Assembly: GCA_902702965.1 (NCBI GenBank)
Contig: CACRXP010000010.1
Coordinates: 2,409,111-2,473,110 of the forward strand
DNA: 64,000 bases
Direction: 5' to 3'
Source of the DNA: Spirometra erinaceieuropaei
Taxonomy: Eukaryota; Platyhelminthes; Cestoda; Diphyllobothriidea; Diphyllobothriidae
Shown: in pieces, positions 1-64,000 of the stretch
Numbering within the stretch: the first letter of the stretch is position 1
Layout of the letters: each line of letters begins with the position of its first letter
Notes under the pieces: model-generated
Told to the model about the DNA's origin: nothing
Database searches by the model: none
The model's input: the letters and a program-made list of their open reading frames with translations, nothing else
Program-made: the position numbers and the translations under genes

Positions 1-656
1 ACAACCCCAGGGATGTGGACTCGATCCATATCTGTCCTTATTGCGACCGCACCTTCAACTCGCACATCGGCGTGGTCGGTAAGTTACGACTCCGTCGCGC
101 AAAGACTGCCGAACCAGTGCCTGGGTCGCCAACCTACACTCGCCGTATTCGTCTCCACTGTGTACACTGCCCTCGCACAATCGCTCACCGCATGGGTCTA
201 TCCAGCCACATGCTTATCCACGACAACGGAATTGGACGCAGTCTCGACACACCAAGCACCCACTGCACATCCGCTACGCCCAACTCAACCCACACCCCGC
301 CGACCAGTACACCCACCACCATCAGCTCCACCACACTCAGCGCATCTTGCGCATCCACAATGCATAGCTCAACCCACACTCCGTTGCCCAGCGCGTCCAC
401 CATCAGCAGTTCCACCACTGCCATCACCTCCGAAACCGACGCTGATATCGCCGACTTTTTCTATCCACACTGTCTCCGTACATTCATATCACGCATCGGT
501 CTGGTCGATCACTTGCGAATCCATCTCACAGAGACTGGCGACCTAGTGCCTGGGACACCAAAATGCACCAGACGCATCCGCCTCAACTGCCCTCACAGCA
601 ACCACACATTCACCCACCTTATGTGCCACATGATCATTTACCAAAACCTGCGGTAG
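1..656 (+). pseudogene. Degenerate C2H2 zinc-finger array, unit 1 (5' end open)
   Basis: The reading frame is open to the left window edge, so no start can be fixed; it ends at a stop at 654-656. It encodes about four C2H2-type finger relics separated by a Thr/Pro/Ser-rich linker. Finger 1 (CPYC...) has lost its histidines, finger 2 (CVHC...HMLIH) is intact, finger 3 has Tyr in place of the first Cys (FYPHC), and finger 4 has lost its second Cys and last His. C2H2 fingers bind zinc and usually nucleic acid; with three of four fingers broken this copy probably does not. Unit 2 (1111-1518) has the same finger order and the same downstream sequence, so the two are tandem copies. Fingers of this style recur in tapeworm genomes, in my recollection often linked to retroelements. 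It could be the 3' end of a mobile-element ORF rather than a host gene. Confidence 0.6.
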
Positions 657-1036
657 ATCACCGCCGGCTAAACCACACCACCACATCTTCCTCCACCTAC
701 ATCACAGAACATAATCACCCATCACAAGCATCCAGTTGCCGCCTCCCACGCAAGTGAGAAGTGTGCGTCTCGGCTCCGTCTCCATGCTGCTACTTTGCGG
801 TATGTGTGATTGGAGACTGAGGCTATCACGGCGCGTCAAGCGCTGTGGTTTGGATAGCTGATGACTGACGCGCCGACGCAGTCCACGCAGTCTGCCCAGT
901 AGTGCGTGTGCATGTATGGAATGGCGGACCGGTGAACTGGTGGTGCCAGGCTGGAGCGGCTCCTCCAAAACGTGAGATGTAGGTTGCTCAACCCCCGTTG
1001 TGTGAAATCCTGGTGCTTGTGTTTTGTGGCTAGGTC
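657..1036 (+). repeat. 3' tail of zinc-finger unit 1
   Basis: This non-coding stretch shares its order of motifs with 1440-1760: CCACGCAAGTG, then AAGTGTGC, a GACTGACGC stretch followed by TCCACGCAGT, and TTGTGTGAAATCCTGGTG. A third partial copy lies at about 1880-1990. It shows that the finger ORF and its tail were duplicated together. Confidence 0.5.
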
Positions 1037-1110
1037 ATGCATTTGGCGCGCACAGACAATGTCACTAGATATGTCAACCAACGTGCCCATTCTCCACACC
1101 TGTCCCCACA

Positions 1111-1518
1111 CCTGACACCGACACCGCCGATTTCTCATGTCCACACTGTCAACGCACATTCACCTCACGCATCGGCCTGGTCGGTCACTTGCGAATCTAT
1201 CGCACAGAGATGGGCGAACCAGTGCCTGGAGCACCAACCTATACCCACCAAGCTCGTCTCAACTGCCCACACTGTCCTCGCACCTTCAGGCATCGCATGG
1301 GCCTATTCGGCCACATGCGCATCCACGACGACCGCGGTAGACAACCGTCGGCCACACCACACATTCACTCACTCCCTACCTTCCTTCTCCGCCACCACCG
1401 CCTTCTCCCCACCAGACATCAACACTCACACACCACATGCACCAAACTGCCACCTACCACGCAAGTGGGAAGTGTGCATCTCGACTCGGTCCGCATGCGG
1501 CTTCGGCTGCAGGGGTGA
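1111..1518 (+). pseudogene. Degenerate C2H2 zinc-finger array, unit 2
   Basis: Read from 1111 in frame 1, this encodes two fingers. The first (CPHCQRTFTSRIGLVGHLRIY) has Tyr in place of the final His; the second (CPHCPRTFRHRMGLFGHMRIH) keeps all four ligands. A conserved linker containing GEPVPGAPTYT lies between them, followed by a His/Pro/Thr-rich tail to a stop at 1518. There is no convincing start codon before finger 1; an ATG at 1189 would begin inside the finger's last helix. It is better preserved than unit 1 but still looks like a fragment. Any DNA-binding role is family knowledge, not shown here. Confidence 0.6.
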
Positions 1519-2025
1519 CTTGAGTCCGAGACTATCCCGACACATCAAGCGTCGGGGATAGGAAGGCTGTTGACTGACGCCCGCACTCGGTCCACGCAGT
1601 TCGTCGCGTTGTGTGTGTGTGTGTGTTGTGTGTAGTCGCGGACTGGTATGCTGGGGACGGGCTGAAGCAGCACCTTCCACGGCACTCTAACGCAAGTGAG
1701 AGACACGCCGTTAAAGCCCCATTGTGTGAAATCCTAGTGTTTGTGTGTATGGGGGGCCAGGTCGTGCTGTGGCGCGCGCAAGCGTGGTCAGTCGACCATG
1801 TCAGCCACCGCTCCCATTCCCTACTCCAGTCTGCTGACCGGCTCGGACAGCGGCTGGGGTGTGGGGATGGGAAGGGAGAGTGAGGTCGACGACTCAGCGC
1901 ATTTTCCTCACTATAAACAATCTGACGCGCTTGAAGCTATCACGTCGCGCTAAAAGCCGTGGATTGGAAGGTTGCCAACTGACGGGGTAACTTGGACCTC
2001 CTCCTTGACTGGTGGTGGTCTGGGA
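1519..2025 (+). repeat. Tail of zinc-finger unit 2 and a third partial tail
   Basis: This repeats the tail sequence of unit 1 and includes a short GT-rich tract at about 1610-1632. A third partial copy of the tail (CTATCACGTCGCGC...CAACTGACGGGG) lies at about 1880-1990. No open frame here has recognisable coding character. Confidence 0.4.
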
Positions 2026-2160
2026 GTCAGGCTGCAATGGCTCCTTTTTAATGTGGCCTTTATGACACTCCCACCACAGTATGGGATCCGAGTCAGGCGG
2101 TCTAAGAGTCAGGCTGCAATGGCACCTTCTAAATGTGGCCTTCATGGCACCTCCTTTTCG
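2025..2160. repeat. Two-copy tandem repeat (about 80-bp period)
   Basis: The motif AGTCAGGCTGCAATGGC followed by a TAATGTGGCC-like block occurs at about 2025-2075 and again at about 2105-2155. Confidence 0.6.
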
Positions 2161-2204
2161 TGGAATCAGAGCCAAGTATGACGGTTCGCCTAGATGCGGC
2201 TTCC

Positions 2205-2430
2205 GCCATGCCAGATACCCTTTTGCTGTTGGTCAAAGACCTGGCCATTTGCTGTGTGAACCAGAGGGTGTGGGATGGAACGCCAAGGTGTGAGATTGAC
2301 TGTGCCATCCACCTGCCCCCTCTTCCGACTCCGGCCTCCTTGACTCTCTCTTGACATCGGGTCCAGGTAAGGGGGAGGAGAGAGTGCGGTAGATGGTGTG
2401 CAAGTCCATATTCACTGTAACCTAATTCAC
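2205..2430. repeat. Direct repeat H, copy 1
   Basis: The stretch from GTTGGTCAAAGACCTGGCC through CATTTGCTGTGTG to a purine-rich GGGGGAGGAG block matches copy 2 at about 2690-2895 with moderate divergence. Confidence 0.65.
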
Positions 2431-2499
2431 GCATAAGTCATCGCCCCTGCTCCACCTTTCTGTCGGGCCCACGGTGGAAATAGTCGACAACGATGGTCG

Positions 2500-2690
2500 A
2501 AGTCTCGTATGTGCGCCCCCCCAAACGGTACACGTGGTATATGCGCTCGACTAACACGGGAACCATTGCGGATTCTGGGAGGCGCTATAGGATTGCCCAC
2601 CATAACAAATACCAACATTTCGGGATGCGGTAGCAGGCCCGGTTGCCGGCAGCCGTCGCACACATTGAGACTCCTACCATCCCCCCCCCC
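2500..2690. repeat. Dispersed repeat I, copy 1
   Basis: The stretch matches 5300-5490 in the same orientation. Landmarks are CCCAAACGG, GGTA(T/G)ATGCG, ACACGG, TTCTGG(G/C)AGGCG and CACATTGAGACTCCTACC. In both copies it ends at a GTTGTTGGTC sequence. No coding potential is apparent. Confidence 0.65.
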
Positions 2691-2895
2691 TTGTTGTTGG
2701 TCAAAAACCTGATCATTTGCTGTGTGGGCCAGGGGGTGTGGAGTGGAGCGCCAAGATGCGGGGTCGATAGTGCAATTCACCTGCGCCCGCCACCACCTCC
2801 AGTCTTCTTGACTATGTCTTGACACCGAGTCGAGGTGGAGGGGGAGGAGGAGTGTGGGAAATGCTATGTAAGTTTACATTCACTAAAAGCTAGTT
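2690..2895. repeat. Direct repeat H, copy 2
   Basis: Second copy of the repeat at 2205-2430. It ends just before the Tc1-like palindrome that starts at 2904. Confidence 0.65.
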
Positions 2896-2903
2896 CACAA
2901 ATA

Positions 2904-3893
2904 CAGTGAGTGGCCGATCTCATGAAATGTTGGCTGAAATTCTGAAATGCGTTTTCGATTAGAAAGGATTACTGGATCGCGGTTGTAATACTGATTAGTT
3001 TAAGGCATACTCATAACATTTCGCACTCAGCTGGATGTCGGCTTTTAAATGCACTTCTTTTCAATCCCCTGTAAAAAGCGTACTCGGTAAAAAATGACTA
3101 CTTAATTAGCATGCATTTTGCCAATCGATTTTCGATGGTCTTAGAAATTCAAATATATTTTATAGAAATCATAAACAAAAATATGCTTTATTTTAGTCGA
3201 TCAATAGAGAAGCACGCCTTTTTTATATTTTACACTTAAAGAAAGGGTATAATTAAGTTTTAAAAAAGTTTTCTAATTGCCGAATAATTTGGAGCCTGAT
3301 CATTCGCTGCATTAGCGCTTAGTGATTTCACTCTACAAGGCGCATGCGTTCCTCGTAAAGAAAATCACATATTTTTCTATGCCATTAAAGAGATATCATA
3401 CAGAGTCCATAAAATTTTTCAATGGACGCGGACCATGTTGTACATTTCATGAGGAGCAGTGGTAAACCTCCAGGTACGATGCTATGTGAATTGACATTTA
3501 GCGGTCTTTAAAAGTCTCATAATTAGAAACTTTTTATAAAAATCTAATTATACTCCATCTTTAAGTATAAAATATAAAGAAGACGTGATTCTCTATGGAT
3601 TGACTAAAAGAAAGCCAATTTTTGTTTATGGTTTCTATAAAATATATTTGAATTTGTAATACCATCGAAAATCAATGGGGAAAATGCATGCTAATTAAGT
3701 AGTCATTTTTTACCGAACACGCTTTCTACAGGAGATTGAAAAGTAGTGCATTTAAAAGGCGACATCCGGCTGAGTCCGAATTTGTATTCGAGTATGACTT
3801 AAGCTAATCAATATTAGAACCGCGACCAAGTAATCCTTCCTAATCGAAAACGCATTTCAGAATTTCAGCCAACATTTCATGAGATCGCTCACA
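2904..3893. mobile_element. Tc1/mariner-like palindromic (fold-back) element, copy 1
   Basis: The two halves are imperfect reverse complements over nearly the full 990 bp. CTCATGAAATGTTGGCTGAA near 2920 matches TTCAGCCAACATTTCATGAG near 3865, and GACTACTTAATTAGCATGCA matches its complement near 3690. The left end begins CAGTGAGTGG directly after a TA (2902-2903). The right end has decayed, so the target duplication is not intact on that side. It encodes no transposase and must be non-autonomous. Related copies are at 15798, 25143, 31465 and 53701. Confidence 0.8.
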
Positions 3894-4003
3894 CAATTTA
3901 AGTCACCGTCTCTGCTTCACCTTGCTGTGGGACACACGGTGGGCATTATCGGCAACGACGGTCGAAATGTCGGAACTGGTGAACCAATCTCTGAGCGATG
4001 GAT

Positions 4004-4242
4004 TTACAAGGGACTGACCAAGCCAATGCGTGCTATGCATGTGAGGTGGCAATATGGGCAGGATAGGTTGATAGCTGTTGATTTGGTTCTGGTGTTAATT
4101 CTGCTAGTGGTGACAACGTTGGTGGGGGGTGGGGTTGGTAATGCTGGAGATTCGAGAGTTGTCGAATGTAAAATATAAGCCTGGCGGCGAATTCCGCCGT
4201 GTGGACATTCATGTGGCCGTTTAGGCCCATTCCGCAAGTCAA
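4004..4242 (-). pseudogene. Antisense C2H2 zinc-finger relic
   Basis: On the minus strand one frame gives MGLNGHMNVH and another gives SCPYCHLTCIARIGLV, the halves of two fingers of the same type as those at the left window edge. The shift between frames and the lost histidines mark it as a relic. It lies immediately beyond the right arm of the Tc1-like palindrome. Confidence 0.5.
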
Positions 4243-5300
4243 CTACTGGCAGAAGTGCACGCTTGTGCTTTGGCTGTGGGTTTTCTTAAAGTAAATTGCC
4301 AATTGTAACCTTATTTTACATAGTAAAAGTATCTCTTTGCTTGTGTGTGTTAGTCGGTGACGCCGTCCACTGATTGCGTCCGCATGCCGCTCTAGCAAGT
4401 GAAGTCTTACGTTGCCTGTGCGATTTAACAATTAATTAATCCTCCTTCTCCCTTGTATTGAAACATGGTCCTTTAATAAAATCTTGCTGAACTTTTAATC
4501 ATTGGAAGCCTGTGAGAAAAAAGACAGTTTTGGGTTTTTGTTTTTTAGTCAAATGAGGAGTTACCAATACCAGGATTTCAACATTCTTTCAGTTACAGGA
4601 GATGTTCGTTCAAAGAATTTTTACGCATTACAACGAGGAGTCTCATGTTTTACCGACGCAGCCCCTAACACACCAGTCCGACATCCATTGACCGTAAAGT
4701 ACAGTCTTCATACACCAGTCCGACATCCATGACATCCATTGACCGTAAAGCAAGGTCTTCACACCCTCTCCTCCCACCATCTCACAGAGGCCTCACCTCC
4801 TGACCTTTCCAGACACAAAGTTTCACTGTCCCCATCCAGTGACCGCAAAGTACAGTCTTCACACACACGCCTCCCACCATCTCACAGAGGCGTCAACTCC
4901 TGACCTCTCCAGACACATAAAGTTTTCACTGTCCTCATGCAGTCTAACACGCGGGTTACAGGCGTAGGTACGTTCAGAAAGCTGCGAAGATTCACCACAC
5001 ATCAAGGCGGTTAGATGGGATCACAGTAGACCTGTTAGAATTTCCAGCCAGCACGAATTAACAGGTTATGCCATCGGTAAATGATCACGCCTTCATGATT
5101 GCATCATGCTGACAATACGCCTACGTGCGTGGTTTACGTGCTAGACTGTGTGGGGGTGGACACTAGGTGCCTAACTAGGTCAGGAGTTGAGGCCTGTGTG
5201 AGGGAGGGAGAGGGTGGGGGGGAGTGGGTGAAGACTAGACCGTGTGATTAAAAGATTTCATGGTTGCCGTACCTGTGTGTTAGGGCTATTGAATAAGACA
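4243..5300 (-). repeat. Fold-back repeat FB2, reverse-oriented copy
   Basis: This is the reverse complement of 13300-14250. Landmarks are CACTAGGTGCCTAACTAGGTCAGGAG near 5160, the AACACACCAGTCCGAC blocks near 4670-4730, and GCAAGTGAAGTCTTACGTTGCC near 4395. Internal tandem duplication of the ACACCAGTCCGACATCCAT and CCTCACCTCCTGACC blocks occurs at 4672-4935. Like the other FB2 copies it has internal inverted symmetry. No protein is encoded. Confidence 0.7.
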
Positions 5301-5488
5301 CCCATTGATCCCCAAACGGGCTACGTGGTAGATGCGTTGGACCAACACGGTAGCCATATCGAGTTCTGGCAGGCGTTATCGGAATGCGCACCATTACAAG
5401 TGCCAAAATTTCGGCTTACGGTGGTAGGCCCGGTTTCCGGCAGTGGTCGCGCACATTGAGACTCCTACCCTCCACCCATTTTGTTGTT
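5300..5488. repeat. Dispersed repeat I, copy 2
   Basis: Matches 2500-2690. It is interrupted immediately downstream by the MITE at 5501-5847. Confidence 0.65.
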
Positions 5489-5500
5489 GGTCTAAAATCC

Positions 5501-5847
5501 GGTAAGATGTGGTTATGCAGTCACGCATGATGGACATAATACTGTTGGGTGAGGGTTTAGGACTGTGGTTAAGGGTTATGGTGAGCGTTAAGGTTAGGGA
5601 TGGGGTTGGTAGTAGGACGTAGGATTATGGTTAGGGGTTAGGTGTTAGGGTTGGGTGCTAAGGTTAGGGGTTAGGGCAACTATTTCTCAACCGCGAATCC
5701 CCAATAGATTTCCTTTTTCATACAATTGCTTGATCTCGTTGTCTGTGCGTTCCCCGGTCCCACCTCTAAAAACCCCTATTACCACCGGTCCCGTATTACA
5801 GGTGGTTGGGGTTTGTTTACCTCAGGTGGGGCTACATAACCACATCT
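5501..5847. mobile_element. hAT-like MITE with TTAGGG-like core, copy 1
   Basis: The 347-bp insert is flanked on both sides by the identical 12-mer GGTCTAAAATCC (5489-5500 and 5848-5859), which contains the target duplication. Its ends are inverted: AGATGTGGTTATG on the left, CATAACCACATCT on the right. The undisrupted sequence survives at about 2690 (GTTGGTCAAAAACCTGATC). The left half of the core (5545-5680) is a run of degenerate TTAGGG-like units. It has no ORF and is non-autonomous. The hAT assignment is tentative. Confidence 0.7.
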
Positions 5848-5859
5848 GGTCTAAAATCC

Positions 5860-6365
5860 TCATTAGGCAGTCCCTATAAGATCTTTCCAGTTATGTGGTT
5901 GGTTTCGTCAAGCATAAATGCTGACTTGTAGATAAGGCAGGCAGTGAGCGAGTGTACATCATGCAGGCGGCGACCAGGCCATGGTGATAGCATTTTAAAG
6001 TCAGCGTGTGTGCGCGTCTGTAAGGTGACCCAACGAGTAATCGAATTCGCACGCCAGTCCTGTTTGAAGACAGTGAGGGTGCGTGGGAGGGACACGAAGC
6101 AGCCAACAGATAAAACTGACGTTTTGCATGGACCGATGTTGCGAACAACTGTAAGTCAGGTGTTGTTCGATTGCTTAACTCTGAAACGGCCTAAAGGTTC
6201 CGTAGAGTAGCCAAATACAAAGATGAAGGTCGGTCCTTATTTCAAAGCCGTACCTGCAGGAGACAACCCCCAGCATAACCCCTAGATCTAGCTCCCAACC
6301 CTAACCCCTAACAGGTACGGCTACGAACTAGAATCTTGCCAAGATGAAGTATGAAGGACATACTT
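5860..6365. other. Unassigned non-coding stretch
   Basis: No gene could be supported. A short (C)CCTAACCCCTAAC telomere-like patch lies at about 6285-6315, next to a GGTACGGCT motif that also occurs, inverted, near 6245. Confidence 0.3.
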
Positions 6366-6557
6366 AAAGTTGAGCAAGAGCATTTTCAGCTGTGATAATT
6401 TGGACTTGCCAATTTTACTTGAAATACTCTACCAACCTTATGGGAGAAGTAGTTATAGAGTTGTCCTAATATTCCACGAGGTATCAGCTTTGGTCCAGAC
6501 CCGAATCTCAAATCATAGCTCCGTGTTTGTAGAGAAGAGCAATCCCTGTCGCTAACA
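6366..6557. other. Unassigned stretch before the PLE-leader-like repeat
   Basis: It holds one short open frame without recognisable motifs; I see no supportable feature. Confidence 0.2.
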
Positions 6558-6559
6558 GT

Positions 6560-7020
6560 GCTAGTTGCTGATCAGAAATTGCTCCTAGTACCTGCTGGAG
6601 GAGATAAAAAGACGGGGATAAAAAGAATCAGGACGAAAGTTAGCAATAAACTCCTCCCTCCCTTTCAGCGTAGTTGCAAAGAGCCTGGACTGCCAGCCAT
6701 TGTAATTAAGCCGCAGTGTCCCTTCTTCTGGCGCCTATGCGACATCGAGCCACTCGTGCATATCAGTGACAATTCGGTTGTTGACCAATCACGGCCATTT
6801 AAACCGACCAATCCACTTCAAGGCCGGCACGGACATGTCCGCGCTTGAGGCGCACAGACGACTGTCGCGCTGTCGCACGGTTCGCCTAATCTCGCGTCGA
6901 CGGACGTGTGAACCCGTCCGGCTGCCAATCTATTACCTCCACAGTCTTCACGGGATATGATGCTCTATCTATTGGAGTCCAAATTCTCTTTGGGACCCAT
7001 CATGAAAGTCGCGGTAGCTA
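6560..7020 (+). repeat. Leader-like repeat shared with the 5' side of the 56-kb PLE
   Basis: This matches 55795-56210: GGGATAAAAAG, TTGTAATTAAGCCG(C/T)AGTG, GACGGACGTGTGA and finally ATGATGCTCTATCTATTGGA. In the other copy the reverse-transcriptase frame begins about 50 bp after that last motif; here the RT part is missing. It is either a PLE leader or a repeat that both elements share. Confidence 0.6.
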
Positions 7021-7069
7021 GGGTCTTCCTATGGCCTATGTGCTCGCAACAACGCTACTTAATTGCTTG

Positions 7070-7147
7070 TGGTGGTGGTGGTGGTGGTGGTGGTGGTGGT
7101 GGTGGTGGTGGTGGTGGTGGTGGTGGTGGTGGTGGTGGTGGTGGTGT
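7070..7147. repeat. (GGT)n microsatellite, about 25 units
   Basis: An uninterrupted GGT/TGG tract. It lies in a repeat context homologous to the (GAT)n tract at 34891-35043. Open frames through it encode only polyglycine and are not considered genes. Confidence 0.95.
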
Positions 7148-7149
7148 TG

Positions 7150-7560
7150 ACGATGAAGGTTAAGGTGGTGCCTAATTAATTGGCCAATATGCTCCTCCAA
7201 TAATAGGGTTATTCAACATTTGTTTGACTATCATGTGATCAGGAAGTCTAGCCCTCCTCAACAATAGCAGGTATTGAGAGACCCTGCAGCACACGGGATT
7301 CCCAAAAACCAGAAGATCTTTAAACGCCGAAAAAAATCATGACATACGATGTTAAGGGAGGAAGTTACTTAATCGAGGCTACAGTGCGGGCAAGCAAAGA
7401 TGAACATCTTGAGTTTCTTTGTACATCGCCTTAGGATCGCTTTCGATAGAAAATCGTCCCAGCTACCCAGAACGATCTAATTCAAAGCAGTCTGATATAA
7501 TTACAGGAAAAGAACTTTCCTTAAAGGGGTTCGCAAACATAGTTTGTCCGTCTTTTCATA
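7150..7560. repeat. Dispersed repeat C, copy 1
   Basis: Landmarks are TGTTAAGGGAGGAAG, ACTTAATCGAGGCTAC, CAGGATCGCTTTCGAT-like and AACGATCT. Related copies lie at about 11850-12240, 14395-14790, 35045-35240 and 35985-36250. No coding potential is apparent. Confidence 0.6.
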
Positions 7561-7629
7561 CCCATATCGCTAAGAAATCAGTCAGTAACCTCACATAAAT
7601 GCCAATAATTTAACCCCACACCTGCCTAC

Positions 7630-8035
7630 AACAACATGACGGACACATGCCAGGTTGCGGCGATGCACTGCTGTTTCGGATTTATTCTGTAATAATTAAT
7701 TCAGACAAAACATCACCATCCGGAACCAGAAACGCAAATAAGCGCATACATGCAGTAAGCAAGCTGTCGCCAGGCCGTGTCTGCCAGATGGGTCATATGG
7801 GCTTCATCGCACCGAAGTTCGTCAATGCCTCACCACCCGGTAGTATCTGTCGCCATAACTCGGGTAATTATTGGCGTGGGTGTACACGCACACTGGACAC
7901 CCATTCGGAGATTTTTTACCTCGGAAGTAGACGGTTCGATGTGCGTTCAATCCTGTGTGGCATGCCTGTGCATTTCGCCGGTGCGTGTCGATCAATAATT
8001 TCAGTCCTCCATACAGTACCAGTATGATAAAATAG
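7630..8035. repeat. Dispersed repeat J, diverged copy
   Basis: The block CTGTTTCGGATTTATTCTGTAATAATTAATTCAG...GGAACCAGAAACGCA corresponds to 10610-10690. The rest is unassigned. Confidence 0.4.
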
Positions 8036-8636
8036 GGCGGGGCTAGGGGCACCCCCCCCCCCCCAGCGTGTCACCATGCGCTAAATTCCGGGACGATAGG
8101 GTCACCGTTTTGAGGATCGAGATTGGGCTACCCATAGGCAGTATTATGGTTAGGGTTACAATTGCGAAGCGGGAATGGGTACCTCCGTTGGAATTTAGTG
8201 CAAAGCTGTGGCGGCTAGCCATCCTGACTGGTCTGGTTTCATTGTTCAAGACCTCGCTGCCTCAAGGTCACTCGCCTCTTGCAGCGAGCCGTCCCAGACG
8301 AGCTGGCCTGAAGCCACTCGACCGACTTCAGCTCGGACACACACAGCGTCGCGGCTACCTATGTGCCACTTGAACGCGTCAGCCCCTGCAACCAGCAAAA
8401 CAAGGCACTGGCACTCCACCCCTCGGCAAATGTAACACACGCTGACTGGCCACCACTTGAGCTTGGCCCACGAGCCTACAAAAGCGGCTGCCACCATTAT
8501 CTCAAGGACTCTCAGGCCTGACTGGACGCAGTCAACACTAGCCCTGGCTTCGCCAGTGGCCACTGCCGCCTGAGAGGACAACACCGGGTTCTGTGCACAA
8601 TAAAACCCTTCATGCTGGTGCCTTTTGTCTTCTCCC
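8036..8636. other. Unassigned GC-richer stretch with a poly-C run
   Basis: A run of C occupies about 8051-8064. The rest has higher GC than its surroundings and no detected copy elsewhere in the window. Both strands carry open frames of 75-112 codons, but none has recognisable motifs and no start is supported. Confidence 0.3.
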
Positions 8637-8639
8637 TTT

Positions 8640-8716
8640 CAACACTGGGATTCGACCTGGCGACGGTAGCGCACAGACTGCACACACACCGCCTAGTCGC
8701 TACAAGGCCACGGTTG
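8640..8716 (-). repeat. Possible tRNA-derived SINE head
   Basis: On the minus strand a B-box-like GGTCGAATCCC is preceded by an A-box-like TAGCGACTAGGCGG at roughly tRNA spacing. The cloverleaf is not convincing, so a functional tRNA is unlikely. A chance match cannot be excluded. Confidence 0.3.
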
Positions 8717-8839
8717 TCCTCATTCCCATACGATAGTGACCACTGACATTAGCGTCGTGCTTTGCGGAGGGGAATTCAATACGGCATTTCGAACGTACGA
8801 AGCTCTCCTTCGCGGCGAAAAGGTGGATATTTGGGGAGT

Positions 8840-9138
8840 ACACATTTCGAGGCATAAGTGTAGCCTCCGAATGACCTGTCTGGTAAGGCCATCTAGGAAA
8901 TCTTTGCCACTAGTCAAAAGCAGCCTGGTTGAGATCACTCACTGAAAATGTCCTCAGGAATTTTTCTGGGAGAGTTTGAAGGATTTGATTTCGCCTGGAA
9001 AAAGACATTGAGGTGAATTTTTCGCATCTTAAGTGCTCTCCAACAGTGTTGTCGAAGCACTGCCTTTTTGCTATAAATGCAAGACAAAGGAAGTTTTTCA
9101 GAAAAATTGAGTTGTGGTACACGTTCAATAGCAAAACA
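8840..9138. repeat. Dispersed repeat F (left half) after a PLE-associated motif
   Basis: The start (GCATAAGTGTAGCCTCCGAATGACCTGTCTGG) matches 26138, 28189, 28985 and 50757. From about 8985 the sequence matches 30020-30190 and 52105-52250. The match stops at 9138 and resumes at 9928, on the other side of the Merlin element. Confidence 0.65.
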
Positions 9139-9927
9139 GGCAACAATCGGGAGATGGCACCCAAAAAATCCGTTACCTAGAAATAATACCTTTAACAGTG
9201 GACTCAAACGCCTTCTGGAAATATCAGTGGTTGCAGGCCTACTTTCACGCACTACTTGGACTTTCCCCGACGGCCTAACATGGGCTGGCCGAAAGAACAT
9301 CGCAGGAGGTTACATGGACGACGGTCGCTGTTACCCAACCTTCCCCATCGTTACACACGTACACTTGAATATACGGCATACATTCGCATTATGGCAGTTT
9401 ATTACAAAACATGAACACTATTAAATAGGATATGTCTGCACAACATGGGGCTGGAACAGTTCCCAGGCATCTGTCAAAGACATGGCATTGAGGCCAAACC
9501 AAAGACGATACTATACTTCGCTTATGTGAGCCCACACAGCTCGATCAGATACAGGGTCTCCCTCGTAGAGTTTCCTTTTCAGTCTACTCCAGTATGCCTC
9601 AATGACATTGGTGTGCCGTCCGGTGGTAGGGTCCTTGAAGATCTTTGAGTGGTTAACAGAGGAATGTAGATAACCTTCTGAGGGAAGACGATTATACGCC
9701 TTCCACTCGTCCGTTAGCACTATACTGCATTTGGCGACCCACTTTGTATTAACGGAACGGAGAGCGGGCCAACTTCGATCAATCATCTGTTCAAATAAGG
9801 CTATCCGTCGGCTAGTATCGTACATCCCGACCAGCCACCACCCATAAAACCCCTATTACCACCTGTCCCGTAAGACAGGCTGCTTTGGTTAGGCGGATTT
9901 TTCGGGTGCCATCTCCCGATTGTTACC
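9139..9927 (-). mobile_element. Merlin (IS1016-like) DNA transposon, internally deleted
   Basis: The 789-bp element is bounded by 34-bp inverted repeats (9139-9172 and 9894-9927; left end GGCAACAATCGGGAGATGGC) that differ at two positions. It interrupts dispersed repeat F, which is uninterrupted at about 30185 and 52255. The flanks CAAAACAG (left) and CAAACAG (right) are probably a decayed 8-bp target duplication. It carries only the C-terminal part of a transposase on the minus strand. Confidence 0.8.
9511..9825 (-). pseudogene. Merlin/IS1016-type transposase, C-terminal fragment
   Basis: This minus-strand frame of 104 codons matches the ISXO2/IS1016-type DDE transposase domain used by Merlin elements. 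It shows GMYDTSRR-like sequence at the start (MYDTSRRIALFEQM), a catalytic Asp in VLTDEWKAYN and a catalytic Glu in NVIEAYWSRLKRK. The first catalytic Asp and the N-terminal zinc-ribbon region are absent. Upstream, a second frame (9801-10004) runs into unrelated sequence, so a frameshift and deletion truncate the gene. The family cuts and pastes DNA; this fragment cannot. Confidence 0.8.
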
Positions 9928-10082
9928 AAACAGAATAACGGAATACGACAAAATACCCGGGTAAGGTGAAAGGGCAAGAAGGATAGGGTATTGCGCATTT
10001 GCAATGAACTCTTGTTTAACCATGGTCAAATTTCCAACAGGCAATCAACACCTACAGACGAATAGGTATGCGGTCGCTGTGG
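9928..10082. repeat. Dispersed repeat F (right half)
   Basis: Continuation of the repeat broken by the Merlin element; it matches 30190-30345 and 52260-52395, including the CATGGTCAAATTTCCAACAGG motif. Confidence 0.7.
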
Positions 10083-10527
10083 TCAGATGTGGTTTAGTAG
10101 CCGCACGTGAGGTAAACAAACGCCAGCCACCTGTAATATAGGACCGGTGGTAACAGAGGTTTTTACAGGTGGGGCCGGAAGGGACGCACAGGCAATGAGG
10201 TCGAGTGATTGTATGCGAAAGAAAAGCTATTGGGAATGCGCGCTTATAATTTAAGTGGTTGAGAAATAATTGTCCTGATCCCTAACCCTGACCCCTAACC
10301 GCAACCCCGCACCCTAGCCCTGAAACATCCAACGCGAAAATAAGAAGGAGATGACAGGCCGAAAGACAAGAAGGACCACCGGCATTGAACACGGCAAAAA
10401 AGAAAGAAGTCCGCCAACACAACACACACTGCGGCGCACATCAACAATATGGCAACAAAATCACACCAATTCAAAATAATTAAGTGGATCAAAAGTATTG
10501 TGTCCATCAGGTGCGGTTGCATAACCA
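10083..10527. mobile_element. hAT-like MITE with telomere-like core, copy 2 (inverted)
   Basis: Ends are inverted: CAGATGTGGTT near 10084 and AACCACATCC near 10523. The left half is the reverse complement of the copy at 5680-5847, including GGTAAACAAAC and CCACCTGTAAT, then a CCTAACCCTGACCCCTAACC stretch at 10280-10318. No clear target duplication was seen. Confidence 0.65.
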
Positions 10528-10559
10528 CATCCTACCAATTAATGATTTCTACACATTGG

Positions 10560-11345
10560 ATTATGTAGGTGAGGAGGGAGGGGTGACAGAGAATGCGGAT
10601 CGACTGATACAGTGTTGTTTCGGGTTTATTCTGCCGTCATTCAGCCAACCGTAACTCTGACCACCAATTGGAACCAGAGGCAAAAAAGTGCGCTCGTACA
10701 CGGTGAAGATGTCCCACAGCCGAGGTCCAGTTTGTGGTCTATTCATGACCCCTGCCACCCATGCGGAGTTTATTTGCATCGGGAAGCCAATAGATCAATG
10801 TGTGCCCATTCCTGCTTTAATAAACACCCGATCTGCAGCGACAGAGAGTGACAAGTGGCGAGGCACTGATGAACTTCGGTTCGATGAAATGCTTATGACC
10901 CATCTGGTAGGCCTCAGTGGTGGGCCGACTGCGCCAGGTGCGTCTGTGCGCATGTTTGTGTTTCTGGTCCCAGCTGCTGGTGGTCAGGGTTATGATTGGC
11001 TGAATGAAGGCAAAATAAGCCCGAAACAGTGCTGTATCAGTCTCCCCACATTGTGTGTTGTCTCTTCACCCTTCTCTGTCGTTCCTCCTGTTTGAATAAA
11101 TCCTCGAGCTGCAGTGACAGAAGATGGCAGGTAGCGAGGCACTCATTAACTTCAGTTTGATGAAGTGCTTATGGCCCATCTACTAAACCCTGTCTGTGGA
11201 ATATCTGCGTCGTGTATGAGCGCATATTTTCGTTCCTTGTCCCACTTAGTAGTCAGGATTATGATCGACTGGATGGAGGCAGTATAAGCCTGAAACTGAA
11301 CTGTATCAGCCTACCCGCATTCTCTGTCGTCCCTCCCTTCTCTGC
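10560..11345. repeat. Dispersed repeat J, inverted modules
   Basis: The block at 10610-10700 (TTTCGGGTTTATTCTGCCGTC...) reappears reverse-complemented at 10945-11035 and again, more diverged, at about 11215-11310. The three modules therefore form a head-to-head plus a tandem arrangement. GACAGAGAGTGACAAGTGGCGAGGCACT near 10845 recurs near 11120. Confidence 0.6.
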
Positions 11346-11850
11346 CATTATAATTTGTCCGAATTCGGCCTGAGAGTTGGTTGCCTGGTTGTGACCTTGT
11401 TTGCCTTGGGAATTCAATAAATCAGTGTGCGCCAATTCCTGATGACATAATGTACCATTATAGTGTATAGTTAAATTTACAGAGAACAATGGAGATTGCA
11501 TGCGTGAGAACAGTACGGGCAAGTTTGCGAGACCTGGGTGCCATTTGCTAAATTCGATTTGATACTGCTTTATACTTTACGATATATTTCAAACACTTAT
11601 GCAATTGGCAATTGGTTACGGTCAACACTGTGTCTTTGCAGATTAATTTCAGTGTTCAAATTTCGTTGCATTTCTTTTTGCCATTCAAAATTATAAATGA
11701 AATCTGTTTGTCAATCTTAGATGGTTGCAGTGCACGACACCTCCCTCATCATTTCTGACGATCAATCTCGCTGTACTTGTTTTGCGTGTGGTAAGTGAGG
11801 TTTTAACTATCGTTTTCGAATATCTGCCGATTTCTGAACCTTCGTTTTAT
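11346..11850. other. Unassigned non-coding stretch
   Basis: AT-rich; no gene, RNA or clear second copy in the window was recognised. Confidence 0.25.
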
Positions 11851-12360
11851 TAGCCTGTGATCAAGCAATCTGCCAACTGTTCTGAAGTCCCATCATCCTC
11901 ACCAGTAACACACGGAAATACCAAAATTGGAACATCCTAACAGAAATTTTCAAAAATCTTCAAACATCAACGGAAATCATCACTGTGCTGTTAAAGGGAA
12001 GATGCCACCTAATCGAGGCTACCGTAAGAATTAGCGAAGATTAGCAGCTTGAGTCCCTTCATACATCAGAACAGGATCGTTTTGGGCGGAAAACCGTCCC
12101 AGGAACCCAAACCGATCTTGTCCGAAACAATCGGTGGTAATTGGTGCGACGTTTCGATTTCCTCTTTTGATTGCCCAATAGCGTCAGCTAATTTTTCTGG
12201 ACAAACCTTGGCAAAAGATTCGTTTATTAGGTTCGTTTCGTAAAAAACACATGTTTCCTCATAATGCTACATCTCGGACTGAAAATCTGGCAATTTCAAA
12301 ATTGTTTGGACATTTTACTATGCTAAATATACAGTCTGATTGATGAAATTATGCGGTAGA
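11851..12360. repeat. Dispersed repeat C, copy 2
   Basis: Aligned with 14395-14790 (CTGTTCTGAAGTCCCATCA, GGAAATCATCACT, AATCGAGGCTAC, CAGCTTGAGTCCCTTCATACATCA). No protein-like frame. Confidence 0.6.
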
Positions 12361-12701
12361 ACTGTGGTGGTATACATCGGCGTCGACTCCCTCTTACTCC
12401 GAGTGGGTAATATATTCATTCCCCAGATTGCCTTCTGGGCTCGTGACGCTTAAGCATGACCTCATGCTTCGGCAGGCTTTCTGACATTGATTAGTCATCT
12501 TTATCTGCTCCTCATTCACATGTACATTTTCTTATATGCACACCCATTGGCCTATTCTACTTATTGTATACAGACTTTTCCACCCTTTGCTTAAGAGAAC
12601 TATAATGATGAAGTCATCTGCACAATACGCTGGCGCCGTCTAGAAGGAAATCAAATCTGACGCGAACGTTGCAAATCGCTCACCAACGATTCCTCATGAT
12701 T
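12361..12701. repeat. Dispersed repeat D, then the target repeat of the MITE
   Basis: GGTGGTATACATCGGCGTC to about 12500 recurs at 19380, 39005 and 40275, and weakly at 14830. From about 12600 the sequence matches 17160-17270. Confidence 0.55.
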
Positions 12702-13139
12702 TCGACGGCGGCTAGATCGCAGTTGGTAGCCAGGAATGGGGAAGTGGACGGCGACCTTAACCCTTCATCCTAAGCCCAACCCTAATGTCAACCTTAAGCG
12801 TTAACCGTTAACCCTAACGGCAACCCTAACCCTAACCGAAATCATAAACGTAACCGTAGCCCTTAGCCATAGCCGTAACTGGAAGACCTAATCATAATAC
12901 TGAAACCTAACCGTGCGTTCAAACCCTAACCGTAACCTTAAAACCTAAGCCTAAAGGCATAACCCTAACCCGAAAATCGGAAACCATTAGACCGTACCCT
13001 AATCCTAACCTCAAACGTAAAACGGAAGTCAAATGGGTCCAATGTGATAATGGAGTCCCACAAACTAGCCCCGGTAAAAAACCCCCCAGCCACCTGCAAT
13101 ACGGGGCCTGGCTACCAACTGCGATCTAGCCTCGACGGC
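12702..13139. mobile_element. hAT-like MITE with perfect ends and 8-bp target duplication
   Basis: The element (12710-13131, 422 bp) has perfect 25-bp terminal inverted repeats beginning GGCTAGATCGCAGTTGGTAG and is flanked by the perfect 8-bp duplication TCGACGGC (12702-12709 and 13132-13139). The paralogous empty site is at about 17255-17290. The core is mostly degenerate CCCTAA-like units (12755-13015), followed by CCACCTGCAATACGGG, which it shares with the MITEs at 5501 and 10083. No transposase is present. An 8-bp duplication fits the hAT superfamily. Confidence 0.9.
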
Positions 13140-13300
13140 TACAGTTTTCACAGTAATTACTCGTGGTCTTCTGGTGTCATCTGCTTTGCGTACGCATTTG
13201 ATTCATTATGAATGGAGGCATTTTTGATGGAAATTTTGGAGTGATACATCTCCCCCTTTCAACGCCGCCGTCTCACAAGAATCTCCTCAGTCTAATACCA
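13140..13300. repeat. Target repeat, right side
   Basis: Continues the repeat interrupted by the MITE; it matches 17280-17440 (TCTTCTGGTGTCATCTG, TGCGTACGCATTT, CTCACAAGAATC). Confidence 0.65.
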
Positions 13301-14310
13301 TCGGTCTAACTTCATCCCATGACCGCGCGGGGGAGGGTAGGGTGTCGGCTAGCTTACCCAACAGGCCTTAACACGCCGGTCCGGCAACCATGACATCTTT
13401 TAATCACACAGTCTAGTCTTCACCCAATCCCCTTCCCACCACCCTCTCCCTCTCTCACGCAGGCCTCAACTCCTGACCTAGTTAAGCACCTAGTGTCCAC
13501 CCCCATACAGTCTAGCACGTAAGCCACGTACGTGGGCGTATTGTCAGTATGGTGGGATCACGAAGGCGGGATCATTTACCGATGTCATCGTCTGTTAATT
13601 CGTGCTGGTTAGATATTCTCACAGGTCTACTGTGCTCCCATCTAACTGCCTAGATAGGTCCTGAATCTTCGCAGCTTTCTGAACCTGTCTACGTCAGAAG
13701 CTTGAATGTTGGACTGCAGGGGGACAGTGAGCACTTAGTGTCTGACGAGGTCAGGAGTTTAGGCCTCCGTGAGGTGGTGGAAGGAGAATGTGTGAAGACT
13801 GTACTTTACGGTCAATGGATGTCGGACTGGTGTGTGTGTTCAAACGGACATCTCCTTTGACTGAATGAATGTCGAAATCCTGATATTAGTAACTCCTCGT
13901 ATGAGTGAAAAGCAAAAGCTGAAAGCTGCCTTTTTTCTCATAATAATGCTTCTTTTCTACAGCAGACCGACTTTACAGTTTTGGTTTGCTGAAGGATTGA
14001 GACTATGCGGCAAGAAATCTAGATAGACACGGAGAGAGAGAAAGAGGGACTTAGAGAAAGGGCAGGCTTCTATTGTGTGATGATTAAAAGTTCAGTAATA
14101 TGTTTATAGAGGACCATCGTTCGATACAGGAGAGAATTATATTTAATAATTTGCATTGTTGAATCGCTTAGGCAACGTAAGACTTCACTTGCTTCAGCGG
14201 CATGCGAACGCGACCAGTGAACGGCGTCGCTGACTAGCACACGAGAGTGCGACCGTCGGTTTCACTGGTGTCCACCGTGGGCTCTACAACATGGTGGGGC
14301 AGGGTCGGTG
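13300..14310 (+). repeat. Fold-back repeat FB2, forward copy
   Basis: It starts at TGACCGCGCGGGGGAGGG. The block GCAGGCCTCAACTCCTGACC near 13475 is answered by its inverted form GGTCAGGAGTTTAGGCCTCC near 13755, so the central 500 bp can fold back. Continues through a purine-rich GAGAGAGAAAGAGGG tract to AGGCAACGTAAGACTTCACT near 14175. No ORF of interest. Confidence 0.7.
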
Positions 14311-14394
14311 ATTTGGCTCGCATCTTCGCTTTTATCCGCCGAAAGAGCAACGCTTAGGGACTCTAAGCGTATATCTGCTAATTTCTGAACCTTT

Positions 14395-14930
14395 GTTTCA
14401 TTACCATTTGATCGAGAAATCTAAAAACTGTTCTGAAGTCCCATCACCCTCACCACCAGCACACAAGCATCTCTAAAAATTGGAGCACCCTAATAACGGG
14501 TGTCGAAAATCTTGAACCATCGACGGAAATCATCACTAGGCGGTTAAAAGGAAAGTACTACCTACTCGAGGCTACAGAAAGGATTAGTGAATATTAGCAG
14601 CTTGAGTCCCTTCATACATCACCACAGGATAGCTTTCGATGGAAAACCGTTTCAGTGACCCCTGCCGATCACATCCGAAACAATCGCTGGTAATTATTGT
14701 CGAGTTTCGACTTCCTCTTTCGTCTGCTCCATAACGTCGGTTAATTGTTCGAGAAAAAGTTTAGCAAATGGTTTGTTTATTAGTTTCGCGTTGTAAAAAA
14801 CACTTCCTTTTGCCATCCACACTACTCAGGGTGGGTAGAGTTCGCCAGATTCTTTCGGGCTTGTGCATTTTAAGCATAACCTCATGCTTCGGCGGTCTCT
14901 TGACATTGAGTTGCCCTCTTCATCTGCTCC
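14395..14930. repeat. Dispersed repeat C, copy 3, then a fragment of repeat D
   Basis: Matches 11870-12260; from about 14825 a short CTCAGGGTGGGTAGAG to CATGCTTCGGC part of repeat D follows. Confidence 0.55.
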
Positions 14931-14944
14931 CCATTCTCATGGGA

Positions 14945-15797
14945 ATAGGTGCCAATAGGGGTTTTACTCGTGGGGCATTTAGACGCGCCAAAGAAAAGGC
15001 AGCAAACTGGTAATATAGAAAGGAGCATTTTCCGGTGAACTGAGGAATTTGAAGGAGGTGAAACCCAAGTGCAAATGACGACAATTTGATAATGTATGTG
15101 GGGCAGCTTTCGGAGAAAGTCGGTTTATAGGAAAGGAATACGAAGATGCGGATGGAAGACAAACAGCCAATAGGAATTGGCAACGCGTGGCCAAGGCCAG
15201 TCGCATGGCGTACAGAAAAAATGATAGAAGGCGTGGGAAAGGATCCGGTGGCAGTCAAGGAAACGGATAAGGCAGGTGATGAACCACAAGACAAGTGCAT
15301 AATGCTAAGTTTAAGTAGGTTGCTCTGTAATAATGATAATAAAAATATAAATAAATTACAGACAACAAGCCAACACTTTAAAATGCAACGACAACGCAGA
15401 ACGCATCTCCAAACCAAAAATAAGGCTGCTTGCCTGCACGTCATTTAACTTTTCCGCTGTATATACTGTGCAATTTTCTTGAGAACGTCAACGACTTTCC
15501 TCCTGTGCCTTTAACGTACATAGCCTAGCCACTCGTTAGATTAGAAAATACGAGGAGTGTAAGCAGAACGGGAAGGGGTTACAGGTGCATTGTGCATTTG
15601 CTCTAATCTGTGCCTTTGGCATATCTCGTTAATACATTTAGCACATACCTCAATAGCACCTCTCCAAACTATATCATTTTAACTTAATTACGCCTACTCA
15701 AACAATTCAGTAGGTCAACAGTATAATATTTCTCAAGAGCGACTGCAGGACAAAACCTGCCGGAATTTCTTATTTGTACACCCGTTGGCCCGTTTTA
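14945..15797. repeat. Composite repeat A, copy 1
   Basis: Shared with 30650-31464 and 52470-53700. Landmarks are ACAAACAGCCAATAGGAATT, GGGAAAGGATCCGG, AGTCAAGGAAACG and TTCTTGAGAACGTCAACGA. Each copy is followed directly by the same Tc1-like palindrome, so the palindrome inserted once and the pair then multiplied. Long frames on both strands are not conserved between copies. Confidence 0.7.
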
Positions 15798-17121
15798 CAG
15801 CAGGTGTGCTAAGTCTTGAAGTTGTTGGGAGTGCCTACACTTCCAAAATAAAGAGCCAATCAAACACTGGAGACCACGTGTGCTTGCTCTTTCTACAGCT
15901 CTGCCATCTTAATCGGGCGTCTCTCCATTAGCTACTCCCCTCTTCCCGATGGTCGTTGGGCCGGATGCCGACGAACCACAGTAGTGTGGTATAAATATGC
16001 ATCACCTTTCAGCTAGTCGCGACTTGCAGTGTGTTTCTAAGACACTTTCCGAGACCGGCCGTGTTTTTTTGTCTGCCGCTTTGGCATTGGGGACAAGGGT
16101 CAAGTGCGAATAGGCTCCAGGGGATGTCAAGTACCAGGCGGGTCATAACAGAAATGTTGACCGGAATTCTGAAGTGCGTTTCCGTTTCGAAAAGGTTACT
16201 TAGGAATGGTTTTAAAAGAAGTCATTGTACATCATGATCTATAATACTTCTGATACCTCGGATGCCGGCTTTTGAATGAACATCTTTCCGGCCGCATGCG
16301 AAAACCACGCTCTGCAAAAATGACCACTTATGTAGAATGATTTTTTTCAAACTGATTTTCGATGTCCTCAAAAGTTCAATTGCATTTGCTGGAAAACATG
16401 CATAAAAATATTCATTCTCTTGCTCATATAGTAGAAAATTGCGTTCTCTTCAAATTTCTTACTTGAAGAAAGGGCATAATTTGGCTTTCAAAATCTTCTC
16501 CTATTCCCAAATAATTTTAAATCCAACCTGCTTTTGCACTTGCATTTAGGGTTTCCAAACTACAAACCATATATTTTTCAGTACGGGGAACCATTAATTT
16601 CTCTATGGTAATAAAACGAAGCCATAAACGGAGTTTATAAAGTTAGCAGTGGATTTGAGCCGTATTGTAAACTTTACATGCAACATAAGTAAATGCAGAG
16701 GCACGATGTTGTATGAAAGGACATTTCGCAGCATGTAAACTCTCATAGTTAGGAACATTTTAAACCAAATTATACCATTCCTTCGAGTATAAAATTGGAC
16801 GAAAACAAGATTTTTTGTCCAATGGGCAAAAGAATGAATATTTGTATGCATGTTTTTTTATGAAATATAATTGAAACTTTAAGGGCATCGAAAATCAATG
16901 AGAAAACTTCACGCTATACAAGTAGCCATTTTATACAGAGTGCGGTTTTTGCAGGCGGCGGGAACGATTTTCGTTTGATAGCCGGCATCCCGAGATATCT
17001 GAATTATTATAGAATTATACTATACGATCCCGCTTTGAAAACCCTACTTAAGTAATATTTTCGAAACGAAAGTGTTTTACAGAATTTTCGGTTCACATTT
17101 CATGAGTTAGCACACCTACTA
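15798..17121. mobile_element. Tc1/mariner-like palindromic element, copy 2, with nested insert
   Basis: Starts CAGCAGGTGTGC after TA (15796-15797) and ends CACACCTACTA before TA (17122-17123). The arms match copy 3 (25143) in layout. About 320 bp at 15820-16142 are absent from the copies at 31465 and 53701, which read directly from the GCTAAG end into GAAATGTTGACCGG; this is a nested insertion of unknown type. It contains a TATAAATA sequence at about 15991. No transposase. Confidence 0.75.
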
Positions 17122-17123
17122 TA

Positions 17124-17880
17124 CTTACTGGGCATTAATTTTCCATCTCTGCTTAACAGGACGACCATGCTAAGGTCATCCGCACACTATGCTAGCACTC
17201 TATGGAAGGAAATCAAATTTGACGCGAAATTTTGCAAATCTTTCATCGACGATTCCTCATTATTTCAGCAGTCACAGTTCTCGGCAGTTACCATATGTGA
17301 TCTTCTGGTGTTATCTGTTTTGCGTACGCATTTTATCCATTATGAATAAGGCATTTAGATGGAAAGTTTGAAATGATATGACCAAAATAATGCCTATGTC
17401 TCCCACTTTCAACGACGCCGTCTCACAAGAATCTTCTCATCCCAATACCATCGGTCTAAATTCATCCCGTGACCGCGCGGGGGAGGGGAGGGTGTCGGAT
17501 AGTTTGCCCAACCGTCCCTAACACACCAGTCCGACAACCATGGCCTACTTCGATCACAAAGTCTAGTCTTCCCCCACTCCCCTCTCCCCACCCTCTCACT
17601 CTCTCACATAGGCTTCAACTCCTGTCCTCGTTAGGCACCTAGTGTCCACCCCCATACAGTCTAACACGTAAACCACGCACGTATGCCTATTCTCAATATG
17701 ATGAGATCATGAAGACGTGATCATTTACCGAAGGCATCGTCTGTTACTTCGTGCTGGTTGGATGTTCTAACAGGTCTACTGTGGTCCCACCTAACTGCCT
17801 AGATGTGTCTTGAATCTTTGCAGCCTTCTGAACGTACCTGCGTCTGTAATTTACGTGTTAGACCGCATGGAGACAGTGGT
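17124..17880 (+). repeat. MITE target repeat (empty site) and FB2 copy
   Basis: 17160-17440 matches the sequence flanking the MITE at 12710 but without it. From about 17460 an FB2 copy begins (CCGTGACCGCGCGGGGG) and runs to about 17870, where it is cut off before its second arm. Confidence 0.65.
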
Positions 17881-17883
17881 TCG

Positions 17884-18275
17884 TTTATTGCAAAGCCACC
17901 ACCTCGGCTTTTTCTTGCACGCGTTTGTGTAGGTCTTTAGAGTAGTATGCTGGCGTCCGGTAGATAACTTCATAGGTTTCTTTGGCGCCGCCTTGGTGGT
18001 TCGTGCCGATTAGATGTACGAGAATTGAATTTGGAATCTATAGATTTTCCCCTTTACCTAGCCAGGCAGCCATACGTTCGCGTACCCTCTTTTCTAGACG
18101 CCTCGTTGTACGGTCGGTGTATCCTGCTGCACGGGAATAGGTGAATGAGTAAATACCTATCGATTTGGCCTAAAACGGCAGTCGGTCTTTGTCCCCTCCC
18201 CGCGCCGCAAAAGGAGAGAGTGAAGTGGATGCAGCGAAAGTCGACTACCACAACAAAATAATTCACACGCAAGTC
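17884..18275 (-). pseudogene. GIY-YIG endonuclease-domain relic (probable PLE, lineage 2)
   Basis: On the minus strand one frame reads KDRLPF, then GIYSFTYSRAAGYTDRT, then TTRRLEKRVRERMAAWLGKG, with two in-frame stops. This matches the pattern of a GIY-YIG nuclease (IY, Y-x-G, a downstream Arg in a KRVRE helix), here with YTD in place of YIG. The better copies are at 34032 and 54767. In animals such domains close the single ORF of Penelope-like elements, where they nick DNA for target priming. The lineage assignment is an inference, since no linked RT was found. Confidence 0.6.
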
Positions 18276-18329
18276 AACGTTCGGGTGCCCAGAATGCCAT
18301 TAGATATGATAAGGGAATGATTTGCCACT

Positions 18330-19176
18330 GGAGTAGGCCTAATAATACAAAAGACTGGTTACTGCATGGCGTTGTTCAGTTACGTTTTGTTTTTCGAAAA
18401 CCTGTTAGGATTGGCCTGCTTGTTTCATACTCTTGTGCTATTGACCTCGCAGACAACCGGCCCGACGAGCAGGCGCTACAAATTGTCTATATAGACTCAT
18501 TATCGAGCCCCTCAACCCGGACGTGTTAGATGTCATGCGTAAGTTTTGTCCGCGATCGAAGATATGCCAAAGACTGGGTATTTTGAGATTACTTTATTCT
18601 GTTTCTTCGGCCGCTGGTCTGCCTAAAGACAAGAAGTTAGTTTACGGTTTATCGCTATTTTAAACTGTTGCAGCTAACTTTCACATACAGAAACTGATTT
18701 TTATATCCACATGGACAGACTATAATTACGCGATTCGATATTCTGGGCGGGAATTTCTTTCTGATGCCGAGATCCTCCATAAATACCACGACTTATTTCC
18801 ATTACACATACCTATTTACCTATTTGCAAGCCATGTCTCTTTACACTATTAGACTTGTATTTTCTAATCCATCATACTTACTGCCACCTAGATTAACTTG
18901 TCGTACATTCTTCTTGTTTTCTGTTTTGTTTTTTAGCAAATTCTTGACTGTCATTGCGTCTCCTGGTATAGCTCTCAGCCTGCGTTATTTGCATATCTGA
19001 TTGCTTCCTGCAGTAAACTTCGATTGGCGACTAGTTCCCCTGGAACATGAGCGTCCGTTTTTTAGTTGACAGCAGTTTAATCAGTTGCCTGAATTACCTT
19101 GACTACTGTTTATAATTAGTCTTTTGAATTCGTGCACCTACTTACTGTTTACGTTCTAAGCACATTAGAAGGTTCC
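18330..19176. repeat. Dispersed repeat E, copy 1 (holds an empty PLE site)
   Basis: Matches 36370-37056: TACTGCATGGCGTTGTTC, TATAGACTCATTA, CCAAAGACTGGGTAT and TTACGTTCTAAGC. The join to the sequence that follows (19177-19184) corresponds to the insertion point of the PLE at 37065. Confidence 0.7.
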
Positions 19177-19530
19177 AGATGTTATTTTACATTTTTTTTC
19201 TCATTGTCGATTTCTCGATTTCCTTTTGTGTGCGTCCGAAGGCCCTACCCGTATAAGCTCTTTTACCACCATTTACCTTAGACAGGATCCTAAGGTTCTC
19301 CGTTGCTGACCCCGGGGACCAACAATACCCTCGCTATAAATATGGAGTCTGGCTTCTGTAGTTATATAATAGAAATGTGGTAGTATACATCAGCATCAAC
19401 CCCCTTCTACCCCGAGTGGGTAAAGCTTTAATTCCCTGGACTATCTTCTCGACTCGTAATTTTTAAGCAAGAACTCGTTCCTCGGCGTCGGTTGGCGCCG
19501 TCATCCGTCTGGAGGGGGTTTAATGGCCAA
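19177..19530. repeat. Repeat E right part and repeat D
   Basis: Matches 38810-39160, 40090-40430 and (first 100 bp) 58475-58580: CTCGATTTCCTTTTGTGTG, TTCTCCGTTGCTGACCCCGG, ATACATCAGCATCAACCC. Non-coding. Confidence 0.65.
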
Positions 19531-20090
19531 CATGCTTTCCTGCAATAGCACCTCTTCTGTTCTCATGATTGGCGCCGGCCAAAACACATTTACGCCATCG
19601 CAGACCGTCAGATGGGTAACTATAATCCAGTATTCGGAGGTGGAAATGTCGGTCGAGACTAGTGCATTTGAATCTCACACCAACCTGCCGCAATGATGGC
19701 ACGCGGCAAGTCACGAGCCGATGCCGTGACTGGCGGAGAGAACTGTGCTGTCCCACTAGAAACGCTGCATACTAAGGCCATCAACTGCATGGCACTGCGT
19801 CGTCTACAGTCTAACTTCACTCCGGGACGGGGGTGGGGGCGACGAGTGTCTCGCTCGACAGACACTAACACACCAGTCCGACAACCGTGGCACCTTCTCT
19901 CTAGCAAAGTCTGGTCTTAATCCATGCTCCACACACTGTCCTACACGGGCCTCAACCCCTGACCTCGTTAGGCACCTACGGTTCACTTGCCCGAGGCGTC
20001 ATCTGTTACTTCGTGCCACCTCGATATTCTAACAAGTTCGCAGTAATCACAGCTCATCGTCTAGCCGTGTCGTGAATCAGTGAATTTTTT
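19531..20090 (+). repeat. Dispersed repeat B and FB2 fragment upstream of tetraspanin 1
   Basis: ATGATGGCACGCGGCAAGTC (about 19693) to TCTACAGTCTAACTTCA recurs at 40580, 42324 and 43571. An FB2 fragment follows to about 20060. It belongs to the block that was duplicated together with the tetraspanin gene. Confidence 0.65.
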
Positions 20091-20323
20091 AGAATGAATA
20101 TTTTGCCGCACATACCTGGCAATTCACCACCAACTACTGTCTTTCAGCTGATCCGGAAATTTAACCAATAGGCTTCCTTAGTTTCTTGCGATCGCCAGTG
20201 AGCTCTTTTGCTTGGAGTAGTGGCTAAACAATCCAACAGCAACAGAACTCATTGCGAATCAATCGAAAGTGAAATGAACTTCTACTTAATACAGTGATTG
20301 TAGATTTGGTTTACTGATCAACA

Positions 20324-22895
20324 ATGACACCGAAAATATGTTTCCGTGTTATCCTGGGTGTGGTCTGCCTTTGCCATTTGGTAGGTTCATGCCACGGTAC
20401 TCTGTTATACATGTAAAGAAGTTTTCATACTTGAATATTTTTTAGTTTTTTATATAATCCAGATTGGTGTGCTTGTGCCTCTATAGTGAATCATAAAATA
20501 ATTAGCAAAATTACCGGGAGAGATCGTCAGGCATGTTTTAAGACACAGCTCCTGATGTTAGGTGATTCTAGCACATATGAGGCGAGTCAGTAATACTGGC
20601 TCTCGGTTTTGGAGGTTGAGGGCAAAAAAGTCGCCTCATCGAAGGCTACTTTTACAACGTTAGTCGGATCAGTTAGAGCTTGTTTATCAAAGTTAAACCC
20701 CGGTGTTCATCTAATGTGAGACATGTCTTCATTTGAAAATGCAAGAAATTAATAATAATTAAAGTCAGCAGCCCTTACTTTGCCATCTTAATGCAAATAA
20801 AGAGGGAGAGAAAGCTAAGGGGAAATTGAAATGGCCATCCCTGAATTATTTGCCGCCATCAAACAACCACATCAAGTGCCAGCAAGGCCATGGATAGGAA
20901 CGCTGTGTGGTATTTAACTCCCGGGAGATTGGGGTTAGGGTTTAAGTTAGGGCCAGGATTAAGGTTCTATTGGAGTTAGGATTAGGACACTGGAATAGGT
21001 TCGCTTAGTGGAATTTAACGGAAGGCCACCTATGCTGCGGGTGTTGGCTCATATTCCCATGTCTCTCTACCGTTAGAACAGAAATTAAGATCCTAATTAG
21101 ACAAAATTTTCGTTTCTAAGTTGCACATGGCAAGCGATTTACTAAAGAGCTCCCATTCAAGCTTTAACTCCCTTTCTCAGAAGAGTTAGTTTGCCTTAGC
21201 AGACCCACCGATACTAACCCCAAACCCTAACCCTTAAGCCTAAGACCTCCGAACCCTAACCCACATCCACCCCACCCTTCGGTAACGTACTTACCTTTCA
21301 ACTGTTAACCCAACTAACCCGCGACTGTCCCCATGTACCAAAGGCCGAAAATGCCCACAAATCTACGGTCAGCGAAACCAGTTGAGAAGTTATAAACTGA
21401 CATCCAAGTAAGGCCGCGTTTCTGATTCACATCCCAACTCGTCTTCTCATAGTTTCCAATGTTGTAATATGTTACTAGTAATTGTATGGACTATAAGGAC
21501 ACCAGAGAATAAATGACCTATTAGCCGGTAGGTCAGACAGGTGCTGAAAAATACCTAAATCAAGCACGTCACTTAACATAGTACTTAACCAAATGCCCAC
21601 CTGAGACATGAAAAGTGTTTTAGCCATTTGCCCAGAAGCCTATTTCTTGCAACTTTTAACTGCTGATTGTTTCTATTTAGGCCATTGGAATCGTGGGTAT
21701 CGTGGTCGGCACCATTGCGAGCGAACCTGCTCAATCATTTGGTCTGTCCAGTACTGCATTCAGTATTCAGCGCATGCTGATTGGTCTTGGCGTGCTGCTT
21801 GTCCTACTGGCCATCCTTGTCGGTGCTAGCCTCTTTTGTCGCAGTCGAGTTCCTTTCTTGACAGTACGTCACATGCGCTTTCTGCCCAACCTTAACAATC
21901 ACGCAGTTCTTAGTTCTGTCGATCCTGACCGCCATTGTACACATTGGACTGGGCATCTACACTCTCATCCTTGGAAGTCGCGTAAGAATGGCTAGCCCGT
22001 TTATTTAAAACCACACACTCTCTCTCGCACAGGTCACTGAATTCTTCAGATCCCCCCTCACGGATAAACTTTTTCTTGATCCAGCCCTCATGAACACGTT
22101 GCAGAGTACGGTAGGTTAATTCAGCAAAACATAGACAATATCTGACCACTAGTTGGAATGCTGCGGAATGTATTCTGTCAACTATTATTACTTCCTATGG
22201 AATTTGCCAGAATCGTGTTGTCCAGGGAACACCGGCTTCTGCAGTGTATCAAATGCCTACTCAGTGGTGAGTTGCAGTTCTTCAACCAGGCCCATTTTCT
22301 CTCGTTGCTTTAATACCGTAGAGAACTACCTAAGGTGTACAAGGACTTTCCCCTTGTAGATGCAAGAAGTATAAATTACACGTCCGATTATAAATATATA
22401 GCACTGCAAAAGTCCACCACCGTTATGAACCAACTCACGCGTGAGTCACCAGCTCTGCGTCCACCGCGTTGTGCGACACAGATAGACTTTGTCATTAGAG
22501 ACGATGGAAATGTCATATATTAGAAATAATCAGCGTTTAATCGGTTCCTATATTTCCTGGAATGACAGAATTACGAAGCTGCCGTAACGGACACAGGTAG
22601 GCGTAGGATGCTCGAAGGTTGGTTTCATCTTTCAGAGAGTAGAATTCAATTAAATCCATATTTCGAAATTGTGAGCAAGAATTACAGAATGAAATTTCAT
22701 ATACACTGTACTTCTGTTTTCTCAATTTAGGGCTGCGCCGAAAAAATACTGAATATAATATCTCCGTTCTTTAAAGGACTGAGCGCATTCCTCATATTGC
22801 TATGCATTGTGCAGATAATCCTTGTTATTGTGCTTTATGTAATTTCGCCGAGAAGTGAGAAAGAGACGGATAGTAAGGAGGTCTCCTATTCATAG
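20324..22895 (+). CDS. Tetraspanin, gene 1 (six coding exons)
   Basis: Coding exons are 20324-20380, 21681-21863, 21907-21981, 22033-22110, 22153-22266 and 22731-22895, all joined in phase 0 with GT..AG borders, giving 223 residues. Predicted membrane spans are at about 8-31, 51-71, 81-102 and 185-208, with a small outer loop (32-50) and a large one (about 103-184). The large loop carries the tetraspanin CCG signature (134-136), CC at 153-154, C161 and C171, i.e. six cysteines. Tetraspanins organise membrane microdomains; in parasitic flatworms several sit in the tegument. The length is typical for the family. The start ATG lies in ACAATGA context, with no better upstream choice. There is no stop or frameshift, so the gene looks intact. 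Which subfamily it belongs to is unknown. Confidence 0.9.
20381..21680 (+). other. Intron 1 of tetraspanin gene 1
   Basis: Starts GTAGGT and ends TTTCTATTTAG. It includes TTAGGG-like (about 20930-20990) and CCCTAA-like (about 21215-21260) stretches. The matching intron of gene 2 is about 350 bp longer, mainly from extra sequence at 44795-45110. Confidence 0.8.
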
Positions 22896-22940
22896 GACTG
22901 AAAACGATCATGACAGATTATTGCTGTTGTAGCCATACAT

Positions 22941-22946
22941 AATAAA
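22941..22946 (+). promoter_or_regulatory. Polyadenylation signal of tetraspanin gene 1
   Basis: An AATAAA hexamer 46 bp after the stop codon. The same hexamer at the same distance follows gene 2. Confidence 0.75.
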
Positions 22947-23640
22947 GGTGAATTTTAACAGTGTGTATATTTTGGATTTTGTGGGGGTCTGTAGTAGGTG
23001 GGGTGGAGGGGGGCGGGATGAGAGCGTGGTGGTCCCACTGCGAGGGCCTGTTTGACCTCTGCGCTTCTGGCGCGTACTAGCGGCGGTTTGGTTCTCGGCC
23101 GAACACAGCTATGCGAGCCAACCAATCAACTTCAAGGCCGACGCGAACGGTCGCCCAAGGCGCTTTGACGGGTGTCCCACTGCCAGGCTGGATTCTCGCT
23201 AACGCGGCCCGGCAAGTGGGCTCTCCCGCGACTGCCGACTTGTGCCAACCCCTTTTTCCGTCTGTCTGTACAGAATCCAACATCCCCTTAACTGGGGTCT
23301 AATTTCTCTCCTTATTCTGGACCGGGCCCGAAGGTTAAAGTGGCCTCTGGCTTACGCTGACGTGACAAGATCGGTAAAAGTTTACATGTGCTATGTAACG
23401 CCAAGTAGGCCTTTGGCAACGGAAGGATGTATGACCCCAACTAACATGAGGTAGTTTGTGGACCGTGCAATACGTTAAATAGTGGTAGAGAGGGATTTAT
23501 ATGTGGGGCAATAAGCAGGAAGAAGAGCAGGAGAAATGCAAGAAAACACGGAAAATAAATTTCTACCGAAAGTCTTATCGTATGCTGTCATATGGCAAAG
23601 AAAATGAACGCGAAAATTTAAAAAAAAATAGACAAAAAGT
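22947..23640. repeat. 3' flank of the duplicated tetraspanin block
   Basis: 22900-23380 matches 47170-47780 and 23380-23560 matches 49058-49210. The two parts adjoin here but are split in the other copy by a PLE inserted at the AGATCGGTAAAA site (23368-23379). Confidence 0.75.
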
Positions 23641-23654
23641 GTTTTCTAAAAATG

Positions 23655-24935
23655 ACAGATTTTAAATAAACCGTCGCTGGCAAGTTTACGTTCAGTCAGG
23701 AAGCCAAGAGTCCTTCAACCAATTGGAGAGGTGAGTAATAAGTGATGTTTGGGGTCACACAGAATTTTAGTGTACATGTTGGGGATACCAGCTAATTGGG
23801 GTCCTGCACCCTGCAGCGTGCACAACAATCCGTGGAAAATGGCAACGCTAGAAATGGCCATTCCAGTCTCTCTTTCCTTTGCCGAAAATGCTATTGTGTG
23901 TATAATGCACGCCGCTGTGCGGCTCTAGTTGGGCTCGAGAGAGAATGCTCAAAGTCACAACGGGACGAGTGACTTCCGTAACACTATCGGTGGGCGCCGA
24001 CTACCATGGTCTATTTGTACATATTGAAAAATTCAAAGTAAGTAGGTGAAGAAGACAGTGTAAATAGGAAAGATATATTGGAGAAGAGTACTTTTTAAGT
24101 AATTATTTTTTCCCAAAATTGCAGATCATCAACCACGGCAAACAGGAAGACTACACAACCACACCAAGGTTCATGCATGAAAACTGTAGAAATAGTGGAA
24201 ACTATTAATTAGGAGGAGATTTTGACGAACTGCCAGACCAGAGGGCTACTACCATCGGCGCTGACCTGCCAGTGCACACGCCAAATGCGTCTGCAAGTCA
24301 GGAGACAGAGCACGGGCGGCTATTTGTTCGGTGTGCACGAGGAACAAGGCGGAAAGCACGTAAAACCGGCTCGGAGTATGAGAAGAACCTATAAGCAATC
24401 GGAACGGTCATGAAGATTTAGCTGATATTTTTGCAGGGAACAAAGGTCACTAAGTGTAAAGACGATTTTGAAGTGTACCATATGACGATTGTCGAATGGT
24501 ACGCAGTCTGTCACAACGTCTGTTCTGCCGCTCTCGTGAGGGAAACCGGTCAGATTGGAGGCCCCAGAGCAGAAGCGCAAGTTAACGAAATGCCCATTTG
24601 CCGCCGAAAGTACAACGTCAGCAGACGTGGTTGCTGGTCGGCATGTTTGATACGAAACGAAAGACGGATCTGTTTGAGAAGGTTAACTATTGGAGCTGGA
24701 CTGCCCAGATTTCCGTTATAAGGAATTGGGTGGCAAAGGGAAGTGTCATCATAACTGATGAGTGGAAAACATACAAGCGCTTACCGTCAAAAGGATATGA
24801 GCCATTCTCGATTAATCGTTACAAGAATTTTCGCGTGCACATTTCCAGGTTTGATTGCTGACTGCTGTCTGGAAGACGATCAATAGAATCTGAGCTTGCT
24901 TACGTCCTACTAGCACACACAGTTGTTGAAATACA
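23655..24935 (+). mobile_element. Merlin-related element relic A
   Basis: Parallel to relic B (26735-27960) over its whole length. It includes a 5' region, a putative intron acceptor (CCCAAAATTGCAG, about 24112-24124), the transposase N-terminal frame and a frameshifted catalytic part. Terminal inverted repeats were not identified. Confidence 0.65.
24222..24861 (+). pseudogene. Merlin-type transposase relic A
   Basis: Three frames make up the protein. 24222-24413 holds the N-terminal region (GLLPSALTCQC...). A TTTTTGCAG acceptor-like site follows near 24426-24434. 24431-24600 holds TIVEWYAVCHNVCSA, then GQIGGPRAEAQVNE and RRKYNVSRRG. After a frameshift, 24598-24861 gives LVGMFDTKRK and VIITDEWKTYKRLPSKGYE. 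The first catalytic Asp of the family's QIDES-type motif is Asn here, the second (TDEW) is kept, and the third (IEAYW region) is missing because the frame leaves the family at HISRFDC. It cannot be active. Confidence 0.75.
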
Positions 24936-25142
24936 GAAAAAAATTCTGACTAGTTCTCGGAAAGCTCGCATTTCCGTTAATACAGCCACTCTAAAAATAT
25001 TCTGACGGACAACACGGCCCAATATGTATGGTTTCAAACTACCACAATCCATTATGCTCACCATTCTTTACAAACGAATATTGCAAACTAATCTGAAGTT
25101 TAAAAAACTATCTAGGATTTTGCTAACAAAGTTTTTGTCATA
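24936..25142. repeat. Merlin/PLE junction repeat
   Basis: Matches 27990-28188, 28785-28985 and 50190-50380 (GCTCGCATTTCCGTTA, ATATTCTGACGGACAAC). It ends at the TA duplicated by the next element. Confidence 0.6.
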
Positions 25143-26134
25143 CAGTAGATGCGCTAACTCATGAAATGTCAACCAAAATTTTGAAATGGATTCTCGTTTC
25201 GAAAAGATAAAGTAAGTAGTGTTGTAAAACTAATCATGATGCAGCATAAATCTATAATGATCCAGTTACCTCGGGGTGTCTGCTTTCGAAAGAATTTATT
25301 TTCGACTGCATGAAAGATATATACTCTGCAAAAATGACTACTTAATTAGTATGCAATTTTCTCATTGATTTTCGATGCCGTTGAAAATGTTATTATATTT
25401 CATGGAAAACATATATAAAAATATTCACTCTTTTACTTATTTGGTTGAAAATCATGTCTTCTTCCAACTTCATACTCAAAAGAAAAGTATTATTCGGTTT
25501 TAAAAAAGTTTCTAATTGTGAGATTTTTTAATACCGTTAAATGGCCATTCATAAAACGTCATGTATCTGCATTTACGAATGTGGCTTGTAAAGTTAACAA
25601 TATTGCTCAAATCCACTACTTAATTTTATCAACCTCATATGGTCTCATCTTAACACCGTAGAGAAATGCATACAATATTATTTACTTAACAAGAAACATT
25701 CGTAAATGCAGATACATGACGTTTTATTAATGGCCATTTAACAGTATTAAAAAATCTCACAGTTAGAAACTTTTATAAATCGAATTATACTATTCTTTTG
25801 AGTATGAAATTGGAAGAAGACGTGATTTTCTACCGAATTAGTAAAAGAGTGAATATTTTAGGCATGTTTCCCATGAAAGATAATTGAATTTTCAAGGGCA
25901 TCGAAAATCAATGAGAAAATTGCATACTAATTAAGTAATCATATTTTTCAAAGTATAGATCATGCATGCAGCCGAAAATAAGTTCTTTCGAAAGCAGACA
26001 CCCTGAGGTAACTGGATAATTATTGATTTATGCTGCATCATGATTAGTTTTACAACACTACTTAATTTATCTTTTCGAAACGAGAATCCATTTAAAAATT
26101 TTGGTGGACATTTCATGAGTTATCACATCTACTG
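25143..26134. mobile_element. Tc1/mariner-like palindromic element, copy 3 (exactly bounded)
   Basis: The 992-bp element starts CAGTAGATGCGCTAACTCAT and ends ATGAGTTATCACATCTACTG, with a TA duplication on each side (25141-25142 and 26135-26136). The empty paralogous site is GTCATATGCATAAG at about 28183-28196. Nearly the whole element is one inverted repeat with arms of about 480 bp and its centre near 25640. TA target choice and CAGT ends fit Tc1/mariner; there is no transposase ORF. Confidence 0.9.
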
Positions 26135-26136
26135 TA

Positions 26137-26725
26137 TGCATAAATGTGGCCTCCGAATGACCTGTCCGTTGAAGGCCATATGAGACATCTTTGTCTTCAG
26201 TCTTAAAAGTCTAGCTGAGATCACTTTTCCCTGAGAATTAATCGAAACCTAAATGTCAACGAACTTTACAGGCCAATCTTCTACAGATAGCCCACCTCGG
26301 CCCTTTCGGATAGAGGCAAATTACTTATGGGAGAACATGGCCTGTAGGCATAAAAAGGAAAACTTGGGGAAAACACGATGATTGACATTCCGTAAATCAC
26401 ATTTAAACCCATCACCAAAGGCGGAATCAGATAAGGCTTATGCGCACAGACTAAAGGCAACTACGAGGCCGTAGGACCCACTGCCACGACAGGAAACGTC
26501 TGGGGTCATCTACCGCCTCGACAACGGTTGTGAACAAAGCTAATACGTCTAAAAATCTAAAGGACTACTTGCGACGCGGATGATGGATCAAGCCGTGGCA
26601 GTGAGGAGGAAGGAAGCTAGCTACGAGTGGCACTCAGTTCAACGGGATCCGACGATCATTCAATTTCGATGAGGCCAAAATCGCGCAAGAGGTGACAATC
26701 CTACAAGCATACAAGGCTGTTGAAA
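26137..26725 (+). pseudogene. Strongly decayed PLE 3' part, copy 1
   Basis: Follows GTGGCCTCCGAATGACCTG. From about 26490 it matches the GIY-YIG start of better copies (GCCACGACAGGAAACGTCTGGGGTCATCTACCGCC), then TTCAATTTCGATGAGGCC, the FDEA motif. Many stops and shifts; no usable frame. Confidence 0.5.
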
Positions 26726-26734
26726 TGACAGACT

Positions 26735-27960
26735 TTAAATAAACCACCACTGGCAAGTTTACGTTCAGTCAGGAAGCCAAGGATCCTTCAACCAATAGGA
26801 ACCGTTGGCAATAAGTGATGTTTGCGGTCACACAAAATTTTGGTGCACATGTTGGAGTTGGCAGCTAATTGGGCTCCTGCACTCTGCAGCATGCAGCACT
26901 ACCCGTGGAAGATGGCAACGCTAGAAATGGCCATTCCAGTCTCTCTTTCCTTTGCCGACAATGCTATTGTGTGTATAATGCACGCCGCTGTGCGGCTGCT
27001 AGTTGGGCTCGAGAGAGAAAGCTCAAAGTCACAACGGGACGAGTGACTTCCCTAACACTATCGGTGAGCGCCGCCTACCATGGTATATTTGTAGATATTG
27101 AATAATTCAAAGTAAGTAGGTGAAGAAGACAGTGTAAATAGGAAATATATATTGGAGAATAGTCTTTTTTAAATAATTATTTTTTTCCCAAAATTGCAGA
27201 TCATCAGTCACAGCACACAGGAAGACTACACCACCGCACACAGGTCGATGCACAAAAATGGAAATTTTTAATTCGAAGAGGATTTCGGTGATCAGTCGGT
27301 CCAGAGGGCTACTGCCATCGGTGCTGACCTGCCAGCGCACACGCCAAATGAGGCTGCAGGGCAGGAGGCAGAGAACGGGCGATTACGTTTTCCGGTGTGT
27401 ACGAGGAAGAAGGCGGAAAGCACTTATGACCGGCTCGGAGTATGAGATGAGCCGATTAACAATTGGAAAAAACATGAAGAGTTAGGTGATATTTTTGCAG
27501 GTACGACTGGCCACTAAGTTAAAAGAAGATGTTGGAATGTACCATGTGACGGTTGTCGAATGGTACGCAGTCTGTTGCAACGTCTGTTCTGCCACCCTCG
27601 TGTGGGAAACCGGTCAGATTGGAGGCCTCGGAGCAGAAGAGCAAGTTATCGAAATGCCCATTAGCTGCCGAAAGTACAACGTCAGCAGACGTGGTTGCTG
27701 GTCGGGATGTTTGATACGAAACGAAAGACGGATCTGTTTGAGCAGGCCAACGATTGGAGCTGTACTGCTCAGATTTCCGTTGTAAGGAAATGGGTGACAA
27801 AGGGAAGTGTCATCATAACTGATGAGTGGAAAACGTACAAGCGCTTACCGTCAAAAGGATATGAACAAGTCTTGATGAATTGCTCGAAGAATTTTGACGT
27901 ACACATTTCCAGGTTTGATTACTGACTGCTGCCTGGAAGACCCTCGATAGAATCTGAGCT
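26735..27960 (+). mobile_element. Merlin-related element relic B
   Basis: Second copy of the unit at 23655, with the same 5' region and the same intron-like acceptors (TTTTTCCCAAAATTGCAG, about 27182-27199). Confidence 0.65.
27258..27925 (+). pseudogene. Merlin-type transposase relic B
   Basis: Same three-part layout as relic A: an N-terminal frame at 27258-27485 (GLLPSVLTCQRTRQMRLQ), a middle frame at 27486-27660 (TVVEWYAVCCNVCSA, GQIGGLGAEEQVIE) and, after a frameshift, 27695-27925 (LVGMFDTKRK, VIITDEWKTYKRLPSKGYE). The first catalytic Asp is Ile. The frameshift and the loss of the last catalytic region are shared with relic A, so both descend from an already broken copy. Confidence 0.75.
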
Positions 27961-27989
27961 TGCTTAATTCCTATTATCATAAAAGTTGC

Positions 27990-28188
27990 CCGAATTCAGA
28001 AAAATGCTGACTCTTACTCGGAAAGCCCGTATTTCCTGAAAGGTATTCTGACGGACAACAAGGTCCGACATGCATGGTTTCAAACTACCACAGTCCATGA
28101 TGCTCACCATTTTCTGCAAACGAATATTGCAAACTAATCTGAAGTTGAAAAAACTATCTAGGTTTCCGTTAACAAAGTTTTTGTCATA
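27990..28188. repeat. Merlin/PLE junction repeat (empty Tc1-like site)
   Basis: Matches 24950-25142. The TA at 28187-28188 is the unfilled counterpart of the site occupied at 25143-26134. Confidence 0.65.
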
Positions 28189-28985
28189 TGCATAAGTGTG
28201 GCCTCCGAATGACCTGTCTGTTGAAGGCCATATAAGACGTCTTTGTCTTTAGTCTTAAGAGTCCAGCTGAGATCAATTTTACCTGAGAATTTATCGAAAC
28301 CTAAATGTCAACGAACTTTACAGGTCAATCTTCTACAGATTGCCCATCTCGGCCCTTTCGGATAAAGGCAAATTACTCAAGGCAGAACATGGCCTGTAAG
28401 TATAAAAAGGAAAACCTGGGAGAAACACGATGATTGACATTCCGGAACCACATTTAAATCCATCACCAAAGGCGGAATCAGATAAGGCTAATGCACACAG
28501 ACTAAAGGCAACTACGAGGCCGTAGGACACATTGCCACGACAGGAAACGTCCGGGGTCATCTACCGCCCCGACAACGGTTGTGAGCAAAGCTAATACGTC
28601 TAAAAATCTAAGGGACTACTTGTGACGCGGATGATGGATCAAGCTGTAGCAGTGAGGAGAAGGAGGGAAGCTAGCTCCGAGTGGCACTCAGTTCAACGGG
28701 ATCCGACACTCATTCAATTTCGATGAGGCCAAAATCTCGCGAGAGGTGTCAATCCTACTAGCACACAAAGTTGTCGAGATACAGAAAAAAATTCTGACTC
28801 AAAATGCTCGCATTTCCGTTAGCAGAACCACCCTGAAAGATATTCTGACCGACGATAAGGTTTAATGTGCATGCCTTCGAACTATCACAGACCATGATGC
28901 TCTCCCTCCTCTGCAAATGGATGTCCACACATTAACTCGATGTTTAATAAGCTATGTGGGGTTTCGTTGGCAAACTTTTTGTCAT
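28189..28985 (+). pseudogene. Strongly decayed PLE 3' part, copy 2, with junction repeat
   Basis: Parallel to 26137-26700 to about 28760, then another copy of the junction repeat (28785-28985). GIY-YIG landmarks are recognisable only at the nucleotide level. Confidence 0.5.
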
Positions 28986-30010
28986 AAATGTGACCTCCGA
29001 ATGACCTGCCTGTTAAGGGCCACCTAGGAACTATTTGCCATGAGCTGAAAGGAGCCCAGCTGAGATCACCTACTGAGATTGTCCTTGGGAATTTACCGAA
29101 ACTATACAGGACAATCTCCCATAGGCTGCCCACATTGACACTTTGAGATCGAGACAAATTATTCATGGGGGAAACATGGCCCACTTGCTGCTATGCTTAA
29201 AACCATATGCCCTTTCACAAATGCCGTCAATGTTGCTGCAAATATGACAAGAAAACCTGAAGAACACACAGTGCCTGAATCACACTCAAATCCATCACCG
29301 GAGACGAAATCAGGCAAGGCTAATGCACTCAGACCGGATGCAACCACGAAATTAAAGGGTCCGCTGCCACGGCAGGAAACGTCTGAAGTCATCTACCACC
29401 TCGGGTGAAGTCGCGGAGACAACAACTACGTGGGAGAAACTGGAGTAGCAGCCAATTCGAGGGGATCCGGCTGCACATCTAAACGTGAGGTGGTCGCAAT
29501 TTTCGCGAGAGGTGACAATCGTGTGAGCCGCAAACTGTTTAAGTCATGGCTTTCTAGCCTTTATTTGGGCACCGAGATTAATGACGACTTGCCGACATAT
29601 TCTGTGTTGAGACCTTGCTTTGACGGAGTGAATGACCACATGGGGAGCGTGCTGGTGACCACTGTTCACAGTCCCAATGTCGGCGATTCAAATGACACAG
29701 GAACCCACACAAGTGATGCAATCCCAGTGGGTCATGCCTCATATGTGTGCAGTTAGGCGATTATTGAACCACATGCGGCCGTCCGCAATGATTTCCAGGA
29801 TCGACAAATTTTTATTGGAGGCATAGCAACTGCATCCTATAAACAGTCCAGCACTCCCCTTGCTTGATTGAGCCTCTGATGATGCATCCGAGTGTGAATC
29901 CGAATCTTCCGGCAAGTAAAACTCCTGTTCCAGCGATCGTGCCTCCCTCTTTCTGACTGCCTTCCCGGACTCGCACCTTGCTATTTATCCGCTGAAGGAG
30001 CAACGCTTAA
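28986..30010 (+). pseudogene. PLE 3' part with GIY-YIG relic and ribozyme-like end
   Basis: A short frame at 29193-29408 ends LKGPLPRQETSEVIYHLG, the entry to the GIY-YIG domain. A second frame continues NNYVGETG, then RGDNRVSRKLFKSWLSSLY and PTYSVLRP. The stop after YHLG and the missing helix between them show loss of function. Its 3' end (29870-29930) has a decayed hammerhead-like sequence. The same unit is at 50757-51732. Confidence 0.65.
29870..29930 (+). ncRNA. Decayed hammerhead ribozyme motif
   Basis: CTGATGA at 29876-29882 is preceded by GCCT and followed at the right distance by GAATCCGAAT, where intact copies have GAATCCGAAACGTC. The GAAAC and GUC parts of the core are lost, so cleavage is not expected. 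Confidence 0.45.
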
Positions 30011-30019
30011 GGACCCTAA

Positions 30020-30350
30020 GGCCTTTGCCGCGTCGTACGAGTTTGAGGAAGTTGACTTTGCGATGAATTTCACATCTCAAGTATTCTCTTAATGCGTTGC
30101 CTTAATTTTACCCCCAATGCAAGACGAAGGGAGTTTTTCAGAATTTATTGTCCAAGTGGAGAATTGAGCTGTGGCGCACATTCAGTAGTGAGATAATAAG
30201 AGAATAGGCCAGAATACTCGGGCAAGGTGAGGGAGTAAGAAGGACAGAGTATTTCACACTCGACTACCCGGATCATGCGTAATGAACGCTTGCCTAACAA
30301 TGGTCAAATTTTTAATAGGCAATCAACGCCTACGGACAAACTGGTACGTG
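30020..30350. repeat. Dispersed repeat F, copy 2 (empty Merlin site)
   Basis: Matches 8985-9138 joined to 9928-10080, without the 789-bp Merlin element between them. Confidence 0.65.
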
Positions 30351-30600
30351 GCCGGTGTAATGGGGGCAGGGGGAGGGGAACGTCTGTCGGGTCAAAAGTT
30401 AGAATTTGAAGTATTTAACTACTCCTTTTCTCAATGAGAACTGCCAAAATATGTTATAGCTGTTGACAGAGCTGTTCAGCTGCGTCTTAGATCACGGTTT
30501 TGAGTGTAAAAGTGTCCAGCGATTGTTTACGTGACGGACTTAGTAGGTCGTTCGCAGGCAATCAACACTTACAGCGGGTGCGATGGGGGGAGGGGACAGA
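30351..30600. other. Unassigned stretch
   Basis: Contains two GGGGGAGGGGA(A/C) sites followed by CATCTGTCGGG(T/C)CAA about 215 bp apart (30370 and 30590), suggesting a short direct repeat; the second also occurs at 52425. Confidence 0.35.
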
Positions 30601-31464
30601 GTAACATCTGTCGGGCCAAGGTTAGAAGTAGGAGTATTTGACTTTTAACATGCTGAATATGCGTTTGAACCCGCCAATGGGAATGCAGTAAAATGATAAG
30701 ATAGAAAGAAGTACATTTAGGTTAGTGTAGAAATTTGAAACAAGGAGTGCAAATGGTAAAAATGTGATAGTGTATATGTAACAGCTTGTGGAGAAAGACA
30801 ATGCGTAGGTAAGGAATACAAAAATGCAAAAGGAAGGCAAACAGCCAATAGGAATTGGCAACACGTGGCCAAGTTCGTTCCGCATGCTGTACAGAAAAAA
30901 ATGATAGAAGGTAAGGGAAGGGATCCGGAGGCAGTCAAGGAAACGAATAAGGCAAATGACGAACCATAAGACAAGTGTATGATGCTACGTTTATGTAGGT
31001 TGTTTGTTATAATTATAATGAAAATATAGATAAATTACCAGCGGAAAGCTAACACGTTGAAATGCAACGGCAATGGAGAACGCAATTCCAACCCATAAAC
31101 AAGGCCGCTCAACAGCACGCCATTGACTTTGTCTACTGTACTTACTGCAGTTGCGAAATTTTCTTGAGAACGTCAACGATTTTCCTCCTGTGCCCTTAAC
31201 TTGCCTAGCCTAGCCACTATCTGGACTATCTGTGGCAAGCAGAACAGAAAAAGGGTGCAAGTGCGCTGAGCACTTGGCCTAAGCTGTGCCCTTGACGTAC
31301 CTAGTTAGTGCATTATGCACAAATCACTACAGTGCCCTTCCAAAGTATATCATTTCAACTTAATCACGTCTACTCAAAACAGTTCAGTAGGTCACTAGAA
31401 TAATATTTCTCAAGTGCGACTGCAGGACAAAACCGGCCGAGGTTTCTTATATGTACATCCGTTG
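30600..31464. repeat. Composite repeat A, copy 2
   Basis: Aligned with 14945-15797 and 52440-53700. The frame on the minus strand through 30622-30885 is hydrophobic but not preserved in the other copies, so it is not called as a gene. Confidence 0.7.
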
Positions 31465-32390
31465 GCGTATTTTACAGCAGGTGTGCTAAGCCTTGGAATG
31501 TTGACCGGAATTCTGAAATGCGTTTTCGTTTTGACAAGATTACTTAGGTATGGTTTTAAAAGAAGCCATCGTGCAGTACAAGTCTGTAATAATTCAAATA
31601 CCTCGGATGTCGACTATCGGAAGAACACCTTTCCGGTCGTGTGCGAAAACCACATTCTGTAAAAATGACTGCACACGCAGCATGAATTTTTCCCACTGAT
31701 TGTCGATGTCCTCCAAATTTCTATTGCATTTCTTGGGAGACATGTATAAAAATATTCATTCTGGTGCTCATTCGGTAGAAAATTGCGTTCTTCAAATTGC
31801 GTACTTGATGAAATGGCATAATTTGTTTTTCAAAATCTTTTCCAATTCCCAAATAATTTCAAATCCAACCTACCGTTGCACTCGCGTTTAGGGTTTCCAA
31901 ACTACAAACCATATACTTTTTGCGTAAAGATAACCATACATTTCTTTACGGGAATAAAACGAAGCCATGTAGGATTCATAAAATTTAGCAGTTGATTTGA
32001 GCCATATTCTAAACTTTACAAGCAACATTAGTAAATGCAGGGACACAGTGTTTTATGAACGGGAATTTGGCGGCATAAAAATCTCATAATTAGCAATTTT
32101 TTAAAACCTAATTACACCCTTCCTTCAAATATAAAATTGGAAGACGGCAATTTTTCTATCGAATGGGTAAAAAATGAATATTTTAAGCAGGTTTTCCGTG
32201 AAATATAATTAAAATATTAAAGGCATCGAGAAGCTCTGTGAAAAATGTACGCTATATTGGTAGCCATTTTATACAGACTGCGTTTGTGCAGGTGGCCGCA
32301 AAGATGTTCGTTCGAAAGCTGGCATCCAAAGATACCTGAATTATTATAGAATTATTCGTCATGATGACCACTATTAAAACACTACCCGTA
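31465..32390. mobile_element. Tc1/mariner-like palindromic element, copy 4 (right end lost)
   Basis: Begins CAGCAGGTGTGCTAAG after TA (31463-31464). Arms are as in the other copies; the right end breaks off near 32390 before the expected CTACTG. Confidence 0.7.
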
Positions 32391-32770
32391 GTCTGACCGT
32401 CCCGGTTCAGAACCCAGCATGACTCCCCGCCCGCATTCCTCCTCACACACTTATGATCCGCCCGTCAATGTTTGTCCTGTTGCGTTTACCAGTCTAGAGT
32501 GACTGTCCCACTCTCTCTCTCTCTCTTTTCTATTCATTTCGTCTGAAGACGGATTGGTGTCACGAACTCGAAAATTCACGAGTACAACTGGATTTTTTCC
32601 GAAGAACCTCTTCCTTTTTCATTATATCGTCTCGGAATGCATACCATTTCTAATCTGCATATATATAATGGTAGGGGGCGATCGCCGATCGTTTCTTCGG
32701 AACTCACTCGTTCCGTTGTATTATAAGGGCTCTCTCTCGAGCCCACCCAACAGCCGTATAGCGTCGCATG
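32391..32770. other. Unassigned stretch with a CT microsatellite
   Basis: A (CT)n tract lies at about 32510-32526. A short inverted pair GGGCGATCGCCGATCG is present near 32677. No gene is supported. Confidence 0.3.
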
Positions 32771-32776
32771 ATATAG

Positions 32777-32914
32777 GCAGTATGTTATTACCGACAACGA
32801 CATGGGAGACTGAAATGGCCATTTCTGGTTATTTAGCCGTCGTTAGCCAGTCGGCTAATAAGCCAGAAATGGCCATTCTAGTCTCCCTTGTCTTTGTCAA
32901 TAATAACATACTGC
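32777..32914. repeat. 138-bp hairpin (63-bp arms)
   Basis: Left arm 32777-32839 and right arm 32852-32914 are inverted copies with few mismatches, separated by a 12-base loop. Both arms contain GAAATGGCCATTTCTGG or its complement. Single arms of this motif occur near 54447, 23853, 26917 and 49505. It may be a small MITE or the source of a hairpin RNA. Confidence 0.85.
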
Positions 32915-32949
32915 ATAGGCATATATCACCATACTGATACCATCGGCTG

Positions 32950-33690
32950 CACAGCGTAGTGTCTTACAAGGACTAAATTCATCCCGTGGTCGTGTGGGGG
33001 AGGGGAGGGTGTCGTATAGCCTACCCGACACACCCCAACACGCCGGTCCGACAACCATGATATTCTTCGATCACTAAATCTGGTCTTCACCCACTCCCCC
33101 CCCTCCCCTCCATTCTCCCACTCTCTCACACAGGCCTCAACTCCTGTCCTCGTTAGGCACCTAGTGTCCACCCCCATTCAGTCTGACACGTAAACCACGC
33201 ACGTAGGCGTATCCTCAATATGAGGAGATCATGAAGGCGAGATCATTTACCGAAGGCATCGTCTGTTACTTCGCGCTGGCTGTATATTCTAACAGGTCTA
33301 CAGTGGTCCCACCTAACCGCCTAGATAGGTCATGAGTCTTCACAGCTTTCTGAACGTACCTACGCCTGTAACCCACGTGTTAGACTAAATGGGGACAGTA
33401 AAAACTTTATGTGTCTAATGAGGTCAGGAGTTCAGGCCTCTGAGAGACAATGGGAGAAGTGTGCGTGAAGACTGTACTTTACGGTCAATAGATGTCGGAC
33501 TGGTGTGTTAGAAACTGCGTCGGTAAAACATGAGACTCCTCACTGTAATGCCGTGAAATTCTCTGAACCAACATCTCCTGTGACTGAGTGAATGTCGAAA
33601 TCCGGACATTGGTAACTCCTAATCTGTCTAAAAAGCAAAACCCCAAAACTGTCCTCTTTTTTGAAAAATTCAGTCGGTAAACGTAGGTTT
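32950..33690 (+). repeat. Fold-back repeat FB2, best-preserved forward copy
   Basis: The arms 33040-33220 and 33345-33515 are inverted relative to each other: AACACGCCGGTCCGAC is answered by GTCGGACTGGTGTGTT, and CAGGCCTCAACTCCTG by CAGGAGTTCAGGCCTC. About 125 bp separate the arms. No ORF. Confidence 0.75.
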
Positions 33691-33719
33691 TCGGTGATTC
33701 ATCGTCAGGCCACTATATT

Positions 33720-34030
33720 TACATGGAGGCCGAACTTGTGAGTAATAGACAGGATTTAAGTATGTCTCAAGGGCAGGACTATTTACACACCTTGTTGTCA
33801 CGCAGTTTGTCTGACGGAGTGAGCATGCGAAGGACGGTGGAGCTGGGGTGGGGTGTGCTAGAAGAGGAGGGATTCGGTTATGAACGCTGTTTTTATGTCA
33901 AACACGCGGAGTGCGTGAGACTCTTCTCAGGGCGTAAGGGCGACATGCCATCAGCACTTGGATTTGGGGTCGGCCACGGAAGACAGACTGCCTGTGTCAA
34001 CGTCTTCTGACAAGAAAGAGAGCTGGATTC
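33720..34030 (-). repeat. 3' flank of the GIY-YIG relic, copy 2
   Basis: Matches 54540-54770 (ACGCGGAGTGCGTGAGACTCT, GGTCGGCCACGGAAGACAGA). In both places it lies just downstream, on the minus strand, of the GIY-YIG frame, so it is probably that element's 3' untranslated part. Confidence 0.55.
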
Positions 34031-34031
34031 C

Positions 34032-34427
34032 TTAATCGAATGGCCACCACCTCGGCTGTTTTAGCCGCCGTTTTTGTAGGTCTTTAGAGAAGTGTGCTGG
34101 CGTCCGGTAGATAACTTCATAGGTTTCTTTGGCGTCGACTTGGTGGTTCGTGCCGATTAGATGTACGAGAATTGAATTTGGAATCGATAGATTTTCCCCT
34201 CTAACTAACCAGGTAGCCATAGGTTCGCGTACCCTCTTTTTTAGACGCCTCGTTGTACGCCCACCGTATCCCGCTGCGCAGCATTGGGTGAATGAGTAAA
34301 TACACATCGATTTGGCCTGCAACGGCAGTCGGTCTTTGTCCCCTCCCCCCAGCCGTAGTAGAGAAGAGGAGAGAGTGATGTGAATGCAGCGAAAGTCGAC
34401 CACCACTACAAAATACTTCACGCGCAA
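34032..34427 (-). pseudogene. GIY-YIG endonuclease domain (probable PLE, lineage 2), best copy
   Basis: Minus-strand frame of 131 codons without an internal stop. It reads KDRLPLQAKSMCIYSF, then AGYGGRTTRRLKKRVRE, then SIPNSILVHLIGTNHQVDAKE. CIYSF is the GIY strand; the YIG strand has become YGG; the Arg-rich helix is kept. The end (KRRLKQPRWWPFD) looks frame-shifted relative to the expected KTAEVVA. The ATG at the start is not biologically meaningful, because the domain normally ends a longer polyprotein. No RT is found upstream. Confidence 0.65.
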
Positions 34428-34434
34428 GTCAACG

Positions 34435-34870
34435 TCCGGCTGCCTAACATGCCGTGGGGCGCACGATGGGCATCGTCGGTAACGGCAGCTGCAATGTCAG
34501 TTTATCATCTGACCGCAGGGTGATGTACTATCCCACAGTAGACGGCCAATATACCGCACGGCCTAAATACCGTCAGCTGCCATATTTTGTGTTGAACTAC
34601 TGTGGAGACGATAGAGAGGACAGGATAGAGAAGGCGATCGTCCAAGTGGTGTATTTTGTGCCCGACATAAACAAACGTCCACTGTCGCAGCCAAATAATG
34701 CAGTTTGGGAGTCTGCGCATTCTTCTACTGCAACTTCTTCTGCTGGCGGTGCTTTCGAAAATCAGCAGAATCCGTCCTTGCACACTCAGCAAATGAATGC
34801 ATACCTTCTGACTGGGGTTCTTACATGCGATTTCATGTTTGAATTGGAAAAGTGATTTCTAACTAGCATG
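34435..34870. repeat. Repeat adjoining the GIY-YIG relic
   Basis: Matches 55160-55560, including CAGTTTGGGAGTCTGCGCATTC and TTTCGAAAATCAGCAGAATCC. It carries frames on both strands, but none is kept between the copies. Confidence 0.5.
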
Positions 34871-34890
34871 CAACGCTTACTTGTCTGGTG

Positions 34891-35043
<153 letters not shown>

Positions 35044-35250
35044 CCTAACTTACTGGCCAAAAGGCCCATCGAATAATATGGTTATTCGAAATTTGTTTGA
35101 ATATCATATGATCAATACGTCTGATAATCCTCATCAGTAGCAAGTATGGAGGGATCCTCCAGCATTCGAGATCTCCAAAAATGGAATACGCTGGTAGGAA
35201 ATACCCACAGAATTGAAACGTCGGCGAAGATCATCACATATGCGGCCGTC
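35044..35250. repeat. Dispersed repeat C, copy 4 (left part)
   Basis: Matches 7160-7345: GCCTAACTTACTGGCCAA, TGGTTATTC, TTTGTTTGAATATCATATGATC. Confidence 0.6.
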
Positions 35251-35515
35251 CACAGTCCTGCTCGTCAATTTGTGTCGCTGCCCTTCTGCCTACACCACGC
35301 GACATTTGTCATAACTCCCCTGTGGTCTTGAAGCCAATCAACGGGACTCCTTCGCTGATTGGTTACAGGTGGACACAATGAATCAGTGGGTGACAACAGG
35401 AAGTGCACACACACGGGACGCAAGATAGACCTGGATTGGAAGGGTTGAGATCGGTTGATGATCACCAACTTGCTTTATGACAGAATGTGGGTAACCGAAT
35501 TCTCCGTATCGCGGT

Positions 35516-35858
35516 TGTGGCAGTTCGCGTCTCCTCGCCCTCCGCCTTCGTCATGCTGCCGTCCTGTCCTCCTCACACTTCGTGTCGATACGCTGCTGGG
35601 ACGCGCGAGTACTCGAAGTCAATCAACGCTGTCCCCACTCTGATTGGCTGGCGACGTGGAGACAACGAAGGGCGCACACACGCGCTGAACACCCTGAAGG
35701 CGGACACCGACAACAGCTTGCTTGGAGCGCGCCCGCAGCGACTGCCTACAGAGCCCTTGTGTACGCACTTCCTCAGGCAGTAAAGGTCGTCCAACTGAAA
35801 CTGTCTTTCCTGACTTTTGATTGGGAACCTTTATCTTGTCGACCACACAACATTCGAC
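35516..35858 (+). mobile_element. 344-bp non-autonomous element G, copy 1
   Basis: Starts TGTGGCAGTTCGCGTC and ends CGACCACACAACATTCGAC. Other copies are at 50390-50733 (reverse) and 51733-52091. Translated frames on both strands stay open in two copies, but the proteins have no recognisable motif. Relatively GC-rich; the class is unknown. Confidence 0.65.
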
Positions 35859-35984
35859 ATGGTCACATCAGATGACGTAGTAAAATGGAGTTGAAAACAA
35901 AATGGGAATTCGTGATGAGTTTGCATTTACGTGTCACGTCATGGTCATGTCGGGGTTATCAATATCACAGTAGCATCAATGACC

Positions 35985-36250
35985 TAAGCTGTTAAGGGGA
36001 AGACGTTACTTACTCGAGGCTACGGTGCGAGAAAGCAAAAACAAACCTCTTGGATCCCTTTGAGCATCGACTCGGGATCGCCCTCGATGGGAAATCGCCT
36101 GAATTACTCAAAACGATCTCTTCCAAAGCAGTCAGTGGTAGGTAAGGCCGAGTTCCGACTTCCGTTTCCAATTATTTAATAAATCCAGGTGGTTATTCTA
36201 GAAATAACCTGGCAGTGAGCTTGTTTACTATGTTCGTTTTGTATAAAAAC
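35985..36250. repeat. Dispersed repeat C, copy 5
   Basis: TTAAGGGGAAGACGTTACTTACTCGAGGCTAC and AACGATCTCTTCCAAAGCAGTC match 7350-7500 and 11990-12140. Confidence 0.55.
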
Positions 36251-36359
36251 GCGCGTTCCCTAATAATGTTACACATTGAACTGACAATGCAACAATTTCA
36301 AGCGTTCGCATTCTGTACTACACTAAAAATGATAAGGGTATGGTTTGTACCCGTGTTAT

Positions 36360-37056
36360 GTCTAATAGTACACAGCATTTGCTACTGCATGGCGTTGTTC
36401 GATTACGTTTTGTCTCCCGCGTACCAATTAGACTTGGCCGGCGTGTTTTAAAGGCCGGTGCTATTGCCCTTGCAAGCAACCGCCCCGAGAACTAGACGCT
36501 GCAGAAATGTCTTTATAGACTCATTAGTGTGCCTCTCAATCCGGATGTGTCAGATGTCATGCGAAAGTATTGTCCACGATCAAGGACATGCCAAAGACTG
36601 GGTATCTCGAGAGTACTTTATGCTGGTTTTTCGGAAATTTGTTTCTGATGCCGAAATCCTCGATAATAACGACATTTTTCATTACATTTACCTACATACC
36701 TATTCGTAAGCCATGTATCTTTACATTTTTAGACGTGTATTTTCTTATCAATCATTCTTACCGCCACCTAGATTTCATTGTCGTACCTCCTTCTTGTTGT
36801 TTCTTTTACAATTTATTAAATTCTTGACAGTTATTGCGTCTACTGGTATAGATCTCAGACTGCGTTATTTGCAGGTCCGATTACCGTCTGCGGCAAACTT
36901 CAATTGGTCGCCATTTCCTCTCGAACCCGGGCTTCCGTTATCCAGTTGACAGCGATTTATTCAGTTGCCTGAGTTGTCTTGACCACCGTTTTTGGTTAGC
37001 TTTGCGAATTCGTACGCTTGCTCACTGTTTACGTTCTAAGCGCAGTAGAAGGCTTC
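36360..37056. repeat. Dispersed repeat E, copy 2 (left flank of the PLE)
   Basis: Matches 18345-19176. It ends at CGATGTTG (37057-37064), where the PLE is inserted. Confidence 0.7.
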
Positions 37057-37115
37057 CGATGTTGCCATTAGAAGCGAAGGGACGACCTCCAGGAGACACG
37101 ATCATCGCTACAAGA

Positions 37116-37171
37116 GCTTTATTCGCCTGTCGTTTCGGATTCCTGATCGAACCCATCATCAGAGACAAAAG
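37116..37171 (-). ncRNA. Hammerhead ribozyme motif, minus strand, GUC changed to GAC
   Basis: On the minus strand: TCT, CTGATGA (37162-37156), stem II GGGTTC/GAATCC around a GATCAG loop, then GAAACGAC where active copies read GAAACGTC. The stem I partner AGGC and the distal AAAGC are present. The altered cleavage triplet should block or weaken cleavage. Confidence 0.6.
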
Positions 37172-37259
37172 TAGATACGTCAAAGGAGCTGACGAACTAT
37201 CAGATACAGGTTTTACGGCACGAAGCTTTATTCAACACGGCTGACGCCAAACCTGTTAG

Positions 37260-38178
37260 CATGATTGCAGCGGTGGAATCAATCCTTAAACAGACGGAGA
37301 CAACGGAGGGCACTAACAGCCTCATCCGACACCAAGCGTCATCCCTCCTAATGGTCCACAGGCCGCGGGAAATGCTTTCCGAGGTCGAGCGTGATGCGCT
37401 TAGAAAACCCAAGGCCGACAAAGACCTAGACCTCGTGCGGTTTCTACAAAGCAAATAGGATGAAACGGAGAATCGTCTTGGGCACGCCCAAAATCTTAAG
37501 CTCCTGAAGTTCTGTCTTAGGACGTACTTCACGTTTGATCGGACAATCTACGAACAGGTGAAGGGCACGCTAATGGGTTTTGCCGATTTCGGGATTCATT
37601 GCCGAGGCGGCCCTACAACGGTAAGAGTCGCTGACCACAGACCGAAGTTGTCGGTCCGGTATGTGGATGATACCTTTGTCGTTATGTAACGGGAAAAGGT
37701 GATGACATCCAAAGAACATCTCAACGTCGCGCTCCCGGACATTCAATTTACGGTGGAGGAAAAAGAGAATGAACATCTGACCTTCCTAGATGTCCTTGTA
37801 TGCTGCAAAGATTGTGACGGCCTATGGACCACAGTGTTCAGGGAAGCGACAAATACGATGCAAGTACTGAACTTCAACAGCAACCATCCAAACAGCCACA
37901 AAAGCAGTTGTGTGAGGAGGTTCTATCGGCGTATCGAAACGCACTGCAATGAACCGAGCTACAAAGCCCCCGACGGATCCTCAAAGCCAATGGCTTCCCG
38001 CGCAACTTCGTCAACCGGTGCATACGTGAAAGGGACAAAAGGCCTAACTGCAGGGACCCCAAATTTTGGCGAGCAGTTCCGTATGTTAAGAAGGTTTTGG
38101 GAGCTGTCGGCCGCCTTTTCGCACCATTTGGGGTTGGAGTTGCACATAGACCGGAGGCAACCATCAGACGTTAGATAA
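37260..38178 (+). pseudogene. PLE reverse transcriptase, C-terminal half, broken
   Basis: Frames follow one another with interruptions. 37261-37458 ends FLQSK then TAG where the paralogue at 56 kb has a Tyr codon. The next part reads DETENRLGHAQ, LKFCLRTYFTF and EQVKGTLMG; the catalytic strand is YVDDTFVVM, followed by TAA at 37687-37689. Then 37699-38178 continues HLNVALPDIQFTVEE, LTFLDVLVCCKDC, NFNSNHPNSH and RFYRRIETHC. Motifs ahead of the palm (including the first catalytic Asp) are deleted. PLE RTs prime on chromosomal DNA; this one is inactive. Confidence 0.8.
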
Positions 38179-38560
38179 TGAAACTGAAAGGCCAGCTGCC
38201 ACGGCAAGAAATGTCTGGAGTCGTTTATCGGATCTGGTGTAGTTGCGGACAAAGCAACTACGTCGGAGAAAGCAGAAGACAACTCCGAACGCGAATGTCC
38301 GAATACGCTGCAGCCGTGCGGAGAAATGATGCCAGTTTTCAGGCTGGGGTTTAATCGACGAGATACGGCCACACAACCAAATTCCACGAGGCTGAAATTC
38401 TCGAACCAAGAGCTATTTAAGTCATGATTTGCTGGCTCCCAATCAATCAACAAGTGCACCGACCTTCCCTTTCCATACTCAGTGCTGAGACTTTGCCTAG
38501 GCGGAGTAATGAGGCACGCGGAGAGCGCACAGGGGAACAGTGTTTTCAACGCCAGCGTCG
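38179..38560 (+). pseudogene. PLE GIY-YIG endonuclease domain, copy 1
   Basis: In frame from MKLKGQLPRQ at 38178: SGVVYRIWCSCGQSNYVGES, then RRQLRTRMSEYAAAVRRNDA, a stop near 38353, then TRYGHT and FHEAEILE. VVY and YVG stand for GIY and YIG, and the Arg of the LRTRM helix is present. It lies directly behind the RT fragment, as in all PLEs with this domain. A 280-codon antisense frame covering it is a shadow. Confidence 0.8.
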
Positions 38561-38719
38561 CTGGATCAGATGGTTGAGCAATCATCACACCAACATCCAA
38601 CACACGTAACGGCGCGAATATCGACCATGAAATCATCATCAGGGAGTCACGGTGGCATGACGACTGCATCCTATAAATACTGCAGTCCCTTGTGCATGAA
38701 CCATCTCTATCTACTTTTG

Positions 38720-38775
38720 TCTGCGATGATGGGTTCGAGCAGGAATCCGAAAGGAATGACGAATAAAGCTCTTGT
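38720..38775 (+). ncRNA. Decayed hammerhead motif at the 3' end of PLE copy 1
   Basis: GTCTGCGATGATGGGTTCGAGCAGGAATCCGAAAGG keeps stem II and loop, but CTGATGA is broken and GAAACGTC reads GAAAGGAATGAC. The same GAAAGG form occurs at 58425, so it marks a sub-lineage. Confidence 0.5.
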
Positions 38776-38814
38776 CCGGGTGATCGCGTCTCCTTCTTCA
38801 CACTTACGATGTTG

Positions 38815-39165
38815 TTTTACATTTTTCTCACTATCAATTTCTCGATTTCCTTTTGTGTGAGTCCGAAGGCTCTACCCGTATAAACTCTATTACCACCGTC
38901 CCCATTAGACAGGATCCTAAGGTTCTCCGTTGCTGACCCCGGGGACCAACGATGCCCTCACCCTTAATATGCCGTCTGGTTTCTGTTGTTATATAATAGA
39001 AATGTGGTGGTATACATCAGCATCAACCCACTCTTGCTCCTAGTGAGTAAAGCTTTCATTCCCTGGACTATCTTCTCGACTCGTAATTTTTAAGCTAGAA
39101 CTCTTTCCTCGGCGTCGTGTGGCGCCGTCATCCGTCTGGACGGATGTTAATGGCCCTATCAGCTG
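38815..39165. repeat. Repeat E right part and repeat D (right flank of the PLE)
   Basis: Matches 19185-19520 without the PLE in between. Confidence 0.7.
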
Positions 39166-39169
39166 CAAA

Positions 39170-40078
39170 TGCATTTGTGTGAGGACGCTCTATCGGCGTA
39201 TCGAAACGCACTGCAGTGAACCGAACTACAAAGCCCCCGACAGGTCTTCAAAGCCAATGGTTACCTGAGCAACTTCGTCAACCATTGCATACGCAAAAGG
39301 GACCAAAGGACAAACCGTACGGATTCAAAATTTTCACGAGCGCATCCGTATGTCAAGAAGGTTTCGGGAGCTGTCGGCCGCCTTCTCGCACCATTTGGGG
39401 TTGGAGTTGCACATAGACCGGGGGCAACCATCAGAGGTTAGATAATGAAACCGAAAGGCCAGCTGCCACGGAAAGAAACGTCTGGAGTCGGTTATCGGAT
39501 CTGGTGCGGTTGCGGACAAAGCATCTACGTCGAAGATGGCAGAGGACAGCTTCGAATGCGAATGGCCGAATATGCTGAAGTAGTGCGGAGAAATGATGCC
39601 AGCTCTCAAGTTTCGGCTCCTTCGAAGAGATTCGGCCACACATTCAAATTCGACGAAGCCGAAATTCTCGCTGGAGATGACAACCGCATGAGCCACGCTT
39701 CTGCTTGAGTCATGGTTCATTTGCTCCCAGTCAATCAGTAAGTGCAACCACCTTCCCCTCCATATTCCATGGTGAGACTTCGTCTAGGAGGAGTAATTAG
39801 CCACGCGGGGAGCGCACAGGTGAACACTGTTCCCAACGTCATGGTCGGTGGATCAGAGCAATCATCACACCAGGTCCAAAGGACGTGATGAAATTGCAGC
39901 AATTAACGGCGCGAATACCGACTATCAAACAATCATCAGGGCATCACGGTGGCATGGCAACTGCAGTCCCTTGTGCATGAACCACCCGTATCTGCTTTCG
40001 TCTCTGATGATGGGTTCGAGCAGGAATCCGAAACGTCAGGCTGATAAAGCTCTTGTCCAAGCGATCGTGCCTCCTCCG
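39170..40078 (+). pseudogene. Penelope-like element copy 2, 5'-truncated
   Basis: Begins inside the RT-to-nuclease linker (CVRTLYRRIETHC at about 39177). From 39445 a frame of 87 codons gives MKPKGQLPRKETSGVGYRIWCGCGQSIYVEDG, then LRMRMAEYAEVVRRNDA, GHTFKFDEAEILA and DDNRMSHAS, i.e. most of the GIY-YIG domain with YVE in place of YVG. It ends after an apparently complete hammerhead (39994-40050). The sequence beyond 40080 is the same as behind copy 1. Confidence 0.8.
39994..40050 (+). ncRNA. Hammerhead ribozyme, best copy (PLE 3' end)
   Basis: All conserved parts are present: CTGATGA (40004-40010), stem II GGGTTC (40012-40017) with GAATCC (40024-40029), GAA (40030-40032), and A-C-G-U followed by C40037. 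Cleavage is predicted after C40037. Stem I pairs GTCT (40000-40003) with AGGC (40038-40041), then after an internal loop GCTTT (39994-39998) with AAAGC (40046-40050). Stem III would be only ACGU, which is self-complementary, so it should act as a dimer. One extra U (40011) separates the core from stem II. Hammerheads of this kind are known from animal PLEs. Confidence 0.8.
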
Positions 40079-40430
40079 TCACGCGTCCGATGTTATTTAC
40101 GTTTTTTTCTCACTATCAATTTCTCGATTTCCTTGTTTGTGCGTCCTTACAATCTCTATTACTACCATTCCCTTTAGATTGGGTCCTAAGTTCATCTGTT
40201 GCTGACCCCGGGGACCAACCATAACCTCGCCCTAAATATGCCGTCTGGTTTCTGTAGTTATATAATAGAACTGAGATGATATGCATCAGCATCAACCGCC
40301 TCTTGCCCCGAGTGGGTAGAGCATTCATGCCCTGGACTATCTTCTCGACTCGTGATTTTAAGCCATGAACTCGTGCCTCAACGTCGGTTGGCGCCGTCAT
40401 CCCTCTGGACAGACTTTAATTATCAGTGTG
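40079..40430. repeat. Repeat E right part and repeat D, third copy
   Basis: Matches 38805-39160 from CGATGTTATTTACG on. Confidence 0.6.
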
Positions 40431-41090
40431 TTCTCCTGCAATAGCACCTCTTCTGGTCACATGACCGGCGTCGGTAAAAACAGATTTACGTTATCTCAGA
40501 TTGTAGGATCGGCAACTCTAATCCAGCGGTAAGAGGTGGGATTATCGATCGAGACTAGAGCATCACATCAGGCCGCTACAATGATGGCACGCGGCGTGTC
40601 ACAAGCGGATCCCGTGACTGAGGGAGAGAATTGTGCTGTCTCATTGGAAACTCTGCATATTAACAGCATCATCTGCATAGCACCGCGTCTTCTACAGTCT
40701 AACTTCATCCCGGGGGGGTGGTGATGGGAGAGTCGGGTGTCTTGCCCGACAGACACTAACGCGCCAGTCCGACAACCGTGGCACCCTCTTGTTTGCTAAG
40801 TCTGGTCTTCATTCTCTCCCCACCCACTGTCTCTCATAGGCCTCAACCCCTGACCTCGTTAGGCACCTAAATTTCCGACTCTCCCCCTCCCCATGCAGTC
40901 TGTCACGTAAGCCACGGTGGTAGGAGTACTGGCAATATGATGAAATTCTGAAAGCGAGATCATTTACCAGTGGATCGTCTGTTAATGCATGTCAGCTGGA
41001 AATTCTGAAACAGTGGTCCCACTTGACCGTCTAGATGTGTTGTGAATCTTTGCAACATTCAGAACGAATCTGCGTCGGTACCTTTCGTTT
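40431..41090 (+). repeat. Dispersed repeat B and FB2 copy
   Basis: Matches 19540-20060 and 43500-43950, including GATGGCACGCGGCGTGTCAC and CGACAGACACTAACGCGCCAG. Confidence 0.65.
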
Positions 41091-41660
41091 CCTACTGCAT
41101 GGGTGCGGTTGAAGCTATATATGCCGGACTACGTCAGGAGGAGTGTAGGTGAAAACTGTACGCCATGATCATTAGATGTCATTTGTGTCGAACCAGTGCG
41201 TCAGGGGTTGTTTCAGTAAAAGTAAAAACTCCTCTCTGTAACGCCGAGAAATTCTTTAAACGGACATCACTTTTGACTAAATGAATGTAGAAATCCTGAT
41301 ATTGGTAAATCCTCCTTTGACTGAAATGCAAAAACCCAAAGACCGCCTTTTTTCTCACAAAAATCTGTCGTTTTTACAGCAAGCCGCATTTCCAAATCTA
41401 GTATGTCGAACGATTGAGGCTGCGTAGGGAAAACGGAGAGAGAGAGAGAGAGAGTGGGTGTCCACCGTGTGATGACCAAAAATTCAGCAAACTGTTCTCA
41501 AGTGACCATGGCTCAAGAAAAAAGGGCGTGTAGACTTCCTGACTATTGAGCCACGTACGCAACGTGGGAATTCACTGGTCTCAGCGCGCACAAGCACCAT
41601 CAAAGGACGATGTCACTAATTAGCACACGCAAACAAACAAACAAACAAACTTTTTTATTG
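41091..41660. repeat. FB2 second arm and (AAAC)n tract
   Basis: Resembles 33415-33690 and 13745-14100, with GAGAGAGAGAGAGAGTGGGTG near 41440. A short (AAAC)n tract follows at about 41630-41650. Confidence 0.55.
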
Positions 41661-42120
41661 TGTAAATAAGCGATGCATCGTGCCAAAGCTGAAAAAATAT
41701 GTCGGTTTAAAGTACAAGGGCAAGTGACGATTTATTTTAAAGGAAACAACAGTTCGACCGTCGTTACTGATGATGTCCACTGTCTGCTCCACGACAGAGC
41801 GCATGGATTAGTTCGTGTGACTGACGGGCGTGATGAGAAGGGTTCAGTTGTTGGCAGAACACGCCGGCATGGATAAGGGAGATCGTCAGTCCCATCCATC
41901 TGCCGATACGCCTTACACCTGTGATATTTTCTCATACATCAAGTTCGATTCACTTGGCATCTACTGCGTGCAAATGTGCACATAGCTTAAATCGCCCTAA
42001 CAACGTCGCACCCAGAAACCCTCGGCACCAACTCCCTCTCGCCGTCCGCACCACCCAGGAGTGTGAAAACTACTCATTCGCCGCATTGTCTGCTGGCCCC
42101 GGGACTTGATTAGCGTGACC
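41661..42120. other. Unassigned stretch
   Basis: One 67-codon frame (41673-41876) without recognisable motifs. ACAGTTCGACCGTCG...GATGTCCA near 41750 resembles 63698-63728 and may be part of a retroposon end. Confidence 0.3.
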
Positions 42121-42412
42121 TCAGGCTTGGGCATCTGAGGGGATGTTAATCAACGACATGTCCCCCTACAATTGCACCCCTTCTGGTCTCGTTATCGACC
42201 TCGACCAAGTACACATTTACGCCATCATTGACCATAAGTTGGGTAACTCTAATCCAACATTCGGAGGTGGGAGTAGTGGTCGAGACCAGTGCATTTGAAT
42301 CTCACATCAACCTGTCACAATCATGGCACGCGGCAAGTCATATGCCGATCCCGAGGCTTGCGGAGAGAACTGTGCTGTCTCACTAGAAACTCTGCATACA
42401 ATTGCATATAGC
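42121..42412 (+). repeat. Dispersed repeat B, copy before PLE lineage 3
   Basis: Its last 165 bp (42240-42405) match 43495-43660 on the other side of the PLE. Confidence 0.6.
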
Positions 42413-42429
42413 TGAGCCTCCTGGGATAA

Positions 42430-43231
42430 CCATTGGCTACAAATCCTACACTTCGACAGCAACCATCCTCTGTCTCACAAACGTAAATGTGTCCGCACTC
42501 TATTCCAAAGAGTCGAAACCCACTGCAGCACGCCAGAAGATAAAAGGGCCGAACGATTGTAACTTGTGAACCTATTTGTAGCCAATGTTTATCCCAGGCA
42601 TTTCATCGAGAGAAGCAGACGTTGGGCGCCCAGGCGACGGCCAAATGAGCAGCAACCCGAAATCTGGAGGGCCATTCCTTACGTTAGAGTGGTCTATGAA
42701 GCGATCTCGCGACTGTTATAGCCCACCAGTGTAGGCCTAGCCCATCGACCACAAGCAACAATTCGACGTCGCCTGTTTCAACCTAAGGACCCATTGCCAT
42801 CCGCCGAAACCTCAGCAGTCATTTACAAAATAAATTGCAATGAGGGCGACTGCAACTATGTGGGAGAAACCGGTCGGAAATTGCAAACTCGCCTACAAGA
42901 ACACAAGTCGGCCACTCGGAGGTTAGACCCTAACTCTCAACTAGCAACACACGTTGGAGAAACGGGGTATACTTTTGATCTCCAGAGGACTATCATCTTA
43001 GGCCGAGGCAACGCAAACACAGAACGGCTAACTCTCGAGGCGTGGTTCTCCGATGCCCTTTCTATCAACAGGCATCTGACCTTCCTGCTGCTTACAAAGT
43101 CCTACGTCATCACAGTCGTGAGTTCAGGAACAAAAACCACATTGGACTTAAGAATGCCGCACGGAGATAGCCCGACGCTGAGTTTACTCGGTAAGGAAGA
43201 AGAAGAACCGCCAAACCGACCGCCCGACTAA
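42430..43231 (+). pseudogene. Penelope-like element of a second lineage: linker and GIY-YIG domain
   Basis: One frame runs from about 42434 to the stop at 43229-43231: HFDSNHPLSHKRKCVRTLF, RRWAPRRRP, PEIWRAIPYVRVVYEAI, then the nuclease SAVIYKINCNEGDCNYVGET, RKLQTRLQEHKSATRR, THVGETGYTFDLQRT and TLEAWFS. Only two stops interrupt it (TAA 42560-42562 and TAG 42719-42721). VIY and YVG replace GIY and YIG; the helix Arg is kept. It has the CNxxxCxY spacing and differs clearly from copies 1 and 2, so it is another PLE family. The RT is missing. Because the GIY-YIG part has no stop, this copy is fairly young. Confidence 0.8.
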
Positions 43232-43394
43232 AGTCCAATCAGCTCCCCTCGACGGAGTGTTGACTCACAAAGCACACAGGCAAAACGCCCGTCAACCATC
43301 TCCCGAGAGGTCGAGGCGGCGGAAGGAGAGAAAAATCGATCAGCATGAGGCCGGTCAACACAACATGCCACTTTAAATTAAATTTCTGATCGAT

Positions 43395-43456
43395 TAAGTG
43401 CATTTTACGCCTTGACAATGAAGAGCCGACCGAGCTCTTTGAAACGTCAGCACTTA
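43395..43456 (+). ncRNA. Degenerate hammerhead motif of the second PLE lineage
   Basis: TAAGTGC (43395-43401) is complementary to GCACTTA (43450-43456), which gives stem I. AAGAGC pairs with GCTCTT around CGACCGA (stem II), and GAAACGTC follows at 43441-43448. The CTGATGA box reads TTGACAATGA, i.e. with a 3-base insertion. The overall layout agrees with the ribozymes of the other PLE lineage; activity is doubtful. Confidence 0.5.
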
Positions 43457-43494
43457 AATAAACCTCTTCCAGAGAGCCTATCTTCATCTTCAAA

Positions 43495-44190
43495 TAACCC
43501 TAATCCAGCATTTGGAGGTGGGATTATTGGTAGAGCCTAGTGCATTTGAATCTCACATCAAGTTGTCACAATGACTGAACGGGGCAAGTCACAAGCCGAT
43601 GCCGTGACTGGCGGAGAGAACTGTGCTGTCTCACTGGAAACGTTACATACTAAGACCATTATCTGCATAGCACTGCGTCTTCTACAGTCTAACGTCACCC
43701 GGGGACGGTGTGGGGGCGACGGGTGTCTCGTCCGACAGACGCTAACGCGTCAGTCCGTCAACCGTGGCACCTTTCTGATCGCAAAGTCTGCTATTCATCC
43801 TCTGCTCACTCATTGCCTCACATAGGCCTCAAGTTCTGACCTCGTTAGGCACCTACAGATCATTTGCCCGAGGTGTCGTCTCTTAGTTCGTGATAGATGG
43901 ATATTCTAAATGGTCCGCAGTAGTCCTAGTTTATCGTCTAGCTGGGTCGTGAATCTTTGAAATTTTTAGAATGAATATTTTGCCGCAGCTACCCCACAAT
44001 TCACCACCAAATACTGTTTTTCAACTGATCCGAAAATTTAACCAATAGGCTTCCTTGGTTTCTTGCGATCACCAGTGACCTCTTTCGCGTGGAGTGGTGA
44101 CCAGTCAGTCCAATAGAAACAGGACTCATTGCAAATCAATCCAAAGTGAAATGAACTAGTATTTAATAGAGTGGTTGTAGATCTTGGTTT
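43495..44190 (+). repeat. Repeat B and FB2 fragment, 5' flank of tetraspanin 2
   Basis: Matches 19600-20310 nearly without gaps up to the tetraspanin start, which shows that the flank was duplicated with the gene. Confidence 0.75.
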
Positions 44191-44201
44191 ATTAGTTAAC
44201 A

Positions 44202-47163
44202 ATGACATCGCGAATATGTTTCAATGTTGTCCTGGGTGTCGTCTGCCTTTGCCATTTGGTACGTCCATATCATGCTACTCTGTTCTACAATTAAGAAAGT
44301 TTTCATGTTTATATGTTGTTTTTAGTTTTTTATTTAGTCTAGCTTGGTATTACCGGATGAGTTCGTGAGGCATGCTTTAAGTCAGAGCCTCGGATGTTCG
44401 GTGATTCTAGCACATGCGAGACGAGTCAGTAATAATGGCCCTTGGTTTTGGAAGTTAGGGGCAAAAATTCGCCTCATCGAAGGCCACTGTGACAAAGTTA
44501 ACCGGCAAAACAGTCCAATCACTTAGAGTTCGTTTATCGAAGCTAAACCCCGTCCTATCCGGTGTTCATCAGACGTGAGATATACTTTCATTTGAAAATG
44601 CAAGAATTGAATAATAATTAAAGTCAGCACTCCTTACTTTGCCATCTTAATGCAGGAAAGTATTTCCTGGCAAAGAAGGAGGGAGAGAACGATAAGGGGG
44701 AAATTGAAAAGGTCAACTTTGAATTATTTGCCGCCATAAAACAACCACATCAAGTGCCAGCAAGGCCTTGGATTGGGACACTGTCTGGTAGTACTGGAGC
44801 GTCATAGTTAAATGCTCAATTACTTGAGTAACGGGACCACATCCTGAAAGTTGTTATCGTCAGTATTCAATGCTGTGTGAGGCAGAGCAGAAAAGGTTAA
44901 TTTGGTCTGGATTGAAGATTCGAGTTTAGGGATCTAGTCGGTCAGTATGCAGGGATCGGCAGTCAGTGGTGTAGAAGGGTTGCCGAAGAAAATGTTTTTA
45001 AGAAAATTCAATTTTCCCCTCATTCGATGGTGGGTGGTGGTTATTAAGAATAATTCTAAGGAAGGACACGGGGATAGCAAACTCTCCTCATTAGTACAGG
45101 CAGCCTTTTATTTAACGTCCGGGAAATTGGGGTTAGGGTTAAAGTTAAGGCTGGAATTAAGGTTATTTTGGGGTTAGGGTTAGGACAGTGGAACAGGCTC
45201 GCTTAGTGGGGTTTAACGGAAGGCCACCTACGCTGCACGAGTGGGCTCATATTCCCATGCCACTCCAGCGTTAGCACAGAAATAAAGACCCGTATTAGAC
45301 AAAATTTTCCTTTCTGGGTTTTATATGCAAGTGATTTATTAAAGAGATCCCCATTCCGGCTTTACTTTTGTTTCTCAGAATTGTTAGTTTGCCTTAGCAG
45401 ACCCACCGACACTAACTCCAAACCCTAACCCTTAAGCCTAAGACCTCCAAACCCGTAAACACTTAATCTACACTGCCACGTAACCCACCTCCACCCCATG
45501 CCCCCGTAACGTACGAACCTTTCAGCACTCCCAACACCCAACTAACCCGCAACTGTCCCCATGTACCAGAGGCCGAAAATTTCCACAAATCTACGGACAA
45601 CTAATCCTGTAGAGAAATAACAATCTGACAGTCAAGTGAGATCGCGTTTCTGATCCCCATCCTCACTCGTCTTCTCATAGTTTCAAATGTTGTAATATTT
45701 CAGTGGTAATTATATGGTCTATATGGACACCACAGAATAAATGACCTATCAGCCAGTAGGTAAGAGCACTGCTGATAACTAACCGACCAAGCATGCCACT
45801 TAACCTAGTACTGAACCAAATACCCACCTGGGACATGCAAAGTGTTGCAGCCATTTGCCCAGAAGCTCATTATTTGCAACTTTTAACTGCCGATTGCTTC
45901 TGTTTAGGCCATTGGGATCGTGGGCATCGTGGTCGGCACCATTGCGAACGCACCTGCTCAATCATTTGGTCTGTCCGATACTCCATTGAGTATTCAGCGC
46001 ATGATGATTGGCCTTGGCGTGCTGCTTATCCTATTGGCCATCCTTGCCGGCGTTAGCCTGTTTTCTCGCAATCGATTTCCATTTTTGACAGTACGTCACA
46101 TGTGCTTTCTGCTCAACCTTAACAATCACGCAGTTCTTAGTTCTGTCGATCCTGACCGCCATTGTACACATTGGACTGGGCATCTACACTCTCATCCTTG
46201 GAAGTCGCGTAAGAATGGCTAGCCCGTTTATTTAAAACCACCCTCTCTCTCACACACAGGTTACTGCAGTCCTTAGTTCACCCCTTATGGATCAACTTTC
46301 TTTTGACCCAGACGTCATGGACACGTTGCAGAGCACGGTAGGTCAAGTCAATAAAAACATAGGTTATCTCTGACCACTAGTTGGAATGCTGCGGAATGTA
46401 TTCTGTCAACTATTATTACTACCTATGGAATTTGCCAGAATCGTGTTGTCCAGAGAACACTGGCTTCTGCAACGTATCAAATGCCTACTCAGTGGTAAGT
46501 TGCAGTTCTCCGACCATGCCCATTTTTTCTCCTTGATTTAATGCCGTAAAGCACTACCTAAAGTGTACGAGGACTTTCCCCTTGTAGATGCAAGAAGTAT
46601 AAATTAGGCGTCCGATTAGAGATATATAACACATCGTCCAGGTTGGTGATTGAGGAGGGAGTACGATAGATACTGCACACGTCCATCAGCATTATGAACC
46701 AACTCTCGCGTGAGTCACCAGCTCTGCGTCCACCACGTTGTGCGACACAAATAGACATTGGCATTACAGTCGATAGAAATGTCGTATAGCAGAAATAATC
46801 AGTGCTTAATCGGTTCCTGTATTTCCTGGAATGAGAGCATTTCGATGCCGCTGTGATAGGCAGATATAGACGTAGGATGCTGAAAGATTGGTTTCATCTT
46901 TTAAGGAGAAGCTTTCAATGATATCCTTATTTCGAAATAGTGAGCAAGAAATATAGCACGAAATTCCATACATTGTACTTCCGTTTTTTTCAATTTAGGG
47001 CTGTGCCGGAAAAATACTGGATATAATATCTCCGGTCTTTAAAGGACTGGGCGGATTCCTTGTGTTGCTATGCATTGTGCAGATAGTCCTTGCTATTGTG
47101 CTTTATGCAATTTCGCCGAGAAGTGAGAAAGAGACGGATATTAAGGAGGTCTCCTATTCATAG
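44202..47163 (+). CDS. Tetraspanin, gene 2 (paralogue, six coding exons)
   Basis: Coding exons are 44202-44258, 45908-46090, 46134-46208, 46260-46337, 46381-46494 and 46999-47163, with the same lengths and phases as gene 1 and intact GT..AG borders, giving 223 residues. Spans and loop cysteines are in the same places: CCG at 134-136, CC at 153-154, C161, C171. About 40 of 223 residues differ from gene 1. Exon 3 has no nucleotide difference, whereas exon 4, the outer-loop start, has 17 in 78. The change C161-Ser to C161-Asn creates a possible N-glycosylation site (NVS, 162-164). No break is visible. Probable role as for any tetraspanin: an organiser of membrane protein complexes, perhaps at the worm surface. 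Confidence 0.9.
44259..45907 (+). other. Intron 1 of tetraspanin gene 2
   Basis: Parallel to intron 1 of gene 1 but with about 320 bp extra at 44795-45110, which is either an insertion here or a deletion in gene 1. TTAGGG-like units lie at 45128-45182. Confidence 0.8.
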
Positions 47164-47208
47164 GACTGAAAACGATCATGACAGATTATTGCTGTTGCAG
47201 CCATACAT

Positions 47209-47214
47209 AATAAA
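47209..47214 (+). promoter_or_regulatory. Polyadenylation signal of tetraspanin gene 2
   Basis: AATAAA 46 bp after the stop, in the same context as behind gene 1. Confidence 0.75.
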
Positions 47215-47769
47215 GGTGAATTCTAACAGTGTGTATATTTTGGATTTTGTGAGGGTCTGTAGGATGTGGAGGTGTGGATGTGGTGGGCGGATGATGAGAT
47301 TGTGGTGGTCCCGCTCCGAGGGCATCTTCAGACGCCGCGCTTCTCGCGCGTACTAGTGGCAGTCAGGTTCTCGGCCAATCACAGCTATGGAAACCAGCCA
47401 ATCAACTTCAAGGCCGACGCTTGTCTGTGGTAATTGATGATGATTTTCTTTGCCCACATGTGGATGCCGCATGAGTGATAGGCCACCTGTACTTAATCAT
47501 GGTGGTCTATGATAGAGTCAGCCGACATATATTCATGAAAAATTTGCCCATTCTTCTGTACAATGAGGCTGACGAGGTCCCACTAGCAGGCTGGATTCTC
47601 GTTATCGCGGCCCGACAAGTGTTCCTTCCTGCGGACTCCGACTTGTTCCAACCTATTCTTCCATCCGTCTGTGCGGAATTAACATTCCCTCGTCTGGGGT
47701 CTAATTCCTCTCTTTATTCTGAAGCGAATCCGAAGGTTGAAGTGACCTATGGCTTACGCTGGCGCGACA
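47215..47769. repeat. 3' flank of the duplicated tetraspanin block
   Basis: Matches 22947-23367. It includes about 110 bp extra (about 47430-47545) relative to the other copy. It ends at the AGATCTGTAAAA target duplication. Confidence 0.65.
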
Positions 47770-47807
47770 AGATCTGTAAAAAAAGAGACACGGTAGATGG
47801 GATGAGA

Positions 47808-47863
47808 GCTTTATTAGCCTGACGTTTCGGAATCCTGCTCGAATCCATCATCAGAAACAAAGG
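47808..47863 (-). ncRNA. Hammerhead ribozyme, minus strand, outer left end of the double PLE
   Basis: Minus-strand order: CCTTTGTTT, CTGATGA (47854-47848), GGATTC/GATTCC stem II with one U-U mismatch, GAAACGTC, AGGC, then AATAAAGC. Core and GUC cleavage triplet are intact; stem I uses G-U pairs. Confidence 0.7.
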
Positions 47864-47877
47864 TAGATAGGCGTGGT

Positions 47878-48245
47878 TCATGCACAAGGGGCTACAGTAT
47901 TTATAGGATGCAGTCGTCGTGCTACCGCGTACCTATGAATATTCTCGGCTCCCTGCCCTTCATCAGGGATTGTCGCATTAGGTGTGCTGACTGTCTGATA
48001 GCCGACATTCGCGTCTTTAATTGCGGCAATTTCATCACGTGTGTTGGATTTTGGTGTGATGACTGATCCACCGACCGTGGCGTTGGGAACAGTGTTCACC
48101 TGTGCGCTTCCCACGTGGTAAATTACTCTGGCTAGGCGAGGTCTCGGCACTGAGTATGGAAGGCGGAGTTCACTGCGCTTGTTGATGGACTGGGAGGGCA
48201 GTGAATCATGACTCAAGCAACTCGTGGCTCATGCGGTTGCCACCT
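47878..48245 (-). pseudogene. PLE C-terminal part, minus strand
   Basis: The minus-strand frame of 112 codons (48216-47878) reads QSINKRSELRLPYSV, RVIYHVGSAQVNTVPNA and SNTRDEIAAI, which match the ends of PLE copies 1 and 2. It is joined head to head to the plus-strand PLE at about 48246. Confidence 0.7.
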
Positions 48246-48676
48246 ATACCGCTTATGTCAAGAACGTTTCGGAAACTATCGGCCGCATCCTCGCACCACT
48301 TGGATGTGGAGTTGCACATAGACCGTGGACAACCATCAGACGTCAGGTAATTAAACCCAAAGACCCGCTTCCACGGCTAAAAACGTCTGGAGTCGTTTAT
48401 CGGATCTGGTGCAGTTGCGGACAAAGCAACTACTTTGGAGAAACCGCAAAACAGCTCCGAACGAGAATGGCCGAACACACTGCAGTGGTGCAGAGAAATG
48501 ACGCCAGCTCTCAAGTTTCGGCTTATTCGACGAGATACGGCCACACATTCAAATTCGATGAGGCCGAAATTCTCGCTATAGGTGACAACCGCGTGAGCAG
48601 GGAGCTACTTGAATCATGGTTCGCTGCTCCCAGTCAGTCAGTAAGTGCAACCACCTTCCCCTTCCATACTCAGTGA
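48224..48676 (+). pseudogene. PLE GIY-YIG endonuclease domain, plus strand, open frame
   Basis: A 150-codon frame whose PLE part begins after the junction at about 48246: VSETIGRILAPLGCGVAHRP, LPRLKTSGVVYRIWCSCGQS, NYFGETAKQLRTRMAEH, GHTFKFDEAEILA and GDNRVSRELLESWF. The nuclease domain is complete, with VVY and YFG strands and the helix Arg, but there is no RT, so it is only a domain fragment. The first residues come from the inverted partner, and the nominal start is not real. Confidence 0.8.
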
Positions 48677-48924
48677 TGAGACTTCGCCTAGGCGGTGTAA
48701 TTAGACACGTGGGAAGCGCACAGGGGAACACTGTTTCCAACGCCAGGGTCGGTGGATCAAATGGTCGAATAATCATCACACCAACATCCAGCACACGTGA
48801 TGCAATTGAAAAAAACTAAAAACGCGAATGTGGGCCATCAGACAATCGTCAGGGCGTCACGGTGGCATGGCGACTGTATACTATTAATTACTTCAGCCCC
48901 TTGTGCATGAACCACCCGTATCTG

Positions 48925-48985
48925 ATTCTGCCTCTGATGATGGGTTCAAGCCGAAATCCGAAACGTCAGGCTAATAAAGCTCTTG
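48925..48985 (+). ncRNA. Hammerhead ribozyme, plus strand, outer right end of the double PLE
   Basis: GCCT (48930-48933), CTGATGA (48934-48940), GGGTT (48942-48946) with AATCC (48955-48959), GAAACGTC (48960-48967), AGGC (48968-48971). Stem I is fully paired over four bases; the distal part is weaker than in the best copy. Cleavage is predicted after C48967. Confidence 0.75.
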
Positions 48986-49057
48986 TCCCACCGATCGTGC
49001 TTCCTTCTTGAAGACTGCTTCCTGGGGATCGTCTCCGCTTTTGTTAGATCTGTAAAA

Positions 49058-49300
49058 TGTTACGTGCACTATTTAACGCCGAGCAGGCCCTTGGCAACTG
49101 TATGGTTTGTGATCCCAACTCACTTGAGGTGGTTTGTGGACCTTGCGATACGTTGAATAGTGGTAGAGGGGTTTTTAGGGGTGGGGCAACACACAGGACG
49201 AAGAGCGGAATAAGTGATGGTAGCAATCACACGGAATTTGAGTTTTTTAGTTGCCAGCTAATTGGGGCCCTGCACCCTACCGTTACCTAGGTCCTTTCGT
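49058..49300. repeat. Right flank of the double PLE
   Basis: Continues 23380-23560 (GTAGTGG.. of relic A context: TTTGTGGACC, GTTGAATAGTGGTAGAG). Confidence 0.6.
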
Positions 49301-50055
49301 CGGATAATTTTTGGTCTATTTAAAAGAGGCTGTTAACAATTACTTTGCGTTCGATTTCCTAAGTCACGGGTGCCTTCGTACCTGATCATCTACATAGCAC
49401 CGCAGCAACAATGCGACTTTCTGTGAGCACTTATATCATTACATAAAATATAATGATTGAAGTGTAACATGTACCACAACTCATTGAAGATGACAACACT
49501 AGAAATGAACAGTCCAGTCTCTCTTTTCTTTATCGGCAAGGTTATTGCCGCTGTGCAGCTGCAAGCTGGGCTAGAGAGAGAGAGAGAGAAAGCCCCAAGT
49601 CACAACGGGACGCGCGAGTTTCGTAACACGATCGGTGAGCGCCCTCCTACCATGGTATATTTGTAGATATTGAAAAATCCAAAGTAAATATGTGAAGAAG
49701 ACGGTGTAAATAGGAAATATATATTGGAGAAAAGTCTTTTTTAAGTACTTATTTATTTCCCCAAAATTGCAGATCATCAGCCATAGCAAACAGGAAGACT
49801 ATACAACCACACCCAGGTCCATGCATGAAAACTGTAGAAAGAGTGGAAATTATTAATTCAGAGAGGATTTTTGAGAACTGCCAGGCCAGAGGGCTACTGC
49901 CATCGGTGCTGACCTGCCAGTGCAGATATCAAATGCGGCTGCAAGTCAGGAGGCAGAGCACGGGCGACTATTTGTTCGGTGTGCACGAGGAAGAAGGCGG
50001 AAAGCACTTAAAACAGGCTCGGAATATGAGAGGAGCCGATTAGCGATGCTGATTT
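49301..50055 (+). pseudogene. Merlin-related relic C (N-terminal part only)
   Basis: Related to relics A and B from about 49470. The frame 49825-50043 gives CQARGLLPSVLTCQCRYQMRLQ and YLFGVHEEEGGKHLK, the transposase N-terminal region. The catalytic part is deleted: sequence jumps at about 50050 to what lies near 24830 in relic A (GTACACATTTC at 50104). Confidence 0.6.
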
Positions 50056-50389
50056 TTGGAAGTGAATTCCAGGCGGCATTTTGAAGTGCAAAACTCTGGC
50101 GCGTACACATTTCGAGGTTGGATTACTGTCTGCTGCCCGGAAGACGCCCGACGGAATCTGAGCTTACTCCAATCCCACTATCATACAAAGTTTTCCGAAT
50201 TCGGAAAAAAATACCGACTTTTACTCGTAAAGCTCACATTTCCATTAGCAGAACCACCCTGAAAAATATTCTGACCGACGATAATGTTTAATGTGCATGG
50301 TTTCGCACAATCACAGACCATGATGCCCACCCTCCTCTGCAAATGGATGTCCACACATTAACTCGATGCTTAATAAGCTATGTGGGGTT
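50056..50389. repeat. Merlin/PLE junction repeat, copy 4
   Basis: Matches 24835-25100 and 28740-28963. It is interrupted at 50389 by element G. Confidence 0.6.
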
Positions 50390-50733
50390 GTCGAAAGTCG
50401 TGTGGTCGACAAGATAAAGATTCCCAATCAAAAGTCAGGGAAGACGGTTTGAGTTGGACAACCTTTACTGTCTGAGGAAGTGCGTACACAAGGGCTCTGT
50501 AGGCAGTCGCCGCGGGCGCGCTCCAAGCAAGCTGTTGTCTGTGTCCGCCTTCAGGGTGTTCAGCGCGTGTGTGCGACCTTCGTCGTCTCCACGTCGCCAG
50601 CCAAACAGAGTGGGGACAGCGTTGATTGGTTTCGAGTACTCGCGCGTCCCAGCAGCGTATCGACACGAAGTGTGAGGCGGAGAGGACGGCAGAGTGACGA
50701 AGGCGGAGGGTGAGGAGACGCGAACTGCCACAG
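50390..50733 (-). mobile_element. Element G, copy 2, exactly bounded
   Basis: 344 bp, reverse orientation, flanked by GGGTT on both sides (50385-50389 and 50734-50738). The empty site is TGTGGGGTTTCGTTGG at about 28955-28970. Confidence 0.75.
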
Positions 50734-50756
50734 GGTTTCGTTGTCATATACAAAGT

Positions 50757-51732
50757 TGTGGCCTCTGAATGACTTGCCTGTTAAGGGCTACCTAGGAACT
50801 AGTTGCCATGAGTCGAAAGGAGCCTAGCTCAGATCGCTTACTGAGATTGTCCTTGGGAATTTACCTAAACCCAAATGTCAACGAACTATAAAGGAAAATC
50901 TACCATAGGCTTCCCACATCAACACTTTCGGATCGAGACACATTACTCGTCGGGGAATATGGCCAACTTGCTAATATGCTTAAAACCAGACGATCCTTCA
51001 CAAATACCGTCAATGTTGCTGCAAATACGAAAAGAAAACCTGGGGGAACACAGAGTGCCTGACATTTCGGAAGCGCTCTCAAATCCATCATTAGAGACGA
51101 AATCAGGCAAGGCTAATGCACGCATACCGGAGGCAATCACGAAATCGAAGGGTCTGCTGCCACGGCAGGAAACGTCTGGAGTCTGGGGGGAGGCAGTTGA
51201 GAAGAAAACAACTACGTTGGAGAAACAGGAGGACCATGTGGGACGCGGATGGTCGAGTTTCCCGCAGCAACAACAGCAGCGAGGAGGAAGAACGCCTGTG
51301 CCCATGTCGCAGCCAATTCGACGGGATCCGACTGCACATTCAAGCCGGGGGCGGTCTAAATTTTTTTCGAATGGTGACAACCGTGTGAGCCGCAAACGGT
51401 TTAAGTCATACTCTTATAGCCTTTAGTCGAACACCGAGCTTAATGGCGTCTTGCCCACATATTCTGTGTGGAGACCTTGCTTTGACAGAGTGAATGACCA
51501 CATGGGGAGCGTGATGGCGACCACAGCTCACAGTCCCAATGTCGGCGAGTCAAATGACTCAGGAACCCACACAAGTAATGCAATCTCAGTAGGTCATGCT
51601 TCATATGTGGTCAGTTAGGCGATTATTGAACCACATGCGGCCATCAGCAATGATTTCCAGGGTCGACAAATCTTTGTAGGAGGCATAAAAACTGCATCCT
51701 ACAGTTAGTGAAACACTCCCGTTGCTTCATTC
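50757..51732 (+). pseudogene. PLE 3' part with GIY-YIG relic, copy 2
   Basis: Parallel to 28986-29880. Frame 50875-51426 gives LLPRQETSGVWG then loses the domain; DNRVSRKRFKSY follows downstream. Its end is replaced by element G copy 3. Confidence 0.6.
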
Positions 51733-52091
51733 TGCGGCAGTTCGCGTTTCCTTGCCCTCTGCCTTTGCCACGGTGCCTTCCTGTCCACCTCACACTCCTT
51801 GTTGATACGTTGCTGGGATACGGGTGGATTGTTACTAGCCTCGCGAGTGCTCCAGGCCAATCAACGCTGTCCCCCACCCCCTGATTGGCTGACGGACGCG
51901 GAGGCAACGAAAGGCGCACACACGCGTTGGGTTTGAGCACCTCGAAGGCGGACCCGGACAACAGCTTGCCTGGAGAGTGCGTTCGCGGCGACTGCCCACA
52001 GAGCCCTTGTGTACACACTTCCAAAACAGTAAAGGTTGTCCAAATCATTCCGTCTTCCCTGACTTATGATAGGGAATCGTTGTTTTGTCAT
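51733..52091 (+). mobile_element. Element G, copy 3
   Basis: Starts TGCGGCAGTTCGCG and ends near TTTTGTCATCCC; about 15 bp longer than copy 1 owing to small internal insertions. It has replaced or cut the PLE end, where the hammerhead would lie. Confidence 0.6.
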
Positions 52092-52104
52092 CCCAGTGAG
52101 ATTT

Positions 52105-52395
52105 GGAGGGAGCTGACTTTAGGGTGAATTTCTCGCATCTGAAATGCTCCCCAACTGTGCTGTCGAAGCACTGCCTTATCTTTCTTACCAGGAATGAAAG
52201 ACGAAGGAAGTTGTTCAGAACTAATTGTCCAGGTGGAAAATTGAACTGTGGTACACATTCAGAAGTGAGATAATAACAGAATATGACAGAGTATTCGGGC
52301 AAGTTGGCAGAGCAAGAAGGATGATTCTTTCACATTCGACTACCCCGAACGTACGTAATGGACGCTTGTCTCACCATGGTCAAGTTTCCAACAGG
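52105..52395. repeat. Dispersed repeat F, copy 3 (empty Merlin site)
   Basis: Matches 8985-9138 joined to 9928-10040. Confidence 0.65.
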
Positions 52396-53700
52396 TAGCC
52401 GGTGTGATGGGGTGAAGGTACAAGGTAACATCTGTCGGGCCAAAGTTTGGAGTAGGAGTATTTGACTGTTAACATGCTGAATATGCGTTTGTACCCCCAA
52501 AGGGAAGGCAGTAAAATGGTATTGTAAAAATACGCACTTTTAGGCGAATGAAGGAATTTGAAAAAAGGAGTGCAAAAGGTAAAAATGTGATAGTGTATAT
52601 GGAGCACCTTGTGGAGAAAGCCAATGCGTAGGCAAGGAATACAAAAACGCAAAAGGAAGACAAACAGCCAATAGGAATTGGCAACGCGTAGTCAAGGTCG
52701 TTCCGCATGGTGTACACAAAAAATGATAGGTACATAAGTGAAGGGATCTGGAGGCAGTTAAGGAAACGAATAAGGCAAATAACGAGCCATAAGGCAAGTG
52801 TATGATGCTACGTTTATGTAGGTTGCTCTGTAATAATGATAATGAGAATATAGATAAATTACCAGCGGAACGCCAACACGTTGAAATGCATCAGCAACGC
52901 AGGACGCAATTCTAACCCAAAAACAAGGCCGCTCACTCGTACGTCATTTAAATTTCCTGTCCAGTGTATATACTGTCATGCAATTTCAAAAGTGTTTGGA
53001 ATTTTTCATATGCTGAATATGCACTCTGATCGCTGTAGTAATACTGTAGAACTGTGGTGGTATACATCGACATCAAACAGCCAATAGGAATTGGCAACGC
53101 GTGGCCAAGGTCGTTCGTATGGCGTACAGAAATAATGATAGAAGGTATGGGAAAGGATCCGGAGGCAGTTAAGGAAACGAATAAGTCAAATGATGAACCA
53201 AAAGACAAGTGCATGATGCTACGTTTAAGTAGGTTGCTCTGTAATAATGATAATAAAAATATAGGTAAATTACAGACAGAAAGCCTACACGTTGAAATGC
53301 GACGACAACACAGAACGCAATTATGACCCCAAAACAAGGCTGCTCGCCTGCACGTCATTTAACTTTTCTGCTGTATATATATATATACTGTGAAATTTTC
53401 TTGAGACCGTCAACGACTTTCCTCCTGTGCACTTAACGTATATATCCTAACCATTATCTGGACTATCTAGCGCAAGCAGACTCGGAACAGGATGCAAGTG
53501 CGCTGAGCGTTGTGCCTTTGACGTATCTAGTTAGTGCATTTTGCACATGTCTCAATAGTGCAGTTGTAAAGTATAACATTTTAACATAATCACGCCTACT
53601 CAGAAGAGTTCAGTAGGTCATGAGTTTAATATTTCTCAAGTGCGGATGCAGGACCAAACTTGCCGAATTTTCTTATTTGTACATCCGTTGGCCTATTTTA
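52396..53700. repeat. Composite repeat A, copy 3, with internal duplication
   Basis: Aligned with 14945-15797 and 30600-31464. A second partial unit (53075-53330) repeats the CAGCCAATAGGAATTGGC to AGTTAAGGAAACGAATAAG part of 52666-52780. A (TA)n tract lies at 53375-53388. Confidence 0.7.
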
Positions 53701-54315
53701 CGGCACGTGTGCCAAGACTTGAAATGTTGAACGGAATTCTGAAATGCATTTCCGTATCGGCAAGAGTATTTACGTATAGTTTTAAAAGACGGCATTATGC
53801 AGCATGACCCATAATAATTCAGATACCTCGGGGTTCCGGCTTTCGGATGAACATCTTTACGGCCGCATGCGAAAACCACTGTTTATAAAAGTGACTACTT
53901 ATGTGGCATGAGTTTTTCGCACAGATTTTCGATGTCCTCTAAAGTTCAATTGCATTTGTTGGAAAAAAGGCATAAAAATATTCATTCTCTTGTTCATTCG
54001 GTAAAGAATTACGTCTTCTTCAAATTTTATACTTGAAGAAAGGACATAATTCGATTTTAAATATAACCTACCGTTGCACTTATAGTTAAGGTTTCCATAC
54101 TACAAACACTATATTTTTTCCTACAGAAAACTATGCATTTCTCTACGGCCATAAAACGAAACCATGCGGGATACGTTAAATTAGCAGTGGATTTGAGCCA
54201 TATCATGAACTTTACAAGCAAAATAAGCAAATATAGAGACACGATGTTTTATGAACTGGCATATCGCGGCATAAAAAAATCTCAAAATATGTAATTTTTT
54301 AATAACCGATTTATA
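53701..54315. mobile_element. Tc1/mariner-like palindromic element, copy 5 (right arm mostly lost)
   Basis: Begins after TA (53699-53700) with CGGCACGTGTGCCAAG. The left arm and centre match copies 2 and 4; the element breaks off near 54315. Confidence 0.65.
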
Positions 54316-54535
54316 CCCATCCGACAGGGCAACGGGCTTGTGGTCCACTAGTTGGAGGCGTGGACTTCTAACTAACAGATCACGAGTTCGCGCGTCGAGT
54401 ATACCACACTTATGGGTTGGGTATGACTAGATGACGATGGCTAATAAGCCAGAAATGGCCATTTCAGTCTCCCTTGTCTTGTCTTTGCTAAACTGCAAGG
54501 GGACTGCGAAGACTTTTTGTGCTCTCCTTGTTGCC
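54316..54535. other. Unassigned stretch with one hairpin arm
   Basis: Contains AAGCCAGAAATGGCCATTTC (about 54446), one arm of the hairpin at 32777. Confidence 0.4.
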
Positions 54536-54539
54536 ACGC

Positions 54540-54766
54540 CGGCTGCCTGACGGAGTCAGCATGTGAAGGACGGTGGAGCGGGGTGGGATGTGGAGGAAGG
54601 CGAGGGCTGAGGTTGTGAACGCTGTTTGTATGTCAAACACGCGGAGTGCGTGAGACTCTTCTCAGGACGTAAGGGCGACGTGACATCAGCACTTGGATTT
54701 GGAGTCGGCCACGGAAGACAGACTGCCTGTGTCAGCGTCTTCTGACAAGAAAGAGAGCTGGATTCT
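54540..54766 (-). repeat. 3' flank of the GIY-YIG relic, copy 3
   Basis: Matches 33810-34030 closely. Confidence 0.55.
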
Positions 54767-55153
54767 TTAATCGAATAGGCACCACCTCGGCTGTTTTAGC
54801 CGCCGTTTTCGTAGGTCTTTAGAGAAGTGTGCTGGCGTCCGGTAGATAACTTCAAAGGCTTCTTTGGCGTCGACTTGGTGGTTCTTGACGATTAGGTGTA
54901 CGAGAACTGAATTTGAAATCGGTAGATTTTCCCTTTTACCTAGCCAGGCAGACATGTGTTCGCATAGACTCTTTCCTGGACGCTTCGTTGTACGCCCAAT
55001 GCACAGGAGTAGGTGAATGAGTAAATGCACATCGATTTGGCCTGCAACGGCAGTCGGTCCCTGTCCCGTCCCGAAGTCGTAGAAGGGGAGAGGAGAGAGA
55101 GTGAGGTGGATGCGACGAACGTCGAATACCATAACAAAATGATTCAAATGCAA
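54767..55153 (-). pseudogene. GIY-YIG endonuclease-domain relic (probable PLE, lineage 2), copy 3
   Basis: Minus-strand frame of 128 codons: GQGPTAVAGQID... in one frame and, after a shift, IGRTTKRPGKSLCEHMSAWLGKREN, SNSVLVHLIVKNHQVDAKEAFEVIYRTPAHFSKDL. The YIG strand (CIGRTT) and part of the helix survive, while the GIY strand is out of frame. Same end (RRLKQPRW) as at 34032, so both derive from one source. Confidence 0.6.
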
Positions 55154-55159
55154 GTCAAC

Positions 55160-55790
55160 GTCCGCCTGCCTAGCATTTCATGGGGCACACGATGAGCATC
55201 TTCGATAACGACAGCTGCAATATCGGTTTGTCATCCGACAGCGGGGTGACGTACTAGCTCACAATAGACAGCCACTAAACCGCACGGCCTGAATATCGCC
55301 AGTTGTCATAGTTTGTGTTGAAATACTGTGGAGACGATATTGAGGATAGAAGCGGAGATCAGCCAAGATGTGAATTCGGTGTCCAACATAAACAAACGTT
55401 AATTGTCAGCAACAATTTTGCATACAAATAATGCAGTTTGGGCGTCCGCGCATTCTTCTACTGCAACTTCTTTTGGTTGCGGTGCTTTCGAAAATCAGCA
55501 GAATCCTTCCTTGCATACTCAGCAGATGAATGCAAACCTAGTGATTGGGGCTCTTACATGCGATGTCAAGTTTGGATTTGAAAATGGAATAAAGGCGTCG
55601 CTATGTGGCTATGCCAGATCTTTGTTCAACATTTCTTTAAAACTGATTAGGATTGAGAAAAGTGTTCGATTCACTGTTGGGAAAGTATTAACAGAAAAAT
55701 ATTTAGCTGGTTTTTATAGTGAAGAACTGCTAAAACCAGTTGAATATCGGCTCGTGTAGGCCGACAGTATGCATAATCCGAAAAGTAATT
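55160..55790. repeat. Repeat adjoining the GIY-YIG relic, copy 2
   Basis: Matches 34435-34870. A 118-codon plus frame (55403-55759) extends beyond the matching part; it has no known motif and its counterpart at 34 kb ends early, so it is not called as a gene. Confidence 0.45.
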
Positions 55791-55794
55791 TCTT

Positions 55795-56207
55795 ACCAGT
55801 ATGCAACGCTTACTTTTCTGGAGGGCACAAAAAGGCAAGGATAAAAAACCAAGGTGAAAAACAGCAATAAACTTCCCCTGCTTTCTGTATATTTGCAGAG
55901 CTAGTACCGCCGGCCGTTGTAATCAAGCCGTAGTGCAACACGGAGCCTCTTGCGCGTATGAGTGACAGTCCAATTCACGACCAATTACAGCTACCAAACC
56001 GACCAATGAAATTCGCGGCGGACACAAACATGCCCACGCTTGAGGTGCACCGGCGACTGCCGCTCTGTCACTCGCGCGCCTGTTCGCGCGTCAGCGGACG
56101 TGTGAGCCCGTCCGGCTGCCAAACTACTTTAGTCTTTTACCTAATCATTCTGTACGGAATATGATGCTCTATCTATTGGAGTCCAAATTGTCTTTCTATC
56201 TGGGACC
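55795..56207 (+). repeat. Leader-like repeat in front of PLE copy 3
   Basis: Matches 6590-6990. It ends with ATGATGCTCTATCTATTGGA, after which the RT frame starts. Confidence 0.6.
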
Positions 56208-56213
56208 GGTCCT

Positions 56214-56756
56214 GATATTACATCCATTTGCACTTCTATTTCCCAGGACCTGGTGATCGAGACAGTCGAGCTGCTTCTACATAGCAAATACGATGAAACG
56301 CAGAATCGTCTTGGAGAAGCCCAAGTCCTTCAGGTCCTGAAGTTCTGTCTCAGGACGTACTTCACGCTTGACGGGACAATCTACGAACAGGTGAAGGGCA
56401 CGCCAGTGGGTTCACCCATTTCGGGATTCATCGCCGAGGCGGTCCAGCGGCGGTTAGAGTCGCTGATCTTCCAACACCACAGACCGAAGTTCTGGGCGCC
56501 GTATTTGGACGATACCTTCGTCGTTATCTAACGGAACCAGGTGTTGACATTCAGAGGACATCTCAACATCGCGCTCACGGACATTCAATTTACGATGGAG
56601 GAGGATGAGAACAACCAGCTGGCCTTCCTAGATGTCCTTGTATGCCGCAAAGATTGTGGTGTCCTAAAGACCATAGTGTTCACGAAAGCGACAAATACGA
56701 TGCGAGTACTGAACTTCAGCCACAACCACTCAAACACCACAAACGCAGTTGTGTGA
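56214..56756 (+). pseudogene. PLE reverse transcriptase, palm region
   Basis: One frame holds DITSICTSIS (56214, first catalytic Asp), DLVIETVELLL, KFCLRTYFTL, EQVKGTPVGSPISG, HHRPKFWAPYLDDTFVVI (second catalytic pair), then after a TAA at 56529-56531 HLNIALTDIQFTMEE, LAFLDVLVCRKDC and MRVLNFSHNHSN. It covers the palm from the first Asp on; finger motifs are missing. Apart from the one stop the palm is well preserved. The stop is at the same codon as in copy 1. Confidence 0.85.
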
Positions 56757-57157
56757 GGACGCTCTATCGGCGTGTCGAAACGCACTGCAGTGAACCGAAT
56801 TACAATACCTCCGACGGGTCCTTAAAGCCAATGGCTACCGGCTGAACTTCGTCAACTGGTGCATACGAAAAAGGGACGAAAGGCCAAACCGCACGGACCC
56901 AAAATTTTGGCGAGCGCATCCGTATGGCAAGAAGGTTTCGGGAACTGTCGGCGCCTTCTCGCACTATTTGGGGTTGGAGTTGCACATAGACTGGGAACAA
57001 CTATCAGACGCCTGACTATGAAACCGAAAGGCCATCTGCCACGGCAAGAAAAGTCTGGAGTCGTTTATCGGATCTGATGCGGTTTCGGACAAAGCAACTA
57101 CGCCGGAGAAGGCGGAAGACAGCTTCGAATGCGAATGGCCGAATATGCTGTAGTAGT
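56757..57157 (+). pseudogene. PLE linker and N-terminal part of the GIY-YIG domain
   Basis: VRTLYRRVETHCSEPNYNTS, LKPMATG and, after shifts, MKPKGHLPRQEKSGVVYRI (56997-57077) then TGA in place of Trp, NYAGE and LRMRMAEYA. Interrupted at 57157 by the insert. Confidence 0.65.
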
Positions 57158-57427
57158 TGTAAACTAAACAATTTTACTTCTTTTCCCGTATCTTAAGTGT
57201 GCCTCAACTGTCCGCTGTATTTAATCAACAAAGCAAGTTAATGTGCCTTTAAACTCTGTTAACGCATGACATTCTGTGTTCATCTGTACAGTTTTTGCTA
57301 TTCCTCTCGCATTTCTTTCAAGTTACTTCCTTTCCATTTCCTCCATATATATCCTCTGCATGTAACCAATAGGGATTTAAAAGGTACACACCTACTCTCC
57401 CTGAAATATACTGATACTGATACTGAA
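57158..57427 (+). mobile_element. Retroposon insert with (TACTGA)n tail
   Basis: About 270 bp without counterpart in the other PLE copies, ending in ATACTGATACTGATACTGA, a tail of the type made by LINE machinery. TAGT occurs on both sides (57154-57157 and 57428-57431); the uninterrupted sequence is at 39573-39590 (TGAAGTAGTGCGGAG). Confidence 0.7.
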
Positions 57428-57826
57428 TAGTGCGGAGAAATGATGTCAGCTCTCAAGTTTCGTCACCTTCGAAGACATTCGGCCACACATTCAAATTCGA
57501 CGAGACCGAAATTCTCACTAGAGATGACAACCGCGTTAACCACGCTTCTGCTTGAGTCATGGTTCATTGGCCCACAGTCCATCAACAAGTGCAACCAACT
57601 TCCCCTTCCATATTCCATGCTGAGACTTCGCCCAGGCGGCGTAATTATCCACGCGGTGGGCGCACAAGTAAACACTGTTCCCAACGTCAGGGTCGGTGGG
57701 TCAGATGGTCCAGCAATTGTCACACCAACATCCAGCACATGTAATGAAATTGCAGCAATTAACGGCGCGAATATCGACCACCAAACAATCATCAGGGATT
57801 AATATTGACCCAACTGTGAAAAACTC

Positions 57827-57914
57827 GGCGCCTCGGTGGGATTCGAACCCACGCAGTAAGGGGGCAGGCTTTAGTACAGCCAGTGCTCTAACCACCTGAG
57901 CTACGAGGTGCCGC
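57827..57914 (-). repeat. tRNA-like SINE head, minus strand
   Basis: Minus strand: A box TAGCTCAGGTGG (57903-57892) and B box GGTTCGAATCC (57849-57839), with a paired T arm and a mostly paired acceptor. The anticodon arm does not fold as in a normal tRNA (extra CTGCCCCCTTA), so I call it a SINE head, not a tRNA gene. Confidence 0.65.
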
Positions 57915-58169
57915 CGGACGACGCGAGTTTTATCACACTTGGGTCAAGTTACCCGCCCAACCTACTGCAACGTCTGGAATCCACCAAATCTGATACAGTA
58001 AGTTGACTGCCCAAGCAGGATTTCCTAAGTAATTCACCTAGAATCCACCAGATGACTATTAGGCTCACGTAATTCATTGATATTTTGGCAGATTTTGAAT
58101 AATTCATATTGACCCAACTGTGAAAAACTCGGCGCCTCCGGACGACGCGAGTTTTATCACACTTGGGCG

Positions 58170-58253
58170 GGGCCTCGTAGCTCAGGTGGTTAGAGCGCTG
58201 GCTGTACTAAAGCCTGCCCCCTTACAGCGTGGGTTCGAATCCCACCGAGGCGC
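58170..58253 (+). repeat. tRNA-like SINE head, plus strand
   Basis: A box at 58178-58189 and B box at 58232-58242, nearly identical to the minus-strand head. The D arm (GCTC/GAGC) and T arm (GTGGG/CCCAC) pair; the region between has the same non-standard length. Confidence 0.65.
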
Positions 58254-58386
58254 CGAGTTTTTCACAGTTGGGTCAATATGAATTATTCAAAATCTGCCAA
58301 AATATCAATGAATCATAAGGGAGTCACGGTGGCATGGCGACTGCATCCTTCAAATACTGCAGCCCTTGTGCATGAACCGCCCGTAT

Positions 58387-58446
58387 CTGCTTTCGTCTCT
58401 GATAATGAGTTTGAGCAGGAATCCGAAAGGACTGACGGATAAAGCT
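58387..58446 (+). ncRNA. Decayed hammerhead motif of PLE copy 3
   Basis: CTGATAA instead of CTGATGA, GAATCCGAAAGG instead of GAAACGTC; the outer GCTTT and AAAGC still match. Same sub-lineage as copy 1. Confidence 0.5.
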
Positions 58447-58609
58447 CTTGTCCGTGTGATCGTGTCTCCTTTTTCACACTTCCGATGTTATTTTACATTT
58501 CTTTCTCATCATCAATTTCTCGATTTCCTTATCTGTGCGCCCGAAGGCCCCACCCGTATAAGTTCTATTACCACCACCCGCCAAACACGCAAGAAGACCA
58601 ATAACTGTA

Positions 58610-59044
58610 TTGGATGGTAAATACGAGGACGAAACCTGCACGTCATGTTTTAGGCTTCTTCAGAAAATCTTGGAGACGGAGAAGAATATAAGGAATCTAA
58701 GAATTGAGATGGAGATGCTGATGAATCTTCCTCACAATTCACCCGAAAGGAGAAAGATGGCGATGTCGGAAGTTCAGAAGATGACCAGAAAAACGGCCAA
58801 TACGACTTCAGTAACTGTATTAGCCCCTGAAAAAGAAGACAGCCCGTCTACGGACACAACCACAACCGAGACCCTGTCTCATGTGCGAGCGAAAAATAAC
58901 CAAAGGGCATCCCAAAAAATCAGGAGATGTCTCAAAGCATCGTGGAAAAACCAAGTATGTCGAAGCGTCAACAAGGGAGAGCAGAGTCCACACAGAATGC
59001 AAGCAAATGCCTCACTGCCAAAAGAGTTACCACATAACCTTTAA
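58610..59044 (+). pseudogene. LINE ORF1-like, N-terminal part
   Basis: 144 codons. A CTSCFRLLQKI stretch is followed by a probable coiled coil (LETEKNIRNLRIEMEMLMN) and a basic, Ser/Thr-rich tail. I cannot assign a known domain; its place ahead of the endonuclease fits an ORF1 nucleic-acid-binding protein. It is separated from the next part by the insert at 59051. Confidence 0.5.
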
Positions 59045-59050
59045 GTGCAT

Positions 59051-59278
59051 AATCCTTTAAGTGCAGACTAGACGCTCACTTGTTGAGAACCTACTGTACA
59101 TACAATCATGATTATTTTAGCGGCGGCAGTTTGCGCCTGGCTCACACTTACCGCTAACTTCTTAACTTTTCGCATTTGCTGATGTAATTGATGACTTTAT
59201 TTCTGTTAATCGACATGAATAGGGTGCTCAAGGGCGAAAGCCTCATTCCCTTAATAAACTGACTTAAACTGACTTAAA
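59051..59278 (+). mobile_element. Retroposon insert with (CTTAAACTGA)n tail
   Basis: The reverse complement is present at about 63735-63975, which shows that it is a mobile unit of about 230 bp. It ends AATAAACTGACTTAAACTGA, the usual form of a LINE-derived 3' end. It may be a 5'-truncated LINE or a SINE. Confidence 0.7.
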
Positions 59279-59321
59279 CCAAGAAGCATCGATAAACGAA
59301 GAACCCTGCGGTAGTAATACC

Positions 59322-59618
59322 ATGACAACTGTCTCTGAATTGGACAATGATGACAACAAGAATTTTCGCAATGCAGACTCTGCGTATAAAAACAAACGAC
59401 AGCGCCCTATTGATCACAATAAGTGCATAATCGTAAAGGGCATGCCTGAGTCTTCTGCAGACATACCAAAGAACAGAATAAACCACGATATAAAATTATT
59501 CCAGCATTACCTCAAATCCCTATTACAAGAGAACAAGAACATCCCCGTCTTAAAAGCTTTCAGAATAGGACGAATAAAGAATTTGAAGGGCGAGCCGGAC
59601 CATCATAGACCAATATAA
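59322..59618 (+). pseudogene. LINE ORF1-like, C-terminal part
   Basis: 98 codons: KCIIVKGMPESSADIPKNRI, LLQENKNIPVLKAFRIGRIK and EPDHHRPI. The pattern (a hydrophobic strand, then K-x-x-RIG and a late RPI) resembles the RRM-like segment of LINE ORF1 proteins. A stop separates it from the endonuclease frame. Confidence 0.55.
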
Positions 59619-59631
59619 ATTATTCTAGAAA

Positions 59632-60996
59632 GTGAGGAACAAGCTTTATTACTGCTGGACAGGAAACCAGCACTGCGGGATGCCCACCCGACAATTTTTT
59701 CAGCGGAATTTCTCACCGACCGAACGGGGGAAATGGAGGGAACTCAAGGCCGAACTCCTCAGAAAATACAATTCCGGCGAGAAAAACCTAAGAATAATGA
59801 ATGGCAAAATCGTAAATCTTTCGGAACTCATTCCTCTGGAGACAACCAATAACACTGAGCATAATGAACAACCAGATAATAAGGAAAGAACGCTCCTATA
59901 TGACAAACCGATCAGAGTAAACGACGACCAACACACTAACATCCAGTTCAATCAAACAGCAGTAGAATCGGAAGGGAACGATAGACCCGAAAACTCGCAC
60001 GAAATATCCAGCACCTTTGACCCAAAAATCGTTCGGGAATCTGCCCGGGCTAAGCTTCGCTTTGTTTTTGCAAATGCTCAGAGTTTGTTCCAGAAGCTGA
60101 ATGAACTGGAAGTGTGGATAACGGATACGCAGCCGGATGTCATTTCTATCACAAAGACTTGGTTCCAGACCGAAGTCATGAATGCCGAATTTACACTCGA
60201 TGAATACCAACTTTTTGCCGGGACAGACTGCATAAAAAGGGGGGGGGATAGCGGTCTACGTCAAGAGAGGAATAATCGCGTCGGAACACAAAAGCAATTA
60301 CTCCCGCGACTGTGAAGCAATGTGGTTAAAACTGTGGGTGCGTGGCTCACCTAATTTGAATTTCCTGACCGTATATAGGCCGCCCGACCAAACTGCTGAG
60401 GTTGATGAGGCGATGTTTGGGTTGATTAATGAGGTGTCACAAAACCAAGAGGTACTGATAACCGGAGACTTCAACGCATCCATGGTTGACTGGAACAATT
60501 TATTAGTTAATGGTTCGCGAAATTCCTTTGATTCCAGGCTCTTGAAGCTAACGGCTAATCTCTTTCTGGTGCACAATGTCGCGTTCCTAACCAGGATCAG
60601 AGAGGATCAAAGAGCAAATTTCCTGGACCTCGTCCTTACAAAAGACCAACTTAGCCCTGGCGAACTTAGGTCCATAACACCGCTGGGTAAGAGTGACCAT
60701 GTCATGCTGTTTTTGGAATACCGACTATGCAACCAACAAGTGAATACGACTGAGCCACGGCTGAATTCCTGGCGAGGCGATTTTGTCGCCATGAGAAGGG
60801 AATTATCGGCAGTGGACAGGAATGATGTTTTTACCAGACATCCGGTTGTTGATTGGAACACTCTCAAAGGAGTTGTAACAGACATCATGCATCGAAAGTG
60901 TCCGACAAAGAGAGTCAGAAAGAGTATTCGTCCTGCCTGGATAACGCGGGATATAAAGAAAGAAGTAAACCGGGAGAACAAACTATGGAGAATGTT
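59632..60996 (+). pseudogene. LINE endonuclease (EEP fold) with G-run frameshift
   Basis: First frame (59632-60315): a linker, then AKLRFVFANAQSLFQKLNEL and PDVISITKTWF, where Lys stands in place of the catalytic Glu of the usual TET/TEThis-type motif. At a run of G (about 60239-60248) the frame shifts; in the next frame follow RGGIAVYVKRG, EAMWLKLWV, FLTVYRPP, VLITGDFNASMVDW (the GDFN motif), NFLDLVLTK and GKSDHVMLFLEY (the SDH motif). EEP endonucleases nick the target for LINE insertion. Confidence 0.8.
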
Positions 60997-62235
60997 TGCA
61001 ACAACAAAGCAACCATCTCATTACGAGCAGTTTCGTCGAAAGCAAAACGAGGTAAGGTCGGCTATCCGCAGGTCGCGGAATGAGTATGAAACGCGAGTTA
61101 TGGAACGGGCCGTCAATAAGCCAAAAGTGCTCTTCAGTTACATCAACAGTAGGTTAAAGAACAAGGAGACGATCTTAGTGTTTAAAGGAGAAAACAATGA
61201 GGATATCATCGAAAATGACGCTAAGGCAGAACATCTCAGCCATTTTTCGTATCTGTTTTCACCGATGAAACGGACTTTGAGGAAGCTGGATTGCCTGCTT
61301 GGACAACCAACGGAATAATAGAAAACATCAACTTCACGGAAGAAGATGTGAGGAAGGAACTTCTAGCGCTTAAGTAGGGTCATTCTCCGGGTCCCGACCA
61401 AATTCCGGCAAACGTTCTGAAGGAGTTGGCTGGCGAACTCGCAAGACCGCTTTTGCACATCTTCAGGTCGTCCTTTGACCGAGGCATTCTCCCCTCTGAT
61501 TGGAAAGTGGCGAACATATACCCCATTCACAAGGGTGGATCCAGGACAAGTTCAAACAATTATCGGCCGATGAGCCTAACGTGCATTTGTTGCAAAGTCA
61601 TGGAGAGAATAGTCAAAAAATCCATAATGAAGTTCCTTGAAAAAATAACTTCATTGCTAGTTTCCAACATGGCTTTCAACGAAATCACTCCTGTCTAACT
61701 AATATGCTTTATTCAACGGAACAGCGGTTCCTCTCTTTAGACGCAGGAACAAAGATTGATTTCGTTTACACTGATTTCAAGAAAGCCTTTCATAGTGCTC
61801 CACACCACCGTTTACTTTACAAGGTCGAGCGTCAGGGATAAGGGAAACCACTTAAATTGGGTAAAGGACTTTCTGACTGGTCGATCACAGTCTGTGTGTA
61901 TTGGTAGTGTGAAGTCAACGCCAGTGCCAGTTGCAATTGGAGCTCCTCCGGTTTCTGTACTCGGACCAGTACTATTTTTAATTTATGTCAACGACTGTAT
62001 GAATGGACTGGACTGTAATGGAGTCATGTTTACGGATGACATGAAGTTATGGCGAGCGATCAACGGGGAAAATGGTGAACGGGCCCTGCAAGAAGGACTA
62101 AACCGCCTATGCGAATGGTCTGACAAATGGCTGCTGAAGTTTAACCTTGAGAAGTGCGTCGCGTTGCGACTCAAAACGACTGGAAGAGCCGATGGAGAGG
62201 ATAACCAATACCTGCTTGGTGGAAGGTGCCTTTGA
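60997..62235 (+). pseudogene. LINE reverse transcriptase, frame-broken
   Basis: Parts in different frames: RRKQNEVRSAIRRSRNEYE and FSYINSRLKNKE (to 61318); FTEEDVRKELLALK, a TAG at about 61375, then GHSPGPDQIPANVLKEL, DWKVANIYPIHKGG and NYRPMSLTCICCKVMERIV; then QHGFQRNHSCLTNML and DFVYTDFKKAFHSAPHHRL (first catalytic Asp); finally FLTGRSQSVCIG, SVLGPVLFLIYVNDC and FTDDMKLWRAI (catalytic pair). FTDD with a following K is typical of the CR1/jockey side. Confidence 0.85.
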
Positions 62236-62915
62236 AATGTGACCGAGCAAAAAGTTCTTGGGATCAACATTTTTTCGACTCTTAAGCCTTCCTCCCAATG
62301 CGTTGGGGTGGCCAAAAGGGCAACTAGTGTTCTCTTTGTAATTAAAAGAACTTGCGTAGATATAGACAAAGAGTTATTTGGAAAAGTATACGGAGAGCTC
62401 ACCCGTTCGTATCTATAATATGGAATCCAAGCGTGGCGCCCGTGACTAAAAAATACTATAAGTTATTAGAAAGAGTTCAGAGGAGAGCGAAAAAAATTGT
62501 GAAAAGCCTCAAAACTTTACTTTACAACCGTAGATTTAGTGAACTTACGTTATTTCCTCTTGAATACAGGCAGATTCGAGGTGATCTCATAGAGGCATAT
62601 CGGATCTTGAGGAACCGGGACTGTGTCCTAAACTTCGACAATTTCTTCATCCTGGCCACAACAACAGGCCTGCGTAGGAACTCTCTAAAACTTAGAGGAT
62701 TCCGATGTCGCCTGGACGTTCGCAGATACTGTTTTCCACAGCGAGTCGTCGGTGTCTGGAACAGGCTTTCTGAGGACGTGATAATGGCGGACTTCATGGA
62801 GACATTCAAGCAAGAACTAGATGCATATTTGCTTGGAATATACCGCCTGTCTGGACAGAACAGCCCTGTGGTGCCAAACAAACGCCTTGCATATACCTAC
62901 CGCCAATGCGGATGA
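62236..62915 (+). pseudogene. LINE C-terminal domain
   Basis: After a TGA, the sequence VTEQKVLGINI leads to LERVQRRAKKIVKSLKTLLY, FPLEYRQIRGDLIEAYRIL and VVGVWNRLSEDVI, ending at 62913-62915. This is the usual C-terminal block of CR1-like LINEs. A TAA at 62417 interrupts it. Confidence 0.8.
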
Positions 62916-62990
62916 TTACAATTTCATTTTAACGAAATCATCTACGACTGAACGTTCTCGAGTTTCTGTCCAACATTTTCAATTAAAAAT

Positions 62991-63235
62991 ATTCTTTTAA
63001 GTGTATATAGTACTGGCAACATTTTTGTACCACGTTCATTTAAATTCAGATCTTTCATGTACCGTTTTCATAGGTTTTTCAAAGGCATTCCCTATTACCC
63101 TTAAAATATTCGGACTTATACTGGCCAATCAGAAGCTATGACTGGGGCTGCAATTACTGCCGATAAAGTATTCCCCGGATAACTTGTGTTTGCAAAAATT
63201 TGAGCATGAAATATGTACATCCATTCACGATTTTC
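62991..63235. other. LINE 3' region or unassigned
   Basis: AT-rich, no coding potential. Confidence 0.3.
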
Positions 63236-63239
63236 GACT

Positions 63240-63525
63240 GATTGCTAGATTTACATACAAAGCTTTCGATAAGCTGACACACAGATGTCTTCTAGAAGAA
63301 CTCGAGGCCCTCAGCATCCATCCCCTTGTAATCGACTTCATTGGTTTCTTCTAATCCAATCCCAGTCAAAAGATCCGTAGAAGTAACAGCTACTTGACAT
63401 CACATCTGATCAAAAATGACGTATTACCAATTAGAGTTCTGGGTCCGCTACTCCTTACCCCTTACATTAACTACATTTCCACGGTACTCGAGGACGCACA
63501 ATCGTTCATCTAGACTTACGGTCAT
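63240..63525 (+). pseudogene. Second LINE reverse-transcriptase relic
   Basis: The plus strand reads RFTYKAFDKLTHRCLLEELE, then FIGFF, QKIRRSNSYLTSHLI and RVLGPLLLTPYINYISTVLED, the palm region between the first catalytic Asp (here lost) and the PxGSVLGPLLF-type block. There are several stops; it ends before the DD pair. Confidence 0.65.
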
Positions 63526-63649
63526 TCGACGTAGATGATATGTCGCCTAAATCCAACAGTTACTCAATTCCTACTCATTTTCAATAGTTACTCATTTCCT
63601 ATACCATATTTTCCTATTCTGTATTTCCTATTTCATATTTCCTATATTT

Positions 63650-63685
63650 CACTCAAATAAACTGAACTGAACTGAACTGAACAAC
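63650..63685 (+). repeat. LINE tail with (CTGAA)n
   Basis: AAATAAACTGAACTGAACTGAACTGAAC, the simple-repeat end of a LINE, behind the RT relic at 63240. Confidence 0.7.
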
Positions 63686-63734
63686 CTCCTTATGACAGTT
63701 CGACTGTCGATTCCGACGATGTCCATCGTGTGCT

Positions 63735-63975
63735 ACAAACTAAAGTCAGTTTAAATCAGTTTATTAAGGGAATGAAGCTTTCGCCCTTGAGCTCCCTTTT
63801 CATATCGATAAGCAGAAATAAAGTCATCAATTACATCAGCAAATGCGAAAAGTTAAGATGTTAGCGGTATGTGTGAGCCAGGCGCAAACTGCCGCCGCTA
63901 AAACAATCATTATTATATTACAGTAGGTTCTCAAAAAATGAGCATCTAGGCTGCACTTAAAGGATTTGACACCTT
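63735..63975 (-). mobile_element. Retroposon with (CTTAAACTGA)-type tail, reverse copy
   Basis: Reverse complement of 59051-59278 (GTTTATTAAGGGAATGAAGC, GTGAGCCAGGCGCAAACTGCC). Confidence 0.75.
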
Positions 63976-64000
63976 CGAAAAGAACGACGACATCAGGCAG

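What the first reader, a model, noticed from the sequence alone, without database searches (positions are those of the whole stretch)
47770..49057. Head-to-head double PLE inserted as one event, a hammerhead at each outer end
The 1264-bp insert has perfect 12-bp target duplications and an empty site at 23368-23379 in the duplicated block. Inside, a minus-strand and a plus-strand PLE 3' part meet at about 48246, so both 3' ends point outward. A single duplication means the inverted structure existed at, or arose during, integration. Both ends carry GAAACGTC-type cores.
Basis: partly seen in the sequence, partly recalled or inferred. Interest (0 to 1): 0.8.

Follow-up and report, generated by a model that had tools for sequence, protein, structure and literature searches.

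The report
Two-armed Penelope insertion with paired ends
A jumping gene in a tapeworm-like genome landed in one step as two back-to-back partial copies; this two-armed form recurs in that genome, and in every case that could be read one outer end was a short form and the other a long form, a clue to how this poorly understood class of jumping genes copies itself into DNA.

Summary
A 1264-bp insert (47782-49045) sits between perfect 12-bp target duplications, with an empty site at 23368-23379. Its arms are inverted 3' parts of one Penelope-like element (PLE) and meet at 48246-48253. The genome (759 Mb, unnamed) is held; protein matches point to a diphyllobothriid tapeworm.

The layout is not unique. 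Outward-facing inverted arms inside a single target duplication recur in this genome and match the published Penelope 'inverted pLTR' anatomy: a new member of a known kind.

New as far as my searches reach: this family has two outer-end forms 36 bp apart, short (S) and long (L, with 'tail'). In 32 of 32 two-armed insertions with both ends readable (read by eye; 21 have target duplications beyond the shuffled range), one end is S and the other L. Some young insertions have nearly identical arms. Inner ends differ by at least 61 bp.

Best explanation: two-sided target-primed reverse transcription. Both cut target strands prime, one at each of two adjacent start sites, on RNA from one source element. 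This argues against the published self-priming idea for this family. Hammerhead motifs are conserved; activity is untested, and one predicted fold pairs the core differently.

The parts
47770..47781 (.). left copy of the 12-bp target duplication AGATCTGTAAAA
47782..48245 (-). left arm: 3' part of the PLE (about E2525-2999 of reference copy L020), outer end of the short (S) form, a few bases short
47821..47854 (-). hammerhead-like core of the left arm (GAAACGTC at 47821-47828, CTGATGA at 47848-47854, minus strand)
   Evidence: activity untested, no Rfam match
48246..48253 (.). arm-to-arm junction, 8 bases assigned to neither arm
48254..49045 (+). right arm: 3' part of the PLE (about E2199 to the long end), with EN region and pLTR, outer end of the long (L) form
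48389..48490 (+). remnant of the GIY-YIG endonuclease region (Pfam PF01541, 20.2 bits, below its 22.6 cut-off)
48934..48967 (+). hammerhead-like core of the right arm
   Evidence: activity untested, no Rfam match
49010..49045 (+). tail of about 36 bp that distinguishes the L end from the S end
49046..49057 (.). right copy of the 12-bp target duplication
23368..23379 (.). empty target site in the duplicated block (one mismatch)
37065..38802 (+). second two-armed PLE insertion of the same family (left arm minus with L end, right arm plus with S end), 12-bp TSD with one mismatch, empty site near 19173-19184 (read by eye)

Best explanation
The insert is one Penelope-like retrotransposition product made by two-sided target-primed reverse transcription. 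The element's endonuclease cut both target strands about 12 bp apart. Each free 3' end primed a cDNA near the 3' end of element RNA, one at start site S and the other at start site L, 36 nt apart. Both cDNAs grew inward, stopped at different points and were joined, giving two outward-facing 3' arms inside one target duplication. Shown: a single TSD with an empty site; outer ends at two recurring positions; one S and one L end in every case counted as readable; near-identical arms in several young cases; scattered, non-palindromic junctions. Inferred: priming on both strands, the 3' overhang and the cDNA joining. More speculative: that both cDNAs come from a single RNA molecule.
For: Two-armed insertions with both outer ends readable: 13 independent ones (14 of its 21 entries; L045 is a copy of L044), 9 of 11 loci, 10 of 12 loci. 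All 32 of 32 have one S and one L end. Three more copies show a short second arm of the opposite form (L017 about 25 bp, L027 about 24 bp, L035 only about 8 bp and so weak), and L054 reads as S/L by eye with a 10-bp TSD. TSD score is at least 10 in 16 of 23 entries against 0 of 400 mismatched pairs and in 5 of 10. Inner ends of the two arms differ by at least 61 bp in 32 of 32. Young composites have near-identical arms: 99.9% over 1052 bp in L021, 99.7% over 364 in L042, while the nearest other copies shown differ by about 6-8%. L042 arms share a 12-bp deletion, and L039 arms a core change, not seen in the other of 51 rows. The finding's own arms form one clade (99/79, below the starred threshold). 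Independent biochemistry: the anole PLE protein cuts and extends both strands and starts RT at two adjacent internal sites that match the genomic 'tail' (PMC11167929, main text read).
Against: No biochemistry in this species. I assigned S and L labels by eye from printed end sequences, not blind. The sample comes from four similarity searches that each scored only 40 candidates; in two of them the query contains the tail and favours L-ended main arms, so there only the partner's form is informative. TSDs in 11 of the 32 (and in L045) score under 10, within or near the shuffled range. L041 looks S/S but its arms are 85% alike and no TSD was found, so I set it aside. L016/L019 (one insertion) has an S-like and an L end but no TSD. 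L031 arms are not sisters in the tree, and its plus arm has a patch unlike the other arm, so one source is not shown there; for several short arms the partner is not the best match. Several copies with a TSD show no second arm (L024, L028 with 9 bp, L038). [quoted passage not shown]
Confidence: 0.73

Rival explanations
1. Self-priming: an antisense transcript folds back and primes on itself, and the hairpin cDNA is inserted (proposed for Adineta vaga PLEs in PMC3846280).
For: Proposed by specialists to explain head-to-head PLEs with palindromes at the junction. It also gives arms from one source.
Against: It predicts both arms starting at nearly the same internal point. Here inner ends differ by 61 bp or more in 32 of 32. 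It gives no reason why the two outer ends are the two RT start forms.
Confidence: 0.08
2. Classical twin priming as in L1: the second target strand primes inside the same RNA, so the upstream part is inverted.
For: L012 and L033 have an inverted internal piece whose outer end is not the 3' end, though no TSD beyond chance was found for them.
Against: In the 32 composites both arms begin at the element's 3' end and overlap in sequence, which classical twin priming (recalled) does not give.
Confidence: 0.05
3. The head-to-head composite is itself a mobile unit that moves as a whole.
For: C116 (L002/L044) and C157 (L003/L045) share the finding's layout and junction within 1-5 bp but lie in other flanks. 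Near the junction both read CTTATG where most other copies printed read CGTATG.
Against: Arms group by insertion, not by side; forcing the minus arms together is rejected at p-AU 0.02, the plus arms are not (0.107). No rare derived site is shared by same-side arms alone. Sharing both inner ends within 6 bp has a permutation p of 0.08 among 32 composites. C116 and C157 are copies of one insertion (94% over 3.4 kb), with only a degraded TSD.
Confidence: 0.08
4. Two separate insertions, a later inverted duplication, or an assembly artefact.
For: None positive; long reads were not available.
Against: One 12-bp TSD and an empty site, and the same anatomy at 31 other insertions counted here.
Confidence: 0.03

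Closest known systems
Penelope elements of Adineta vaga (Pen2a_Av and others; PMC3846280, passages and Discussion read)
   Same: Inverted pLTR at the 5' side, head-to-head the commonest inverted arrangement, TSD of 8-10 bp in several copies (none in others), optional 31-bp tail on one of the inverted pLTRs, 5'-truncated bodies.
   Different: There palindromes at the junction led to a self-priming model; here the junctions are not palindromic and the tail is on exactly one end in every case counted.
Poseidon PLE of the green anole, PAc (PMC11167929, main text read)
   Same: RT plus GIY-YIG protein, pLTR with hammerhead motif, two adjacent RT start sites matching the 'tail', cutting and extension of both target strands.
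   Different: In vitro work; the main text holds no analysis of paired insertion ends and reports no difference in start site between strands.
L1 twin priming (recalled; search listing only)
   Same: Inverted piece and single TSD from priming on both target strands.
   Different: The second priming is internal and the arms do not overlap; here both arms start at the 3' end.

Membership tests
Penelope-like elements with GIY-YIG endonuclease (Penelope/Poseidon type) | reverse transcriptase domain | tested here: met
   PF00078 at 40.7 bits (cut-off 29.6) in the ORF of the related copy L020; the finding itself lacks this part
Penelope-like elements with GIY-YIG endonuclease (Penelope/Poseidon type) | GIY-YIG endonuclease domain | tested here: inconclusive
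   20.2 bits in the finding and 22.0 in L020, just under the 22.6 cut-off; right place in the ORF
Penelope-like elements with GIY-YIG endonuclease (Penelope/Poseidon type) | pseudo-LTRs from partial tandem copies | tested here: met
   334 bp at both ends of L020, 99.7% identical
Penelope-like elements with GIY-YIG endonuclease (Penelope/Poseidon type) | inverted pLTR with optional 3' tail on one end, and TSD | tested here: met
Penelope-like elements with GIY-YIG endonuclease (Penelope/Poseidon type) | RT placed within the PLE clade by phylogeny | not tested
   no RT tree was built; protein matches are to hypothetical or unnamed tapeworm proteins
type I hammerhead ribozyme | conserved core letters CUGAUGA ... 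GAAA | tested here: met
   conserved in most of 51 aligned copies
type I hammerhead ribozyme | hammerhead fold with free core | tested here: inconclusive
type I hammerhead ribozyme | match to a curated covariance model | tested here: not met
   no hammerhead match in Rfam 15: whole window at gathering; 47700-49100 and L020 2200-5450 at E up to 5
type I hammerhead ribozyme | self-cleavage | not testable with these tools
   needs an RNA assay; stem III would be only about 2 bp, which suggests dimers (inference)

The most novel reading that the evidence does not exclude
The strict S/L pairing means that the two cDNAs are made on one and the same RNA molecule by two reverse transcriptases of a dimer, each taking one of two adjacent start sites and each primed by one of the two cut target strands: a built-in two-handed integration in which the head-to-head form is the normal intermediate and simple 5'-truncated copies are those in which one arm stayed short or empty.
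Probability: 0.35. Interest if true: 0.78.

Novelty: new member of a known kind. Interest (0 to 1): 0.55.

Why it matters
How Penelope-like elements integrate is an open question (PMC11167929). They cover about 10% of two related tapeworm genomes (PMC8166898, passages). The pairing seen here (one short and one long end) is a simple signature that can be counted in any genome with recent PLE insertions. It separates two-sided priming from self-priming and can be tested directly with the purified anole protein.

Tried and rejected
Two separate insertions and an assembly artefact were rejected on the single TSD, the empty site and the many like cases. A mobile composite was considered because C116 and C157 share the junction; tree, site patterns and permutation did not support it. 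Antisense self-priming and classical twin priming were rejected for the 32 composites. A hammerhead match in Rfam was sought and not found. Another PLE lineage was to be tested for the same rule, but the genome search did not complete.

Set aside before the count of 32: L009 (right side runs on into ORF sequence and then a run of N), L016 and L019 (one insertion, no TSD), two stretches of L032 (ends not terminal), L041 (S/S-like, arms 85% alike, no TSD), L043 (right end cut), L049 (no inverted arm in the fetched stretch), L054 (second arm internal; on re-reading it looks S/L with a 10-bp TSD, not added), L067 (inverted piece internal), L068 (left end outside the fetched stretch). TSD searches on L009, L016, L019, L032, L041, L043, L012, L033 and L054 gave scores of 7 or less. 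L045 is a copy of L044 and was not counted. L046 and L056 have nearly the same target sequence; both were counted because their S and L ends lie on opposite sides. If they are one event, the count is 31 of 31. From the hit tables, candidates with a visible opposite-strand partner were fetched except C278 (complex) and C44 (same pattern as C302); C74 and C696 showed only a same-strand second hit.

Full report
Observation. The 12-bp duplication AGATCTGTAAAA flanks 47782-49045, and the duplicated block holds the empty site AGATCGGTAAAA at 23368-23379. The two halves are inverted copies of the 3' part of one PLE, 71% identical to each other, meeting at 48246-48253. Both carry the hammerhead-like letters CTGATGA...GAAACGTC.

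Host and element. Among the 13 best protein hits of the endonuclease-region ORF, 12 are named as Sparganum proliferum or Spirometra erinaceieuropaei and one has no name; identities are 65-78%. So the genome is probably a diphyllobothriid tapeworm; the assembly itself is unnamed (758.7 Mb). A related copy, L020, shows the full anatomy: a 334-bp pLTR at both ends (99.7% identical) and an ORF with an RT domain and a GIY-YIG region just under the Pfam cut-off. The hammerhead core letters are conserved in most of 51 aligned copies, but no Rfam model matches. Activity is untested.

The layout recurs. I searched the own genome four times, each scoring only the best 40 candidates, and fetched 37 + 11 + 12 regions. 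Inverted 3' arms facing outward recur. Of 21 entries examined, 14 entries (13 independent insertions) have both outer ends readable, including the finding and a second case in the same window (37065-38802). Searches added 9 of 11 and 10 of 12.

Two end forms, paired. Outer ends come in two forms: S, ending at about ...CTCCTTCTTCAA, and L, which runs 36 bp further to about ...CTTCGCTTCTATTG; single ends vary by a few bases. In 32 of 32 readable two-armed insertions one end is S and the other L. I read the forms by eye. The longer arm is S in 13 and L in 19, and arm lengths are uncorrelated. If ends were drawn independently at even odds, 32 of 32 has p about 5e-10; that figure assumes independence and an even mix. 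Queries contain the tail, so main arms there are L by selection and only the partner is informative. Three copies that look one-armed carry a short inverted second arm of the opposite form (L017, L027 and, weakly, L035), and L054 reads S/L by eye. Others with a TSD show none (L024, L028, L038), and for many one-armed copies no TSD was found.

Target duplications. In one search, 16 of 23 entries score 10 or more, against 0 of 400 mismatched pairs. The other seven are L013a, L025, L030 and WB (10-12 bp with one or two mismatches), L044 and L045 (one old, duplicated insertion) and L046 (start coordinate off; 11 bp with one mismatch when recentred). In one search all 10 have a candidate TSD of 7-13 bp with at most one mismatch, but only 5 of 10 score 10 or more; L062 and L064 are within the shuffled range.

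Source of the two arms. In several young composites the arms are nearly identical while other copies differ more: L021 99.9% over 1052 bp, L042 99.7% over 364, L019 99.5% over 847 (L019, with its copy L016, is outside the 32). L042 and L039 arms share changes not seen in the other aligned rows. In the tree the arms of the finding form one clade (99/79, not starred; by path length other, less decayed copies are nearer) and those of L044/L045 do too (100/100). L031 arms are not sisters there; its plus arm holds a patch unlike its partner. For many short arms the data cannot tell, and the partner is often not the best match.

Mechanism. Both outer ends at RT start positions, a staggered duplication, arms that overlap in the 3' part and stop at unrelated inner points are what priming from both cut strands would give. 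The anole PLE protein cuts and extends both strands and starts at two adjacent internal sites that correspond to the tail (PMC11167929). The published alternative, self-priming on an antisense template (PMC3846280), predicts palindromic junctions; here inner ends differ by at least 61 bp in 32 of 32. L012 and L033 look like classical twin priming, without a TSD beyond chance. That one S and one L start are used together suggests that both cDNAs share one RNA, but sequential use of the two sites by an asymmetric dimer on RNAs of one locus would look the same.

A puzzle. C116 and C157 (one duplicated insertion) share the finding's junction within 1-5 bp on both sides and one nearby base. Trees and site patterns argue for independent origin. 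The coincidence has a permutation p of 0.08. It is left open.

Known or new. Inverted pLTRs, TSDs and the optional tail are in print (PMC3846280; also noted in PMC8969392, passages). I saw no statement of a strict S/L pairing, or of two-sided priming as the source of the inverted arms, in the listings or in the passages and sections I read. The library is open-licence only; Craig et al. 2021 and Cervera and De la Pena 2014 are not held, and I did not look up the original D. virilis papers. So novelty of the rule is unproved.

Noticed in passing
window 25139-26138 and relatives at 16151-17123, 31473-32385, 53707-54322, 2907-3895: Repeat family with long inverted arms (25139-26138 matches its own reverse complement at 87%); looks like a foldback element, several copies in one window.
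   Followed up: no
window 57798-58313: Inverted pair of tRNA-Ser (ACT) genes or pseudogenes on arms 96% identical, apparently inserted inside a PLE copy.
   Followed up: partly
window 29278-29990 and 51057-51731: Older PLE copies of another lineage that also show a minus-strand hammerhead-like remnant at the left (by eye at 29278) and plus-strand PLE sequence at the right.
   Followed up: partly
window 42400-43495: A further PLE family (GIY-YIG 23.6 bits, above cut-off) ending near a GAAACGTC motif, with about 155 bp of target-like sequence present on both sides.
   Followed up: no
L046 and L056: Two insertions in nearly the same target sequence, with S and L ends on opposite sides; possible target preference inside another repeat.
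   Followed up: no
L040:2327-2498: A tiny two-armed insertion of about 170 bp made only of two opposed 3' ends, with a 13-bp TSD.
   Followed up: partly
L050 and L054, left ends: Runs of CTT/AAG units at the S end, as if the start site slipped during copying.
   Followed up: no
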